A stretch of 64,000 bases of DNA from the NCBI GenBank assembly GCA_013214355.1, contig JABSSL010000012.1, positions 62,001-126,000 of the forward strand. Reading direction: 5' to 3'. The notes beneath the pieces are model-generated. The model worked only from the letters and a program-made list of their open reading frames with translations. It searched no databases and had not been told where the DNA came from. Both the position numbers and the translations under genes were made by a program. This stretch comes from Saprospiraceae bacterium (GTDB taxonomy: Bacteria > Bacteroidota > Bacteroidia > Chitinophagales > Saprospiraceae). This document shows positions 1 through 64,000 of the stretch, piece after piece. Every line of letters starts with the position of its first letter. Position 1 is the first letter of the stretch.

Positions 1-1012
1 TGGGCTGGCCAGTCAGTGAAAATGGGCCGCTGCCGGGTTTACCTACCTGGCCAGTAATCAGGCTAAGGTTCAATAGGGCGTAATTCTTGTCCACGCCGTT
101 GGCACTCTGGTTGAGTCCCATGGCCCACATCGAAATGAAGCCTTTGGCCTGCCCGATGTACTGAGCTGCAAGGCGAATATCCTCCACTTTTACTCCACAA
201 AGCTCTGCGGCTTTTCGGATAGAGGTACGCATAATCAGCTTGCGATAATTTTCGAAGAATTCTGTGTGCTCCTCAATGAAGGCCTTGTCCCACTGTTTAG
301 TTTCGATCAGTCTGCGAGCGATAGCATTGTAGAGTACAACGTCTGTGCCTGGCTTGATCTGTAGGTGAAGATCAGCAATAGAGCAAGTCTGTGTACGTCG
401 TGGATCAACTACCACCACTTTTATTTCAGGGTTTTCTTCTTTTCTTTTTTCCAATCTGCGAAAGAGGATGGGATGGCACCAGGCGGGGTTAGCCCCCGCT
501 ATCATGAAGCAGTCGGCCAGTTCGATGTCTTCGTAGGCAATGGGCACGCTGTCTTCGCCAAAGGTCTTTTTGTAGCCCACTACGGCGGAACTCATGCATA
601 ATCTAGAATTAGTATCGATATTGTTGGTCCCTATGAACCCTTTGGCAAGTTTATTGACGAGATAGTATTCTTCGGTTAGGCATTGACCGGAGACGTAGAA
701 GCCGACGCTATCGGGTCCATACTTATTGATCATCGACTTGAAAACGGCGGCTGCCCGGTCCAGGGCGGTATCCCAATTAACCCGCTGCATGGGGTGATGC
801 CGATTCCAACGCATCTGGGGATAGCGAAGTCGATCACTGTAATCCTGTACAACATAGTGGAGGTTCATCCCCTTAGAGCACAACATACCTTTGTTAACCG
901 GATGGTCAGGATCTCCCTCCACCTTCATCCGTCCTCTACTGTCTTTTTTAATCAATACGCCACAGCCAACGCCACAGTAGGAACAAGTCGATTTTTGTGT
1001 TGTGTACTTCAT
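1..1012 (-). CDS. nasA: Molybdopterin-dependent nitrate reductase catalytic subunit (NasA/NapA-like), C-terminus truncated by window edge
   Basis: Reverse-strand translation from ATG at 1012: MKYTTQKSTCSYCGVGCGVLIKKDSRGRMKVEGDPDHPVNKGMLCSKGMNLHYVV..., with N-terminal 4Fe-4S CxxCxxxC motif and later ...GANPAWCHPILFRRLE... Not in the ORF track because it is open at the edge. Confidence 0.9.
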   Translation of the reverse strand, partial: MKYTTQKSTCSYCGVGCGVLIKKDSRGRMKVEGDPDHPVNKGMLCSKGMNLHYVVQDYSDRLRYPQMRWNRHHPMQRVNWDTALDRAAAVFKSMINKYGPDSVGFYVSGQCLTEEYYLVNKLAKGFIGTNNIDTNSRLCMSSAVVGYKKTFGEDSVPIAYEDIELADCFMIAGANPAWCHPILFRRLEKRKEENPEIKVVVVDPRRTQTCSIADLHLQIKPGTDVVLYNAIARRLIETKQWDKAFIEEHTEFFENYRKLIMRTSIRKAAELCGVKVEDIRLAAQYIGQAKGFISMWAMGLNQSANGVDKNYALLNLSLITGQVGKPGSGPFSLTGQP

Positions 1013-1226
1013 ATGCTGCACAGGTCTTTTCGAAAGGATGGAAAAGTCATAATTAGGCCTAAAGATCACGACACTATGGATCTATTAGGACTGGCATCGA
1101 TATATGCCTAAAGACATTTGTTGAAGGAAAAATCGATCTAAAATCTAGCTCTGTAGGTGGGTTTTTGAGCCCACGGGACCTGCATATGAAATGCGGATTG
1201 GATAGTACAAAGTTAGGGGAAACCGA

Positions 1227-2036
1227 CTAATGCTCCAAGAAATCGATGAGGTGCTTGCGGTAGTGGTAGTAATCCGGGTGGTTCAAAATCTCTTTGCGAT
1301 CACGTGGACGTTCAAATTCTATATTCAGAATATCACCTACTTGGGCTCGCGGACCAGAGGTCATCATAATGATTCGGTTCGCAAGGAATATAGCTTCATC
1401 AACATCATGCGTAATCTGAATCGCAGTAATTTTTTCCTTTTCCCAAACCTCCAATAATACATCCTGTAGCGCAGCCCGGGTCAAGGAATCTAACATGCCA
1501 AAAGGCTCATCGAGCAGCAAAATCTTTGGACGGAGGGCAAAGGCTCTGGCAATACCCACCCGCTGTTGCATCCCCTGAGAGAGTTCACTAGCCTTTTTGT
1601 GGAAAGCATCTTCTAATCCTACTTTACTTAGATAGTACTTGCAAATATCCTTTTGCTCGCCTTTAGAAGCATGAGGAAAAACCTGCTTTACCCCTAAGAG
1701 CACATTCTCCAAGGCAGTCATCCATGGGAACAAGCTGGGAGCCTGGAAGATCACCCCTCGGTCTGGCCCTGGCCCAGCGATAGGGAATTCATTGAGAAAG
1801 ATATTTCCACCAGAGATATTATTCAAGCCAGCGATCATGGTTAGCAGGGTTGTTTTACCACAACCGGAATGTCCAATGATCGAGACAAATTCTTCCTTCA
1901 TGATCTGGAGTTGTAAATCCTCCAGTACAACATAATCTCCCTTTGGTGTTGGATAGATTTTGGTAAGATCTTTTATGTTCAACATAACATCTCTCAAACT
2001 AGCCGCAGAGGGATGAGTGATACTTCCAGCAGTCAT
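1227..2036 (-). CDS. Nitrate/sulfonate-type ABC transporter ATP-binding protein (NrtD-like)
   Basis: Walker A GHSGCGKTT, signature LSQGMQQRV, Walker B ILLLDEPF; operon context with NrtA/B-like proteins. Confidence 0.88.
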   Translation of the reverse strand: MTAGSITHPSAASLRDVMLNIKDLTKIYPTPKGDYVVLEDLQLQIMKEEFVSIIGHSGCGKTTLLTMIAGLNNISGGNIFLNEFPIAGPGPDRGVIFQAPSLFPWMTALENVLLGVKQVFPHASKGEQKDICKYYLSKVGLEDAFHKKASELSQGMQQRVGIARAFALRPKILLLDEPFGMLDSLTRAALQDVLLEVWEKEKITAIQITHDVDEAIFLANRIIMMTSGPRAQVGDILNIEFERPRDRKEILNHPDYYHYRKHLIDFLEH

Positions 2037-2119
2037 ATGATATCTGATTGAACCTAACCAAGGAAGGGAGTGTTGATCCCGGCCGGTCAGGGTGGATTAT
2101 CGATAGGTTTTCTTCTAGA

Positions 2120-3004
2120 TTAAGCCCGGTCCTTTTTCCTTCTGAAAAATGGGAAGGTTCTGCTATGGGGCATCATCGGCTGATAGTCAGGTAATGTGAA
2201 TTCAGCTTTTTTCTCCAGTTTCGCAGCTTCCCCTAGGTCTACGAGGTAGTTCAGAATGGCAGTTCGGACTTCTTTGAACTTGGGGTCAGAGTTGAGGGCT
2301 TTTTTGTCTCTTGGACGATCCAATTCAATGGTGTATTCTGGTCCTAGAGTTGCATTCGGGCCAGGGTTTAATGGAATGATGCGGTCCGCCATGAAAACTC
2401 CTTCGTCGACGTCATTGGTAATCAAGAGGGCGGTGCGTCGATTGGCACTCCATATCCGTAGTATTTCCTCCTGAAGTACGCCGCGAGTCAAGGCATCCAA
2501 AGCACCCAGTGGCTCATCCATCAATAGCATCTCAGGATCCATGGAAAGGGCACGTGCAACCGAAACCCGCTGGCGCATTCCTCCCGACAACTCCTTGGGG
2601 AGCTTGTTCTTGGCAGGAGTAAGGTGTACCATTTCGATGAAGCGCTCAGTATGTTCCGTAAGCTGCTCTTGAGACCAGTCCGGATGAACTTCCTTAACCG
2701 CTAGGGCTACATTTTGGAATACATTTAGCCAAGGTAAGAGGGAGTAGTTTTGGAAAATAATACCCCGCTCATGGCTCGTTCCTTTGATTGGCTTCCCTTT
2801 GAACAATACCTCTCCTTCATCTGGTTCCAGGAGGCCACTAATCAGGTTGATCAACGTGGTTTTTCCACTACCCGTAAATCCTACGATGGCCAAAAACTCC
2901 CCTTCTTTGATCGTCAGATTGATATTGGAGAGTACCTCGGTTCTGTTTTCGCCTTCCCCGTACCACTTACTTACATTCTTAAACTCAACTATATTTTCGG
3001 ACAT
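2120..3004 (-). CDS. Nitrate ABC transporter ATP-binding protein (NrtC/D-like, no fused substrate-binding domain)
   Basis: Walker A GFTGSGKTT, signature LSGGMRQRV, Walker B MLLMDEPLGALD. Confidence 0.88.
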   Translation of the reverse strand: MSENIVEFKNVSKWYGEGENRTEVLSNINLTIKEGEFLAIVGFTGSGKTTLINLISGLLEPDEGEVLFKGKPIKGTSHERGIIFQNYSLLPWLNVFQNVALAVKEVHPDWSQEQLTEHTERFIEMVHLTPAKNKLPKELSGGMRQRVSVARALSMDPEMLLMDEPLGALDALTRGVLQEEILRIWSANRRTALLITNDVDEGVFMADRIIPLNPGPNATLGPEYTIELDRPRDKKALNSDPKFKEVRTAILNYLVDLGEAAKLEKKAEFTLPDYQPMMPHSRTFPFFRRKKDRA

Positions 3005-3051
3005 CTTGGATGGTATTAAGTGTTGATGAAAATTAAGTAGGTAGCTCCCGT

Positions 3052-4143
3052 TTACTGCGTTTCAAATGAGACGGACTGTTGAACAAAAAGCATTACGCGA
3101 TCTAGGAGGAACCCAATAATACCGATCACGAACATGGCTACGATGATCTTTGCGTTTGAATCATTGGCGCCATTCTGAAACTCTTCCCATACGAATGAAC
3201 CCAGACCAGGACTCTGTGCCAATAATTCAATGGCGATTAATACCATCCACGCCACTGAAACGGTGATCCGAAGCCCTGTAAAGATCAATGGAATGGAAGA
3301 AGGAATGATGATCTTGAAAATCTTTTTCCCCAAGCTTAACTGTAGTACTTTGGCCACGTTCATATAATCCGTTTTAACACTGGAAACCCCCAAACTCGTG
3401 TTTACCAAGGTAGCCCACATGGCGCACAGCCCTACGCTGATAGCTGCGATGATAAAGGACTTGTCTAATTCCGGATCTCTGATCAAGGTCTTCACAATCA
3501 TGAAAACCAAAAGGAGCCATACTACCGGAGATACTGGTTTGAAGATTTGAATCAGCCAGTTAAAGGCGGTTTTTAGGTTTTCATTTAAGCCGGTAATGAT
3601 CCCAATCGGAATCGCGATGAACATCGCGAGTAGGAATCCGGCAAAAACGGTTTTGATGCTGGTAAGGATTTGATCAATGAATGAAGGACGACCCGTGTAT
3701 TTGATGGGTTTGAGGCCTTGAGCTTTTCGGTCGGCATTGGTAGTCGCGACCTTAGCCTTGAAGGCTGTTTTCTTCGCGCTAATAGATAGGTGGTCGGCCC
3801 ATAGGTTTTGAGCAGCGACAATCACTTGCTGAGGGGAAGGGAGGGTGTTGGGTTGACAGCTCACATCTCCAGATAAAATGCAGGCTTCCATTTGCGCGGC
3901 AGCTTCAGCACCTTGCTCAGTTCTTGCCTTTTCAATCTTGGCTGTCGCTTCAATATTGAAAAGATAATTTGCTCCTAAATGCCATAGCAGTACGAACAAA
4001 AGGATAGAAGCCAGAGAGATTAAGGCATTCTTTACGATAGCCTTGGTATCCAGTTTGGGAATAAAACCTTTTAGCACCTTCAACGGAGAGAACGTGACTC
4101 CGGATTTACCCATGGCTTTAGTAGAAATTCCAATATCACTCAT
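3052..4143 (-). CDS. Nitrate ABC transporter permease (NrtB-like)
   Basis: Binding-protein-dependent permease with multiple TM segments, between ATPase and substrate-binding protein genes; long soluble insert after the first TM. Confidence 0.85.
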   Translation of the reverse strand: MSDIGISTKAMGKSGVTFSPLKVLKGFIPKLDTKAIVKNALISLASILLFVLLWHLGANYLFNIEATAKIEKARTEQGAEAAAQMEACILSGDVSCQPNTLPSPQQVIVAAQNLWADHLSISAKKTAFKAKVATTNADRKAQGLKPIKYTGRPSFIDQILTSIKTVFAGFLLAMFIAIPIGIITGLNENLKTAFNWLIQIFKPVSPVVWLLLVFMIVKTLIRDPELDKSFIIAAISVGLCAMWATLVNTSLGVSSVKTDYMNVAKVLQLSLGKKIFKIIIPSSIPLIFTGLRITVSVAWMVLIAIELLAQSPGLGSFVWEEFQNGANDSNAKIIVAMFVIGIIGFLLDRVMLFVQQSVSFETQ

Positions 4144-4259
4144 GTTAGGCGGATTTACAGTTTTGAAGAGGTTGAGTTACGGATAATAGCTAGGTAAGCA
4201 AGGAGACAGGGAGGCTTTGAACCATTGGCCCAAAGCCCCTTTCTGTCCATGTCCTCGTG

Positions 4260-5639
4260 TTATTGAACGTTGTCTTTGTTCCCGATCTTGAAGCTATTGA
4301 TATAGCCAAGCGGGTCTTTACCGTCATAGTTTTTACCATCTATAAAATCTGCAGTTGCAGGTTTGTAGCCATCTGTCTCGGGAATATCTGAAGTTTCTAA
4401 TTTGCCTTCCGCAACCAAGGCTTCCGCAGCAATTTTCCAGATATCAGGGCGATAGATTTCCTTGATCGTCTCGTGATACCAGCTATCTGGCTTGGATTCT
4501 GGAATTTGACCCCAGCGACGCATTTGAGTAAGGAACCAGATTCCGTCGGAGTAGAAAGGATAGGTTGCATTGTAGCGGAAGAATACATTAAAGTCAGGCA
4601 TGGAGCGTTTGTCTCCTTTTTCGAATTCGAAAGTGCCCGTCATAGAGTTTGCGATTACCACTGAGTCGGCGCCTACGTATTCGGATTGAGAAAGGATGCC
4701 TACTGCTTGCGGACGATTACCTGGCGTATCCAGCCATTTACCAGCACGGATCAAAGCCTTAGTTACAGCAGTAGCGGTATTAGGGTATTTTTCCACGAAG
4801 CTCTTCGTCATTACAAATACTTTCTCTGGGTTGTTTTTCCAGATATCGTAGTTAGTAGTTACTGGAACACCAATGCCTTTAAATACCGCTTGTTGGTTCC
4901 ATGGCTCTCCTACACAGTATCCATAGATCGTACCGGCTTCGAGGGTGGCGGGCATTTGTGGAGGAGGAGTTACAGAAAGCAACACATCGGCATCTACCTG
5001 ACCTTGAATGTTATCAGCGGTATACATACCTGGGTGGATACCTGCAGCTGCTAGCCAGTAGCGGATTTCATAGTTGTGTGTAGATACGGGGAATACCATA
5101 CCCATTTTGAATGGCTTCCCGTCATTCTTATAAGATTCTACCACTGGTTTGATGGCATCAGCCGTAATTGGGTGAGTAGGCTTGCCGCCATCCATAGGTA
5201 CATGTGGCTTCATCTGACTCCATACTTCATTCGATACTGTAATACCATTTCCATTTAAGTCCATGGAGAAAGGCGTAACCAGTTCTGCTTGTCGGCCAAA
5301 ACCAGCTCCAGCAGCAATTGGCTGCCCGGCAAGCATATGCGAACCGTCTAATTGACCATCAATCACGCGATCTAGTACATTTTTCCAGTTTGATTGTGCT
5401 TCAATGGTCACGTACAGGCCTTCGTCTTCGAAGAATCCCAACTCCTTGGCAATCGCCAGTGGAGCCATATCTGTTAGTTTGATAAAGCCAAAGGTCAACT
5501 GCGGCTTTTCGATGGCTAAGCTACTTGACGAGCCTACACTAGCTTGTGCAGTATCCTCGGTACTTACTTTTGGGTTTCCCCCGCAAGCGGTAAGGAACAT
5601 AGCCAGTAGGCCTAGGTAAATAAGGCTTAACTTTTTCAT
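4260..5639 (-). CDS. NrtA-like nitrate-binding lipoprotein
   Basis: NMT1/NrtA-type protein ([28 protein letters not shown]...). Start trimmed from 5744 to 5639 because [21 protein letters not shown] is a lipoprotein signal peptide with lipobox LTAC. Confidence 0.85.
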
Positions 5640-5823
5640 TTTATGTATCATTTTGATATTAGACAAATAGGTGTTGGTTGCGCTAGGAATGGGAAAATTG
5701 GACTTGGCATTCCCATTTATTACTCGGAGAGCAATAGCCATCATGTATTAGCGAAACCCGTTAAAATGTAGTGGTGGATTATCTGGAAGTGGTAAGGACT
5801 CCAGAAGTTTTTTGTTTGTTATG

Positions 5824-5839
5824 TACTCCTAGTGGAGTA
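5824..5839. promoter_or_regulatory. Perfect inverted repeat TACTCC-TAGT-GGAGTA resembling a NarL/NarP 7-2-7 site
   Basis: TACTCCT-AG-TGGAGTA matches 13 of 14 specified positions of TACYYMT-N2-AKRRGTA; about 185 bp upstream of the nrtA-like start. Confidence 0.4.
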
Positions 5840-5849
5840 GAAATATTTT

Positions 5850-7148
5850 TTACTTCTTTTCTTTCTTTTCCGTCTTCAAAAGGGTTGGCTTAAAGGTAAT
5901 CATCATCCAAGCCCATTGGTTGCTTTTCACATTTCCTCCTCTCAGGTCTAGCATAGTATCCGTGGCAAACAATTGAGAGAAACCGAGGTTGAATGAGGCA
6001 CCTTTACCCAATGGTAGCGCGTATACCAGGTCGACTTCCGTCCCCATCATGCTATTCAGTTGATCTCCTTTTTCATCGAATTGCTTAGAACCTAACATAA
6101 ACTCATGGATGTTTACTACTAAAGCCCCTTTAGGCAGCGCAAATTTCGTTTTCAAGAAGATATCCGTTACCCCAACGTTGCCGTTAGCTGGTCCTACAAA
6201 GAAGTAATCCATGAATCCGTTATGGGCGTGATTGGTGCCGTAATCTGGAGAAAAGTTGGTGACGTTGGAAGTGTTATCATCATCATCTTTTCCTGAGATG
6301 TATTCAACCCCAAGTGTGATCGGGGTTAGATCTGTTTTTAAGGTAGCCCGCACACCGGCCAAGATAGCATTCACATTATTAGCGCCAACTTTACCCGTTT
6401 GATAGTAGAAGTCACCCGCCAGGACAATGCCACCCACGTTGATCGATGGAATAACTCCAAAGGTTTGCTTATAGGAAAGCGTAGAATCTGCTTGTTGTGT
6501 CCCTGCATTCAAGGCCAGCAGAGATATACTCCCCTTGTCAAATTTCTTGTTGTACCATCCATACTGTAGCGTCTTGTAATTACCGCCTACAGAATAGAAG
6601 GATGCGCCTACATTCTGAATATAGGCAGGTTCTGGAACGTCATCGTCAGAGTTGAAGGCAAAACCAGCATGGAATTTTGTTTTGCTTTCCTTTTTCTCAT
6701 AGACGAAAAGCAATGCATCATGTCTTCGACCTTGCTGCGCCCATTCCAAGCCTCCCAAAAACCTTTGGTTGTCGTAGGAGATGATTTGGCGTCCAGCCTT
6801 GATGGAGAAAGTCTTATTAACAAAGTACTGTCCCCAAGCCTCACTTAGAAAAGCATTGCCATCTTCTTGCTTGAATATTTGGCTTGTTTCTCCCCACATG
6901 CGAACATCTTGCATGGCTACTCGAAACTTGTACTTATCGTCCGTAAAGTCGAAATAAAGACGAGAGCGTTGTTCCGTGAAAAAAGCGGGATCTTTTCCTT
7001 TGCTAGTAGGTGTTTTGAAGCCGTTGCGGTATTCTGTCCGAGGACGTACCTCCGCGCTTAGCGTAAATTGCGCCTGACTGGTATGGTAGGTCATAAAGGA
7101 TAGAAAAAGGAGACCTACGAGTCGTTGAAAGGGTATTCTTTTTTTCAT
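5850..7148 (-). CDS. Outer-membrane beta-barrel porin (alginate-export-like family)
   Basis: Signal peptide ending SQAQF; amphipathic strand-rich sequence beginning LSAEVRPRTEYRNGFKTP...FFTEQRSRLYFDFTDDKYKFRVAMQDVRMWGE; aromatic-rich C-terminus. Confidence 0.7.
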   Translation of the reverse strand: MKKRIPFQRLVGLLFLSFMTYHTSQAQFTLSAEVRPRTEYRNGFKTPTSKGKDPAFFTEQRSRLYFDFTDDKYKFRVAMQDVRMWGETSQIFKQEDGNAFLSEAWGQYFVNKTFSIKAGRQIISYDNQRFLGGLEWAQQGRRHDALLFVYEKKESKTKFHAGFAFNSDDDVPEPAYIQNVGASFYSVGGNYKTLQYGWYNKKFDKGSISLLALNAGTQQADSTLSYKQTFGVIPSINVGGIVLAGDFYYQTGKVGANNVNAILAGVRATLKTDLTPITLGVEYISGKDDDDNTSNVTNFSPDYGTNHAHNGFMDYFFVGPANGNVGVTDIFLKTKFALPKGALVVNIHEFMLGSKQFDEKGDQLNSMMGTEVDLVYALPLGKGASFNLGFSQLFATDTMLDLRGGNVKSNQWAWMMITFKPTLLKTEKKEKK

Positions 7149-7220
7149 TAGTTATGTTTTTAAATGAAATAGACTTACCAGGGGCTCTTTTTTGTTGAAT
7201 GTCATTATTACAGTAGCAAA

Positions 7221-7248
7221 TCTAAGTAATATTTCGTTATTACGTAGA
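7221..7248. promoter_or_regulatory. Imperfect inverted repeat TCTAAGTAAT-N8-ATTACGTAGA upstream of porin gene
   Basis: 9/10 complementary arms (7221-7230 and 7239-7248), followed by ATACTTA copies at 7252 and 7263. Confidence 0.4.
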
Positions 7249-7450
7249 AAAATACTTATAAAATACTTAAAAATATTCATATCTACGTATTCTTCGCAAA
7301 GTGGCGTTAATGCTGTTTTCTTACTAACTGATTGGTTTATAGGTTGTTTTGTAGGATGGGAAGGAGCTTGGATACGTAGGATGGTACCTAGACGTGAACA
7401 ATGTCAAGATCGAAAAATAAGGAAATACAGTTGAGGATTGGCCCCGTATG

Positions 7451-8125
7451 CTAGATCAAGCCTAAAGATTTCGCCTTGGCGGAAAGTTCAGCGATGTTCT
7501 TGACTTTGAGTTTTTTCATCAAATTGAAGCGGTGTGCCTCAATGGTACGGACACTCTTATTCAAGTTGCTGGCGATTTCTTTATTGCTAAAGCCTTCTAA
7601 TGCCATGTCCATCACCTGCTTTTCTCGCTTCGTCAGGGTAATGGAGGGGGTAGAGTTAGAAACTGGATCATTAGTCGGGCCGGAAGTGAGGTTTTCTAAG
7701 TATTTATTAGCCAGGATTTGTGAGATATCTGCGCTAAAGTATTTTTCTCCATTCGCTACCATATGTATGGCCCGCAGGAATTCTTCTTTGGAGGTATCCT
7801 TCAACAGATAGCCGAATGAACCGGCTTCAATGGATTTCAAGACATATTCCTCCGAATCGTGCATGGAGAGTACAATGGGCTTGGTGGTAGAGCCGGATTG
7901 AATCACATGTGCTACTGTATCGATACCATTCAGTTCCGGCATTCTCACATCTATAATGGCTAGATCTGGTTGTTCGGAAGCGATTTTGTCCAAGGCTTCT
8001 CGACCATTTGCGGCTTCTGCAATCACTTGGAGACTATCGTCACTTTGTAGCAAGGCTTTAATACCGTTTCGTACTAGTTCGTGATCATCTGCTAATAGAA
8101 TGGTGATTTTTTCGGTGGTGGTCAT
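7451..8125 (-). CDS. NarL/FixJ-family response regulator
   Basis: REC domain (LLADDHELVRNGI...IIDVRMPELNGID...LLKDTSKEE) plus LuxR-type HTH (LTKREKQVMDMALEGFSNKEIASNLNKSVRTIEAHRFNLMKKL). Confidence 0.93.
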   Translation of the reverse strand: MTTTEKITILLADDHELVRNGIKALLQSDDSLQVIAEAANGREALDKIASEQPDLAIIDVRMPELNGIDTVAHVIQSGSTTKPIVLSMHDSEEYVLKSIEAGSFGYLLKDTSKEEFLRAIHMVANGEKYFSADISQILANKYLENLTSGPTNDPVSNSTPSITLTKREKQVMDMALEGFSNKEIASNLNKSVRTIEAHRFNLMKKLKVKNIAELSAKAKSLGLI

Positions 8126-8173
8126 GAATTTGGTCCTTGAAGTGCTTTGGTGAAGGAATATGCAAATATAGGC

Positions 8174-8202
8174 AAAATTACGTAGTTTGACTACGTAGTT
8201 TT
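8174..8202. promoter_or_regulatory. Inverted repeat AAAATTACGTAG-tttga-CTACGTAGTTTT upstream of the response regulator gene
   Basis: 11/12 complementary arms (8174-8185 and 8191-8202), about 50 bp upstream of the start codon. Confidence 0.45.
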
Positions 8203-8240
8203 TGGAGTGCCAGATATTGGATATGAAGAGCGAGACCTAA

Positions 8241-10076
8241 TTAGGAGATTTGATCTTTTGAGGGTAGAGGCATATTGATGGTGATTCGGGTTCCTTGATT
8301 TGGGGTAGAGTGGATAAATAAGCGCCCGTTAATGAAATTGACGCGTTCTCGCATAAAGGAGATCCCCATTCCAGAGCCATCTTCGGCTATCTTACGTTTG
8401 GGGTTTTGTACATCGAATCCTCGACCATCATCGTCAACCAGGATACTGAGAATTTCCTCACTATGTGATAGTGTGATTAGGATATAATTTGATTCTGCAT
8501 ACTTAATGGCATTGTTAACGGCTTCCTGGGTGATCCGATAGAGGTTGGTTTCGGTAATAGAATCGAAGCGTTGACTGAAATTTGTTCGATTTTCAAATAG
8601 GATCTGTTTGCCGGTAAGTTTGCTCAATTCGCTAGCCAGTTTTTGTAGACCAGGACTAATGCCATAATCGGAGAGTTCCGGAGGAGTAAGGTTGAAGGTG
8701 GCGATCCTAACGCCTCTAATCAGCCCAGTCGCAATATCGTTGATCTCGGCTAACTTGTCTTTAGCTTCGGTAAGTTGCTGTAGGTTGATGGATTGGAGAT
8801 TAAACCGTAAGGCCGTGAGCATTTGACCGATACCGTCATGCATGTCCCGAGCGATTCGTTTCCGCTCTTCTTCCTGAGCTTCAATAACCTGTGAGGAGAG
8901 GATCTTTTGCTGTTGAATTTTTTCTTGAAATTGTTTCTCCTTGAGTTCGTCAATCTCTATTTGGGCTCTTTTTCGAGAGGTAATGTTGGAGCAGAGAATA
9001 AGTAAGTCTTGCTTAACACCACTCCTGTTAACGGGTACGATGGACATTTCCAACCAGAGGCGATCATTCTTATGGGTGGTTAACTCGATCTCACCATTCC
9101 ATATAGCAGAAGTCGTACTTTTTAGCAAGGTTTGTAAATACTCCTGTTCTCCTTCGTTGGCGCTCATCAAATCTGCCAATGCTCCCCGCGTTTCTTCCTC
9201 CTCAATGCCCAATAAATCTCTAAACTTCTTGCTAAGGTAAACCACCTTACCATCGGTGGTCGCACTTGCGAATAAGGCAGCCTGATCCACTGCAAAATTC
9301 AAGGCACGTAGTTCATTCAAGGATTGCTCCTTGGCGCGATACAGCTCCTCGACTTCACGGGCCATGGTTTTGGCCTCCGTCTCCGCCTTTACCAGATTAC
9401 CAATCGTATGTTGCATGCGGACGGCGGCGGGTCTAAACAGAAAAAATAGTTCCGCTACGAGTATAGCCAAGGCGATGAATAGCAATAGGAGTTCAATTCG
9501 CCTCAACTGGTGAATCTTACGAGTAGCTTCTTTATCATATTGAGCTACGATCTGGTCCATTTGCTTAAGAAATGGCCCTTCATTGATCAGCAACTGTTCT
9601 AGTAAAGGTGGTAGCTGATCAGCCTGCCCTGGCTGATTAACTCCCTGTAGCACTCCTTGAATGCTTTGGACCATGTTATCGTAGTAAGGACTAATCTGGC
9701 GGAACATCTCTTCAATGGCGGGACTATTAGACTTGGTTGTACCGGCGCGGAGATCCTCATGTGCGCCTTGCCATAGTTGCAGTGTTTGTTGAAGGTTCTG
9801 TACAGAGAGGGGAGGGTTCTGGTAGTTGGCCTCACTAAGTAGCAGCACCTCCTTAACCAGCTTTTGACTTAGCATTCTTTGCCGACCTGCAACATTGACA
9901 ATGTGGGAGTCTCCTAGTTGAGCCTGGAGGTGACTCTGTACCAACAGCTGACTTATAATGATGGACAAAGCTATAGCGCTTAGCGCAATAATGTAGAGCC
10001 GACTCAACCGACGGAAGGTAGTTTGCTCTAAAGACTTATTTCCTTTTTGCGGATCGCTTTGGCCTGCTTGCATCAA
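8241..10076 (-). CDS. Sensor histidine kinase: PilJ/NIT-type N-terminal sensor, PAS domain, HisKA_3/HATPase
   Basis: Two TM segments flanking a domain containing VNVAGRQRMLSQKLVKE; PAS-like region; RKRIARDMHDGIGQMLTALRFNL (HisKA_3); DDDGRGFDVQN...GSGMGISFMRERV (HATPase). Confidence 0.9.
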   Translation of the reverse strand: MMQAGQSDPQKGNKSLEQTTFRRLSRLYIIALSAIALSIIISQLLVQSHLQAQLGDSHIVNVAGRQRMLSQKLVKEVLLLSEANYQNPPLSVQNLQQTLQLWQGAHEDLRAGTTKSNSPAIEEMFRQISPYYDNMVQSIQGVLQGVNQPGQADQLPPLLEQLLINEGPFLKQMDQIVAQYDKEATRKIHQLRRIELLLLFIALAILVAELFFLFRPAAVRMQHTIGNLVKAETEAKTMAREVEELYRAKEQSLNELRALNFAVDQAALFASATTDGKVVYLSKKFRDLLGIEEEETRGALADLMSANEGEQEYLQTLLKSTTSAIWNGEIELTTHKNDRLWLEMSIVPVNRSGVKQDLLILCSNITSRKRAQIEIDELKEKQFQEKIQQQKILSSQVIEAQEEERKRIARDMHDGIGQMLTALRFNLQSINLQQLTEAKDKLAEINDIATGLIRGVRIATFNLTPPELSDYGISPGLQKLASELSKLTGKQILFENRTNFSQRFDSITETNLYRITQEAVNNAIKYAESNYILITLSHSEEILSILVDDDGRGFDVQNPKRKIAEDGSGMGISFMRERVNFINGRLFIHSTPNQGTRITINMPLPSKDQIS

Positions 10077-10121
10077 GATAAGTTAAGGAATAGTTGGAAT
10101 TCCAAAAATAGAAAACTGAAA

Positions 10122-10499
10122 CTACTCCTTGAATCCAATATATACTTTTCCGTCCTGCACTTTGACTGGATACGTAGCAATGGAGGGGAGATCGCCATTT
10201 AAATTCTCTCCTGTTTCAAGCGAGAAAGTCTTTTTATGTAGCGCACAGGCTACTTTAGGAACACCGTTTTCATCCCCTAATAGCCCACGAGAAAGTACCA
10301 TTTCTAGCTTGTGTGGACATAGATTTTGGCAGGCGTACCATTGCCCTTTGCGTTCGAAGTAGAAGACTGCGATCTGCATGCCTTTATATTTAACGCATAC
10401 CCCGCCATTCTTGGGAAATTGATGGACAGGAGCTACTTCGTACCAATACCTAACCGATGCAAGATTGACAGATGTATATTGTGCTAATAGAGCTTCCAT
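10122..10499 (-). CDS. nirD: Nitrite reductase small subunit (Rieske-type) NirD
   Basis: CPHKLEMVLSRGLLGDENGVPKVACALHKKTFSLETGENL, Rieske-like fold, adjacent to nirB. Confidence 0.88.
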   Translation of the reverse strand: MEALLAQYTSVNLASVRYWYEVAPVHQFPKNGGVCVKYKGMQIAVFYFERKGQWYACQNLCPHKLEMVLSRGLLGDENGVPKVACALHKKTFSLETGENLNGDLPSIATYPVKVQDGKVYIGFKE

Positions 10500-10544
10500 T
10501 TCTGAAAATTTTAAGTTGGAAATGTGACCAAGAGTGACTTGAGC

Positions 10545-13052
10545 TTACCAGGGTTTTGGCATCTTTTGATCTCGCAGCGGGACAAAGGTGAGGTTGTCAT
10601 CGCTATCCTCTGAATTGATGAAATGGCGGAACCGCTGCTTTAATTCCGGGTTGTCTACGACCTGTTTCCATTCGCATTGGTAGGTATTTACTAATGCTCC
10701 CATTTGCTCCTCTAGTTCTTCAGCAATTCCTAAGGAATCCTGTATGACCACTTGTTTTAGGTAGTCTATGCCTCCTTCGAGTTGTTCTAGCCAAGCGGCG
10801 GTGCGCGTTAAAGGAGCAGCTGTTTTGATGTAGAACATAAGGAAGCGGTCGATGTACTTGATGCAAGTGGCGTTATCGATGTTTTCGGCGAGTAGTAGCG
10901 CATGCTTGGGTTTAGCACCTCCATTTCCACAGACATAAAGATTCCAGCCTTCCTCCGTAGCAATCACGCCAAAGTCTTTGCAGCGGGCTTCCGCACATTC
11001 TCGAATACAACCTGATACTCCGCCCTTGAGCTTATGCGGCGCCCGAATGCCTTTATAGCGATTCTCTAATTCCACCGCAAAACTCACACTTTCATCCATT
11101 CCGAATCTACACCAGGTGGAACCCACACAACTCTTTACAGTCCTGAGGGCCTTGCCATAGGCATGGCCACTCTCAAACCCTGCTGCAATCAACTCTTCCC
11201 AGATTTGAGGAAGATCATTGAGCTTGGCGCCAAACATATCGATACGTTGTCCGCCGGTGATCTTGGTATAGAGGTCGTACTTCTGAGCCACTTTGCCCAT
11301 GGCGATCAGCTTCTCTGGGGTGATTTCGCCACCAGGAACGCGCGGTACAATAGAGTAGGTACCATTGCGCTGGATATTGGCTAAGAAGCGATCATTGGTA
11401 TCTTGAATGGTTTCTTGTTTGACTGCGGTTTCATTGTAAAGACTGGCGAAAATAGAAGCCAGGGCTGGCTTACATTGCTCACAGCCATCTCCATGTCCAA
11501 GTTCATCCAGGGCTTGATCGTAGCTTTCTATCCCTTTGATACTAATGAGATCAAACAATTCTCTTCGACTATAGGGGAAGTGTTCACAAATATGTGCTTT
11601 GACGGACTTACCCATCGACTTCAAAGTTTCTCGGAGTAAGTCATTTACCATGGGTTTGCAGCCACCGCAACCCGTGCTAGCTTTTGTTTCCTTGCAGAGT
11701 CCCTTGATGGTTTCACAACCTTTTTCTCCAATGGCCTCTATCAGGTCGCCTTTTGTTACAGACTCACAAGCACAGATCAAGGCTTGATCTGGCAGATCCA
11801 TGACGCCTCCCATGGCAGCTCCTTCTCCGTTTCTTGGCCCAAGAATTAGATCTTCCGGGTGAGGGGGCAAAGGCATTTCCAATTGGGTCATCTGGAGCAG
11901 CATATTGTAATCTGCTGCATCTCCTATCAAAATTCCGCCTAGCAGTTTCTGCCCGTCCAGAGAGACATTAATTCTTTTATAGAGTCCTTTGTTTTTATCC
12001 TCATAGACAATAGCTCGGCTTTCTTGTAGCTCACCCATAGCATCCCCGAAACTAGCCACATCAACACCAATTAATTTGAGTTTAGTGGACATATCAATCT
12101 CTCCCTCCATAGCTTTATCTTCTTGCAAGAGCTGAGCCACGCAAATATCTGCCATGTCATAGCCTGGGGCTACTAATCCGTAAATCTTTTCCTGATATAA
12201 AGCCACTTCTCCGATCGCGTAAACAGCTGGAGCAGAAGTTTGCATCTTATCGTTGACCTGAACGCCTCCTCGAGGACCTATCTCAATCTTTGCTTCACGT
12301 GCCAATTCATCACGGGGACGAATACCGGCGGATATCACCAACATAGAAGTGCTATGTGACTCACCATCCGCGAAGTGCATTTCTTCTATCCGTCCATCCC
12401 CAGTAATGTCAGTAGTTGATTTGGATGTCAAGACCTCGATACCTAAACCTTCGATAGTGGTCTGGAGCATTTTGGCACCTGCCTCATCCAATTGTCGCGG
12501 CATTAGCCGTGGCGCGAATTCTATCACACTGGGTTCCATGTCTAGGTCTAGGAGTGCCTTGGCTGCTTCTAGGCCTAAGAGCCCTCCGCCTAGTACGGAG
12601 GCTTTGAAGGAACCTCCTTTTTTCATTTTCTCGCCGTAAGCAATAATGGCATCTAGGTCTTCAATGGTTCGATAGACAAAGACTCCATTTTTATGTACAC
12701 CAGGAATTGGGGGTACAAAGGGAGAAGATCCAGTAGCTAAGACCAGATAGTCGTAGGAAGCTTGGTTTCCTTTATGCGTGCTTATGGTTTTCTTCCTTGT
12801 TGAAATGGCGGTGACCAACTCTCCTGTGCATAGCTCAATGCCGTTTTCCTCGTACCATTCCTGTGGAGCTAGGATCAAGTTTTCTTCCGCTTGTTTTTCA
12901 AAGTATTCACTCAAATGGACTCGATCGTATGCTGGACGAGGTTCTTCTCCAAATACCGTTATATCAAATTGTTCAGCGGCTTTTGCTACTAATTTTTCAC
13001 AAAATTTATAACCGACCATTCCGTTACCAATGACAATTACCTTTTTCTTCAT
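10545..13052 (-). CDS. nirB: Nitrite reductase [NAD(P)H] large subunit NirB
   Basis: FAD/NAD domain (VIGNGMVGYKFCE...), BFD-like 2Fe-2S cysteines (CACESV...GCGGCKP), siroheme/4Fe-4S cysteines (CVGSTWCRFG...SGCIRECAEA), 835 aa. Confidence 0.95.
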   Translation of the reverse strand: MKKKVIVIGNGMVGYKFCEKLVAKAAEQFDITVFGEEPRPAYDRVHLSEYFEKQAEENLILAPQEWYEENGIELCTGELVTAISTRKKTISTHKGNQASYDYLVLATGSSPFVPPIPGVHKNGVFVYRTIEDLDAIIAYGEKMKKGGSFKASVLGGGLLGLEAAKALLDLDMEPSVIEFAPRLMPRQLDEAGAKMLQTTIEGLGIEVLTSKSTTDITGDGRIEEMHFADGESHSTSMLVISAGIRPRDELAREAKIEIGPRGGVQVNDKMQTSAPAVYAIGEVALYQEKIYGLVAPGYDMADICVAQLLQEDKAMEGEIDMSTKLKLIGVDVASFGDAMGELQESRAIVYEDKNKGLYKRINVSLDGQKLLGGILIGDAADYNMLLQMTQLEMPLPPHPEDLILGPRNGEGAAMGGVMDLPDQALICACESVTKGDLIEAIGEKGCETIKGLCKETKASTGCGGCKPMVNDLLRETLKSMGKSVKAHICEHFPYSRRELFDLISIKGIESYDQALDELGHGDGCEQCKPALASIFASLYNETAVKQETIQDTNDRFLANIQRNGTYSIVPRVPGGEITPEKLIAMGKVAQKYDLYTKITGGQRIDMFGAKLNDLPQIWEELIAAGFESGHAYGKALRTVKSCVGSTWCRFGMDESVSFAVELENRYKGIRAPHKLKGGVSGCIRECAEARCKDFGVIATEEGWNLYVCGNGGAKPKHALLLAENIDNATCIKYIDRFLMFYIKTAAPLTRTAAWLEQLEGGIDYLKQVVIQDSLGIAEELEEQMGALVNTYQCEWKQVVDNPELKQRFRHFINSEDSDDNLTFVPLRDQKMPKPW

Positions 13053-13080
13053 ATTAGGTACTTTTTAATCATTTACATGC

Positions 13081-13118
13081 CAAAACTAAGCAATTATACT
13101 TAAAAATACTTAGTTTTG
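13081..13118. promoter_or_regulatory. Perfect inverted repeat CAAAACTAAG-N18-CTTAGTTTTG in the nirB/SUMT divergent promoter region
   Basis: 10/10 complementary arms (13081-13090 and 13109-13118); spacer region carries ATACTTA direct repeats at 13096 and 13106 (10-bp period). Confidence 0.5.
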
Positions 13119-13122
13119 AATT

Positions 13123-13953
13123 ATGAAATACGTAAAAAATACTGATTTTTTGAATTTGCCGCGCCTCAGTCTAATAGGGGCAGGGCCTGGAGATCCGGAA
13201 TTAATTAGCCGAAAAGGATACCGATTATTGCAAGAAGCGGATGTCGTATTATATGATGCTTTAGTGAGTCAGGAATTGCTTGATGAGTTACCGCAAAACG
13301 TGCATAAAGTCTATGTGGGTAAAAGATGCGGCCAGCATTCCTGGACTCAGGATGAGATTAATCAGTTTTTAGTAGACTGTGCCTTTAGATATGGTCACGT
13401 GGTTCGCTTGAAGGGGGGAGATCCTTTTGTGTTTGGTAGAGGGCATGAGGAACTGCAGTTTGCACAAGCTTACGGAATACCGGTAGAGGTAGTTCCTGGA
13501 ATTAGCAGTGCAATCGCCGGGCCCGCTAGTGTCGGAATTCCGGTAACGCATCGAGGAATAAGCAATAGCTTTTGGGTCGTCACTGCCACCACTAGAAAAC
13601 ATCAAATCTCCAAAGACCTAAAACTGGCTGCTCAATCCTCTTCCACCCTGGTGATCTTAATGGGGACCAGGAAGCTGTCTAACATTGTACAACTCGTATT
13701 GCAGCATCGCCCAGTCGAGACGCCTGTAGGTTTGATAGAGTCTGCTACTTTGCCTCATGCTAGGACCATCCTCGGGAATCTTGGAGAAATAGAAAAACTC
13801 GCAGTAGAGCAACAATTTAGTGCACCTGGAATAATTGTAGTCGGGGAGGTAGCAGGTTTACATCCATTTTTTCAAGATAAAAGAAGACGCGATACGCCAT
13901 TTATGAATCAACCTGAGCAAGCGGTGCAATCCTCCAGCTCGATCGCGAAATAA
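13123..13953 (+). CDS. cobA: Uroporphyrinogen-III C-methyltransferase (SUMT)
   Basis: LSLIGAGPGDPELISRKGYRLLQEADVVLYDALV; VRLKGGDPFVFGRGHEE; VEVVPGISSAIAGPASVGIPVTHRG. Confidence 0.95.
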   Translation: MKYVKNTDFLNLPRLSLIGAGPGDPELISRKGYRLLQEADVVLYDALVSQELLDELPQNVHKVYVGKRCGQHSWTQDEINQFLVDCAFRYGHVVRLKGGDPFVFGRGHEELQFAQAYGIPVEVVPGISSAIAGPASVGIPVTHRGISNSFWVVTATTRKHQISKDLKLAAQSSSTLVILMGTRKLSNIVQLVLQHRPVETPVGLIESATLPHARTILGNLGEIEKLAVEQQFSAPGIIVVGEVAGLHPFFQDKRRRDTPFMNQPEQAVQSSSSIAK

Positions 13954-14066
13954 GGAACCTCCTGAGTCATAAATCAGCAGTAAGCAGTTGTATTGAGCCT
14001 CATCTTCTGGCCATGACTGTAAGTTTGTCCAGACTTTTACTTAAGTTTGGTTAAACGACTACTAGT

Positions 14067-14867
14067 ATGAAATCAAAACTACTCTTTCTTTGCTTGGCAC
14101 TGTTGACCCTCAGCTGTACAAGTGAAACACCAGCAACTGAGAACAGCACACCACAGGATCCCTTGGCACATATCACTGACGGAGAAGTGAAAAGAGTCCT
14201 CACCGCGGCCATGGATAAGGCGGGTGGACTAGATCGGTGGAATAAGCTAGCCTCTTTGCAGTTTACTAAAGACTACTCCTTATTATTAGAATCAGGTGAG
14301 GTAGAAAATGCCGCTTTCCAGCAACATCTCTACACTTTTGGTACAAACCCAACTGTTGATATCAGATGGGAAAAGGAGGGAAAGACGAATGCGATCCATT
14401 TCAAAGAAGGTCAATACCAGAAATTATTGAACGATGCGCCAGATACGTCCATGGCCCAACAATCCGTCATCAACACCGTCCTCAGCGCTACTTTTGTGGT
14501 GAGTATTCCCTTTAAATTATTGGATGAGGGTGTTCAGTTGTCTTATAGTGGCCTAGATACACTAGCCAATGGAAAGGTGGTAGAGGTATTACAAGCCTCC
14601 TATGATCCCGAGGAACACGCTGAGCATAGTACGCCTGATATTTGGAAGCATTATTATGACGCAGAGGACTTCACCTTCTTAGCTTACATGGTCCAACATG
14701 CAGACCATTACAGCTACGTCGAAAATCAGAGCTTCCACGAAGTAGAAGGATTCTTGTTGCCGAAAACGCGAAAGAGCTATCGAGTGGACGAAGATAGAAA
14801 TCTGCTTTATCTACGAGCAGATTATGCCTACGATGATTATAGTTTGGAATGGTCGACAGCTGATTAA
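14067..14867 (+). CDS. Lipoprotein of unknown function (DUF6503-like)
   Basis: Signal peptide with lipobox LTLSC; overall pattern resembles Bacteroidota DUF6503 proteins. Confidence 0.6.
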   Translation: MKSKLLFLCLALLTLSCTSETPATENSTPQDPLAHITDGEVKRVLTAAMDKAGGLDRWNKLASLQFTKDYSLLLESGEVENAAFQQHLYTFGTNPTVDIRWEKEGKTNAIHFKEGQYQKLLNDAPDTSMAQQSVINTVLSATFVVSIPFKLLDEGVQLSYSGLDTLANGKVVEVLQASYDPEEHAEHSTPDIWKHYYDAEDFTFLAYMVQHADHYSYVENQSFHEVEGFLLPKTRKSYRVDEDRNLLYLRADYAYDDYSLEWSTAD

Positions 14868-14873
14868 ATTATG

Positions 14874-17252
14874 CTAAGCGGGAAATCGAATAGGGTCGCT
14901 TTCTTGCATCATTTGATACACTTTCCAGAAAACATCAATTGTGCTAGGTTTGGAGAAGTAATCTCCATCATCACCGAAGGCAGGACGATGCGCTTTTGCT
15001 GTTAGAGTAGCTGGGGGCGAATCTAGGTATTGGTAGCCTCCTTGTTCTTCCAGGACTTGTTGAAGCATAAAGGCACTGGCCCCTCCAGGAACATCCTCAT
15101 CTAGAAACAAAATACGGTTTGTTTTTTGGAGTGAATGTAGGATACGATGTTCCAGGTCAAACGGTAATAGCGTTTGCACATCAATCAATTCGACCTGTAT
15201 TCCTTTATCTGCAAGTAACGGGAGTGCTGCTTGGGCAATTCGAACACAACTGCCATAGGTTACCAAGGTCAAGTCATGCCCATCCTGTAATACCTCAGGC
15301 GTGCCCAGAGCCACTCTGAAGTTATCCAGGTTGTCTGGGAGTCGTTCCTTAACCCGGTATCCATTCAGGCATTCGATTAGAATGGCAGGGTCATCAGATT
15401 GCAGTAGCGTCTGATACATTCCGGCCGCCTGTACCATATTGCGTGGGACTAAAACATAAATCCCTCTCATAGAATGTAATAACATGCCCAAGGGAGATCC
15501 CGAATGCCAAATACCTTCCAAGCGATGACCACGAGTGCGTATTATGGTAGGGGCTATTTGAGTGCCCTTGGTGCGATAGCGTAGCGTAGCCAGATCATCG
15601 GTGAGCGGGGAGAAGGCATATGCGAGATAATCTAGATACTGTAATTCAGCGATAGGTCTAAGGCCGCGCATGGCTAGCCCAATACCTTGTCCGGCGATGG
15701 TCCATTCCCGGATCCCGGTATCGAATATTCGTTCTTCTCCATACTTTGCCTGTAGCCCTGCAAAAGCCTGATTCACCCCTCCAATTTGACCAACATCCTC
15801 ACCAAAGGCTAGTAGATTGGGATACTGGGCCAAGGCCTGATCGAAGAAATGGTTTAGGATTTCGTGACCATTTAGGCTGGGTGAGGATTCTGAGTATTGG
15901 GCGGGAATGGGAGCAACTTGCAGGGCAGAGCGTGGCGTATCACTATGAAGGTGGGTGGAGTATCTGGCTTTGCCTTCCTTTTGAGCATCCATTATCCATT
16001 CCGTAAGCATTTTTTGGCTAGCTAGGTCTTGGCCATGAATGGCTATTTGCATCTGCCGAGCATTGTCCAAGATATGGCTCAGGGCAGGATTCTTTAGGGC
16101 GGCTAGATCCTGTGCGATATTCGACATAGCTGAGCTGTTATCCACTTCTTTAATAAGACGCTGGTAGATATCGGTAACGGTTTGCCGCATAGCTTCGACG
16201 GGTTGACTATAGGCATCCCAGGCTTTATCTCGGCACGCTTCAGCTTCTTTCTTAGCCGCTATTTGAATGGATTCTAGTTCTGCAGGACTGGCTAATCCTT
16301 CGGAAATGATCCATTGTTCAAAATGCCGATTACAATCCATTTCCTTTTCCCAAGCGAGTCGGCTGGCAGGTTTATAGCGCTCATGCGATCCTGAGGTAGA
16401 ATGTCCATATTGCTGGGTGCACTCCTGGACGTGGAATATAGCCGGAATGTGGGTCTCTCGAATCTTGGCAATGCCCGCTTTGAAAGTATCGCACAGGGCT
16501 TGGTAATCCCAGGCTTTTACCGCATAAATGTCGAGGCCTCTTCCTTGCTCATCTACCTGAAAACCAGCCAAAGCCTCGGAGATATTTTCCTTGGTCATTT
16601 GATACTTGGCAGGTACAGAAATCCCATAACCATCATCAACAACAATGTAGGCAATAGGAACTCGCATCACGCCGGCTGCATTCACAGCTTCAAAAAATAC
16701 ACCTTCTACGGCTGAGGCATCGCCAATGGTACAAAATATAACTTCATTTCCTGCTTGAGAGAACTGACCTTTCGCATCGAGTTTAGGTAGAGATCGGTAT
16801 ACTTTAGAAGCATTGGCCAAGCCTAGAGCATGAGCTACATGGCCAGCTACTGGCGAGATGGTAGAGGCTGCATTGAGGCGGTCGGTGTGGGGAAGCCAGT
16901 TTCCGTCCGAGTCTACTAAAGGTGTGCTGTAGTGATTCGTCATCTGTCGACCGCCGGAAAGCGGATCATTAATCGCATCTCCATATAGCGCCGCAAAGAA
17001 GTCTATCGGACTAGCGATCCCGAGCCTGAACATCAAGGTTTGATCCCGGTAGTAGCCCGACCAAAAATCTCCCTTTTCAAAGGTTTTAGCCAATGCAACC
17101 AGTGGGAGTTCCTTGCCCGCATTGCCGGCCCCAAACTTGGCTCGACCATTCAAAACTTCTTTGCGCAGTAAAAAACTGACCTCGCGGCTGAGGAGACAAC
17201 AATGATAATCTTGTAGGACTTCTTCTTTGGTCAACTTGGAGATGGCTTTCAT
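14874..17252 (-). CDS. 2-oxoacid dehydrogenase E1, fused alpha and beta subunits
   Basis: TPP-binding alpha part (IGDASAVEGVFFEAVNAAGVMRVPIAYIVVDDGYGIS) followed by beta part (AFGEDVGQIGGVNQAFAGLQAKYGEERIFDTGIREWTIAGQGIGLAMRGLRPIAELQY). Confidence 0.9.
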   Translation of the reverse strand: MKAISKLTKEEVLQDYHCCLLSREVSFLLRKEVLNGRAKFGAGNAGKELPLVALAKTFEKGDFWSGYYRDQTLMFRLGIASPIDFFAALYGDAINDPLSGGRQMTNHYSTPLVDSDGNWLPHTDRLNAASTISPVAGHVAHALGLANASKVYRSLPKLDAKGQFSQAGNEVIFCTIGDASAVEGVFFEAVNAAGVMRVPIAYIVVDDGYGISVPAKYQMTKENISEALAGFQVDEQGRGLDIYAVKAWDYQALCDTFKAGIAKIRETHIPAIFHVQECTQQYGHSTSGSHERYKPASRLAWEKEMDCNRHFEQWIISEGLASPAELESIQIAAKKEAEACRDKAWDAYSQPVEAMRQTVTDIYQRLIKEVDNSSAMSNIAQDLAALKNPALSHILDNARQMQIAIHGQDLASQKMLTEWIMDAQKEGKARYSTHLHSDTPRSALQVAPIPAQYSESSPSLNGHEILNHFFDQALAQYPNLLAFGEDVGQIGGVNQAFAGLQAKYGEERIFDTGIREWTIAGQGIGLAMRGLRPIAELQYLDYLAYAFSPLTDDLATLRYRTKGTQIAPTIIRTRGHRLEGIWHSGSPLGMLLHSMRGIYVLVPRNMVQAAGMYQTLLQSDDPAILIECLNGYRVKERLPDNLDNFRVALGTPEVLQDGHDLTLVTYGSCVRIAQAALPLLADKGIQVELIDVQTLLPFDLEHRILHSLQKTNRILFLDEDVPGGASAFMLQQVLEEQGGYQYLDSPPATLTAKAHRPAFGDDGDYFSKPSTIDVFWKVYQMMQESDPIRFPA

Positions 17253-17289
17253 GTAAAAAGGGATTGATGACTACCTCCAAAGCTAAGGA

Positions 17290-17330
17290 ATGAGGTTTAA
17301 ATAGAGCAATCATCAAGGCTTAAACCTCAT
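17290..17330. repeat. Inverted repeat ATGAGGTTTAA-N19-TTAAACCTCAT between the cupin-fusion and E1 genes
   Basis: 11/11 arms, extendable outward to 15/16; located 38 bp upstream of the E1 start. Confidence 0.55.
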
Positions 17331-17361
17331 CCCTTCTAAGCCAAAAAAGGTGAAATCAGTA

Positions 17362-18945
17362 TTAGCGTCCCGGATTAGTCTTTTCCACTCTAAGTGTCCG
17401 TAATAATCTGTGCCCCTCGCTACGCCAAGTTCCAGTGAAACCTTTAGGTAGGATAAAGAACTCACCTGTTTGGAAAGTTGTGCTATTCCCTGTTTCGGTT
17501 TCTAGAGTTACCGCCCCAGCGAGAATATAAATAAGTTGTTCTTTCTTACTCTTGAAGTGCTTCTCTGTTTGTGGAGTTTCGGACTGAGTGCTGACCGTGA
17601 GATCATGCCCACGCTGTAGGATGTCTCGGAAGCTATTTGTTTGATTTACATCCGGAGTTAGATTAATACCCGCCATTTTAGCTTTATCCATGAGTGCTGG
17701 TTTTGGATCTAAGTTGGAAGCCTTAGTTCTTTCATTGGCGATAACCGAGAGTTCATGATAGAAACTTTGGCCTCCTTGGGTTTCCCATTCTCCTTGGTAT
17801 CCTTTGGGGACCCAAAAGAAGTCTCCTGGATAATAGAAGCGCTCCGCCTCCCCGGTAGGATGGAGTCGGGCGCGGCCATTTATGACGTAAATAAACTCTT
17901 CAATACTGTAGTCATCCCAATGCGCCGTCTTGGTCTCGCTGGCGACTACGAAAACACTAATTTCCTCTCCCTGATAGAGTCTTTTTTGGAAAAGTAGGCG
18001 ATCAGGATCGGCGGAGGAAGTGACTTTTTTGAGTCCAAGGCCAGAAATTGCGGTAGGATCTAGCGTTATGGGATGTATGATTTTTGGTATGAATTCAACG
18101 TCAAATGCTCGGATCTTATCGCCATCAAAGGTGGCTACCAGCAATGTATTGGTGGCTGGAATATAACTGATGTCAGGAGCCTGTAAGCCGGCTTCGCGAG
18201 TGTCTAGAATCATAGTCTTTTCCCCATCTGATGTGACATGATGAAGTAGTCCTCCCCAGCTGGCGGTGATCCAGCCATTCCCGGGAATGGCATCTAAGCC
18301 ATCAATCCATGGTATTCCTCCGACTACCTTCTCCAGTTTTCGCGTTTTCAGATCATATCGACTTAATGTTTGAGGTGTCCATTGGGTAATCACGAGTTTG
18401 TCTTTCTGCAAGAATAGACCGTTTGGGGTATCGATGGAGTCGATCAAAATGGAGCTCTTGCCCTTTCTGACCTGAAATACTTTATTACCACCTGTATCAC
18501 TGCAGTACAAGGTACCTTCAGCATCTACACAAATGTCGTTTAAAGCCTCAGCTCCGTGGATTGGGATACGATCTACGATCTGCCCCTTTTCAAGATTGAT
18601 GGTAATTACTTCATCTATATCAGTCGTATACAGAAACTGATCTTGAATACAAAGTCCTGTTGGCGCATTTAATCCCGAAACCCAATCAGCTTCAACTTTA
18701 GAACCATCTGCTCGTAGTCGTCCGATACTACCCTGCCCGTCCTTTTTCATAAAATGCCCCTCAATATTTGCTGTGTAGATATACTTGGTATTAGCGTCGT
18801 ATAGGACCGATTCTACCGTTGGAAAAATAGAATCAGTTTCCCATTGTAGGTTCAGCTTAGGAATTAGTGTTGTACCGTGTTTTTGTCCTTTTAGTGGAAG
18901 GCATAGCAATAACCCTAACAATAGAGGTAGGAAAACTCTTTGCAT
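17362..18945 (-). CDS. Secreted SMP-30/NHL beta-propeller protein with two C-terminal cupin domains
   Basis: Propeller-like N-terminal part (DANTKYIYTANIEGHFMKKDG...GLNAPTGLCIQD...) then two cupin-like units: EFIYVINGRARLHPTGEAERFYYPGDFFWVPKGYQGEW and LIYILAGAVTLETETGNSTTFQTGEFFILPKGFTGTW. Confidence 0.75.
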   Translation of the reverse strand: MQRVFLPLLLGLLLCLPLKGQKHGTTLIPKLNLQWETDSIFPTVESVLYDANTKYIYTANIEGHFMKKDGQGSIGRLRADGSKVEADWVSGLNAPTGLCIQDQFLYTTDIDEVITINLEKGQIVDRIPIHGAEALNDICVDAEGTLYCSDTGGNKVFQVRKGKSSILIDSIDTPNGLFLQKDKLVITQWTPQTLSRYDLKTRKLEKVVGGIPWIDGLDAIPGNGWITASWGGLLHHVTSDGEKTMILDTREAGLQAPDISYIPATNTLLVATFDGDKIRAFDVEFIPKIIHPITLDPTAISGLGLKKVTSSADPDRLLFQKRLYQGEEISVFVVASETKTAHWDDYSIEEFIYVINGRARLHPTGEAERFYYPGDFFWVPKGYQGEWETQGGQSFYHELSVIANERTKASNLDPKPALMDKAKMAGINLTPDVNQTNSFRDILQRGHDLTVSTQSETPQTEKHFKSKKEQLIYILAGAVTLETETGNSTTFQTGEFFILPKGFTGTWRSEGHRLLRTLRVEKTNPGR

Positions 18946-19026
18946 CAGTGGATGATTTAGATTAATAATGGAGACGGTAATTTAGTCTTAGAAAAGATCG
19001 CTACAGTCCAGTCTTGTCTTTTTGGA

Positions 19027-20052
19027 CTACTTTAAATAGGTTTCTTGGAATTTTTTAGGGGTTAGGCCCGTCTGTTGTTTGAAGGTGGCGAAGAAAGAGG
19101 AGCGTGATCCAAAGCCTACTTCATATCCAATGGCTTCTATGGTCAATAGCTGCTGTTCCAGGAGTAATTGCTTGGCTTCTGCAATGCGAAATTGATTGAT
19201 GTAGGAGGTGAAACTAAGCCCCACATGGCTATTCAATAAATTAGAGAGTCTTGCCTTGGGCCATTGTAGTTCTTTAGCCAAGGAGGCAATGGTCAACTTA
19301 GGGTTACGGTAGGCTTGTTTACGCTGCAAGTATGCTTCTAATTGTTGAAGTAGTGCTTCGGCTTCTTCCCGTTGCATTTTGGGAGAAGTAATAGGGGCGG
19401 ACTGTTTAGTTTTGGATTTTAAACCTAGGTAGATTAATGCGCCATAAAACAAAAGAGATGAGATAATGGGGCCTAGCACATAGTCAACATACAAGGATAG
19501 AACAAAACCGCTACAGATCAATGTGGAGACCCAATAGACCAATAGACTAAATTGTTCTGCTACCGTTAGTGCTCTTTTTTTACCGTTTGGGAAAACGCTT
19601 GAAATCAGCAGCAGGGTGGTAAGTAGCAGAAAGCAAGACAATATGGCATGTAAGGTATAGCGTACATGGTAATCCCAGATCCGTGCATGTGCATAAAAGG
19701 GATAAAGCAGCCCAAATAAGACAATAGCAAGACCAGAAAAGACCAGGATTTTAATAGATAGTGGGCGCCATTTAGAGAGGGATTTCCAGCTATGAACAGT
19801 ATAGGCTAGCAAGAGAGGACCAATTAAAATATGTGCGCTCAAGCCGATTTGCACAGCTGTCCAAGGGATGACTTGTTGGAAATAGTATATACAGGAAACA
19901 CCAACACGAACACAGAAGGCTAAACCCAGAAAACCAAGGAGGTAGCCTTGTTTAGTTCTCGGCTTCACCATTACTAATTGGTAGAGTACCAAGAGAATTC
20001 CATTGAAAACACCTAAGGCGCTAAAGAAAAAAAGAAACTCGGTCCAGAGCAT
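19027..20052 (-). CDS. AraC-family transcriptional regulator with N-terminal membrane domain
   Basis: Seven or so hydrophobic segments followed by AraC HTH (LSNLLNSHVGLSFTSYINQFRIAEAKQLLLEQQLLTIEAIGYEVGFGSRSSFFATFKQQTGLTPKKFQ). Confidence 0.9.
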   Translation of the reverse strand: MLWTEFLFFFSALGVFNGILLVLYQLVMVKPRTKQGYLLGFLGLAFCVRVGVSCIYYFQQVIPWTAVQIGLSAHILIGPLLLAYTVHSWKSLSKWRPLSIKILVFSGLAIVLFGLLYPFYAHARIWDYHVRYTLHAILSCFLLLTTLLLISSVFPNGKKRALTVAEQFSLLVYWVSTLICSGFVLSLYVDYVLGPIISSLLFYGALIYLGLKSKTKQSAPITSPKMQREEAEALLQQLEAYLQRKQAYRNPKLTIASLAKELQWPKARLSNLLNSHVGLSFTSYINQFRIAEAKQLLLEQQLLTIEAIGYEVGFGSRSSFFATFKQQTGLTPKKFQETYLK

Positions 20053-20162
20053 CTTGAGGAGAACTACATTTGGGGTGATCTAATCAAACTTGTATCGCAC
20101 AACCCTAAAAGTAGCCAATAAAATTAGTACGGGAACAGATGAGCATAGTCAAGTGAGAAAAA

Positions 20163-20507
20163 CTAGCCCAGATCCCAAAAGGACCTGGGCCGCTTGAGAA
20201 CCTTTATTGTATCTAAAACCGTATTGTAGAAATACCAGAGAGAGAACCCTATCAAGAAATAGAGCAAAAACGTCTTCCCAAGTAGGGCCACGGGTATACT
20301 TGCTAAACCCACCCATAGGAAGAGTTTGCGCTGTTGATAAGCGAACTGTTTATATAAAAGTAATGCGCTCGTCATTTGCCAAAGAAATAACAATATCCAG
20401 CCTAACAAACCACCCGTCTCTGAACCTACCAAAGCCACAATCAACAGGCTGAGGAGTAAGGTGCCTTGTCCCCAAGTATCTATCTTCATTCTTTGTCTAG
20501 ATATCAT
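20163..20507 (-). CDS. Small integral membrane protein, unknown function
   Basis: 114 aa with several hydrophobic segments; tandem with 20543-20935. Confidence 0.6.
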   Translation of the reverse strand: MISRQRMKIDTWGQGTLLLSLLIVALVGSETGGLLGWILLFLWQMTSALLLYKQFAYQQRKLFLWVGLASIPVALLGKTFLLYFLIGFSLWYFYNTVLDTIKVLKRPRSFWDLG

Positions 20508-20542
20508 AATCTATGGTCTTTTTCAGTACAGGTAAATTTCGA

Positions 20543-20935
20543 TTAGGCGTTTTCAAAGTCCAGGTCTCCAGTTAAGGTCAATCTGTAGTACCATGCACCT
20601 GCTATTCCAGGAATTACCCCAAAGAAAACGATGCCAAGGTAGAAAGATAGATTGGAACCCAGGTCCATGTTTTCAAAAACATGAGTGCCTAATCCTAGCA
20701 TTCCCAGGTAAGTGGCGCTGGCCATTAGGTACCATCCGCGAAATTTGTCCCCGGTGAAAAGGAAATGACTCAGTGCGCTCAGCAATTGCCAGCCTCCTAA
20801 AAAGAATAACCCCAATAGATACACGATAAATCTACCTGGCGCAGCAATGACAAAAAGCACACTAGCCATCGTGGGGATTATAATCAAAGTCTGTATTACC
20901 AAGTCTAGGCTTCGAAAAAAAACATTGAGTTTCAT
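20543..20935 (-). CDS. Small integral membrane protein, unknown function
   Basis: 130 aa with several hydrophobic segments; likely co-transcribed with the next gene (35-bp gap). Confidence 0.65.
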   Translation of the reverse strand: MKLNVFFRSLDLVIQTLIIIPTMASVLFVIAAPGRFIVYLLGLFFLGGWQLLSALSHFLFTGDKFRGWYLMASATYLGMLGLGTHVFENMDLGSNLSFYLGIVFFGVIPGIAGAWYYRLTLTGDLDFENA

Positions 20936-20978
20936 GGTTTATAGGGTATTGATGGAATAAAGGTAAAGCAAAAAAACT

Positions 20979-21004
20979 AAACTTTCAATATATACTGAAA
21001 GTTT
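20979..21004. promoter_or_regulatory. Perfect inverted repeat AAACTTTCA-atatatac-TGAAAGTTT (operator candidate)
   Basis: 9/9 arms, 8-bp spacer, 44 bp upstream of the 130-aa membrane protein gene. Confidence 0.5.
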
Positions 21005-21500
21005 TGAATAAATTATCTTGAACTTTAACACGATAAATGTAGCAGAATAGGGTGCCTGCATAATTTTCCAGAGAAGGTTTACGTTTGAATACCGGTATAC
21101 GCACAGGGTGGATAAAATCTGTTGTTAAAAGTTTCCCTTATTACTGGTCTGTCTATCCCTCCCATTGTGCCGTTTTTCTACAGTACGATTCGTTGAAATT
21201 GGAAAGAAAAATTGGCTTCAATTCGATGAAAATATAGCCCTTCATCGCCCAGTTTTATTGGGTCTTAGAAGCGATTTTTCTTATTCCAAGAACGCACTGA
21301 TTAGCTTAATTCGTGGTCGTAGCCCTTCAAAACCAAGCGGTTAACATAAATAGCAAATTAATTGCATTTTTTTAATCCCGTATAATGCGGTGAGTTTAAG
21401 GGGGATAGCTATTTTTGCTGTCTCCTTGGGCAAAAATCATCCGAAAGCCGAGGACATGCACAAGGACTTGATCCCATTAACGTATATATAAAGTGGAAAA

Positions 21501-24500
21501 ATGATAAGACATATTTTGCTCTGCGCTATTGCCATGCTAGGTCTGCAAACCCTACAAGCGCAAATACCCAAGAATATATCTCTGCCTACCAACAAGCTCG
21601 GACAGCCGAGCTCCGAAAAAATGGATTGTAATGACGCGGGAACGATTCGTTTTGATGTAGCTAGCTTCGACGGGCAGAGTAACGATATTTCCCTCGATAC
21701 AATCTTCCTTTGTTTTGGAGATTCCCTACAAATCATACACAACGGCGACTCTGATCTCACTGGAGATCCCAATGACACTACGGCTCCTGGTATTGGTTAT
21801 GGCTTTTATGATTGCCGTCCGACCGTTACTGGTCCAGACATTGCGTCCATCTTGGCGGATCCTTGTGTAAATACGACATCCCCAATCATTTTGCCGGGAG
21901 TTGGTGCTGTGGATCAGACGTTTGGAATTTGGGTAGCAACTGATGAAGCTAATGGAAACCTTACCCTCACTAATAATGGTGTGCTACAGGCGGGCTTTAA
22001 CAATGGAGTTCCACAGCCCATCCAGTTCTGGTTTGCTCCCATCACCTTAGATGAATTTGGGAATCAAGGATTTGAAGATGCCGGCGGGGATACCGGCCCT
22101 TGTGTAGATGTATCGGTGGATCAGGCTTTTTCTGTGGTGTTTCTGAACCCGATTGAAGCTACCAACCAACAAGTAAATAGTAGTCCAACGGGTTGTATTG
22201 GTTCCTTCTTGGTAGAAGGGGGCCTACCTGAATTCGATAACCTGGAACTGTACGATATAGAAATTACCCTACAATCAAACCCTGATATTAGAGGGCAAGT
22301 TCTTGGCGTCCCGAACCATGGGGACATGGTTGAATTCTATGTACCTGAGCCTGGTATCTATGACATCGTAATTGAAGATGGCAAAAGTTGTGGCGCAAGC
22401 TTCAATATGGATTTGAGCTTTTGCCAGGCGGTAACCTTTGAGTTTCCGCTAGAGAATGTACCTCCGGGACAGAATGTCTGTCTTCCTATTTCGGTAGAAG
22501 ACTTCAATTCTGTAGGTTCTATGCAGTTTACAATCGAATGGGATCCTACTATTTTGCAGTTTAGCAATACTGGATCATTTCGTTCAGATATGCCTGATAT
22601 CAGTGAGGCGTCTTTTAACTTAGCTCAACCAGGTGTCCTGGCTTTTTCCTGGGCTGATTTGAGCTTTACCGGGGTAACAATCCCAGATGGAGAAACACTC
22701 TTTGAAATCTGTTTTGATGTGATAGGGGAGTTGGGTGATTGTTCTCCGATAGAAATGACTAGCACTCAAACGCCAATTGAAATTGGAGATCCTACTTCTC
22801 CAGAACCCTTTCCTTATGGTGTAGTGGTGGAAGGAGGAAAAGTCGTTGTCTCGAATGAAATTCTTTTTGCCGTGTTGGAGCAAGATAGTTTGACTTGTCC
22901 CGACGCTATAGATGGAGCTTTCACCCTGACGGTAGATGATGGTACCGGGCCCTACCGATTTTCCTGGAATACCGTTCCTCCATCTGGACCGGATCAAGGA
23001 CAGTTTGTTATCCCCAATGATGGGGAGTCCTTTACGATTGGGGGACTGACGGCTGGTACTTATCAGGTTACTGTAGATGACTCAAGTAATCCTGCTAATA
23101 CAGTAATTGATACCGTGGAAGTGTTTTCTGGACCAACCATTGGGGTAGATCTTATCCCTACTAGTCCTAGTTGTTTTGGAGAGAGTGATGGAGCGGTACA
23201 GGTACAATTGTTGTTGGATGGCGTCATACAGAATAATCCTGGTCCTGAGTTTACCTTCACTTGGAATACTACCCAGGACAATGTGACAGAGTTGACTGAT
23301 ATTTCTTCTGGCTTTTATAGCGTTGTGGTAACGGATCAAACGGGTTGTACGGCCAGTGCAAGTACTACTTTGTCTCAACCGGCGGCTCTGGTGGTTCTCC
23401 CTCAGAATACCTTCCCTGTAGACGCCAGCTGTACTGGTGCGGAGGATGGTTCGATTACGATCACGGCTACTGGAGGTACGAGTGCAGATGGTAATTATAC
23501 CTATAGCTGGAACGGAGGCCTTGGAAGTATTACGGCCGCTAGTTCGCAGATTACCGATTTGAATCCTGGTGAATATTGCGTCACGGTAACGGATGATAAT
23601 AATTGTGAATTTACAGATTGCTTTACCGTAGCGGCGGTAAAAACACTCTCGATTACACCGGTTATCACAGATGTAAGTTGTAACGGATTTACGGACGGAG
23701 AAATCTTCATCACCGGTAATACGACAGGTGCTCCACAAGATCTTCCTTACACCTTTACTTGGGAGTCTTCTCCTAATCCTCCGGTGGATAATAATACTAC
23801 GAGTACCATATCTGATTTGCCTGCTGGGCAATACATTGTAAACATGCAAGATGCTTCCGGAGCAGGTTGTCAGGTGATGGATACCTTTATGGTTGTTGAA
23901 CCCGAAGTTTTGGAGGTGACCTTGCTAGAGCAAACCAATGAGACTTGTACAACGGGGCAAGATGGTAGCGCTCGTGTGTTAGTGGAAGGAGGTACCATGG
24001 ACTATACCTACGGTTGGACGCACAATGATACCTTGAATAGCCCATTTGCTGATACGCTAAGAGCTGGAATGTATACGGTTACTGTAACTGACCAAAACAG
24101 TTGTATTGACTCTTTGGAGATCTTTATTCTGGCGCCTACCCCTCCTAATATTATTTCCTTGGATGATGATAATGTAAGTTGTCCTAGTGACACAGATGGA
24201 GAGTTGAGTGTAGTAGCACAGGGGACGAGTGCTGATATTAATAGTTATGTTTGGAGTACAGGTTCCACCGCTACGTCTATATCCAATTTGAGCCCAGGGG
24301 TATACTACGTGACGATCACACAAGAAAATAGCTGTGCTGCGGTTGATTCCGCTTTCGTACTATCACCTGGACCTGTGGTTTTGGATAGTTTTAATCTGGT
24401 TTCCCCCCAATGTCCGGGAGATGGGAACGGATTAGCCACAATATTTGCTAGCGGGGGTACTGCGCCCTATCGGTATAACTGGTCGACAGATCCGGGTAAT

Positions 24501-26156
24501 GCCACAACGGTGAATCCATTGCCAGCCTTGTCAGCCGGTGATTATTCGGTAACCGTGACGGATAATAATAATTGTCCACCTTTAGTCGCAAATTTTGAAA
24601 TACTTGATCCAGCTTCTATTCTGATTACGTTGGACACAGCAGCAATTGTGCCCGTAAGTTGTCCGGATGACCTGATTTGTGATGGGCAAGCGGTTGCTTT
24701 TGCTTCCTACAGCGATGGAAGTGATGGCTCATTCCGATTTGAATGGACTTCCGGAGAAGTGGATGATGGAGTCATCTTATCAAATGCATCTCAACTCTGT
24801 CGAGGGCCGGGTACCTTAACTGTCAGTGATGGAGTTTGTGGTGAAACCTTTGATTTCAATGTAGGCTCTCCTGAAAATATTGATGTTCTAGCTACGCCTA
24901 CTCCCGTCAGCTGTAATGGCTTGATGGATGGTGCTATATCAATCAGTTTGAGTGGAGGAACTGCACCATTCAATGTGTTATGGACGCAAACTGGAGAAAC
25001 CACAACGGATATTGGTAATCTGACTGCTGGAACTTACGATGCGGTGATCACTGATGCAAATAATTGTACAATGACCCAATCGGTGATCGTTAATCAGCCA
25101 GAAGTATTTATGGTCAATCTATCACCGGATGCAACTACACCAACAGTTTCCTGTAGTGGAGAAGATGACGGTCGAATTGTGGTTTTCACAACGGGAGGGA
25201 ATGACCTAGGTGCAACACCTTACAATTGGGCGAATAATATAGCGTTAAGCTCGTCTCCTGAAGCAACAGGTTTAAGTCCTGGAACTTACGCTGTAACCGT
25301 AACGGATACTAGAGGTTGTCAGGATTCCCTTAACTACACCATTACAGAACCACTACCATTGATTGTGCAATTGGCACCGGTAGCTCCACCATTATGCTTT
25401 GGTGATCCAGCACAGATTGCAATTGATACCATTACCGGAGGAGCTGGTACCGATTTCTTGGATTATACTTATACGGTAAATAATAATCTGCCTTTCCCGC
25501 CCAACATCACTTCAACGGTGTTTGGTGCTGGGCCACATAGTGTCATTGTTCGAGATCCAAATGGTTGTACAGATACTACTTCGGTAAGCGTAGATGAACC
25601 TGATCCGATCTTAATTGACCTGCCGGAACGAATTGTGGTAGAACTAGGAGATTCGCTGACTGTTCTAGATCCAATTGTAACTCCTTTTGGAGGGAATTAT
25701 ACCTATATGTGGACACCTGGGGATTGGTTATCTCCTTCTGATATGGTGAGAAATCCATCCATCTTCCCATTGTCTAGTCAGCAGTATACCTTTACTGTTA
25801 CCAATGAGAATGGTTGCCAAGCCAGTGCAGACATATTTGTGGAGTTGGATGCTAATCGAAATGTTTATATCCCTAATGTTTTTGCCCCGGATGGAATTGG
25901 TGTCAACAATGATGTGTTTACCATCTTTACCTGTACCGGTGTAACCAATGTCAACTTTGTGAAGTTGTATGATCGCTGGGGTGGGGTAGTGTATGAAAGA
26001 ACGAACCTTGATCCGTCCTGTACGGGTATTCGCCTGTGGGATGGACGAGTTAACAATCAGCCTTATAACTCCGGTGTGTATGTCTACTTGGTCGAAGTAA
26101 CCTTCTTGGATGGAGTAACCTTACTTTACCGAGGTGATGTAACTCTGCTGAGATAG
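21501..26156 (+). CDS. Large secreted SprB-repeat adhesin-like protein with cohesin-type domain and T9SS type-B (gliding-motility-associated) C-terminal domain
   Basis: About 10-11 SprB-like units (pattern SCxGxxDGxxxxxxxGGxxPYxYxWxxG...LxxGxYxVTVTDxxxC); N-terminal cohesin-like VCLPISVEDFNSVGSMQFTIEWDPTILQF; C-terminal VYIPNVFAPDGIGVNNDVFTIFT...VKLYDRWGGVVYE...WDGRVNNQPYNSGVYVYLVEV. Confidence 0.9.
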   Translation: MIRHILLCAIAMLGLQTLQAQIPKNISLPTNKLGQPSSEKMDCNDAGTIRFDVASFDGQSNDISLDTIFLCFGDSLQIIHNGDSDLTGDPNDTTAPGIGYGFYDCRPTVTGPDIASILADPCVNTTSPIILPGVGAVDQTFGIWVATDEANGNLTLTNNGVLQAGFNNGVPQPIQFWFAPITLDEFGNQGFEDAGGDTGPCVDVSVDQAFSVVFLNPIEATNQQVNSSPTGCIGSFLVEGGLPEFDNLELYDIEITLQSNPDIRGQVLGVPNHGDMVEFYVPEPGIYDIVIEDGKSCGASFNMDLSFCQAVTFEFPLENVPPGQNVCLPISVEDFNSVGSMQFTIEWDPTILQFSNTGSFRSDMPDISEASFNLAQPGVLAFSWADLSFTGVTIPDGETLFEICFDVIGELGDCSPIEMTSTQTPIEIGDPTSPEPFPYGVVVEGGKVVVSNEILFAVLEQDSLTCPDAIDGAFTLTVDDGTGPYRFSWNTVPPSGPDQGQFVIPNDGESFTIGGLTAGTYQVTVDDSSNPANTVIDTVEVFSGPTIGVDLIPTSPSCFGESDGAVQVQLLLDGVIQNNPGPEFTFTWNTTQDNVTELTDISSGFYSVVVTDQTGCTASASTTLSQPAALVVLPQNTFPVDASCTGAEDGSITITATGGTSADGNYTYSWNGGLGSITAASSQITDLNPGEYCVTVTDDNNCEFTDCFTVAAVKTLSITPVITDVSCNGFTDGEIFITGNTTGAPQDLPYTFTWESSPNPPVDNNTTSTISDLPAGQYIVNMQDASGAGCQVMDTFMVVEPEVLEVTLLEQTNETCTTGQDGSARVLVEGGTMDYTYGWTHNDTLNSPFADTLRAGMYTVTVTDQNSCIDSLEIFILAPTPPNIISLDDDNVSCPSDTDGELSVVAQGTSADINSYVWSTGSTATSISNLSPGVYYVTITQENSCAAVDSAFVLSPGPVVLDSFNLVSPQCPGDGNGLATIFASGGTAPYRYNWSTDPGNATTVNPLPALSAGDYSVTVTDNNNCPPLVANFEILDPASILITLDTAAIVPVSCPDDLICDGQAVAFASYSDGSDGSFRFEWTSGEVDDGVILSNASQLCRGPGTLTVSDGVCGETFDFNVGSPENIDVLATPTPVSCNGLMDGAISISLSGGTAPFNVLWTQTGETTTDIGNLTAGTYDAVITDANNCTMTQSVIVNQPEVFMVNLSPDATTPTVSCSGEDDGRIVVFTTGGNDLGATPYNWANNIALSSSPEATGLSPGTYAVTVTDTRGCQDSLNYTITEPLPLIVQLAPVAPPLCFGDPAQIAIDTITGGAGTDFLDYTYTVNNNLPFPPNITSTVFGAGPHSVIVRDPNGCTDTTSVSVDEPDPILIDLPERIVVELGDSLTVLDPIVTPFGGNYTYMWTPGDWLSPSDMVRNPSIFPLSSQQYTFTVTNENGCQASADIFVELDANRNVYIPNVFAPDGIGVNNDVFTIFTCTGVTNVNFVKLYDRWGGVVYERTNLDPSCTGIRLWDGRVNNQPYNSGVYVYLVEVTFLDGVTLLYRGDVTLLR

Positions 26157-26181
26157 TGGCAGAGGATGATTAAGTAAAATG

Positions 26182-26218
26182 AAAAAGGGAAATCGAGTGC
26201 CACTCGATTTCCCTTTTT
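26182..26218. terminator. Bidirectional rho-independent-type terminator
   Basis: AAAAAGGGAAATCGAG-tgcca-CTCGATTTCCCTTTTT, perfect 16-bp stem with A/T flanks, between convergent genes. Confidence 0.9.
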
Positions 26219-26245
26219 TAATATAAGCAATCTACCGGGCCCTCT

Positions 26246-28276
26246 CTATTGTGCGCGTTTAGATTCTATATCTGGATCGATACTTTTGGCTTTAGCAAAG
26301 GCTTCATTAGCCTTTGACTCATCCTGGGCATTAAGATGTGCAACTCCTAGGTCAAACCACGCACTGGCATTATTAGGTTGAAGTACGGTGCATTTGGTAA
26401 ATAGGCGGATGGCCTCTGCTGAATTACCACTCATTCCACTGGCCACTCCGAGTAGTCGGATTGTCTGAAAGTCGTTTGGACGTAGTTGGAAGGCTTGTTG
26501 TAGGTAATTGAGTGCTTTGGAAAGATCATTGGCTTGCTCCCCATAGTACTGCCCTGCTTGAGTGAAAGCAATCCCCAAGTTATTATTAGCCTCTGTATAA
26601 TCGGGATCTACATTCAAAGATTGTTGATAGGAGCTGATTGCCGCTTCGTATTGCTTCAGGTATAAATGTGCATTTCCCTTCAATAGCCAGGCGTTTTTGT
26701 AGGTGGGATGAATGCGTACCGCTTCTTCCAAATGGCCTAAGGCCTCTTGTAGCATATTGTCTTTCCTTGCCTGGTTTTCTGGTTTTTGAGATTGTGCGAC
26801 CAATTCACCTCCGGTTGCATTGCGAAGCTTGGCACTATTGGGTGCTACCTCGATATCTGTAGTGAATAATTTGTAGTTGTTTTTCCAGGCGTAGTTTCGA
26901 GTTATCGTTTTTAGACTTAGCAAAGCAATGATGACTCCAAGTACGGGAACCAAGGTCTTAAGTGGCAGCCGGTTGCGTGCCAACAAGCGATAGCTCAGCA
27001 CTCCTATCAGTAGGCAAAAGGCTAAGGAAGGCATAAAAATTAAGCGCTCTGACATATTCGTTCCAATCGGGAAAACAATATTTGATGCGATAGAAATCGT
27101 GGCCAGAAAGAATAAGATAGCATAACTGATAGGGTCTCTTCTTTTGAGTCCGAATAAGGCATAAGCAATCATACCGAGGTATAGCAGTAGACTGAGGATG
27201 ACCTGCCAGTCTCCCCAACTCATGATGTCTACCTGTCGTGGATAATAATCATGGGATAAGGGGTGGGGGAAAACTAATAGCTGTATGTATTTACCTAGGG
27301 TGAAAGTGATCGTGGCAGAACGTTCTGCTGGGCTGAAAGGAATCCATTGGTTGTTCTCAATTTTCAGGAATGGATTATTCATTAACTCCATCGGTGGATC
27401 ACCGATAGATACACCCAGGATAGAAAAGCGAATAGTCAGGAAAATCGCACTGGCCACTACATAAGGGCCAAGAGCTGAAATGATCTTAGGTATTTTCGTT
27501 GGGGTAAAGAAATAGAGACTTAGCGGTACAACGGCCAAAAAGGTAATGGCATTCTCCTTGGACATTAGGGCTAGGAAGAAGACTATCCCTGCCAATAGAT
27601 GGAATAACCATCTATCAGTAATTTTGGCCTTGACGGTAAAGTATAAGGCCGCCAAGCTCCCCATCAGTGCTAGGATCTCATCTCTCCCCTTGATATTAGC
27701 AACTGCTTCTGTGTGTATAGGGTGAACGGCGAATAAGGCTGTGGTGACGAGGGCAACGATGGCCGCCTTGCTGGGAGGGAACTCGATTTTAAACAATAAT
27801 AGCAGTAGACTATATAACAACACGATAGTTGCCCCAAATAATAATGTATTGAGTAAATGGCTGATCCAGGGTCTTCCTCTTTGGCTAGCGGGCTCATTGT
27901 CTGCTCCCGCTTTTTTCGCGAATAATTCCCATTCTAGAGCAAAGGTCACCAAGCTAAGAGGCCGGTAGCGACCACCTGCGACCAATTGGGATTTACCTTC
28001 CTCCTTAAAAAAACCAAAAAAGGTATCCTTGCTAAGAATCCCATCAATCCCAGATACTCCATCCGTAGTGAACATATTATCGTGGATAACGATAGCGTCA
28101 TCTAGTGCGTAATCCAGACTGGTGGTGTTGATATAGCAAAAGAAGCTTAGAGAAAAGAGGACGATCTTGTGTAATCGTGAATTGGTTAACCAAGAGGGGT
28201 AAGTATTGGCCGCTTGGGTAGGTCTTGACTTTACGGTTTTCTTCTTGGCTTTTGCCATGCATTCCTGATTTTGCAA
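26246..28276 (-). CDS. Multi-TM GT-C-type glycosyltransferase/TMTC-like (DUF1736-like) protein with C-terminal TPR repeats
   Basis: N-terminal YALDDAIVIHDN acidic motif, many TM helices, TPRs (NAWLLKGNAHLYLKQYEAAISSYQQSLNVDPDYTEANNNLGIAFTQAG...). True start may be M at 28258. Confidence 0.75.
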   Translation of the reverse strand: MQNQECMAKAKKKTVKSRPTQAANTYPSWLTNSRLHKIVLFSLSFFCYINTTSLDYALDDAIVIHDNMFTTDGVSGIDGILSKDTFFGFFKEEGKSQLVAGGRYRPLSLVTFALEWELFAKKAGADNEPASQRGRPWISHLLNTLLFGATIVLLYSLLLLLFKIEFPPSKAAIVALVTTALFAVHPIHTEAVANIKGRDEILALMGSLAALYFTVKAKITDRWLFHLLAGIVFFLALMSKENAITFLAVVPLSLYFFTPTKIPKIISALGPYVVASAIFLTIRFSILGVSIGDPPMELMNNPFLKIENNQWIPFSPAERSATITFTLGKYIQLLVFPHPLSHDYYPRQVDIMSWGDWQVILSLLLYLGMIAYALFGLKRRDPISYAILFFLATISIASNIVFPIGTNMSERLIFMPSLAFCLLIGVLSYRLLARNRLPLKTLVPVLGVIIALLSLKTITRNYAWKNNYKLFTTDIEVAPNSAKLRNATGGELVAQSQKPENQARKDNMLQEALGHLEEAVRIHPTYKNAWLLKGNAHLYLKQYEAAISSYQQSLNVDPDYTEANNNLGIAFTQAGQYYGEQANDLSKALNYLQQAFQLRPNDFQTIRLLGVASGMSGNSAEAIRLFTKCTVLQPNNASAWFDLGVAHLNAQDESKANEAFAKAKSIDPDIESKRAQ

Positions 28277-28611
28277 GTACTCAGGATAATCATTACCTGA
28301 CTATCCTTGATAAATTTGATGCTTATGAGCAGACTTTGGACAGCTTACAAATTTTGTCAAAGAAGGGATTTTACTTGCCAAACGAAGGCAACTTCAAATT
28401 AACCCGCCTCAAATTAGAGAAAATTGGGATAAAAGCAGCGCCTTAGTTCGCAGAAATATTCTCTCAAGCTACGGTATAAAGCAAGGTGTTTGTTGGCCGC
28501 TAAGGAAGGAATACTTACCTTGAAGGGTGTAATTTTCTTCCATTTTTTAATTCACTAAAATCTGTCTTCTGAGATAGAGTATTCGTTTACCTTGACCTCA
28601 ACTTTTGCAGA

Positions 28612-30033
28612 ATGAAAAAACTAATCCCGGCTCCTTTCAAATCCGCGTTTCATCTTTCCCTTTTGGGGGGACTTCTTTTTTGTACGCTCTCCGTTTCCGC
28701 GCAGTACGAAAAAGGAAAAGATTATTACACTCCTTCTAAAGTACCTGATCGTATCATACTGACCCTGACGGAGAGTCCATCTACAACTCAAGCGGTGACC
28801 TGGCGTACCTCTACCGAGGTGACAAAAGGTAAAGGACAATTAATGCTAGCTGATCCTTCTCCTGATATAGTTGGAGATTTGCAGGAGGTTGAAGCAGAGA
28901 CAACCGTATTAGAAAGTGATAAAAGTACGGCCCACTATCACACCTTAACCTTCACTAATTTATTGCCTAATACGCAGTATGCCTATCGTGTAGGAGGAGA
29001 TGAATTGTGGAGTGAATGGTTTCATTTCACTACAGCGGCAAAGGGTAATGCTTCTTATTCTTTTCTGTACTTTGGTGATGCACAGAATGATTTAAAATCG
29101 CGTTGGTCTCGTACCATTCGAGGTGCTTACAGCAAGATGCCTGACGCCGACTTCCTAATGCATGCGGGAGATCTGGTAAACAGAGCCAATAGTGATCATG
29201 AATGGGGAGAGTGGTTCTATGCCGGAGGGTGGATTTATGGCATGATGCCTAGCATTGCTACTCCAGGCAATCATGAATATGCCAGAGATCCCAACCAAGG
29301 CCGGGTACTTTCTAAGCATTGGCAACCCACCTTCAATTTGCCAGTTAATGGACCTGATGACCTCAAGGAAACAGTCTACTTTTTTGATTACCATAATACC
29401 AGATTCATTTCACTTGATTCACAGAAATTTTTGAGTTCAGAGAGCAGTCGTGCGGAGCAATTGGAATGGCTTAAGGAGGTACTTTCCAGTAACAAGATGA
29501 AGTGGACGATTCTAACTATGCACCATCCCGTTTATTCTTCGGCCGTGGGGAGAGCTAACGAAGAAATGAAACAGTTCTTGGCGCCATTATTGGAAGAATA
29601 TAAAGTGGATTTAGTACTACAGGGACATGATCATGCTTACGGGCGTGGCGGGAATCTGCCCATTGGCAAAAAGAAAATCGTAATGGAAGGCCCTGTATAT
29701 GTAGTGTCAGTTAGTGGCCCCAAAATGTATGTAAACGCGATGGAGGAGTGGATGCAACGTGCAGCTTCCAATACTCAACTATACCAGTTGATCAGAGTTG
29801 ATGGTAATCGCCTAAGATTTGAAGCTTACATGGTTACGGGTGAGTTATACGATGCTTTTGAATTGATGAAAAAGCCAAATGGGAGAACCATTTTTAGGGA
29901 TAAAGCTCCAGAAAACGTACCTGAGCGCTTAGATATTCCACCTCGGTATCAAAAACAAGCTACTGAAGAGCAGCTGAAGGAATTTAATAAGCGTTTCAGA
30001 AAATATAAAGCTAAGCGTGGAGGAACACAGTAG
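28612..30033 (+). CDS. Purple acid phosphatase-like metallophosphoesterase with N-terminal Fn3-like domain
   Basis: TESPSTTQAVTWRTS..., then YFGDAQND...MHAGDLVN...TPGNHEY...MHHPVYSS...LQGHDHAYGR. Confidence 0.9.
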   Translation: MKKLIPAPFKSAFHLSLLGGLLFCTLSVSAQYEKGKDYYTPSKVPDRIILTLTESPSTTQAVTWRTSTEVTKGKGQLMLADPSPDIVGDLQEVEAETTVLESDKSTAHYHTLTFTNLLPNTQYAYRVGGDELWSEWFHFTTAAKGNASYSFLYFGDAQNDLKSRWSRTIRGAYSKMPDADFLMHAGDLVNRANSDHEWGEWFYAGGWIYGMMPSIATPGNHEYARDPNQGRVLSKHWQPTFNLPVNGPDDLKETVYFFDYHNTRFISLDSQKFLSSESSRAEQLEWLKEVLSSNKMKWTILTMHHPVYSSAVGRANEEMKQFLAPLLEEYKVDLVLQGHDHAYGRGGNLPIGKKKIVMEGPVYVVSVSGPKMYVNAMEEWMQRAASNTQLYQLIRVDGNRLRFEAYMVTGELYDAFELMKKPNGRTIFRDKAPENVPERLDIPPRYQKQATEEQLKEFNKRFRKYKAKRGGTQ

Positions 30034-30062
30034 TATGGTTTTTTCGCTTAGCCTGCAAGGGC

Positions 30063-30090
30063 AAGTATGGGTGAAAAACCACCCATACTT
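30063..30090. terminator. Hairpin between convergent genes
   Basis: AAGTATGGGTG-aaaaac-CACCCATACTT perfect 11-bp stem between stops at 30033 and 30105; no long T tract. Confidence 0.6.
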
Positions 30091-30104
30091 ACTATAGTTC
30101 GTTC

Positions 30105-31517
30105 TTACACCAATATAGGGTTAGCTACCCTTGAAGGACTTTTGGCCCTCTCCAGCTCCACGGTAAAGTGGCGAAGAATCTTGGCTTGTCTCTTAATCGT
30201 AAATCCATTCTTCAACTCATGACTTCGAGCTGCAACATTAGCCATAGTAGCAGCTACGTAATCCATGTGAGCACGAGAATATACCCGGCGTGGAATCGCT
30301 AAGCGAAGTAGCTCCATTTCTGCCAATCTATCCTCTCCTGTTTCTGGGTCTCGATCAGCTAGTAAGGTGCCAATTTCCACGCCTCGTACACCTCCTTCTA
30401 TATAAGCTTCTACCGCTAGCAATTGAGCAGGGTACTGCGTTTGCGGAATTTGAGGGAGCATACGTTTGGCATCGATATAAAGCGCATGCCCGCCCACTGG
30501 TTCTTGAATGGGAATTCCATGCTTCTTTAGTTGTTCACCTAGGTATTGCACCTGCTTAACGCGATCTTCCAGGTAATCAAATTCAACTCCTTCCTGTAGG
30601 CCGACGGCCAGTGCACCCATTGCACGACCACTCATCCCTCCATAGGTCAGAAACCCTTCGTAGATTATCGTATACTGACCCAGCTTTTCATACAATTTAG
30701 GGTCATTTAGTGCAATGAAACCACCGATATTCACCAAGCCATCTTTCTTCGAACTCATCCAAACTACCTCCACGTCTTTGAACATGGCTCGGACAATATC
30801 CCTGATACTCCAATCGGCATATTCCGCTTCTCGAGTTTTGATGAAGTAAGCGTTCTCTGCATAGCGAGCAATGTCCATGTAGACGGGGATACCGTAGCGC
30901 TGAGCCAAGGCGCGAGTGTCTTGAATATTGGCGAGTGAAACCGGCTGTCCTCCGACTGTATTACAGGTAACCGTGATATTGATGAAGGGAATGTGTTCTT
31001 TCCCATATTTTAAGATTACGTCCTCCAACTTCTCAAGATCGATATTGCCTTTGAAGGGGTGTTCCAGGGCAGTATCAAATGCTTCGGAAATAGTACAATC
31101 TATAGCCTTAGCTTTGCGGAATTCAATATGCCCTTTCGTTGTATCAAAATGAGCATTCCCTGGGATGACGTCTCCTTCTTTCACCGTTGCGGAGAAGAGA
31201 ATATTCTCCGCCGCTCTGCCTTGATGGGTAGGAGCTAGGTATTCAAATCCGAGGATGTCTTGTACGGAGCGTAGTAGCTTGAAATAGGATTCTGAACCCG
31301 CATAACTTTCGTCGCCAATCATGATTTCGGCCCACTGTTGTTCACTCATGGCACCGGTGCCGGAGTCCGTCATCAGGTCAATAATCACCCAGTCGCTGTG
31401 GATATTAAAGAGGTTATAGTTCACCTCTTGGATTTTTGCGCTGCGTTCTTCTCTAGTTCTAAAATATACGGGTTCTACTACTTTCGTTTTATAAGGAGGA
31501 ATTGCTGGTAATTTCAT
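30105..31517 (-). CDS. tnaA: Tryptophanase (or the closely related tyrosine phenol-lyase)
   Basis: Beta-eliminating lyase: MTDSGTGAMSEQQWAEIMIGDESYAGSESYFKL; APTHQGRAAENILFS; PLP-lysine region VVWMSSKKDGLVNIGGFIAL. Confidence 0.85.
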   Translation of the reverse strand: MKLPAIPPYKTKVVEPVYFRTREERSAKIQEVNYNLFNIHSDWVIIDLMTDSGTGAMSEQQWAEIMIGDESYAGSESYFKLLRSVQDILGFEYLAPTHQGRAAENILFSATVKEGDVIPGNAHFDTTKGHIEFRKAKAIDCTISEAFDTALEHPFKGNIDLEKLEDVILKYGKEHIPFINITVTCNTVGGQPVSLANIQDTRALAQRYGIPVYMDIARYAENAYFIKTREAEYADWSIRDIVRAMFKDVEVVWMSSKKDGLVNIGGFIALNDPKLYEKLGQYTIIYEGFLTYGGMSGRAMGALAVGLQEGVEFDYLEDRVKQVQYLGEQLKKHGIPIQEPVGGHALYIDAKRMLPQIPQTQYPAQLLAVEAYIEGGVRGVEIGTLLADRDPETGEDRLAEMELLRLAIPRRVYSRAHMDYVAATMANVAARSHELKNGFTIKRQAKILRHFTVELERAKSPSRVANPILV

Positions 31518-31802
31518 AATGAATTAGATTTTGCAGCATTGATCAAGACCACTAGGGTAGACCAATACCTATTAAGAATGCCTCCCCAACTAGCGTTTAG
31601 TCAGAGAAGGTCAAGAGAAAATTCAAGCCATTCGGCTCGCTAAAAATGAAAAAGAAATACGTAGGAAAAGGACAGGCTGTCCTTGACGGGAAAGGATTAA
31701 GCGATGAAAGGGTCTCTCTTCTTAATGAACCTAAAAATGAAATTTAACCGCATAACACAAAGTTACTGGATTTTGTAAAAAGAATCCAGCTCAACACAAA
31801 AA

Positions 31803-31837
31803 TGGTTTTGGAGGAATGGGGTTTTCCTCCAAAACCA
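31803..31837 (-). terminator. Rho-independent-type terminator of acs
   Basis: TGGTTTTGGAGGA / TCCTCCAAAACCA perfect 13-bp arms, followed on the minus strand by TTTTTGTGT, just after the acs stop. Confidence 0.85.
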
Positions 31838-31844
31838 GGGGACC

Positions 31845-33794
31845 CTAAACTAGGGCGCCATTAATAACTTCCTCTACTACTTCAGGGTTAAGCAATGTGG
31901 AAATATCGCCTAAATTCGAAGTATCACTTGAGGCTACTTTTCTAAGAATACGGCGCATAATCTTACCTGAACGTGTCTTGGGCAATCCACTTACAATCTG
32001 GATCTTGTCAGGCTTAGCGATAGGGCCGATCTCCTTAGTTACTACGGCCAAGATTTCTTTGCGGAAGGCATCTTCATCGGGTACGGGATCACCAATGATG
32101 ACGTAAGCATAAATGCCCTGTCCCTTGATGTCATGTGGATAACCTACTACGGCAGACTCTACCACATTAGGGTGCTCATCAATGGCATTTTCTACTTCTG
32201 CAGTTCCCATACGATGTCCAGATACATTGATCACATCATCGACCCGTCCAATAATTCGGTACCGACCGTCCGCATCTCGACGTGCGCCATCTCCAGTGAA
32301 GTATAGATTCTCGAAAGAAGAAAAGTAGGTTATTCTACAACGCTCATGATCACCGTAAGTGGTACGGAGCATCGAAGGCCATGGGAATTTTACACAAAGC
32401 AAGCCCTCGACATCATTCCCTTCTACCAACGCTCCTTGCGAGTCAACCAAGATGGGCTGTATGCCAGGCATGGGATAGGAGGCAAAGCAGGGTTTTGTGT
32501 CGGTAATGCCAGGAAGCGGCGTGATCATAATGCCGCCTGTTTCGGTTTGCCACCAAGTATCTACAATAGGAGCGTGTCCTCTTCCCACTTTTTCATCGTA
32601 CCAATGCCACGCCTCTTCATTAATAGGTTCTCCCACACTACCAATGACTTTTAGTGTGCTGAGATCATATTTATCTACAAACTCATCTCCTTTCGCCATC
32701 AAGGCTCGGATTGCAGTCGGGGCAGTGTAGAACTGATTTACTTTTAGTTTATCACATACCTCCCAGAATCTGCCTGCATCAGGGTAAGTGGGAACGCCCT
32801 CAAACATAACTGTCGTTGCTCCTGCCAGGAGCGGGCCGTATACGATATAGCTATGCCCGGTAATCCAGCCGATATCAGCGGTACACCAATAGACATCTCC
32901 ATCCTGGTATTGGAAAACATTGCGGAAGCTAAAACAAGTATAAACCATGTAGCCACCACAGGTATGGACTACCCCTTTAGGCTTTCCTGTGGATCCAGAG
33001 GTGTAAAGGATGAATAACATATCTTCCGAATCCATTGCCTCTGCCGGGCAATCCGCAGACTGGGCATCTACTTCTTCATGCCACCACTTGTCTCGGCCTG
33101 CTTCCATCTCTACCTCTCCTCCCGTATTGCGATGCACCAACACCGTCTTAATGCTATCGCAGTCCATGGCTAGCGCATCATCTACTACTTTCTTAACCGG
33201 GATATTCTTGGCTCCTCGGTTATTATAATCTGAGCAGATCACCATTTTGCAAGTAGAATCCTTGATCCGGTCCGCCAGAGCTTGGGCGGAAAAGCCGGCA
33301 AATACTACAGAGTGGATGGCGCCTACACGTGCACAGGCCAGCACCGCAATAGCTAATTCTGGTACCATGGGCATATAAAAGCATACGCGGTCTCCCTTTT
33401 GAATACCACTGGCTTTTAAGGCATTGGCGGTTTTACAAACTGCAGCATGTAATTCCTTATAGGTATAGCTTATGTTTGCTTGTGATGGATCATTGGGCTC
33501 AAATAAAATAGCCACTTGATCTCCGCGATCTGCTAAGTGTCGATCTAGGCAATTTTCGGTAATATTCAATTTCCCTCCTACAAACCACTTCACGTCTGGA
33601 TCTTTGAAGTTCCAGTCCAAAGTTTTATCCCATTTCTTCTGCCAGTGAAACGTCTCGGCCTGTTCTGCCCAGAAGCCTTCGGGATCGTTCACACTTCTTT
33701 GATACGCGTCCTTATATTCTGCTAAGGATTTTACCTGTAGTGTCATAGGTACAATTCTGTTTGGTTCTTCGATAAATCCCGTGTTTGAAGACAC
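31845..33794 (-). CDS. acs: Acetyl-CoA synthetase
   Basis: LFILYTSGSTGKPKGVVHTCGGYMVYT; DTWWQTETGGIMITPLPG; YFTGDGARRDADGRYRIIGRVDDVINVSGHRMGTAEVE; KTRSGKIMRRILRK. Confidence 0.97.
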   Translation of the reverse strand: MSSNTGFIEEPNRIVPMTLQVKSLAEYKDAYQRSVNDPEGFWAEQAETFHWQKKWDKTLDWNFKDPDVKWFVGGKLNITENCLDRHLADRGDQVAILFEPNDPSQANISYTYKELHAAVCKTANALKASGIQKGDRVCFYMPMVPELAIAVLACARVGAIHSVVFAGFSAQALADRIKDSTCKMVICSDYNNRGAKNIPVKKVVDDALAMDCDSIKTVLVHRNTGGEVEMEAGRDKWWHEEVDAQSADCPAEAMDSEDMLFILYTSGSTGKPKGVVHTCGGYMVYTCFSFRNVFQYQDGDVYWCTADIGWITGHSYIVYGPLLAGATTVMFEGVPTYPDAGRFWEVCDKLKVNQFYTAPTAIRALMAKGDEFVDKYDLSTLKVIGSVGEPINEEAWHWYDEKVGRGHAPIVDTWWQTETGGIMITPLPGITDTKPCFASYPMPGIQPILVDSQGALVEGNDVEGLLCVKFPWPSMLRTTYGDHERCRITYFSSFENLYFTGDGARRDADGRYRIIGRVDDVINVSGHRMGTAEVENAIDEHPNVVESAVVGYPHDIKGQGIYAYVIIGDPVPDEDAFRKEILAVVTKEIGPIAKPDKIQIVSGLPKTRSGKIMRRILRKVASSDTSNLGDISTLLNPEVVEEVINGALV

Positions 33795-33970
33795 CCAAAA
33801 ATGAAATTCAACGCTTTATTGACAGTAATCGTCAGTATGCGTTTTTTCTTCTCATTTTATGATTGCCCACGAGTTTTGCCGAAGAAGGTTATGTTTTTAT
33901 AGCTGTAATTGATTTTTCGTCAATAGAAACGATTATAGTTCTTAATGAATAATTATAAGAACTTAAATTC

Positions 33971-34047
33971 CATTCTCCATTCTCCATTCTCCATTCTCCA
34001 TTCTCCATTCTCCATTCTCCATTCTCCATTCTCCATTCTCCATTCTC
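33971..34047. repeat. Tandem heptanucleotide repeat (CATTCTC)11
   Basis: 77 bp = exactly 11 uninterrupted copies; the last base lies in the stop codon of the minus-strand symporter gene. Confidence 0.98.
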
Positions 34048-35741
34048 TAATGCGCAACTGCATCACCCGCTCCACTCGGAATTCTAATATCTTCCACGAT
34101 GTCCTGAACCTCTTGTGGAGGAGCTGCCGTTACTCTGGACACTACCATGGAGATAACAAGATTGATCATCATCGCTACGGTACCGAAACCTTCTGGTGAG
34201 ATACCAAACCACCAATCCTCTGCTGTCCCCCCACCAAACTTACCAAGCTTAAATTTCAGCATGTAAAAGAGCATGATAGAGATGCCCACCACCATACCCG
34301 TGATGGCGCCCTCGCGATTCATTCGTTTATCAAAAATACCTAAGATAATGGCCGGGAAGAAGGAGGCTGCGGCTAATCCAAAGGCCAAGGCTACCGTTGC
34401 GGCCACAAAATCTGGCGGATTAATACCGAAATAGCCTGCAATAACTACGGCTACGGTGGCGCCTAAGCGAGCAGCGATCAATTCATTTCGTTCGGATATA
34501 TCGGGCTTCAATTGCATTTTGATCAAATCCCTCGAAACAGCCGTAGAAATCACCAGGAGCAAACCTGCTGCGGTGGACAAGGCTGCTGCTAGTCCTCCCG
34601 CCGCCACCAAAGCAATTACCCAGTTGGGCAAACCTGCAATCTCCGGATTCGCCAATACCATAATGTCTTGATCAATCGTCAATTCATTGGTGTTCGGGTC
34701 GGCTACGTACTGAATTAAACCATCGTTGTTTTTATCATCATGCGTAATGAGTTTGGTGGTCTCCCATTTGGTGAACCACTCTGGCATGCTTGCATATTCT
34801 TTATTGCTTACCGTGTTGATCAAATTGGTGCGGGCAAAGGCTGCAATGGCTGGAGCAGTAGTGTATAAGATAGCGATGAAGAGCAAGGCGTAACCGGCTG
34901 AAATCCTGGCGTCACGTACTTTGGGAACGGTGAAAAAACGGACAATCACGTGGGGAAGTCCAGCAGTCCCTACCATTAAAGCCATGGTGATACAAAAGAT
35001 ATCTGTCATCGACTTAGTGCCGCTAGTATACTCGGCAAAGCCCAGTTCTCTATGCAGTTGGTCCAATTTATCGAGGAGAGCCATTTCAGAACCATCTGTT
35101 ACATTGCCTAGTAACCCGAGTTGAGGAACGACATTCCCAGTCATGGCTAAGGAAATGAAGAAAGCGGGTACCATGTAGGCAAAGATCAAGACACAATATT
35201 GAGCGACTTGCGTATAGGTAATACCCTTCATCCCACCAAGAACCGCATAGAAAAGGACAATAGCCATTCCTATATAAACACCAGTATTGATATCGACTTC
35301 AAGAAAACGCGAAAAGACAACTCCAACTCCGCGCATCTGCCCGGCCACGTAGGTAAAGGATACGATAATGGCACAAATCACAGCGACGGTTCTCGCAACA
35401 TTGGAGTAATAGCGATCTCCGATAAAATCAGGAACGGTGAATTTTCCAAACTTTCTGAGATAAGGGGCTAGCAATAAGGCTAGGAGTACATAGCCGCCCG
35501 TCCATCCCATCAGGTATACTCCTCCATCATACCCCATGAAACTAATGAGACCTGCCATGGAAATAAAAGAGGCAGCTGACATCCAATCGGCTGCAGTTGC
35601 CATTCCATTGGCTAAAGGTGATACTCCTCCGCCTGCCACATAAAACTCTTGGGTTGAGCCAGCTCTCGACCAAATGGCAATTCCAATGTATAAAGCAAAT
35701 GTAATTCCAACGATGATATAGGTCCAGGTTAATACACTCAT
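34047..35741 (-). CDS. Sodium:solute symporter (SSS family, acetate-permease ActP-like)
   Basis: ADWMSAASFISMAGLISFMGYDGGVYLMGWTGGYVLLALLLAPYLRKFGKFTVPDFIGDRYYS; neighbours DUF4212 and acs. Confidence 0.9.
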   Translation of the reverse strand: MSVLTWTYIIVGITFALYIGIAIWSRAGSTQEFYVAGGGVSPLANGMATAADWMSAASFISMAGLISFMGYDGGVYLMGWTGGYVLLALLLAPYLRKFGKFTVPDFIGDRYYSNVARTVAVICAIIVSFTYVAGQMRGVGVVFSRFLEVDINTGVYIGMAIVLFYAVLGGMKGITYTQVAQYCVLIFAYMVPAFFISLAMTGNVVPQLGLLGNVTDGSEMALLDKLDQLHRELGFAEYTSGTKSMTDIFCITMALMVGTAGLPHVIVRFFTVPKVRDARISAGYALLFIAILYTTAPAIAAFARTNLINTVSNKEYASMPEWFTKWETTKLITHDDKNNDGLIQYVADPNTNELTIDQDIMVLANPEIAGLPNWVIALVAAGGLAAALSTAAGLLLVISTAVSRDLIKMQLKPDISERNELIAARLGATVAVVIAGYFGINPPDFVAATVALAFGLAAASFFPAIILGIFDKRMNREGAITGMVVGISIMLFYMLKFKLGKFGGGTAEDWWFGISPEGFGTVAMMINLVISMVVSRVTAAPPQEVQDIVEDIRIPSGAGDAVAH

Positions 35742-35795
35742 GATGTTTCTTTAATCGTAAAGCAGCTTAATATTCCAGGTGCGCAGCAGCTTGGC

Positions 35796-36053
35796 TTAGG
35801 ATTCATCCAAGCCATACTTCTGATCCAACTTATTCATTAGATATACATACACAAAGATGAGCACGACGAAAACATAAATGGACCCTTGTTGTGCAAACCA
35901 AAAGCCCAGTTTCGCACCACCGATACTCATGCTATTGAGCTGGTCTATCAATAAGATTCCAAAACCATATGAGACAATGAACCAAATCACCAAAAGGATG
36001 GCTAGATAGCGAAGGTTCTCTTTCCAGTAGGCTCTTAGCTTGTTCTCGGACAT
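35796..36053 (-). CDS. DUF4212 putative sodium:solute symporter small subunit
   Basis: YWKENLRYLAILLVIWFIVSYGFGILLIDQLN...LGFWFAQQGSIYVFVVLIFVYVYLMNKLD. Confidence 0.9.
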   Translation of the reverse strand: MSENKLRAYWKENLRYLAILLVIWFIVSYGFGILLIDQLNSMSIGGAKLGFWFAQQGSIYVFVVLIFVYVYLMNKLDQKYGLDES

Positions 36054-36412
36054 ATGAAAGTTGGTTTTTATACAGTGCCTAGGTAAAAGAAAAATTAAAT
36101 CGTAGTCGACTTACACTTGCATCTAAAAGCTAACAGTATGAGAGGAGGGCTTTGGTAAGTCAAACAAATACGAAGCCCCAAAATAAAATTTTTCGTGGTA
36201 TAGTGGAGGTAAAAGGCGCAAGTTTCGAAATATGCTCCTGATTTTGGGAATTCCCCGAAGCATTGATGTGCAGTAGGCGCGGGTAGGCAGTAAAAATTTG
36301 GTTCGGATACTGATACTAGGAAAACTAGGGGGAATTTGGATTTCTGAATGACAAATTCAAGATAAGGGAAGCATGTTTGGGTACGCAGTTCTGATTGGTC
36401 CTGACCCTCATC

Positions 36413-37108
36413 CTACCTGTTAGGCTTCAAGCGTTCCAGGACTGCATCGCGGTATTGTTGTCCGACCGGGATCAATAGATCATCAATTTTCAACTGATTA
36501 CCTTCCATATATGCCACTTTATCCCAGGCAATCAAGTAGGAACGATGTACCCGTAAGAAGCGTGTAGATGGAAGTTGTTCCATCAATTTGGCAAGGGTAG
36601 TTTTGGGCAGTAATTGTTTGTCGGCTAAGATAACTTTCACGTAGTCGCCATAGGCCTGGCAATAGAGAATTTCATCCAAAGCAATTCGATAGATCTTGCG
36701 ATCCGCTTTCAGGGTAATATGGGTAAGCTGTTGCTCTGGGCTAGTTTTCTTTTCTAGGAAAAGTCCGGCCTTTTGCACGGCTTTTAGAAAACGTTCTTTG
36801 GCGAAAGGCTTTACCAAATAGTCGATAGCATCCAGTTCAAATCCCTCTACGGCATAATCTGGAAAAGCGGTAGTAAAAATGACGAGTGGAGGTTGACTCA
36901 AGGCCTTTACCAAATTAATGCCAGAGAGTTCTGGCATGTTGATATCCAGAAAAACGAGATCAATTTGTTGCTGTTGCAGAAAGCGCATCGCAGCAATGGG
37001 TGAGTCAAATGCTCCCTGTAGGGAAAGATAAGGGACATCCGCTACATATTTTTCCAAAATTCGGATAGCTAAAGGTTCATCGTCAACAATGATGCAATTG
37101 ATATTCAT
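36413..37108 (-). CDS. LytTR-family response regulator
   Basis: REC (IIVDDEPLAIRIL...DLVFLDINMPELSGI) plus LytTR domain (ILYCQAYGDYVKVILADKQLL...FLRVHRSYLI). Confidence 0.95.
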   Translation of the reverse strand: MNINCIIVDDEPLAIRILEKYVADVPYLSLQGAFDSPIAAMRFLQQQQIDLVFLDINMPELSGINLVKALSQPPLVIFTTAFPDYAVEGFELDAIDYLVKPFAKERFLKAVQKAGLFLEKKTSPEQQLTHITLKADRKIYRIALDEILYCQAYGDYVKVILADKQLLPKTTLAKLMEQLPSTRFLRVHRSYLIAWDKVAYMEGNQLKIDDLLIPVGQQYRDAVLERLKPNR

Positions 37109-38154
37109 TCGCTTAGAGTCAGGGTCAAGAAAACTTTAAATTGTTCCTCCTTATCTTCGATACGGAGATGATGGCGGTTAGGGTATAGGAGTTGCAGGCG
37201 TTTACGGGTATTGGAAAGGCCAATGCCGCCGCCTTGTTTTGGAGGAATGGCCAATTTGCCTTTGTTATTTTGAATGCTAAAGTTGAAGGTGTCTTCTTGC
37301 ACCTCACAATTAATATGGACAAAAGCCTCAGTATTACTTCCTTTAGCCCCAAATTTAAAGGCATTCTCCACAAAGTGGATTAAGAGTAAAGGGGCTATGG
37401 TTTTGTCCTTGATTTTGCCTTGCACGGCAAACTTTATTTCTACCCGCTCGGGGGCGCGGATGCGTTGCAGGTCAATATAGTTTTCGAGGAACTGGATTTC
37501 CTTTTGTAAAGGCACAAAATTATCTCCCGATTCGTACAGCATATACCTTAAGTTATCGGATAAGCGGAGTAAAAGATCTGGCAATCGCTTATCCTGATCT
37601 AAGGACAAGGAATAGAGATTATTAAGACTGTTGAATAGGAAATGGGGGTTGATTTGAGATTTTAGACTCAAAAGCTCAGCGTCTAGTTTCTCTCTTTCCA
37701 ATCGATTAATCGCTTTCTTCTTCTCATTGAGCTCAAACCACGATTTTGACAAATGTAGTAAAGTGCTCAAAGCCATGTAGGTAAAGGTAAATTCTAGGAT
37801 GTCGCCCCATTGGTAATAAGAAATGAAATAGTACCCCTCAAATAGCCAATCAGCTAGGTATTGGAAGGTCAAGTGATTGAGCACGGTTCCAAGTGCGAGT
37901 ACTACTGCAAACCCAAAGATGTACCTCCCATATCGCTTGGTTTTGAAATACCTTGGGAGTAGAAAATTCAAGTTCGAATACACAAGGAAGACGAGGCTAA
38001 TGTGGAATAGAAAAGTATAGATCAAATCTGTTTCCACGTACTTGTCATCCGTACAAAATACACGAAACAACACATAGAAGGACAACAACCAAAATAAGAG
38101 ATGTTGCACCATTCTATGTTGTACGATCCGTTCTATGTGTTGACTGCTAACCAT
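37105..38154 (-). CDS. LytS/YehU-type sensor histidine kinase
   Basis: LKSQINPHFLFNSLNNLYSLSL (His_kinase) and GGGIGLSNTRKRLQLLYP; overlaps the RR gene by 4 bp. Confidence 0.93.
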   Translation of the reverse strand: MVSSQHIERIVQHRMVQHLLFWLLSFYVLFRVFCTDDKYVETDLIYTFLFHISLVFLVYSNLNFLLPRYFKTKRYGRYIFGFAVVLALGTVLNHLTFQYLADWLFEGYYFISYYQWGDILEFTFTYMALSTLLHLSKSWFELNEKKKAINRLEREKLDAELLSLKSQINPHFLFNSLNNLYSLSLDQDKRLPDLLLRLSDNLRYMLYESGDNFVPLQKEIQFLENYIDLQRIRAPERVEIKFAVQGKIKDKTIAPLLLIHFVENAFKFGAKGSNTEAFVHINCEVQEDTFNFSIQNNKGKLAIPPKQGGGIGLSNTRKRLQLLYPNRHHLRIEDKEEQFKVFLTLTLSE

Positions 38155-38158
38155 TTAT

Positions 38159-38716
38159 CTAAAGGGCTTTCTTCAAGGAAACACTCTCCGTGAAAATATT
38201 AGGATCATTGGCATATTTAAGGAAAAACTTCTGAAGTTCTCTTGGACTGGCGGTTAATATGAACTCATCCTCTAGTCTTTCGTGTTTGATTCTAATTTTT
38301 CGTTGATCGAATAGATTTTCTAACCAGTCTACTTCAGCAAAATGGCTAATCTCTAGTGTCCCTTGATCCCATTTGACTTTTGCAAAGGAGTGTGTGCGGA
38401 TGAGGGGGGCTAGTGCTGCATCTTCGCCAGGATAGAATCCTTCTTTTCTATGCGAATAGAAGTCGAAATAATAATTTGAACCTAGTTTAACCAGGTGTAC
38501 CTCATATTGTTCCTGTTCTGGTCCTTTCATGTAGGTGAATAGATAAGTTTTTCCTTTCAACTGTTCAAACACATAGGCGTCTTCCCCATCTGTCCATGTC
38601 CCTAACAAAGAAGATTCAAACACCATCGTATCCTCTGTATAAAGTGGATGTAGGGAGGGAATGCAAGATTGTATCATTACGGCTAATCCAAGCCAAATCC
38701 AATGACGTAGTTTCAT
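38159..38716 (-). CDS. Lipoprotein of unknown function, upstream in the LytS/LytTR operon
   Basis: Start trimmed to MKLRHWIWLGLAVMIQSCIPSLHPLYTEDT (lipobox-like MIQSC); 4-bp gap to the kinase gene. Confidence 0.7.
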   Translation of the reverse strand: MKLRHWIWLGLAVMIQSCIPSLHPLYTEDTMVFESSLLGTWTDGEDAYVFEQLKGKTYLFTYMKGPEQEQYEVHLVKLGSNYYFDFYSHRKEGFYPGEDAALAPLIRTHSFAKVKWDQGTLEISHFAEVDWLENLFDQRKIRIKHERLEDEFILTASPRELQKFFLKYANDPNIFTESVSLKKAL

Positions 38717-38999
38717 TGTAGTCGTTTTAGTGATTAATTGACGGCAAGGTATTTCCAAGGCCTCGAATCATCAATTATAGTCGTTGAACATCGTTTATTT
38801 GTAGGTGAACAGGGGCTGAGAGATGGAGCGAAAGATAAATTAGAGGTATTTTACTAAATTTGAAGTTCTGGAACATAAACTGTAAGCCTCTTTCCTTTCA
38901 ATTGACACTTCCCCTAGAGAACCATTCTATAAATCCTTGAACAAATAAGAGACTTTACGATTAGTATTGCATAGAAAATCCTTACTGTAATTAAATACT

Positions 39000-39019
39000 T
39001 TCTTGGATAGATCCAAGAA
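39000..39019. promoter_or_regulatory. 5'-UTR hairpin TTCTTGGA-taga-TCCAAGAA before the amidohydrolase operon
   Basis: 8/8 arms, ends 20 bp before the start codon at 39040. Confidence 0.45.
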
Positions 39020-39039
39020 GCTTTAAATCCTAATGTAGT

Positions 39040-40782
39040 ATGAAAAAACACCCAACCTTGTTTGGGCTTATTTGTCTATTGGTGATTCCTAGTTTTCTCT
39101 GGGCGCAAACCAATAATGACGAATTAAGGCCCGTCACCCGAACCTACGCCTTAACCCAGGCTAATATCGTCACAGAGCCGGGTAAGATGATTGAAGGCGC
39201 TACCATTGTAATTAAGGATGGTTTAATCTCAGCAATTGGGAAGAATGTAAAGATTCCAATTGACGCACAAGTGTTGAAAGCCGACTCCATGTATATTTAT
39301 GCCGGCTTTATTGAAGGCTTATCCCACACCGGTATTCCCAAAGCGGAAGCACAGAGCGGTCGAGGTGGCCGTGGTGGTGGACCTCAAGCTCCCCAAGTCA
39401 AAGATCCTGGCTCCCCACCTAATGATCTAGCTGGAATTACACCTGAGAAAAATTTGGCGGCATCGCTCAAGCCGAGCGATAAATCGATTGCTGACATGCG
39501 AAAGCTGGGTTTTACGGCTGCTAATGTCGTACCCAATGGCCAAATGTTACCTGGGCAAGGCGCATTGGTCTTGCTGCATGGTGACAACGCTGATAAAATG
39601 ATTTTAAAGGATCAAACAGCTTTCTTTTCTCAGTTGGTGGGAGCAAGGAGAATGTATCCCGCTACGGTGATTGCTGTGATCGCAAAATGGAGAGAATTGT
39701 ATCGACAGGCAGAATTGGCACAAGCTCATGAAAAAGCTTACAAAAAAAGCCCAGGTGGCATGTCTCGTCCTTCTTATGATCCTGTCCTACAGGCCTTTTA
39801 TCCCGTGATCAACAAGGAGCAATCCGTGTTTATGAAAGCGAGTGATATCAAATCTGCCTATCGCGCGCTTTCTCTGCAGAAGGAGTTTGATTTGCCCATG
39901 GTCATTGCTGAGCTGAAGCAAGGATGGCATGTAGCAGATGAGCTAAGCAAGCGAGATATCCCCGTATTACTCTCCATGGATTTACCAGAAGATAAAAAAG
40001 GTAAGGGCGGTAAAAAAGGAGGGAAGAAGGGAGATGCAAAGAAAGAAGAAGCTAAAAAAGAGGATCCATTTAAAGCAGAAAGAGAAGCACTGGAAAAGCG
40101 GAAAATGAAGGCTTTAAAAGAACACTGGACACAAGCTGGAAATATGGAAAAGGCAGGTGTGATCTTTGGCTTTTCTACGCTTGATGTGAAAAGCAAGGAT
40201 GTGAAAGCCAATCTACGCAAGATGATTGAAAATGGATTAAGTGAAGATGCTGCCCTGGCTGCCTTGACCACAACTCCCGCCAAAATGCTAGGTGTTTCTG
40301 ATATGCTGGGTACGGTAGCCGCAGGAAAGATAGCCAATTTGGTCGTGACAGATCAGCCTTACTTCGAGGAGAAGTCCAATGTACGATATGTCTTTGTAGA
40401 GGGGAACAAATTTGAGTTTGAAGCGAAAAAACCGGCTAAGAAAAGCGATCATAACGCAAAAGTAGTTGTAGCAGGAAAGTGGACCTACAGTTTCGAAGCC
40501 ATGGGGCAAAACATGGACGGTATCCTAGAATTGGTGGACAATGACGGTGATATCTCAGGCAGTATTACCAATACCGCCATGGGGAATAAAAGTACCATTG
40601 AAACGGCCGAGTTGAATGGCAATGAGCTTTCCTTTAGTATTAAGATCGATGGCGGTGGGCAAACGGTCATGATCGAATACAATCTGGTTATTGAAGGAGA
40701 CAATATGGAGGGAACGGTTTCTGCTGGCCAATTTGGCACCTTCGATCTGGAGGGGGAGCGCATTGGAACACCTAATAAATAA
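39040..40782 (+). CDS. Secreted amidohydrolase-fold protein lacking canonical HxH, with C-terminal beta-rich domain
   Basis: Signal peptide (SFLWAQ); amidohydrolase N-cap (VIKDGLISAIGKNVKIPIDAQVLKADSMYIYAGFIEGLSHTG) and C-part (ALTTTPAKMLGVSDMLGTVAAGKIANLVVTDQPYF). Confidence 0.8.
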   Translation: MKKHPTLFGLICLLVIPSFLWAQTNNDELRPVTRTYALTQANIVTEPGKMIEGATIVIKDGLISAIGKNVKIPIDAQVLKADSMYIYAGFIEGLSHTGIPKAEAQSGRGGRGGGPQAPQVKDPGSPPNDLAGITPEKNLAASLKPSDKSIADMRKLGFTAANVVPNGQMLPGQGALVLLHGDNADKMILKDQTAFFSQLVGARRMYPATVIAVIAKWRELYRQAELAQAHEKAYKKSPGGMSRPSYDPVLQAFYPVINKEQSVFMKASDIKSAYRALSLQKEFDLPMVIAELKQGWHVADELSKRDIPVLLSMDLPEDKKGKGGKKGGKKGDAKKEEAKKEDPFKAEREALEKRKMKALKEHWTQAGNMEKAGVIFGFSTLDVKSKDVKANLRKMIENGLSEDAALAALTTTPAKMLGVSDMLGTVAAGKIANLVVTDQPYFEEKSNVRYVFVEGNKFEFEAKKPAKKSDHNAKVVVAGKWTYSFEAMGQNMDGILELVDNDGDISGSITNTAMGNKSTIETAELNGNELSFSIKIDGGGQTVMIEYNLVIEGDNMEGTVSAGQFGTFDLEGERIGTPNK

Positions 40783-40816
40783 CCACAATTCTTGAGCCTA
40801 ATTTGAAGATGCAATC

Positions 40817-42178
40817 ATGAAAAAAATAATCAATAGTATACTATTCACCTGCGTGGCGCTCAGCTTATTTGGCCAGCTTGACAAAGGTGATATTTTGATC
40901 AAAAATGGCACGGTCATTACCATTACAAATGGGGTATTAGAGGAGACCGATGTACTGATTCAAAACGGGAAAATCACCCGTATTGGTAAAAACCTACGCA
41001 CACCATCTGGCACCAAAGAAGTGGATGCCACTGGAATGCACGTTATGCCAGGTATCATTGACGCCCACTCCCACATTGCCATCGATGCAGTGAATGAAGC
41101 CACTAACCCCGTGACTGCGGAAGTATTTACGGGAGATGCAATTAACCCGCTAGATATTTCCATCTATCGCGCCTTGGCGGGGGGAGTAACTTCATCTCAT
41201 GCCATGCATGGCTCTGCCAATGCCATTGGTGGGCAATGTGAGACGATTAAGCACCACTACGGTTCCTACAATCCGGAAGACTTAAGGATGGTTGGAGCAC
41301 CTCGCACCATCAAGTTTGCACTCGGAGAAAACCCAATGCGGGTGCATGGAGAAGGGCGTGGCATTCAGCCCAGAACTCGTATGGGGGTAGAGCAGGTATT
41401 TCGCAAGGCTTTCTCGGAGGCAAAAGTCTACATGAAAGCTTGGGAAAAGTACAATAATGAGAAAAATACCAATCCCAAAGCTTCAGCACCGGAGTATAGC
41501 TATCGCCTACAGACACTCGCCGATATTCTTACGGGTGATGTCATTATTCATTGTCACTCGTATCGCGCTGATGAGATCCTGATGCTCATGAATGTATGCA
41601 AGGACTTTGGCATTAAAAGACTCTGCTTTCAGCACGTGAATGAAGGCTTCAAAGTAGCACCAGAATTGGCCGAATTTGGGGCGACTGCTTCTGTGTTTGC
41701 AGACTGGTGGGCTTATAAGTTCGAAGTGTACTACTCCACTGCCTATAACGCTTCTATCTTAACGCGCAATGGGGTGGTTACCTCTATCAACTCCGATTCT
41801 GGGGAGTTGATCCGTCACCTCTATCACGAGGCAGGAAAAACGCAGCGATATGGTGACCTATCGGATAATGAAGCCCTGTCTTTGATCACGATTAATCCTG
41901 CCAAGCAGCTAGGCGTAGAGGATCGAATTGGTTCCTTGGAAGTGGGTAAGGATGGTGATGTAGCCATTTTTAAAGGACATCCGCTTTCCGTGTATGCCAT
42001 TCCACAGATGACCATTGTAGATGGTATAGTTCGATTTGATATCAATATGGATCCCGCTGATGTGCGTATGGATGTAAATCCAGAGGAAGATCTTCCTGCT
42101 TTTTTCTTGGAAGTAAAGGAGTATGATAACTGCATGCAAGGGGTACATCATCAGCATCTGTTCTTCCATAGACATTAA
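40817..42178 (+). CDS. Amidohydrolase with canonical metal-binding motifs
   Basis: ATGMHVMPGIIDAHSHIAID (HxH), VIIHCHSYRADE, LCFQHVNEG, SINSDSGELIRHLYHEA, NPAKQLGVEDRIGSLEVGKDGDVAIFKGHPL. Confidence 0.9.
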   Translation: MKKIINSILFTCVALSLFGQLDKGDILIKNGTVITITNGVLEETDVLIQNGKITRIGKNLRTPSGTKEVDATGMHVMPGIIDAHSHIAIDAVNEATNPVTAEVFTGDAINPLDISIYRALAGGVTSSHAMHGSANAIGGQCETIKHHYGSYNPEDLRMVGAPRTIKFALGENPMRVHGEGRGIQPRTRMGVEQVFRKAFSEAKVYMKAWEKYNNEKNTNPKASAPEYSYRLQTLADILTGDVIIHCHSYRADEILMLMNVCKDFGIKRLCFQHVNEGFKVAPELAEFGATASVFADWWAYKFEVYYSTAYNASILTRNGVVTSINSDSGELIRHLYHEAGKTQRYGDLSDNEALSLITINPAKQLGVEDRIGSLEVGKDGDVAIFKGHPLSVYAIPQMTIVDGIVRFDINMDPADVRMDVNPEEDLPAFFLEVKEYDNCMQGVHHQHLFFHRH

Positions 42179-42220
42179 GCAGTTGCTTGAGGATTCATTC
42201 ATCATCAAAAAGAAGACATA

Positions 42221-43525
42221 ATGAAATTCACTATAAAGATTCTTGCTTTCCTGATGCTGGGCCTAAGTACCCTGAGTACATATGGTCAGCAAGTTAGCAA
42301 ACCTGTCAGGGGTACGTTTGCCCTCACCAATGCCACGATCGAAACGATTACCAACGGAAGCGTACAAGGTACCTTGGTGATCGAGAATGGCAATATCTCT
42401 GCTATTGGCCCTAACGTAGCTATTCCACCAGATGCCAAAGTAGTGGACTGTTCTGGCCTATTTGTTTATCCTGGTTTAATCGATGGAGGAACTCAGCTGG
42501 GCTTGGTAGAGGTAAGTTCCGTTTCTTTGACGGCGGATGCCAATGAGATTGGGGATATTAAACCTGAAATGCAGGCCTTAACGGCGGTCAACCCGAATGC
42601 CACTGCCATTCCAGTTACCCGTGTGGAGGGCGTGACTACGACTTTGGTTGCTCCGGTAGGTGGTACCATTCCTGGTACGGCTTCCTTGATTAATTTGGTG
42701 GGGTATACACCCGATCAGATGTTTGCGGGCTTCAAAGGAGTAGTGGTTAATTATCCAAGTGCAGGTCGTAGAGGCCGAAGAGATCGTAGAACAGATGAGG
42801 AGCGAAAGAAGCAAGAGGAAAAGCAGCTGAAAAAACTTAATGATCTCTGGGATAACCTTAGCTTGTACCACAAGCTGGATTCTGCAGCTAAAGCAGGAAG
42901 TGGGGAAGATTTAGATTACAATCCTAAGATGGAAGCCTTGCTACCCGTAATTAGAGGTGAAATGCCAATTCTACTGGAGGTGAACCAAGCTAGCGCCATC
43001 GAATCTGCTATTAAGTGGGTGGGCGAAAAGAAGGTGAAGGCCATCTTTACCGGAGTAGCTGAGGGTTGGCGGGTGGCCGATAAAATTGCAGCTGCCAATA
43101 TCCCCGTGGTTACTGGTCCCGTGTTTAGCATGCCGACTCGTACCTCTGATCGCTATGATACGCCTTATGCCAATGCTGGTAAGATGCATAAGGCCGGTGT
43201 GAAGGTCGCGATTCGCTCTAATGATACGGAAAACGTCCGGAACTTGCCGTACAACGCAGGTTTTGCTGCTGCTTATGGCATGGGTAAGGAAGCGGCCTTA
43301 AAGGCTGTTACAATCGTGCCTGCTGAGATTTTTGGAGTGGCGGACCGATTGGGATCATTGGAAAAAGGAAAGAGCGCTACGCTTTTCGTGACGGATGGAG
43401 ATCCATTCGAAACCAAGACACATGTCAAGCATCTATTTATAGATGGCTGGAATGTACCGCTGGATAGCCGACACATTCGTTTGTACAATGAGTTTTTAGA
43501 ACGTTCTCCAGGATTGGAGAAATAG
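42221..43525 (+). CDS. Secreted amidohydrolase-fold protein lacking canonical HxH
   Basis: Signal peptide (STYGQQ); GLFVYPGLIDGGTQLGLVEVSSV where an active enzyme would have DxHxH; C-part VPAEIFGVADRLGSLEKGKSATLFVTDGDPF. Confidence 0.82.
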   Translation: MKFTIKILAFLMLGLSTLSTYGQQVSKPVRGTFALTNATIETITNGSVQGTLVIENGNISAIGPNVAIPPDAKVVDCSGLFVYPGLIDGGTQLGLVEVSSVSLTADANEIGDIKPEMQALTAVNPNATAIPVTRVEGVTTTLVAPVGGTIPGTASLINLVGYTPDQMFAGFKGVVVNYPSAGRRGRRDRRTDEERKKQEEKQLKKLNDLWDNLSLYHKLDSAAKAGSGEDLDYNPKMEALLPVIRGEMPILLEVNQASAIESAIKWVGEKKVKAIFTGVAEGWRVADKIAAANIPVVTGPVFSMPTRTSDRYDTPYANAGKMHKAGVKVAIRSNDTENVRNLPYNAGFAAAYGMGKEAALKAVTIVPAEIFGVADRLGSLEKGKSATLFVTDGDPFETKTHVKHLFIDGWNVPLDSRHIRLYNEFLERSPGLEK

Positions 43526-43528
43526 AAA

Positions 43529-43585
43529 TTAGCCCACTCACTCACCCGGTGAGTTTGACTCATCGGGTGAGTATGTATGGGCTAA
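43529..43585. terminator. Long nested hairpin between convergent genes
   Basis: Outer arms TTAGCCCA (43529-43536)/TGGGCTAA (43578-43585), inner arms CTCACCCG (43541-43548)/CGGGTGAG (43564-43571). Confidence 0.7.
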
Positions 43586-44550
43586 ATCAACCCCTCCTTC
43601 ACCAAATTATGCAGGTGAATCATCCCCAGGTATTTCCCATCCTCTTCTACAATCAGCTGCGTAATACTGTGCTTACGTAGAATATTTAGCGCATTTACCG
43701 CCAAAGCATCTTTGCTAATCGTCTTTGGCGTGGCACTCATCAAGTTAGCGGCCGTGAGTTGCTGTAAATCTGGACTATCTTCAAGCATCCTACGTAGATC
43801 CCCATCTGTTACGATTCCTTTCACATGATCATGTTCATCCACTACGGCAGTAGCCCCTAAGCATTTGGATGTCATCTCTAGTATGGTACGCTGCAAACTG
43901 TCCGTCGGAGCCACCGCTGGTCGTTCATTTTTAGGATAAATATCAGCTACACTCAGGTACAGTTGTTTGCCAAGTGATCCACCTGGATGAAACTGAGCGA
44001 AGTCTTTTGGCGTAAAACCCCTTAAAGCGAGCAAAGCTGTTGCTAAAGCATCTCCTAAAGCAAGCTGTGCAGTAGTGCTAGTGGTGGGTGCGAGGTTGTT
44101 AGGATCGGCTTCCTTGACAATAGGTGTGTGCAGTATATAGTTGGCTTGTTGCCCCAAATAGGAATCTCGTTTGGTGACCATTCCGATGATGGGGTTCCCA
44201 AGATTCCGGACTAGGGGTACTAATACTTTTATCTCAGCCGTTTCTCCGCTTTTGGAAAGGCAGAGTACTAGATCATAGGGACGTACCATTCCGAGGTCTC
44301 CGTGAATAGCATCAGCGGCATGCATGAAAAGCGCTGGCGTTCCGGTAGAATTCAAGGTAGCGACGATCTTTTGCGCGATCAGGGCGCTTTTGCCAATTCC
44401 CGTGACGACAAGCCGGCCAGGTGAAGAATAAATGGCATTTACACAGGCCACAAAATCCTGATCAATACTTTGGGACAAAGCTTGCAGACATTGGGCCTCA
44501 ATTTCCAGCGTTTCCTGGGCAGTTTTAACAATTAGGGCATCTGAATTCAC
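43582..44550 (-). CDS. kdsD: Arabinose-5-phosphate isomerase (KpsF/GutQ family)
   Basis: SIS domain (VVTGIGKSALIAQKIVATLNSTGTPALFMHAADAIHGDLGM) plus CBS pair. Confidence 0.93.
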   Translation of the reverse strand: MNSDALIVKTAQETLEIEAQCLQALSQSIDQDFVACVNAIYSSPGRLVVTGIGKSALIAQKIVATLNSTGTPALFMHAADAIHGDLGMVRPYDLVLCLSKSGETAEIKVLVPLVRNLGNPIIGMVTKRDSYLGQQANYILHTPIVKEADPNNLAPTTSTTAQLALGDALATALLALRGFTPKDFAQFHPGGSLGKQLYLSVADIYPKNERPAVAPTDSLQRTILEMTSKCLGATAVVDEHDHVKGIVTDGDLRRMLEDSPDLQQLTAANLMSATPKTISKDALAVNALNILRKHSITQLIVEEDGKYLGMIHLHNLVKEGLI

Positions 44551-45014
44551 AATGTTTTTTAGTATTTTTGGAAGCTTTTTGAAAAAAGCCTGTTGGACTA
44601 TAAGTTTTCTGCATCAGAACATGCCCAATTAGACGTATCAGGAAGTGTTAACCAATAGGACCTTTTCTGATAATTATGTATAAAATAATGGACCAAGATA
44701 GGAATAGTAGACAGGTTAAAAAACTTTGTTCAATCAAACTTGCGATCGCCTGCCAAGACGATGATCAGCCAGGCTACAGGCCAATTTTCATGCCAAAAAA
44801 AAGAAGGCCAGGATTCTTTTTGTCCAGTGTTTTTGATAAATTTAAGGTAGCCAAACTCATCGTCCCTAAACTTAAATTTTGGCATTTTACCAGTTTGCCA
44901 AAACATTATCGAATCAGCTTCGCCTTTCCGACATTTCATTCTCCGTTCAGGTCAAAAGCATACGCTTTTGTTAGGTGTTGTACGGATTAGACTAAGCAAA
45001 AACTAAATGTTCAA

Positions 45015-47222
45015 ATGTTAACCATGACAGCGACGAAAGAAAGTTTGCATGACGCACTGAATCAGTATTTTGGGTTTGATAAGTTCAAGGGTAATCAAGA
45101 ATTGATTATCAAAAGTGTGCTGCAGGGAAAAAATACTTTTGTGATCATGCCGACGGGTGGTGGAAAGTCTCTTTGTTACCAGCTGCCAGCATTAATGTTA
45201 GAGGGAACGGCGATCATTATCTCTCCGCTCATTGCCCTCATGAAAAATCAAGTGGATTCGATTAGAGGCTATTCTCAAAGGGATGAAGTAGCCCACTTCT
45301 TGAATTCTTCGCTTACGAAGGCCCAGATGAAGCAGGTGAAGCAGGATATTATGGATGGAAAGACCAAACTGCTCTTCATCGCCCCCGAAACACTAACCAA
45401 AGACGAAAACATAGAATTTTTCCGACAAGTCAACGTCTCTTTTGTGGCGGTTGATGAGGCACACTGTATCTCAGAATGGGGGCATGACTTCCGACCTGAA
45501 TACCGTCGAATTAGAGCTATGTTGGACGCCATTGGGCAAGAGATCCCTGTGGTTGCGTTAACTGCAACCGCAACCCCTAAGGTCCAATCCGATATTCTGA
45601 AGAACTTGAATATGGATGCTCAGAGCACTTTTATCTCTTCCTTTAACCGGGAGAATCTGTATTATGAAGTGCGACCTAAAGGTAAGAAGGAGCAAACCCT
45701 GAAGAGTATTATTCAAATCATCAAAGGGATCGCTAATCAGTCCGGTATCATCTACGTTCAGAGCCGGAAATCTGCTGAAACCATTGCGGAGGTATTAAGG
45801 GTGAATGACATCAAAGCCGCCCCGTATCACGCTGGCTTAGATGCCAAAACGCGAAGCAAGACACAGGATGACTTCTTGATGGAAGAATTGGACGTTATCG
45901 TGGCTACGATAGCCTTTGGAATGGGAATCGACAAACCCGATGTACGCTTTGTAATTCATTACGATATTCCCAAAAGTATTGAAAACTACTATCAAGAAAC
46001 GGGACGTGCGGGTAGAGATGGCCTTGATGGAAGTTGTATAGCTTTTTACTCTTATGCGGATATCCTTAAATTGGAGAAATTCTTACGGGATAAGCCAGTT
46101 GCAGAAAGAGAAATGGGAGCACAGTTGATGCAAGAGGTGATGGCCTATGCAGAGACTACTAGCTGTCGACGACGCTTCCTATTGCATTATTTTGGAGAAC
46201 AGTACGACGATAGCCAATGTCAGAACATGTGCGATAATTGTCGGTTCCCCAAAGAGAAGATTGAGGTTAAGGATGAGGTGGTGAATGCACTGAAGGTGGT
46301 CTTGGAGTTGGATGAAAACTATGGCATTAAGATCTTGATTGACTTTATCCTAGGGAGAGAGACTAAGGAAATGAAGGATTTCCGCTTCGATAAGCGAGAG
46401 TTGTTTGGAGTTGGAAAGGATAAAGACCAAAATTTCTGGTCTTCAATCCTACGGCAAGCCCTACTAAACGATCTTGTCTACAAAGATATTGAGACCTACG
46501 GTTTGCTGAAGATGACAGATAAGGGGAGAGCTTACTTAAAAGAACCTTACACCATGCACGTTCCACTAAATCATGATTATGATGTGGAAACCATGGAGGC
46601 CAGTGAGCCGGCAGGAAGAACGGCCGTACTGGATGTGAAGCTGATGACCCTTCTAAAGGACTTACGCCGAAGGGAAGCCAAGCAACAGGGAATTCCTCCG
46701 TACGTAATTTTCCAGGATCCTTCCCTAGAGGACATGGCGACGCAGTATCCGATTAGCATGGAAGATATGGCCAATGTGCAAGGAGTGAGTAAAGGGAAGG
46801 CCATTCGCTACGGTAAGCCATTTATCCTGTTGATCAAAGACTACGTGGAACAGAATGACATCATCAGACCAACAGATTTTGTCGTGAAGCAGGTGGCTAA
46901 TAAGTCGAAAATGAAGGTTAGCATCATTCAAGGGATTGATAGAAAGATGCCGCTGGAAGATTTGGCTACCTCTAATAACCTCTCCATGGAAGATTTGATG
47001 GAGGAATTAGATGCCATTGTGACTTCTGGTACCAAAGTGAATATAGATTACTACATCGACGAAAATGTCGATGAGTATTCCAGAGAGGATATTATTGACT
47101 ACTTCATGGATTCCGAATCTGATTCTGTTGAAGAAGCTTACAAGGAATTACAAGAGGATGATATCACCATCGAAGAGATCCAATTGGTACGCATTAAGTT
47201 CTTATCGGATCTTGCTAACTAA
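45015..47222 (+). CDS. recQ: ATP-dependent DNA helicase RecQ
   Basis: FVIMPTGGGKSLCYQLPAL; VDEAHCISEWGHDFRPEYRRI; IYVQSRKSAE; QETGRAGRDG; zinc-binding cysteines, RQC/HRDC-like C-terminus. Confidence 0.97.
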   Translation: MLTMTATKESLHDALNQYFGFDKFKGNQELIIKSVLQGKNTFVIMPTGGGKSLCYQLPALMLEGTAIIISPLIALMKNQVDSIRGYSQRDEVAHFLNSSLTKAQMKQVKQDIMDGKTKLLFIAPETLTKDENIEFFRQVNVSFVAVDEAHCISEWGHDFRPEYRRIRAMLDAIGQEIPVVALTATATPKVQSDILKNLNMDAQSTFISSFNRENLYYEVRPKGKKEQTLKSIIQIIKGIANQSGIIYVQSRKSAETIAEVLRVNDIKAAPYHAGLDAKTRSKTQDDFLMEELDVIVATIAFGMGIDKPDVRFVIHYDIPKSIENYYQETGRAGRDGLDGSCIAFYSYADILKLEKFLRDKPVAEREMGAQLMQEVMAYAETTSCRRRFLLHYFGEQYDDSQCQNMCDNCRFPKEKIEVKDEVVNALKVVLELDENYGIKILIDFILGRETKEMKDFRFDKRELFGVGKDKDQNFWSSILRQALLNDLVYKDIETYGLLKMTDKGRAYLKEPYTMHVPLNHDYDVETMEASEPAGRTAVLDVKLMTLLKDLRRREAKQQGIPPYVIFQDPSLEDMATQYPISMEDMANVQGVSKGKAIRYGKPFILLIKDYVEQNDIIRPTDFVVKQVANKSKMKVSIIQGIDRKMPLEDLATSNNLSMEDLMEELDAIVTSGTKVNIDYYIDENVDEYSREDIIDYFMDSESDSVEEAYKELQEDDITIEEIQLVRIKFLSDLAN

Positions 47223-47228
47223 ATCCTT

Positions 47229-47642
47229 ATGAAGTTTATCATTATTAATGGCCCGAATTTGAACCTCTTAGGCAAACGCGAGCCTTCTATCTATGGTAAT
47301 GAGAGCTTCGAAGAGTTTTTTGCGCGACTGCAGCAAGAGTTTGCTGCAGTTACTATCCATTATTTTCAAAGTAATCATGAGGGCGTAATCATAGATAAAC
47401 TCCATGAAGTGGGGTTTATCTATGATGGCATTATCTTGAATGCTGGGGCCTTGACACATACTTCCATAGCCATTGCTGACGCTATTGGTGCGATAGATGC
47501 CCCCGTGATCGAGGTCCACATTTCAAATATTCATGCCCGAGAAAGCTATCGCCATCATTCTTACTTGGCTCCAAAATGCGAAGGATCCATCATCGGGTTG
47601 GGCTTGAAAGGATATGAACTTGCCGTTCAGTTTTTCTTGTAG
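47229..47642 (+). CDS. aroQ: Type II 3-dehydroquinate dehydratase
   Basis: IINGPNLNLLGKREPSIYG; FQSNHEGVIIDKLHE; ILNAGALTHTSIAIADAI; EVHISNIHARESYRHHSYLAP. Confidence 0.96.
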   Translation: MKFIIINGPNLNLLGKREPSIYGNESFEEFFARLQQEFAAVTIHYFQSNHEGVIIDKLHEVGFIYDGIILNAGALTHTSIAIADAIGAIDAPVIEVHISNIHARESYRHHSYLAPKCEGSIIGLGLKGYELAVQFFL

Positions 47643-47661
47643 ATTAAAGTTTTAGAACAGC

Positions 47662-48174
47662 CTAAGGATCATTAGGTGGTGCGATAAAGGTGAGGTCAAT
47701 CAGCCGGAGCCGTCTTCTTTTCCCAATTTTGAATTTCTTGTATTTAAACAACTGTGCAGTGGCATAGCCCAGCCCCATAGCAGAACCCGTTACAATGGCA
47801 TCGGACCATCGATAATTCGTATCTGGATTACCATCGGTGGCAGTACCGATTAATGCAAAGGAAGACCAAGCAGCTCCAAATAATGCCATTTGTATGCCCA
47901 TTCGCTTGGCGCCGGGCTTGTAATAACGAATCGCGGCAATCTCTTCCACATTGACATAACGGTCGCCAAAAACAATGAGATTCCGCTCAATGTTAAAATC
48001 TTCAATAACTCCGTAGGTCCATGTATCCGATTCGCGAAGAATATATTCCAGTCCTTCGCCTTTAAAGATTTTTCTAGTCTTCACACGTCCCGAAGTTTCA
48101 ATTTGCATTACTTTCTGGCCCGCAAGGGAAAAAGAAAAGAAAAGCATGAAAAATAGCAGGTAAGGGTGCTTCAT
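47662..48174 (-). CDS. Secreted/membrane-associated hypothetical protein
   Basis: 170 aa with N-terminal signal peptide (FFMLFFSFSLAGQ) and internal hydrophobic segments. Confidence 0.65.
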   Translation of the reverse strand: MKHPYLLFFMLFFSFSLAGQKVMQIETSGRVKTRKIFKGEGLEYILRESDTWTYGVIEDFNIERNLIVFGDRYVNVEEIAAIRYYKPGAKRMGIQMALFGAAWSSFALIGTATDGNPDTNYRWSDAIVTGSAMGLGYATAQLFKYKKFKIGKRRRLRLIDLTFIAPPNDP

Positions 48175-48320
48175 GTAGTTGTTTTTAGTGATCCTGGCGC
48201 CAAGTTAGTAGGAGTTTGGAAGTCTCTGTTTTACAATTATAACAAGTATGTCATGTGAAAGATCATCCAAGACGCGGAGAGGTTGGTTGGTTTCGGATGA
48301 TAAGTTAAAGTAAAATGAGC

Positions 48321-48725
48321 TTATCGAGTGGACTTTTGGCATTTTTTTGAGAGCCGTCTCAACAGTTGTTTCATGGCTATCTCAACGGTCTGGTAATCGG
48401 GGATTTCTTTGCCGGTATAGATAAGCATCATGGCCAACTGCTCTAGTTGTTCCGGTAAATGGCTATAGAATTGGGGTTTTTGAAGCCGATAGGCCTCCCT
48501 CATAAGTCTGCGGATGCGGTTTCGATCACTGGCTCTTTTGAACTTCTTTTTAGGTACCGTAAGCGCAAATTGAACCGGGCTACTTCCCATAGGCGTTTCC
48601 ATTTCCATCCAGACTACCCGCAAAGGAAACTGACCGAAGGATTGGCCATTTCTAAACAGCTTGTCAATGGTCTTGCGACTCTTAAGCCGTTCTTCCCGCC
48701 TGAATGAGAAGGATTTTTTATTCAT
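48321..48725 (-). CDS. rnpA: Ribonuclease P protein component
   Basis: SFRREERLKSRKTIDKLFRNGQSFGQFPLRVVW...FALTVPKKKFKRASDRNRIRRLMREAYRLQK. Confidence 0.96.
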   Translation of the reverse strand: MNKKSFSFRREERLKSRKTIDKLFRNGQSFGQFPLRVVWMEMETPMGSSPVQFALTVPKKKFKRASDRNRIRRLMREAYRLQKPQFYSHLPEQLEQLAMMLIYTGKEIPDYQTVEIAMKQLLRRLSKKCQKSTR

Positions 48726-48852
48726 TTTAAAGGGCTGATTTTCAGTGTTTTTTATCGTGGGTTAAAAAAAGTACCATGATGGTTATGGAATTTTGCCCCT
48801 ATTGGCGTCTTATACAAGTCAATTATATTTTATAGCTAAAAACCATTTTAAA

Positions 48853-49098
48853 ATGGAAAAGAAAATCGTGCTCTCAGAAAGACTAAACACCTTATCCAGA
48901 ACCTATTTCTTCGATGTCAAAGAAAGTGCTAAAGGTAATCCTTATCTGGTCGTAACGGAAAGTTATAAGCAAAAAGATCAGGAAAGCTTCACTAGAAATA
49001 GTCTGTTGCTATTTGAGGATGACCTACCCAATTTTATTGATGTACTCAATAAGGTGGCTGCCGAAATCAAAACAGCTACCACAACGCAAGAAGCATAA
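48853..49098 (+). CDS. DUF3276/PUR-family nucleic-acid-binding protein
   Basis: MEKKIVLSERLNTLSRTYFFDVKESAKGNPYLVVTESYKQKDQESFTRNSLLLFEDDLPNFIDVLNKV; start trimmed from 48793. Confidence 0.85.
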   Translation: MEKKIVLSERLNTLSRTYFFDVKESAKGNPYLVVTESYKQKDQESFTRNSLLLFEDDLPNFIDVLNKVAAEIKTATTTQEA

Positions 49099-49112
49099 AT
49101 AGGTAGAGTAAA

Positions 49113-49145
49113 GGAGATCGCCTTTGGCTTAGCAAGGTGATCTCC
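49113..49145. terminator. Terminator-like hairpin between DUF3276 and radC
   Basis: GGAGATCGCCTT / AAGGTGATCTCC arms, 11/12 complementary. Confidence 0.55.
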
Positions 49146-49178
49146 CGCCAATCATTTCACTGTAGCGATATCTCTAAA

Positions 49179-49898
49179 ATGGAAAAAACGACAAATTTAC
49201 CTCGACTGTATAACAATAATCTTCCCATCACTGCCTGGGCGGAGGCCGATCGACCCCGTGAAAAGCTACTACGTCAAGGCAGAAAAAGCCTAACGGATGC
49301 CGAACTACTCGCTATCCTTCTAGGATCAGGAAGTAGGACACAGACAGCGGTGGGCCTGGCACAGACCATATTGTCTGATTTGCAGCACGATCTTCAGGTA
49401 CTTGGGCGCAGCACCTTAATAGAACTGAAGAAATTCTCGGGGATTGGAGATGCGAAAGCCATTACCATCTTGGCTGCTCTAGAGTTGGGGCGACGGCTAC
49501 AATTCTCCAGCCTGCAGGAGCGGCAGCAGGTGAAGTGTAGTCTGGATGCCTACCAGATCGTAGCTCCTATGATTGCTGATCTGGATCAAGAGGAGTTTTG
49601 GGTCATTTTGCTGAATAGGGCATCCAAGGTACTGGATCGCATACGCATCAGTCAAGGGGGAAGTGCCGGCACAGTAGTGGATGCAAAGGTTGTTTTCACT
49701 AAGGCATTGGGATTGAAAGCTGCCTCTCTTATCTTGTGTCATAACCATCCCTCCGGGAATCTATTTCCGAGCCAACCGGATAAAAATTTAACAAAAAAAC
49801 TGGCTGAAGCTGGGAAGATGATTGATGTTATGGTATTGGATCACCTGATCATTACAGAACAAGGTTATTTCAGTTTTGCTGATGAGGGCCTGTTGTAG
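49179..49898 (+). CDS. radC: RadC-family JAB-domain protein
   Basis: DRPREKLLRQGRKSLTDAELLAILLGSGS; ASLILCHNHPSGNLFPSQPDKNLTKKL; VLDHLIITEQGYFSFADEGLL; start trimmed from 49137. Confidence 0.94.
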   Translation: MEKTTNLPRLYNNNLPITAWAEADRPREKLLRQGRKSLTDAELLAILLGSGSRTQTAVGLAQTILSDLQHDLQVLGRSTLIELKKFSGIGDAKAITILAALELGRRLQFSSLQERQQVKCSLDAYQIVAPMIADLDQEEFWVILLNRASKVLDRIRISQGGSAGTVVDAKVVFTKALGLKAASLILCHNHPSGNLFPSQPDKNLTKKLAEAGKMIDVMVLDHLIITEQGYFSFADEGLL

Positions 49899-49935
49899 GT
49901 AGGAAGGTAGTAAAGACCAAGTTTGCTAAGGCTTG

Positions 49936-49978
49936 GAGCAGGTTTGACCAGGCAACACAGGCTTGGTCAAACCCGCTC
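49936..49978. terminator. Terminator-like hairpin after radC
   Basis: GAGCAGGTTTGACCA / TGGTCAAACCCGCTC arms, 14/15 complementary, 13-nt loop. Confidence 0.7.
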
Positions 49979-50055
49979 TGGGGATTATTTTCCGCATTTA
50001 TTGGAAATATGTAGTGCATTTTAAACCTTTGCGTTTCAAAATACATTTCTATTGA

Positions 50056-51846
50056 ATGGGAAATAACCAAGCAAAGAAGGACCCCAATAAGAATAAGTTT
50101 GATTTTTTCTTATTAAAACGTGTAATCGGCTTGGCTAAGCCCTATCGTTTGATATTTGCGCTAGCAGGAGTATTGGCTGTGGTTTTGGCGCCCTTAGCAA
50201 CGATGCGCCCCTTCTTGATCCAGAAGATGGTAGACGACTATATCTTCGTCAATGACATCAAAGGCCTTACGAATATTGCTATTTTGATCTTCGTCCTATT
50301 GATGGCCGAAACCATTCTACGATATATCTTCAATTTCAGTGCGGGTTGGTTAGGACAGTCGGTCATCAGAGACCTCAGAGTAAAGGTCTTTCAACATATT
50401 ACTCGGCTCCGTTTGACCTATTTTGATCGCACAGCGATTGGTACAGCCACGACGCGAACGATCAATGATATTGAAACCATCAATACCGTATTTTCTCAGG
50501 GTGTAATCACTATCATCGCTGATGTTCTGACGTTAATTGTGGTTTTGTCCATCATGTTTTACACCAGTTGGCAATTGACCTTGATCTGTTTAACTACCAT
50601 GCCATTCCTCATGGTAGCAAGTTATATTTTCAAGGAGAAGGTGAAGAAATCTTTCCAGAAAGTACGTACGCAGATCTCCCGTATGAATGCCTTTTTGCAA
50701 GAACGGATTACGGGGATGCGAACAGTCCAGATCTTTAATGCGGAAGCAGATGAGATGGCGAAATTCAAAACCATTAATCGTTCTTACACGCAAGCCAACC
50801 TGGATTCGATTCTATATTACGCTGTGTTTTATCCGGTGGTAGAAATCATATCGGCAGCCTCCTTAGGATTAATGGTATGGTGGGGAGCACAACAGTCTTT
50901 GTTGGAAAATGGGGTGACATTGGGTGCCTTGGTGGCTTTTCCTATTTACTTGAATATGCTTTTTCGGCCCATTCGAATGCTAGCAGATAAGTTTAATACG
51001 CTGCAAATGGGACTAGTCGCTGCGGAGCGAGTTTTTACGCTCCTAGATCGAGCGGAGTTTATCAAAAATGAAGGAACCATTAAACCCGACAAGTTAAATG
51101 GTAAGGTGGCCTTTGAAGATGTATTTTTTGCTTATCGAGAAAGAGACTATGTGCTGAAGGGCATAAGTTTTGATATTAAGCCCGGCGAGACGCTCGCCAT
51201 TGTGGGGGGAACCGGATCCGGGAAAACTACCATTATCAATATTTTGAATCGCTTTTATGATATTCAGAAAGGAGCGATCAAAGTTGATGATCAGGATATT
51301 AGAAACTATGAGTTATTGGCTTTCAGAAAACGGATAGCCGTAGTGCTGCAAGACGTATTCCTGTTTTCTGGAACCGTTTTTGAAAATATAACCCTACGGG
51401 ATGAGCGCTACAGCCGGGAAGAGGTAATGGCTGCTGCTAAGTTGATTGGAGCGGATCGTTTTATAGAAAAGCTACCCGGAGGATATGATTATAAAGTAAT
51501 GGAGAGGGGGGCAACCCTATCGATGGGGCAGCGGCAATTAATCTCCTTTGTTCGGGCGCTGGTGTTCAATCCAGATATCCTTATCTTGGATGAAGCTACA
51601 TCCTCGATTGACCCAGAAACGGAATCTGTTATACAGTTTGCTATTGAAACCTTAATCGCAAAGCGAACCTCGATCATCATTGCACATCGCCTTTCTACTA
51701 TTCGACATGCCAATAATATTTTAGTGTTGGATAAGGGGGAAATCAAAGAGTTTGGACCTCATGAGGAGCTTCTGAAACTCGAAGATGGCCATTATCGAGA
51801 ATTGTACGAGATGCAATTTCTACAAATGGCTGAAGAAGATTCCTAA
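50056..51846 (+). CDS. ABC exporter, fused permease/ATPase (MsbA/MdlB-like)
   Basis: Six TM segments; Walker A GGTGSGKTT; signature LSMGQRQLISFVRAL; Walker B ILILDEATSSID. Confidence 0.95.
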   Translation: MGNNQAKKDPNKNKFDFFLLKRVIGLAKPYRLIFALAGVLAVVLAPLATMRPFLIQKMVDDYIFVNDIKGLTNIAILIFVLLMAETILRYIFNFSAGWLGQSVIRDLRVKVFQHITRLRLTYFDRTAIGTATTRTINDIETINTVFSQGVITIIADVLTLIVVLSIMFYTSWQLTLICLTTMPFLMVASYIFKEKVKKSFQKVRTQISRMNAFLQERITGMRTVQIFNAEADEMAKFKTINRSYTQANLDSILYYAVFYPVVEIISAASLGLMVWWGAQQSLLENGVTLGALVAFPIYLNMLFRPIRMLADKFNTLQMGLVAAERVFTLLDRAEFIKNEGTIKPDKLNGKVAFEDVFFAYRERDYVLKGISFDIKPGETLAIVGGTGSGKTTIINILNRFYDIQKGAIKVDDQDIRNYELLAFRKRIAVVLQDVFLFSGTVFENITLRDERYSREEVMAAAKLIGADRFIEKLPGGYDYKVMERGATLSMGQRQLISFVRALVFNPDILILDEATSSIDPETESVIQFAIETLIAKRTSIIIAHRLSTIRHANNILVLDKGEIKEFGPHEELLKLEDGHYRELYEMQFLQMAEEDS

Positions 51847-51851
51847 GGGAA

Positions 51852-52877
51852 TTATTCCAGATGGTTCACTTTCCGAACTAGGAAAAAGCCATCATCTCCC
51901 TGCTTTTGATACAAAGGCATAAGAATGTAGCCATCTGAAGAAGCTTTTACTGGTCCTCTGCGGTCATGTGCCAAAACTTCACCTTTCTTGACGGCTTGGA
52001 AATTCAAATAACCTGGTTCCATCTGAAATTCATCTTCAGCTTTAATACTGTGGCAATTAATCAATTCGGTTACTTTGGGAAGCCGCCTAGAGTACTCTAT
52101 TAATAGCTCATCGTGCCGATTTTCTACATCTTCTGCTCTTACACAGCCAATGGTCCGCAGGCAGTTGGTGATAGCAGCAATGGCACGGTTAACGGATAGG
52201 GGTTCTTGGTGCTGGCCAGACTCGAAACAAACGGCTACGGTCTCTGGCTGAAAGTTGCTATTATTGAAATAATGCAGCGTTGTGCCTTGTATGCCTCGCA
52301 ACAAACCTTTTACCACGGGTGCGTGCAATTCCACACCGATCCGTACACTTTCCTGGTCATTTGTGGCGACGGTAAAGATTCCACCGGTGGCAGTGGTAGT
52401 ATGAAGATCCAGTAGGACGAATTTTTCTGGTTGGTAGGAGTTTATTTCTTCTTCGATAAGTGTGATGAGTTCCTTGATTTCTTGTTCTTCAGGAGGTAAG
52501 TCGCTAATCGGAAGGGTTTTACATTTTTCAACTGTATCATTGGTCCATTGGCGATTAAGATCTTTTTCAATAAATCGCTTACCTGCTTGAATGGCTTTCA
52601 AATTGCCACGCAAGCCTACAATCCTTCCTTGAAAAGCAAATCGAGGATTTGTTATAGGCTCTACCTCAAGCATCTTGAACATAAGTTCCAAGGCTTGAAT
52701 TCCGGCGGGTTCATTTCCATGAATCCCAGCCAAGCAGATGAGTAAAGGCCCCTTTTTCTCGCCACTATATCGCCCTATAATTCTTTGCATAGGTTTACTA
52801 TTTCCCAAGTCCGATGTATTATAAATTTGTAAAACCAAACTTATAAAATTGGGAGTCAAAAATGAGAAAAAAGGCAA
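51852..52877 (-). CDS. Succinylglutamate desuccinylase/aspartoacylase-family zinc carboxypeptidase-like protein
   Basis: LLICLAGIHGNEPAGIQALELMFKML; GLRGNLKAIQAGKRFIEKDLNRQW; VLLDLHTTTATGG. Confidence 0.85.
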   Translation of the reverse strand: MPFFSFLTPNFISLVLQIYNTSDLGNSKPMQRIIGRYSGEKKGPLLICLAGIHGNEPAGIQALELMFKMLEVEPITNPRFAFQGRIVGLRGNLKAIQAGKRFIEKDLNRQWTNDTVEKCKTLPISDLPPEEQEIKELITLIEEEINSYQPEKFVLLDLHTTTATGGIFTVATNDQESVRIGVELHAPVVKGLLRGIQGTTLHYFNNSNFQPETVAVCFESGQHQEPLSVNRAIAAITNCLRTIGCVRAEDVENRHDELLIEYSRRLPKVTELINCHSIKAEDEFQMEPGYLNFQAVKKGEVLAHDRRGPVKASSDGYILMPLYQKQGDDGFFLVRKVNHLE

Positions 52878-53047
52878 TAAAATGACTTACAGAGTGGGGG
52901 CACTCTGAGCGACCATAATTTCCCTTCAGAAGATCATTGCTAGAACGATTCAAAAAAATAAACTGGGATCAAATTTGCACAGGGATGAAAGGTGCTGTTC
53001 GATAGGGTGAAGACTTTGACAAAATTTCTCAGCCTGGGTGTGGATGG

Positions 53048-53518
53048 CTAAGCAACAGCACTTGCAGGTTTAGGTTGAACTTTCTGAAGTCGAAGTTCCA
53101 AATATTCTGCACGGAATCCAGCATCTTGTAACATTTTCATTTCTGGATGATTTGGCATTACGTGCATGGCTACATGGCCTCCGGTGTAACTAAGTGCTTT
53201 CTGTAGAACTGTTTGCATCATTTCTTCTTCTTTTCGATAATCTGTATGCAGACCAGCAAAAACGAAAATGTGATCTGGGCTATAGCCCTCCATTCCTGTA
53301 CGGTTAGCCACCACACAGGCAACGATCTCATTATCGATTTTAGCAACTAATACAAATCCACCAAAAGAAGGCTTCAGTTTCAAGGCGTAATCAACGGCGT
53401 CTCGAATGTGCTGTTCATTTGAATCGTTAACATGATCTCTTAGGAATCTAATTACGGCACTGGCTTCTCTGAGACTAATCCCTGAAAAGGCATTATACAG
53501 GACTGTAGTGAATTCCAT
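53048..53518 (-). CDS. GNAT-family N-acetyltransferase-like protein
   Basis: FVLVAKIDNEIVACVVANRTGMEGYSPDHIFVFAGLHTDYRKEEEMMQTVLQKAL...MHVMPNHPEMKMLQDAGF. Confidence 0.65.
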   Translation of the reverse strand: MEFTTVLYNAFSGISLREASAVIRFLRDHVNDSNEQHIRDAVDYALKLKPSFGGFVLVAKIDNEIVACVVANRTGMEGYSPDHIFVFAGLHTDYRKEEEMMQTVLQKALSYTGGHVAMHVMPNHPEMKMLQDAGFRAEYLELRLQKVQPKPASAVA

Positions 53519-54125
53519 TTGTACGTGATTTTCAAAGTAAAAGTGTTGATGCTCTTATCAACACCGTAATAAAAATAAGGGAAAAATCGGTCTATCTCCA
53601 AATATTTGATGCTAATTCTGTATTAAAAACGGTATAAATATGTTTCTAAACGGTTCCCAAATCCAAGAAAGCGGTATCTCTTGATTTGCTAACAATATCT
53701 TTCTGTGTTTTTGAGCTAAAAGGGAGTGCTTAAGACTGCTTAAATCACGGGATAGATTGTATGTCAAGCACTTAGCTCCGGGGGATGAACTTGATGTCAC
53801 GCGAAGGCTAATTTTGTCAGCCTTTTTTCAATAGGTAGAGGTTTAAGGTGCGATTGAAGGATGGACTGTAACTTTGATACTACTTTAGCGTTCATTCTTT
53901 GTAGGTAAAGCTTTCAGTCCAATAGATTTTTTTAACGATGAGTGGCTTGATTAAAGTATAAATTTTGCCCTTTTTATATCAAAAAAAATCATAATACACG
54001 ACTTTGACCGGATAGAATGTCTGAGCTTAGCACCCTCAGTTAGGCCGGTTCAAGATTATTTGTATCGTCTTTACTGCTTAGCTACTACATTCATCCCAGA
54101 GATATCAGGAACTAAATAGTATAAC

Positions 54126-55895
54126 ATGAAATACCTTTCCTTTTTACTGTCCGTAGTTCTATTTGCTGCCTGGCAAAACCCGCTCGATAATGCCTGGCAG
54201 GCCAAGATTGATCCTAGTGTTGTCGAAGGCTTGCAAAATAAAACATCGGTTGAGTTTATTGTTTTGATGAAAGATCAAGCCGATATTTCTGGAGCACGAT
54301 TCCTACGCTCCAAAGAGGCTAAGGGCTCTTTAGTATACCGAGTACTCCGAGCGCAGGCTCAGCAATCCCAAAAGCGCGCTTTGGGGGTACTGGATCGTTC
54401 GGGTGCCTCCTATCGATCTTATTTTGTCGTTAATGCTATTTACGCAAAAGGGGATATAGCCTTAATTGAAGAATTGGCTAAATTGGGAGAAGTGGCTCAA
54501 ATACAATCCAACCCATGGGTGAAGCTCGATGAGCCAGAATACAGAGGAAATCATGAAGGTAATGCCAGAAGTATTACTTGGGGATTATCTAAGACGGGAG
54601 CCGACCAGGTCTGGGATCTAGGTTATCGTGGTCAAGGGGTAGTCGTAGCAGGACAGGACACGGGAACGGAATGGGAACACCCCTCGATAAAGGATAAGTA
54701 CAGAGGATGGGACGGACAAGAAGCTGACCACAACTACAATTGGCATGACGCCATTCGCGAAATTAATACCTTACATAATGATGATACGATCTTAGCTTCG
54801 AATAATCCTTGCGGCTTAAATTCGGTCGTACCCTGTGATGACCATAGCCACGGCACACACATTACGGGAACTATGGTTGGAGATGATGGACAAGGTAATC
54901 AAATAGGCCTTGCCCCTGAATCTAAATGGATCGCTTGCAGAAATATGGAACGAGGTTGGGGATCTCCAGCCTCTTATATCGAATGCTTTGAATTCTTTTT
55001 GGCACCCACCGATTTAGAAGGAAAAAATCCAAACCCGCAGCGATCACCGCATGTGATCAATAATTCTTGGGGCTGTCCGCCCGTTGAAGGCTGCAATGAA
55101 GGCAATTTTGCTACCATGGAAGCCGTAGTGAATAATTTGAAGGCAGCAGGAATAGTAGTAGTGGTGTCAGCGGGGAATAGTGGCAATAGTGGTTGCGGAA
55201 GTGTAAATAGTCCTGCCGCGATCTTTGATAACTCCTTCGTGGTAGGTGCGGTGCGCTCTAATGACACAATTGCCAACTTTAGTAGTCGAGGCTTAGTTAC
55301 AGTAGACGGTAGCCTAAGAATTAAACCCGATGTCTCTGCGCCGGGTGTTGGTGTTCGTTCAGCCGTCAGAAATGGAGGATATGCTACTTGGAATGGTACC
55401 AGTATGGCCGGCCCTCACGTGGCGGGTCTAGTAGCCTTAATGATCTCCGCCAATCCTAATCTAGCTGGTCAAGTTGAAGCAATTGAACAGATCATTGAGG
55501 AGACTGCCGTGCCTGCTTATTCACGCCATACCTGTGGTGATATTGGACCCGAAGAATTTCCCAACGCAATTACGGGCCACGGTCAAATCGATGCTTTTGC
55601 AGCGGTCCAAAAGGCCTTGACCATTTCCAGTAACGGAGAGCCGCTAGCCGAAGAACAACTGCGTATTTTCCCCAATCCAACCCAGGATAAGCTCACCTTT
55701 GATATGGATACGCTGCAGGGACCTGTGCAACTCCAATGGTATAATGGTGCGGGTCAGTATGTAGGTAGCGAAAACTGGGAGTCTAATGCAGGGGCATTAA
55801 AAACGATTGACATTTCCACTTTTTCTAGTGGTATCTATTGGTACCGATTGACTGCTCAAGGCAAGGTATTTAGTGGGAAGGTCATAAAAGACTAG
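54126..55895 (+). CDS. Secreted subtilisin-like S8 protease with T9SS type-A C-terminal domain
   Basis: Catalytic blocks VVAGQDTGTEWEHP, DDHSHGTHITGTMVGD, NGTSMAGPHVAGLVAL; C-terminal LRIFPNPTQDKLTFDM...ISTFSSGIYWYRLTAQGKVFSGKVIKD. Confidence 0.95.
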   Translation: MKYLSFLLSVVLFAAWQNPLDNAWQAKIDPSVVEGLQNKTSVEFIVLMKDQADISGARFLRSKEAKGSLVYRVLRAQAQQSQKRALGVLDRSGASYRSYFVVNAIYAKGDIALIEELAKLGEVAQIQSNPWVKLDEPEYRGNHEGNARSITWGLSKTGADQVWDLGYRGQGVVVAGQDTGTEWEHPSIKDKYRGWDGQEADHNYNWHDAIREINTLHNDDTILASNNPCGLNSVVPCDDHSHGTHITGTMVGDDGQGNQIGLAPESKWIACRNMERGWGSPASYIECFEFFLAPTDLEGKNPNPQRSPHVINNSWGCPPVEGCNEGNFATMEAVVNNLKAAGIVVVVSAGNSGNSGCGSVNSPAAIFDNSFVVGAVRSNDTIANFSSRGLVTVDGSLRIKPDVSAPGVGVRSAVRNGGYATWNGTSMAGPHVAGLVALMISANPNLAGQVEAIEQIIEETAVPAYSRHTCGDIGPEEFPNAITGHGQIDAFAAVQKALTISSNGEPLAEEQLRIFPNPTQDKLTFDMDTLQGPVQLQWYNGAGQYVGSENWESNAGALKTIDISTFSSGIYWYRLTAQGKVFSGKVIKD

Positions 55896-55919
55896 TAGCT
55901 ACGAAGGCAGAGGAGGTTG

Positions 55920-57146
55920 CTATGTCTGCTCTGCCCTTGTTTGCTTTCTAGAAACACTTTGGATCATAATCAGGAAACCTACCGATATGGCAATCCCAAA
56001 CCAACCAGGCCATTGCCAAATTGTATTCCAATCATGCGTACCATCTGACAAGGAGTAGCCTTCCACTACATGGCCTGCGACATAGGAGCCGATAAAGGCT
56101 CCGAAGCCCATGGTGACGAAGGTGATAAATCCTTGGGCGGTACTCCGCATATGTGATGGGACCTGTCGATCGATAAAAATTTGACTGCTTAGGGAAGAGA
56201 AGTTGTAGGCGATTCCATGTACCAGGATACCTACGTACAGCATCCAATGCAAATGGGGAACCCCTCCCCAGGCGAATAGAAGATATCGACTTCCCCAGAT
56301 GAATAGACCAATGGCAATGATATAGCGGAGCTTAAATTTCTGTAAAAACCAGGGGAGGACCAACATCACGCCTACTTCTGTGATCTGGCCTAGTGTCATT
56401 TTTCCCGCGGCATTCCCAATTCCAATTTCGTTCAAAAAAGGGTTTACGAAGCTATAGTAAAAGGAAGATGGGATTCTAATTAAAGCTAAGGCAATGACGA
56501 GTATTAGAATGGCTCGTTGCTGCAGTAACTGCAATACCTCTTTCCCAAAAACATCGCGCAGGGAAAACTTACCCTCTTGAGGTTGGGGAGGAGTATGAGG
56601 TAGACTTAGACAATAAAGGCCATGGATGATCGAGAAGCCAGCCGAAATACGCATGGGCAACACTTCTTTTTCCACCTCCAGATATCCAATGATTAAACCT
56701 GCCAATATCCAAGATAAACTTCCCCAGACACGTACTCTGGGGAAATCCCGGGTAGCATCTTTAACGTGGTGAAGTGAGAGGGAACTGGTTAAGGTGAAAG
56801 TGGGCATGTACAGTAAAGTGTACAAGATAATCATAGGATAGAACCACTCAAAGTTGGTCAGGTAAGAGGTGAACCACATTACTCCACCTCCTAGGAGATG
56901 AAGAATCGCCAGTAGCCTTTCAATAGAGAAAAGCCGATCGGCGAGGACACCTAAGAAAAAGGGCGTAATGGTGGCAGCAATCGCGGTAGCACCATAAACT
57001 AAACCCACTTGAGGCCCCGTAAAATGTAGAGTCTCTAAGAGATAAGTACCGAGGGTCACATACCAACTTCCCCAAATAAAAAACTGGAGAAATAACATTA
57101 ATGAAAGGCGAAAATAGAGCGTTGAACTCATCCTGGAATCTCCCAT
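55920..57146 (-). CDS. MFS nucleoside permease (NupG/XapB-like)
   Basis: LRLSLMLFLQFFIWGSWYVTLGTYLLETLHFTGPQVGLVYGATAIAATITPFFLGVLADRLFSIERLLAILHLLGG pattern, 12 TM; true start may be M at 57131. Confidence 0.85.
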   Translation of the reverse strand: MGDSRMSSTLYFRLSLMLFLQFFIWGSWYVTLGTYLLETLHFTGPQVGLVYGATAIAATITPFFLGVLADRLFSIERLLAILHLLGGGVMWFTSYLTNFEWFYPMIILYTLLYMPTFTLTSSLSLHHVKDATRDFPRVRVWGSLSWILAGLIIGYLEVEKEVLPMRISAGFSIIHGLYCLSLPHTPPQPQEGKFSLRDVFGKEVLQLLQQRAILILVIALALIRIPSSFYYSFVNPFLNEIGIGNAAGKMTLGQITEVGVMLVLPWFLQKFKLRYIIAIGLFIWGSRYLLFAWGGVPHLHWMLYVGILVHGIAYNFSSLSSQIFIDRQVPSHMRSTAQGFITFVTMGFGAFIGSYVAGHVVEGYSLSDGTHDWNTIWQWPGWFGIAISVGFLIMIQSVSRKQTRAEQT

Positions 57147-57340
57147 CTGGAATAATTAAGCGGCAAAGATAAGGGCCTTATTGATTTGGTGCCGTAATTT
57201 TCCACTTAGGAAGATTAGTTTAATTCAGTTCCAACTGTAAATCCAGAATAATTCCCCACTGTATGACTTTGTTGGTCCTGTTTTAGGGCAAAGCGTGAGG
57301 CTTGTTCTCGTATCGTGCAGTAGGGTATAAATATATGATT

Positions 57341-58270
57341 ATGAAATTGAGAGATCTACTGATTGTTGCCCCGGAAGTCCAAGAGGCTTTGGCAAAAGGG
57401 CAAGCTGTGGTTGCCTTGGAATCTACCATTATTGCACATGGAATGCCCTTTCCCAAAAATCTGGAAACGGCTTTGCGAGTGGAGGCGAGGATTCGCGAAG
57501 AAGGTGCTATACCTGCAACCATTGCTATAATCAATGGTCATTTAAGGGTAGGGTTAAATGCGGAAGAGTTGGAGCTATTCGGAAGAGAAGGGCAAAAAGC
57601 AGCTAAAGTAAGCCGCAGAGATATACCTTTTGTCTTGGCTAAGCAACAAAATGGTGCGACAACCGTAGCTTCCACTATGATTATTGCTGCAATGGCAGGA
57701 ATAAAAGTTTTTGCGACGGGAGGAATTGGCGGGGTCCATCGAGGAGCGACAACTACGCTCGATATTTCAGCTGATCTGCAAGAGTTGGCTCAGACCTCGG
57801 TGGCCGTGGTATCCGCAGGAGCCAAGTCTATCCTGGATCTTGGCTTGACGCTCGAGTATCTAGAAACCCATGGCGTTCCTGTGATCGGATACCAAACGGA
57901 TCATTTCCCAGCTTTTTATACGCGAAGTAGTGGTCTGGAGGTTAATTATCGAGTAGATGCGCCTAAGGATATTGCCAAGGTTTTGCAATATAAGTGGGGG
58001 ATGGGACTTCATGGAGGAGTACTAGTGGCGAACCCAATCCCAGAACAATTTAGCTTATCTCCAGCAGTAATTGAGTCGAAAATTGAGGCGGCACTTTCCG
58101 AAGCCCACGCTCAGGAGATTATGGGAAAAGCACTGACCCCTTTCCTACTAGCAAAAATTGAGTCGCTGACGGCAGGGAGCAGTTTGGCTGCCAATATTGA
58201 ATTAGTATTAAATAATGCAAGATTGGGGGCTCAAATAGCAGTGGAATTAGCTAAAAAAGAGGAAAACTAA
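57341..58270 (+). CDS. psuG: Pseudouridine-5'-phosphate glycosidase
   Basis: VVALESTIIAHGMPFPKNLETALRVEARIREEGAIPATIAIINGHLRVGL; FATGGIGGVHRGATTTLDISADLQELAQTSVAVVSAGAKSILDLGLTLEYLETHGVPVIGYQT; start trimmed from 57302. Confidence 0.96.
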   Translation: MKLRDLLIVAPEVQEALAKGQAVVALESTIIAHGMPFPKNLETALRVEARIREEGAIPATIAIINGHLRVGLNAEELELFGREGQKAAKVSRRDIPFVLAKQQNGATTVASTMIIAAMAGIKVFATGGIGGVHRGATTTLDISADLQELAQTSVAVVSAGAKSILDLGLTLEYLETHGVPVIGYQTDHFPAFYTRSSGLEVNYRVDAPKDIAKVLQYKWGMGLHGGVLVANPIPEQFSLSPAVIESKIEAALSEAHAQEIMGKALTPFLLAKIESLTAGSSLAANIELVLNNARLGAQIAVELAKKEEN

Positions 58271-58487
58271 GGGATTTTTGTACCTTCGTTATCCTTTTGA
58301 AATACTGGCCTGGTGGGGTGTCGGTTGCAAGCTCCACTTCAATATCTACTGCACTAGATAGGCGGCCAAAAAGAAAACAAAAAACATACTTCTTCGACCT
58401 TTTCTGGGCTTTAGTGGAAAGGGAGTCTGCTAGTAGAAAAGAATCTTGAAGCTAATAGCAATATAGTCGGAGAGCCAAAAACACAGA

Positions 58488-59078
58488 ATGATTACCTATA
58501 TCAAGGGGGTTATAACGTTCAAGACCCCTACCTTCATTATTGTCGAAACGGGAGGTATCGGCTATCACATCAATATCAGTTTGAACACCTACGTTCAGAT
58601 CGAGAAACTGGAACAAGTTAAAATCCTGACGCACTTACAGATCAAGGAAGATAGTCACACCCTGTATGGTTTCGCGGATGATGCAGAGCGTCACCTCTTT
58701 ATCCAATTAATTTCGGTTTCAGGCATAGGCCCGAATACGGCTAGGATTGTGTTGTCTTCCATGAATCCAGACGAGGTGAAATCAGCTATTTTATCAGAAA
58801 ATGTGGCTGCTTTCAAGCAGGTAAAGGGCGTAGGACCTAAAACCGCTAAGCGCATCATTTTAGACCTGAAAGACAAAGTGCTAAAAGAAAGTGGAGATGC
58901 ACCTTTAACTTTCTCTCCACAAGACAATAGAAGTCGGGATGAAGCGTTATCAGCATTGTTAGCTTTAGGTTTCGCTAGGATACAAGTTCAGAAAGCACTA
59001 AATAAAATATTAAAAGAACAGCCTAATGTGACTAATGTAGAGGAATTAATCAAACTTGCTTTGAAACAATTGTCTTAA
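58488..59078 (+). CDS. ruvA: Holliday junction branch migration protein RuvA
   Basis: MITYIKGVITFKTPTFIIVETGGIGYHINIS; LFIQLISVSGIGPNTARIVLSSM; VKGVGPKTAKRIILDLKDKV. Confidence 0.97.
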   Translation: MITYIKGVITFKTPTFIIVETGGIGYHINISLNTYVQIEKLEQVKILTHLQIKEDSHTLYGFADDAERHLFIQLISVSGIGPNTARIVLSSMNPDEVKSAILSENVAAFKQVKGVGPKTAKRIILDLKDKVLKESGDAPLTFSPQDNRSRDEALSALLALGFARIQVQKALNKILKEQPNVTNVEELIKLALKQLS

Positions 59079-59390
59079 GATGGAAGCAAGTACCATCGGT
59101 ACCTTCTAATCACCTTCTTCTAAGAACCCACTGCGAAAAATAGACATGTTAAAATCCTCTATTAAATCCCAATAACTCTTAATCAGTCGTTTTAGTGTAA
59201 AATTGGATAACACTGGATGGAAAAGTTGTGATTTGAAAAAAAAGAACAAGATGGAACGATAGGGGGGTAGGTTTTTACCCTATTCAGCCCGACTACTCTC
59301 ACTCACCATTGTGCCTTTTTTCGCATCTATTGCACCGCTTTTCACGCTAGTAAAACTGTTATTTACTTTTGCGAATCCCATGTTTTTGAT

Positions 59391-62300
59391 ATGAAACGAA
59401 TACTTATACTTGGCAGCCTTGTAGTTGTTATTTTTGCCCAATTTACAGTGCCAGCGGTTCAAGCAAACTCTTCCGGTCTTGACGATCCTTTTGCAGCGAG
59501 TTATGTCGTTGCTACCCAGGATACAGTTCCACCGCCGCCAGAGCGCTTTGGGGACTTCATCAATGACCGACCCAGCAATCCTTTTGATCTAAAGGATCCT
59601 GGTGCTATCGAACAGAATGTCGAATACGATCCTGCCACCGGTAACTACATCATTACGGAAAAGATTGGAGATACCTACTTCCGACCTCCCACTTATATGA
59701 CCTTTGAAGAATACGTCGAATGGCGTAGGAAGAAAGAAGAGCGTGATTACTTCAATCAGCTTTCGGGGGTGGGGGCAGGCAACGGAGTCAGTGCCCTGGA
59801 TCCGGTAGCAAAGTTTGATGTGAATAATAGCTTAATTGATCGCCTCTTTGGTGGAACTACGGTGGATATCCGTCCTCAAGGTAATATAGATTTGAGCTTT
59901 GGAATCGATCATCAACGTTTGGAAAATCCCATTTTGACGGAGCGACAGCGGTCGCTGACCAACTTCGACTTCGACATGGATATCCAAATGAATGTGACCG
60001 GTAAGATCGGGGAAAAACTAAACCTGACTACCAATTACAATACCAATGCTACTTTCGATTTCGATAATCAGATTAAGTTAGATTACAATAGTGAGTTGTT
60101 TAGTGAGGATGACATCCTGAAGAAGATTGAGGCGGGTAATGTAAGCTTACCCTTGAGGGGAAGTCTAATCCAAGGGGCCCAAAGTTTGTTTGGGTTAAAA
60201 ACCGAACTGCAATTTGGTCACCTGCGCCTAACGGCAATTGCTTCTCAGCAGCGTTCCCAACGGGAAAATATTCAATTACAAGGAGGAAGTCAGCTGCAAG
60301 AGTTTGAGGTACGATCCGATGAATATGATGAGAATCGCCACTTCTTCTTATCCCATTACAATCGGGAGGTATTTGAAAGTGCGATGAGCAACCTGCCACA
60401 AATCAAGACACTTTTCCAGTTGGACAACCTTGAAGTATGGATTACAAATGATCGTAATGATGTAGAAGATGTGCGCGATATTGTAGCCTTGGCGGATTTA
60501 GGGGAGCCGAGTACGCTCGTGAACCCAAATGCGATTCCAAGGTTTCAAGATCCTGTCTATCAGGAGGTCTGCGATGGTTTACCGCTGCCAGATAATTTGG
60601 CCAATGGATTGTACCAAAGATTGTTGGATAGAGGGGGAGAATTACTTGATATTGATCAGGCTGTTGCCATTCTTGAATCTGAATTCAATTTGGTACAGGC
60701 GCGTGATTTTGAAAAAGTGAGTGCTAGAAAATTGAGCCCTCGAGAGTATACTTACCACCCCGAATTAGGGTTCATTTCGTTGAATATCAATGTGCAGCAA
60801 GATCAAGTACTAGGTGTTTCCTTTCAATACAAGTATAATGGCGTGACGCCATTGAACGTAGGGCAATTGTCAATCAGTAGTAATAATGTTTCTACGGACA
60901 CAACCGACCCAACACCCAAAGTCTTGTTCGTCAAGATGCTGAAAAGTACTACCCAGCGTACGGATGTTCCTACTTGGGACCTAATGATGAAGAACGTTTA
61001 CTCCATTGGTGCCTACCAGGTGAGCCAAGAGGATTTTCAATTAGATGTGTTTTACGAAGATCCAGGTGAAGGATTCAAGCGTTTCTTACCAAAGAGTAAT
61101 TTACAGGGGGTTCCTTTGATTCGTGTTTTCAATTTGGATAACCTAAACATTCAAGGAGACCCTACTCGAGATGGGGTGTTCGATTACGTCCCCGGCGTAA
61201 CGATCAACCCTTCCAACGGTCGCGTGATGTTCCCCGTGCTGGAGCCTTTTGGTACCTCGCTCGAAAATCAACTGGAACCAGAGTTTGTAGACTCCCTGGT
61301 GTATCAAGAGTTATATGATTCAACCTTATTCCAGGCGCGAGAATTTCCGGAGAAAAACCGGTATGTGATTAAGGGGTCTTACAAGTCCAGCGTTTCTAGT
61401 GAGATTTCCTTGGGGGCTTTCAACATTCCACCAGGATCTGTGACGGTGACTGCGGGGGGAGCCCTGCTACAAGAAGGACGGGATTATGAAGTGGACTATA
61501 GCTCCGGTAAGGTGCGGATTCTCAATGATGCGATCCTAAGCTCGGGTGTTCCGATTAACGTCTCTTTTGAAGATAATACACTCTTTGGTTTCCAATCCAA
61601 AACTATGTTGGGCTTGAGGGCTGACTATGAGCTGAGTGATAATTTTAATATCGGTGCCACCTTCCTACAACTCTTCGAACGGCCATTTACCCAAAAGGTC
61701 AACGTAGGAGATGACCCAGTAAACAATAAGATCTATGGTTTGGATGTCAACTTTAGCAAGGAAGTGCCTTGGTTGACCCGAATGGTAGATAAATTACCCT
61801 TTTATTCGACCTCACAACCCTCCTCGATCAACTTCTCCGCCGAAGGTGCCGTATTACGGCCTGGTCACTCCCGAGCGATCAACGAAGGACGAAGGGATAA
61901 GGATGGATTAGTCTACATTGATGACTTTGAGGGTAGTTCTAGTGGTGTGGATTTAAGATCTCCCGTGAATCAGTGGTTTTTGTCGAGTATTCCGCAGGAT
62001 GATGATGCTAACCGGAATCCTTTTTTCCCTGAATCGCAATTTAAAGATACTCGTTCTGGTGTAAACCGGGCTCGTATCAACTGGTACTTGATCGATCCAA
62101 GTGCTCGTGGACCTGGGGATGATACCAATCCCTATACTAGCCAGGTACCACAACAGGAAGTATTCCCTAACATTCAGGTGCCTAGGGACCAAGCACAGAT
62201 CTTCCGTACCTTCGATCTCGCCTTTTATCCCGAAGAGCGGGGCCCTTACAACTTTGATGTCCCTAATGGTATCGCAAATGTATCTGACGGTGTAAATTTA

Positions 62301-64000
62301 TCGGATGGGACCGTCAAGTTGAGAAGCCCTGAGAAACGTTGGGGAGGTATTATGCGTGCTTTGAATACGAATGACTTTCAGAGTGCCAACATAGAATTTT
62401 TGGAATTTTGGATGTTGAGTCCATTCCTAGATCCAGAATCAGCAAGTTTGGCCTCTCCAGATTTCCAAGATCAACAAGGATCTCTTTACATCAATTTGGG
62501 TAATATCTCAGAAGATATCTTGAATGACTCTCGTAAGTTTTTCGAGAACGGTCTACCTAGCCCAGTTAACCCAGATCGCCGGATTGACCAGACCTCTTGG
62601 GGGGTAGTTCCGGTGGGACAGCAGATTACAAGGGCCTTTGATAATGATCAGGGCACACGAGATGTGCAGGATGTTGGTTTGGATGGGTTAGATAATACTG
62701 GGGAAAATGAAAAGTTTGCCGATTACTTGAATGTCATTGGAGCGGCCAACCCCAATGTCCGGCAGGCGCTGGAACAAGATCCGGCGAATGATGACTTCCG
62801 ATACTTTAATGATGAATCATTTGATAACAATACTAGCTTGACGGTACGTTATCAGAGTTTCAATAATCCACAAGGGAACTCGCAGCCGAATAATCAAACT
62901 AATATCCGAACTTCTGGTACCAACATTCCAGATACGGAAGATATTAATCAAGATAATACGCTCAATGAAACGGAATCTTACTTCCAATATGAGATTCCTC
63001 TGAGGGCCAATACGGCTGACCCTCGTGAATTGGATCGTGAGCAGACGCCCTATATTACGGATCGTATTGAGGATCCGTTAACGAACAGAGTTTGGTATCG
63101 TTTCAGGGTTCCGCTTCGAGGTTCAGAGAAAAAAGCTGTTGGAGGTATTCGCGATTTCCGTTCCATTCGTTTTATGCGGATGTATATGCGTGGATTTAAG
63201 AAGCCTGTGGTACTCAGGTTTGCTCGTATGGAATTGGTTCGTAATCAATGGCGTCGAGTGACCAGAGCAGACCTCTTACAACCTGCTAACCAATTCGGTA
63301 ATTGTCAACCTGATGAGACGAGTTTTGAAATCGATGCGGTAAACATCGAAGAGAATAGCCAGCGTACTCCCTTTAATTATACCCTTCCAGAAGGAATTGT
63401 TCGGGAGCAATCATTAGGGGTTTTTGCAGCCCTACAAAATGAACAATCCCAGGCCTTACGGGTGAAGGATCTCTGTGATGGAGGCTTTGCAGGTATCTTT
63501 AGGCAGGTAGATATGGACCTACGGGTCTATGATCGACTGAAGATGTTTGTGCATGCCGAATCTCCTGATCAGCGAACGCCCAGTGGTGCCCTGCGGGTCT
63601 TCATGCGTATTGGTAGTGACTTCCAAAACAACTACTACGAATATGAACTTCCGCTCGTGATGTCTGATCCCAACGCCATTTTGGGCTTACAATCCCAGGA
63701 TTCGCCCTATAAACAAGAGGTATGGCGAAGAGAGAATGAGTTTAATTTCCCTTTGACCATCTTGCGAGAATTGAAGGAAGAACGGAACGAGTTGGGCGTA
63801 AAGAAATCTGAGATTTACTCGAAGATGATTCAGGCAGAGGAAAGTAATGCGATGCATGAGATTCGAGTGAAGGGTAGCCCAAGTTTGGGTTACGCAAAGG
63901 TGATGGTAATTGGTATTCGTAACCCGGAAGATGACGGAGCTTCGTACGATAGTGAAGTATGGATCAATGAACTTCGTCTAGCCGGTCTCGATGAAAGAGG
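59391..64000 (+). CDS. sprA: SprA, T9SS outer-membrane translocon/gliding protein, 3'-truncated by window edge
   Basis: Own translation from ATG 59391: MKRILILGSLVVVIFAQFTVPAVQANSSG...; ITEKIGDTYFRPPTYMTFEEYVEWR; VDIRPQGNIDLSFGIDHQRLENPILTERQRSLTNFDFDMDIQMNVTGKIGEKLNLTTNYNT. Absent from the ORF track because it runs off the end. Confidence 0.95.
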   Translation, partial: MKRILILGSLVVVIFAQFTVPAVQANSSGLDDPFAASYVVATQDTVPPPPERFGDFINDRPSNPFDLKDPGAIEQNVEYDPATGNYIITEKIGDTYFRPPTYMTFEEYVEWRRKKEERDYFNQLSGVGAGNGVSALDPVAKFDVNNSLIDRLFGGTTVDIRPQGNIDLSFGIDHQRLENPILTERQRSLTNFDFDMDIQMNVTGKIGEKLNLTTNYNTNATFDFDNQIKLDYNSELFSEDDILKKIEAGNVSLPLRGSLIQGAQSLFGLKTELQFGHLRLTAIASQQRSQRENIQLQGGSQLQEFEVRSDEYDENRHFFLSHYNREVFESAMSNLPQIKTLFQLDNLEVWITNDRNDVEDVRDIVALADLGEPSTLVNPNAIPRFQDPVYQEVCDGLPLPDNLANGLYQRLLDRGGELLDIDQAVAILESEFNLVQARDFEKVSARKLSPREYTYHPELGFISLNINVQQDQVLGVSFQYKYNGVTPLNVGQLSISSNNVSTDTTDPTPKVLFVKMLKSTTQRTDVPTWDLMMKNVYSIGAYQVSQEDFQLDVFYEDPGEGFKRFLPKSNLQGVPLIRVFNLDNLNIQGDPTRDGVFDYVPGVTINPSNGRVMFPVLEPFGTSLENQLEPEFVDSLVYQELYDSTLFQAREFPEKNRYVIKGSYKSSVSSEISLGAFNIPPGSVTVTAGGALLQEGRDYEVDYSSGKVRILNDAILSSGVPINVSFEDNTLFGFQSKTMLGLRADYELSDNFNIGATFLQLFERPFTQKVNVGDDPVNNKIYGLDVNFSKEVPWLTRMVDKLPFYSTSQPSSINFSAEGAVLRPGHSRAINEGRRDKDGLVYIDDFEGSSSGVDLRSPVNQWFLSSIPQDDDANRNPFFPESQFKDTRSGVNRARINWYLIDPSARGPGDDTNPYTSQVPQQEVFPNIQVPRDQAQIFRTFDLAFYPEERGPYNFDVPNGIANVSDGVNLSDGTVKLRSPEKRWGGIMRALNTNDFQSANIEFLEFWMLSPFLDPESASLASPDFQDQQGSLYINLGNISEDILNDSRKFFENGLPSPVNPDRRIDQTSWGVVPVGQQITRAFDNDQGTRDVQDVGLDGLDNTGENEKFADYLNVIGAANPNVRQALEQDPANDDFRYFNDESFDNNTSLTVRYQSFNNPQGNSQPNNQTNIRTSGTNIPDTEDINQDNTLNETESYFQYEIPLRANTADPRELDREQTPYITDRIEDPLTNRVWYRFRVPLRGSEKKAVGGIRDFRSIRFMRMYMRGFKKPVVLRFARMELVRNQWRRVTRADLLQPANQFGNCQPDETSFEIDAVNIEENSQRTPFNYTLPEGIVREQSLGVFAALQNEQSQALRVKDLCDGGFAGIFRQVDMDLRVYDRLKMFVHAESPDQRTPSGALRVFMRIGSDFQNNYYEYELPLVMSDPNAILGLQSQDSPYKQEVWRRENEFNFPLTILRELKEERNELGVKKSEIYSKMIQAEESNAMHEIRVKGSPSLGYAKVMVIGIRNPEDDGASYDSEVWINELRLAGLDER

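What the first reader, a model, noticed from the sequence alone, without database searches (positions are those of the whole stretch)
39040..43525. Amidohydrolase trio: one canonical enzyme flanked by two homologues missing the HxH metal motif
The middle protein has DAHSH, HCH, QH and NSD motifs. At the equivalent first-strand position the first has GFIEGLSHTG and the third has GLIDGGTQLG, although both retain the N- and C-terminal amidohydrolase caps. The tight operon (34- and 42-bp gaps) suggests a complex in which two pseudoenzymes support one active subunit, or an unusual active site.
Basis: partly seen in the sequence, partly recalled or inferred. Interest (0 to 1): 0.6.

Follow-up and report, generated by a model that had tools for sequence, protein, structure and literature searches.

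The report
Amidohydrolase with two conserved pseudo-subunits
Three neighbouring genes encode one metal enzyme and two look-alikes that have lost the metal-binding residues; the same threesome, always in the same order and often fused into one protein, recurs across several bacterial phyla, so it is probably a single, undescribed three-part enzyme.

Summary
In the window, B (40817-42178) has the complete set of amidohydrolase metal residues. Its neighbours A (39040-40782) and C (42221-43525) have the fold but not the ligands. The state is ancient: the KxxxGEN motif and HxH occur in 131/131 B relatives; 0/121 A and 0/131 C carry KxxxGEN or the [DE]xHxH motif, across Bacteroidota, Acidobacteriota, Planctomycetota, Hydrogenedentota, Ignavibacteria, Rhodothermales/Balneola and a gammaproteobacterium. 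The order A-B-C is kept everywhere. In most Bacteroidia A and B are one ~1000-aa protein with C directly downstream; Acidobacteriota often fuse B-C; Planctomycetota often fuse A-B-C. A, B and C form three clades with matching branching, and all three are under purifying selection. No conserved histidine replaces the lost ligands. The neighbours vary, so the triad is the unit. Best explanation: an exported A·B·C assembly in which B catalyses hydrolysis and A and C build, stabilise or gate it. Physical association is inferred from fusions and co-inheritance, with moderate AlphaFold support for B-C only; the substrate is unknown. The closest precedent is the inactive pseudo-dihydroorotase needed by Pseudomonas ATCase. 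I found no description of this triad in the searchable literature.

The parts
39040..40782 (+). Subunit A: pseudo-amidohydrolase, 580 aa, N-terminal signal peptide by eye (MKKHPTLFGLICLLVIPSFLWAQ)
   Evidence: ORF; Amidohydro_1 1.6e-11; 3ooq 1.2e-14; no full ligand set in 121 homologues
39304..39333 (+). A first-strand motif GFIEGLSHTG where HxH is expected
   Evidence: Sequence; column statistics
40417..40779 (+). A C-terminal extension (about residues 460-580); eight beta strands predicted in the equivalent part of a fused AB relative; not recognised by Pfam
   Evidence: absent in some relatives (463-464 aa A proteins)
40817..42178 (+). Subunit B: canonical amidohydrolase, 453 aa, signal peptide by eye (MKKIINSILFTCVALSLFGQ)
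   Evidence: ORF; full-length match to 3ooq, 1.4e-61
41066..41074 (+). B metal ligands H84-S-H86
   Evidence: Both His invariant in all aligned B sequences
41312..41332 (+). B K166FALGEN172 motif; candidate bridging carboxylated Lys (K166) or Glu (E171)
   Evidence: 131/131 B, 0/121 A, 0/131 C; aligns with 3ooq KMAFGEN
41555..41557 (+). B H247 ligand
   Evidence: 105/105
41633..41635 (+). B H273 ligand
   Evidence: 105/105
41795..41797 (+). B D327 ligand
   Evidence: 105/105
42221..43525 (+). Subunit C: pseudo-amidohydrolase, 434 aa, signal peptide by eye (MKFTIKILAFLMLGLSTLSTYGQ)
   Evidence: ORF; Amidohydro_1 2.7e-10; 3ooq 1.9e-41
42473..42502 (+). C first-strand motif GLIDGGTQLG where HxH is expected
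   Evidence: Sequence; column statistics

Best explanation
A, B and C are the three subunits of one exported amidohydrolase. B carries the only metal centre (HxH, K/E, H, H, D) and does the hydrolysis. A and C are pseudoenzymes that arose by ancient duplication within the same 3ooq-like family; they bind B and are kept for assembly, stability or access to B's active site. Shown here: conserved ligands in B and their loss in A and C; fixed A-B-C order; natural AB, BC and ABC fusions; co-inheritance; purifying selection on all three. Inferred: stable A-B-C contact, export to the periplasm, catalysis by B. Unknown: substrate and stoichiometry. An amide- or peptide-bond substrate is a weak guess from structural neighbours such as prolidases and arginine carboxypeptidases.
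For: Ligands: B 51/51, no full set in 48 A or 52 C in Bacteroidia; B 80/80, no HxH in 73 A or 79 C in named genomes; combined KxxxGEN counts 131/131, 0/121, 0/131. Co-occurrence in 119 Bacteroidia genomes: B in 89, C in 84, both in 83; C directly downstream in 65 of 90 B copies; B lies in an ORF of 850 aa or more in 83 of 90, with A recognised in the N-terminal half of all but three of the fused ORFs read. In 99 Acidobacteriota genomes: all 44 with B have C, and C is directly downstream in 46 of 48 B copies. Named loci: A-B-C on one strand wherever the contig is long enough, with AB, BC and ABC fusions; more ABC ORFs in Planctomycetota and one in Acidobacteriota. A, B and C are three clades with mirrored inner branching; distance correlations 0.84 (A-B), 0.94 (B-C), 0.84 (A-C), none of 2000 permutations as high. 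dN/dS well below 1, e.g. A 0.06, B 0.02, C 0.04 for one pair and 0.14, 0.09, 0.11 for another. Neighbours not conserved. AlphaFold of a natural B-C segment gives pTM 0.79.
Against: No biochemical or structural evidence of a complex. pTM of a natural A-B fusion is only 0.68, from 11 sequences, with no interface error map returned. Matching trees can reflect shared species history. In about 18 Bacteroidia genomes C lies away from AB, which weakens an operon argument, though both are still present; some of these may be assembly breaks. At least one genome (G059) has AB without a detected C. The fused-ORF count is by length; A itself was checked only in the subset read.
Confidence: 0.75

Rival explanations
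1. A and C are independent binding proteins or sensors for the same ligand, such as periplasmic substrate-binding or storage proteins, encoded with B for co-regulation but never forming a complex with it.
For: A and C keep the barrel fold but no metal residues; C has its own invariant acidic cluster E97, D106, E109 and R134, R340.
Against: Repeated fusion of A-B, B-C and A-B-C in fixed order in different phyla is hard to explain without contact; co-presence even when C is unlinked.
Confidence: 0.13
2. A and/or C are active enzymes with an unusual, metal-free or differently liganded active site.
For: C keeps several nearly invariant acidic and arginine residues near the first-strand loop; C is under strong purifying selection.
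Against: No histidine is conserved in A (best column 0.29) or C (best 0.61), and none of the ligand positions is conserved to a metal-binding residue in A. A has hardly any conserved polar residues.
Confidence: 0.08
3. A and C are decaying paralogues, kept by chance near B.
For: A and C diverge faster than B (mean pairwise difference 0.69 and 0.58 against 0.46).
Against: Kept open across several phyla, dN/dS well below 1, fixed order and fusions.
Confidence: 0.02

Closest known systems
Thermotoga maritima amidohydrolase, PDB 3ooq (structural genomics, no published function found)
   Same: Same fold and subfamily; nearest solved relative of A, B and C; aligns with B over the full length with the HxH, KxxxGEN, H, H and D positions.
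   Different: A single active-type protein; no pseudo-subunits are known with it (its gene neighbourhood was not examined here).
Pseudomonas aeruginosa ATCase-pseudo-dihydroorotase (PyrB-PyrC'), PMC7053772
   Same: An inactive amidohydrolase-fold chain is required for a partner enzyme to assemble and work.
   Different: There the active partner is an unrelated transcarbamoylase; here the active partner is a homologue of the pseudo-subunits, there are two of them, and the system is probably exported.
CRMP / dihydropyrimidinase-related proteins (e.g. PDB 4b91)
   Same: Pseudoenzymes of the amidohydrolase superfamily (prior knowledge); distant sequence matches.
   Different: Animal cytosolic proteins, not partners of an active paralogue in a fixed gene triad.
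Prolidase / Xaa-Arg carboxypeptidase-like amidohydrolases (3feq/3n2c, 3mtw, 3be7)
   Same: Next-best structural matches after 3ooq.
   Different: Fully active homo-oligomers (prior knowledge) without pseudo-subunits; sequence similarity to B is confined to the caps.

Membership tests
Amidohydrolase superfamily (Pfam Amidohydro_1) | Profile match / TIM-barrel amidohydrolase fold | tested here: met
   A, B and C pass the Pfam cut-off; AlphaFold models of natural AB and BC proteins match 3ooq best
Amidohydrolase superfamily (Pfam Amidohydro_1) | HxH on first strand plus His, His, Asp metal ligands | tested here: met
   Subunit B: invariant in all sequences
Catalytic amidohydrolase, for subunit A | Metal ligands present | tested here: not met
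   0 of 121 A sequences have the [DE]xHxH or KxxxGEN motif
Catalytic amidohydrolase, for subunit C | Metal ligands present | tested here: not met
   0 of 131 C sequences have the [DE]xHxH or KxxxGEN motif
Binuclear (subtype I-like) amidohydrolase, for subunit B | Bridging carboxylated Lys or Glu | tested here: inconclusive
   K166 and E171 are both invariant in B; which one, if either, binds metal needs a structure
Pseudoenzyme-supported enzyme complex (PyrB-PyrC' type) | Inactive homologue required for partner activity | not testable with these tools
   Needs purified proteins or deletions
Pseudoenzyme-supported enzyme complex (PyrB-PyrC' type) | Physical association of the chains | tested here: inconclusive
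   Natural fusions; pTM 0.79 for B-C, 0.68 for A-B; no interface map available

The most novel reading that the evidence does not exclude
This subfamily of secreted amidohydrolases is built as hetero-oligomers of one active chain with several dedicated pseudo-chains. The triad is the simplest form, and nine- to ten-domain arrays in Planctomycetota, with one or two HxH members, are larger ones: an undescribed class of multi-subunit enzymes whose pseudo-subunits form the architecture and substrate gate.
Probability: 0.35. Interest if true: 0.8.

Novelty: new variant of a known kind. Interest (0 to 1): 0.62.

Why it matters
It would be a widespread, ancient enzyme in which two of three subunits are dead copies of the active one, kept across several phyla and present in about three quarters of sampled Bacteroidia genomes. 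That turns a set of genes matched only by general amidohydrolase models into one testable object, and gives a natural series (split, AB, BC, ABC) for asking what pseudoenzymes do for an active homologue.

Tried and rejected
Frameshift or decay as the reason for the missing motifs: rejected by conservation and dN/dS. Alternative metal ligands in A or C: none conserved. Function from neighbours: no family recurs in more than 3 of 63 flanking ORFs; the window's own neighbours (LytTR regulator and histidine kinase upstream, SIS/CBS protein and RecQ downstream) gave no lead. NCBIfam: only sub-threshold matches to general amidohydrolase models. An apparent 2531-aa ORF in genome G035 was masked sequence (N), so its missing C is not a real absence. 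Long 'ABC' frames in L196, L198 and L213 proved to be BC fusions with A in another frame. dN/dS between distant GC-rich genomes gave saturated or misleading values and was not used. Literature searches for TM0814, amidohydrolase pseudoenzymes and tandem or inactive amidohydrolases found no description; subscription papers are not covered. Promoter scan uninformative.

Full report
The observation. I call them A (39040-40782), B (40817-42178) and C (42221-43525). All three pass the Pfam Amidohydro_1 cut-off, matched mainly in the C-terminal part for A and C, and have the same best solved relative, the T. maritima amidohydrolase 3ooq. B has DAHSH (H84, H86), K166FALGEN, HCH (H247), QH (H273) and NSD (D327). 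A reads GFIEGLSHTG and C reads GLIDGGTQLG at the HxH position. Each begins with what looks like a Sec signal peptide ending at A/G-Q (by eye), so all three are probably exported.

Is it only this genome? No. In 119 genomes of the same class, B was found in 89, C in 84 and both in 83. C is directly downstream of B in 65 of 90 B copies. In 83 of 90 copies B lies in an ORF of 850 aa or more, usually about 1000 aa. In the fused ORFs that were read, A is recognised by BLAST in the N-terminal half of all but three. The window's split A/B form is shared by three of the sampled genomes (G001, G014, G095) and by many named Saprospiraceae and Cyclobacteriaceae. So the 'operon trio' is one version of a widespread AB+C system. 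In about 18 genomes C lies away from AB, yet both are present; in a single-contig genome (G082) they are about 360 kb apart.

Beyond the phylum. A scan of named genomes with a B alignment gave 80 loci in Bacteroidota, Balneola, Rhodothermales, Acidobacteriota, Planctomycetota, Hydrogenedentota, Ignavibacteria and Idiomarina, plus one MAG labelled Actinomycetota. The order A-B-C on one strand holds in all of them wherever the contig is long enough. Natural fusions occur in every order-preserving combination: AB (L164-L166, L171, L172, L174, L176, L177), BC (L144, L155, L158, L162) and ABC (L151, L153, L167, L168). Further ABC ORFs are L197, L199-L205 (Planctomycetota) and L214 (Acidobacteriota). 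In 99 Acidobacteriota genomes, all 44 with B also have C; C is directly downstream in 46 of 48 B copies, 13 of them in the same ORF.

Metal ligands. Across Bacteroidia the ligands are complete in 51/51 B, with no full set in 48 A or 52 C. In the named loci the six positions are invariant in 80/80 B, and no A (73) or C (79) has the HxH. Combined, KxxxGEN is present in 131/131 B, 0/121 A and 0/131 C. No histidine column is conserved in A (best 0.29) or C (best 0.61). C has nearly invariant E97, D106, E109, R134 and R340 of unknown role. The lysine of KxxxGEN aligns with K in 3ooq's KMAFGEN; in amidohydrolases of the prolidase/arginine-carboxypeptidase type a lysine near this position is carboxylated and bridges two metals (prior knowledge), so B may be binuclear. 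That was not tested.

History and selection. In a maximum-likelihood tree of 76 sequences A, B and C are each one side of a branch (SH-aLRT 100, 100, 99), with the same inner groupings of organisms; 3ooq sits next to B (quick search, no bootstrap). Distances correlate across 72 loci: A-B 0.84, B-C 0.94, A-C 0.84, none of 2000 permutations as high. This is partly expected from shared ancestry. Yet Bacteroidota fall into two separate groups (split type and AB-fused type) in all three trees, so the triad has travelled as a unit. In close pairs dN/dS is far below 1 for all three: 0.060/0.021/0.042 for A/B/C in two Algoriphagus, 0.138/0.094/0.110 in two Blastocatellia-type genomes (many other pairs have saturated dS). 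A and C evolve faster than B but are not decaying.

Structure. AlphaFold2 of the B-C part of a natural ABC protein (L151, 851 aa, 8 sequences) gave mean pLDDT 75 and pTM 0.79. A natural A-B protein (L176, 1007 aa, 11 sequences) gave 72 and 0.68. Two equal domains with unknown mutual placement would be expected nearer 0.5 (my estimate), so the first supports a defined B-C arrangement and the second is weaker. No interface error map was available. Foldseek puts 3ooq first for both (TM 0.87 and 0.78 by target length); in the AB model both a 19%-identity and a 32%-identity alignment to 3ooq appear, which I take as A and B respectively.

Function. Flanking genes are not conserved: no family recurs in more than 3 of 63 neighbours, and the window's own neighbours are unrelated. 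So context gives the unit but not the substrate. After 3ooq the best structural matches are prolidase- and arginine-carboxypeptidase-like enzymes, a weak hint at a peptide-like or amide substrate.

Interpretation. The best-supported reading is one exported enzyme made of A, B and C, with B catalytic and A and C as scaffold, stabiliser or gate. The idea has precedent: an inactive dihydroorotase homologue is needed for P. aeruginosa ATCase to assemble and work (PMC7053772). Here the active chain is itself a homologue of the two inactive ones. Text searches found no description of the triad, with the limit that subscription papers are missing. I rate it a new variant of a known kind: known superfamily, known principle, undescribed system.

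What is and is not shown. Shown by sequence: ligand loss, order, fusions, co-occurrence, selection. Inferred: contact, export, catalysis by B. Unknown: substrate, stoichiometry, the role of A's beta-rich C-terminal extension and C's acidic cluster.

Noticed in passing
L178 4035-15887 (-), L179 3562-16237 (-), L206-L212: Tandem arrays of about nine to ten related amidohydrolase domains in Planctomycetota and a related MAG. The ORF layout 2-1-1-2-active-1-1 (domains per ORF) is shared by L178, L179, L206 and L207 and varied in the rest; one, sometimes two, domains have HxH and the rest are pseudoenzymes.
   Followed up: partly
L180 4176-6891 (-); L054 598-5725 (-); L215 3670-11367 (+): Other clusters mixing active and inactive relatives: a one-active, one-inactive pair (L180), a four-ORF cluster in a Bacteroidia genome (L054), and a five-ORF acidobacterial cluster (L215).
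   Followed up: partly
window C residues 97, 106, 109, 134, 340 (within 42221-43525): Nearly invariant E97, D106, E109, R134 and R340 in C although the catalytic ligands are gone; role unknown, perhaps interface or ligand binding.
   Followed up: no
window 40417-40779: C-terminal extension of A without a Pfam match; eight beta strands predicted in the equivalent region of a fused relative, where it links the A and B barrels; missing in some A proteins.
   Followed up: no
window, A residues about 317-349 (within 39040-40782): Lysine/glycine-rich low-complexity insert (KKGKGGKKGGKKGDAKKEEAKKEDP) inside the barrel region of the window's A.
   Followed up: no
Bacteroidia sample: The split A/B form occurs in G000, G001, G014 and G095 from different families and forms its own clade in all three trees with Cyclobacteriaceae, Balneola and Rhodothermales, suggesting transfer of the whole triad between lineages.
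   Followed up: partly
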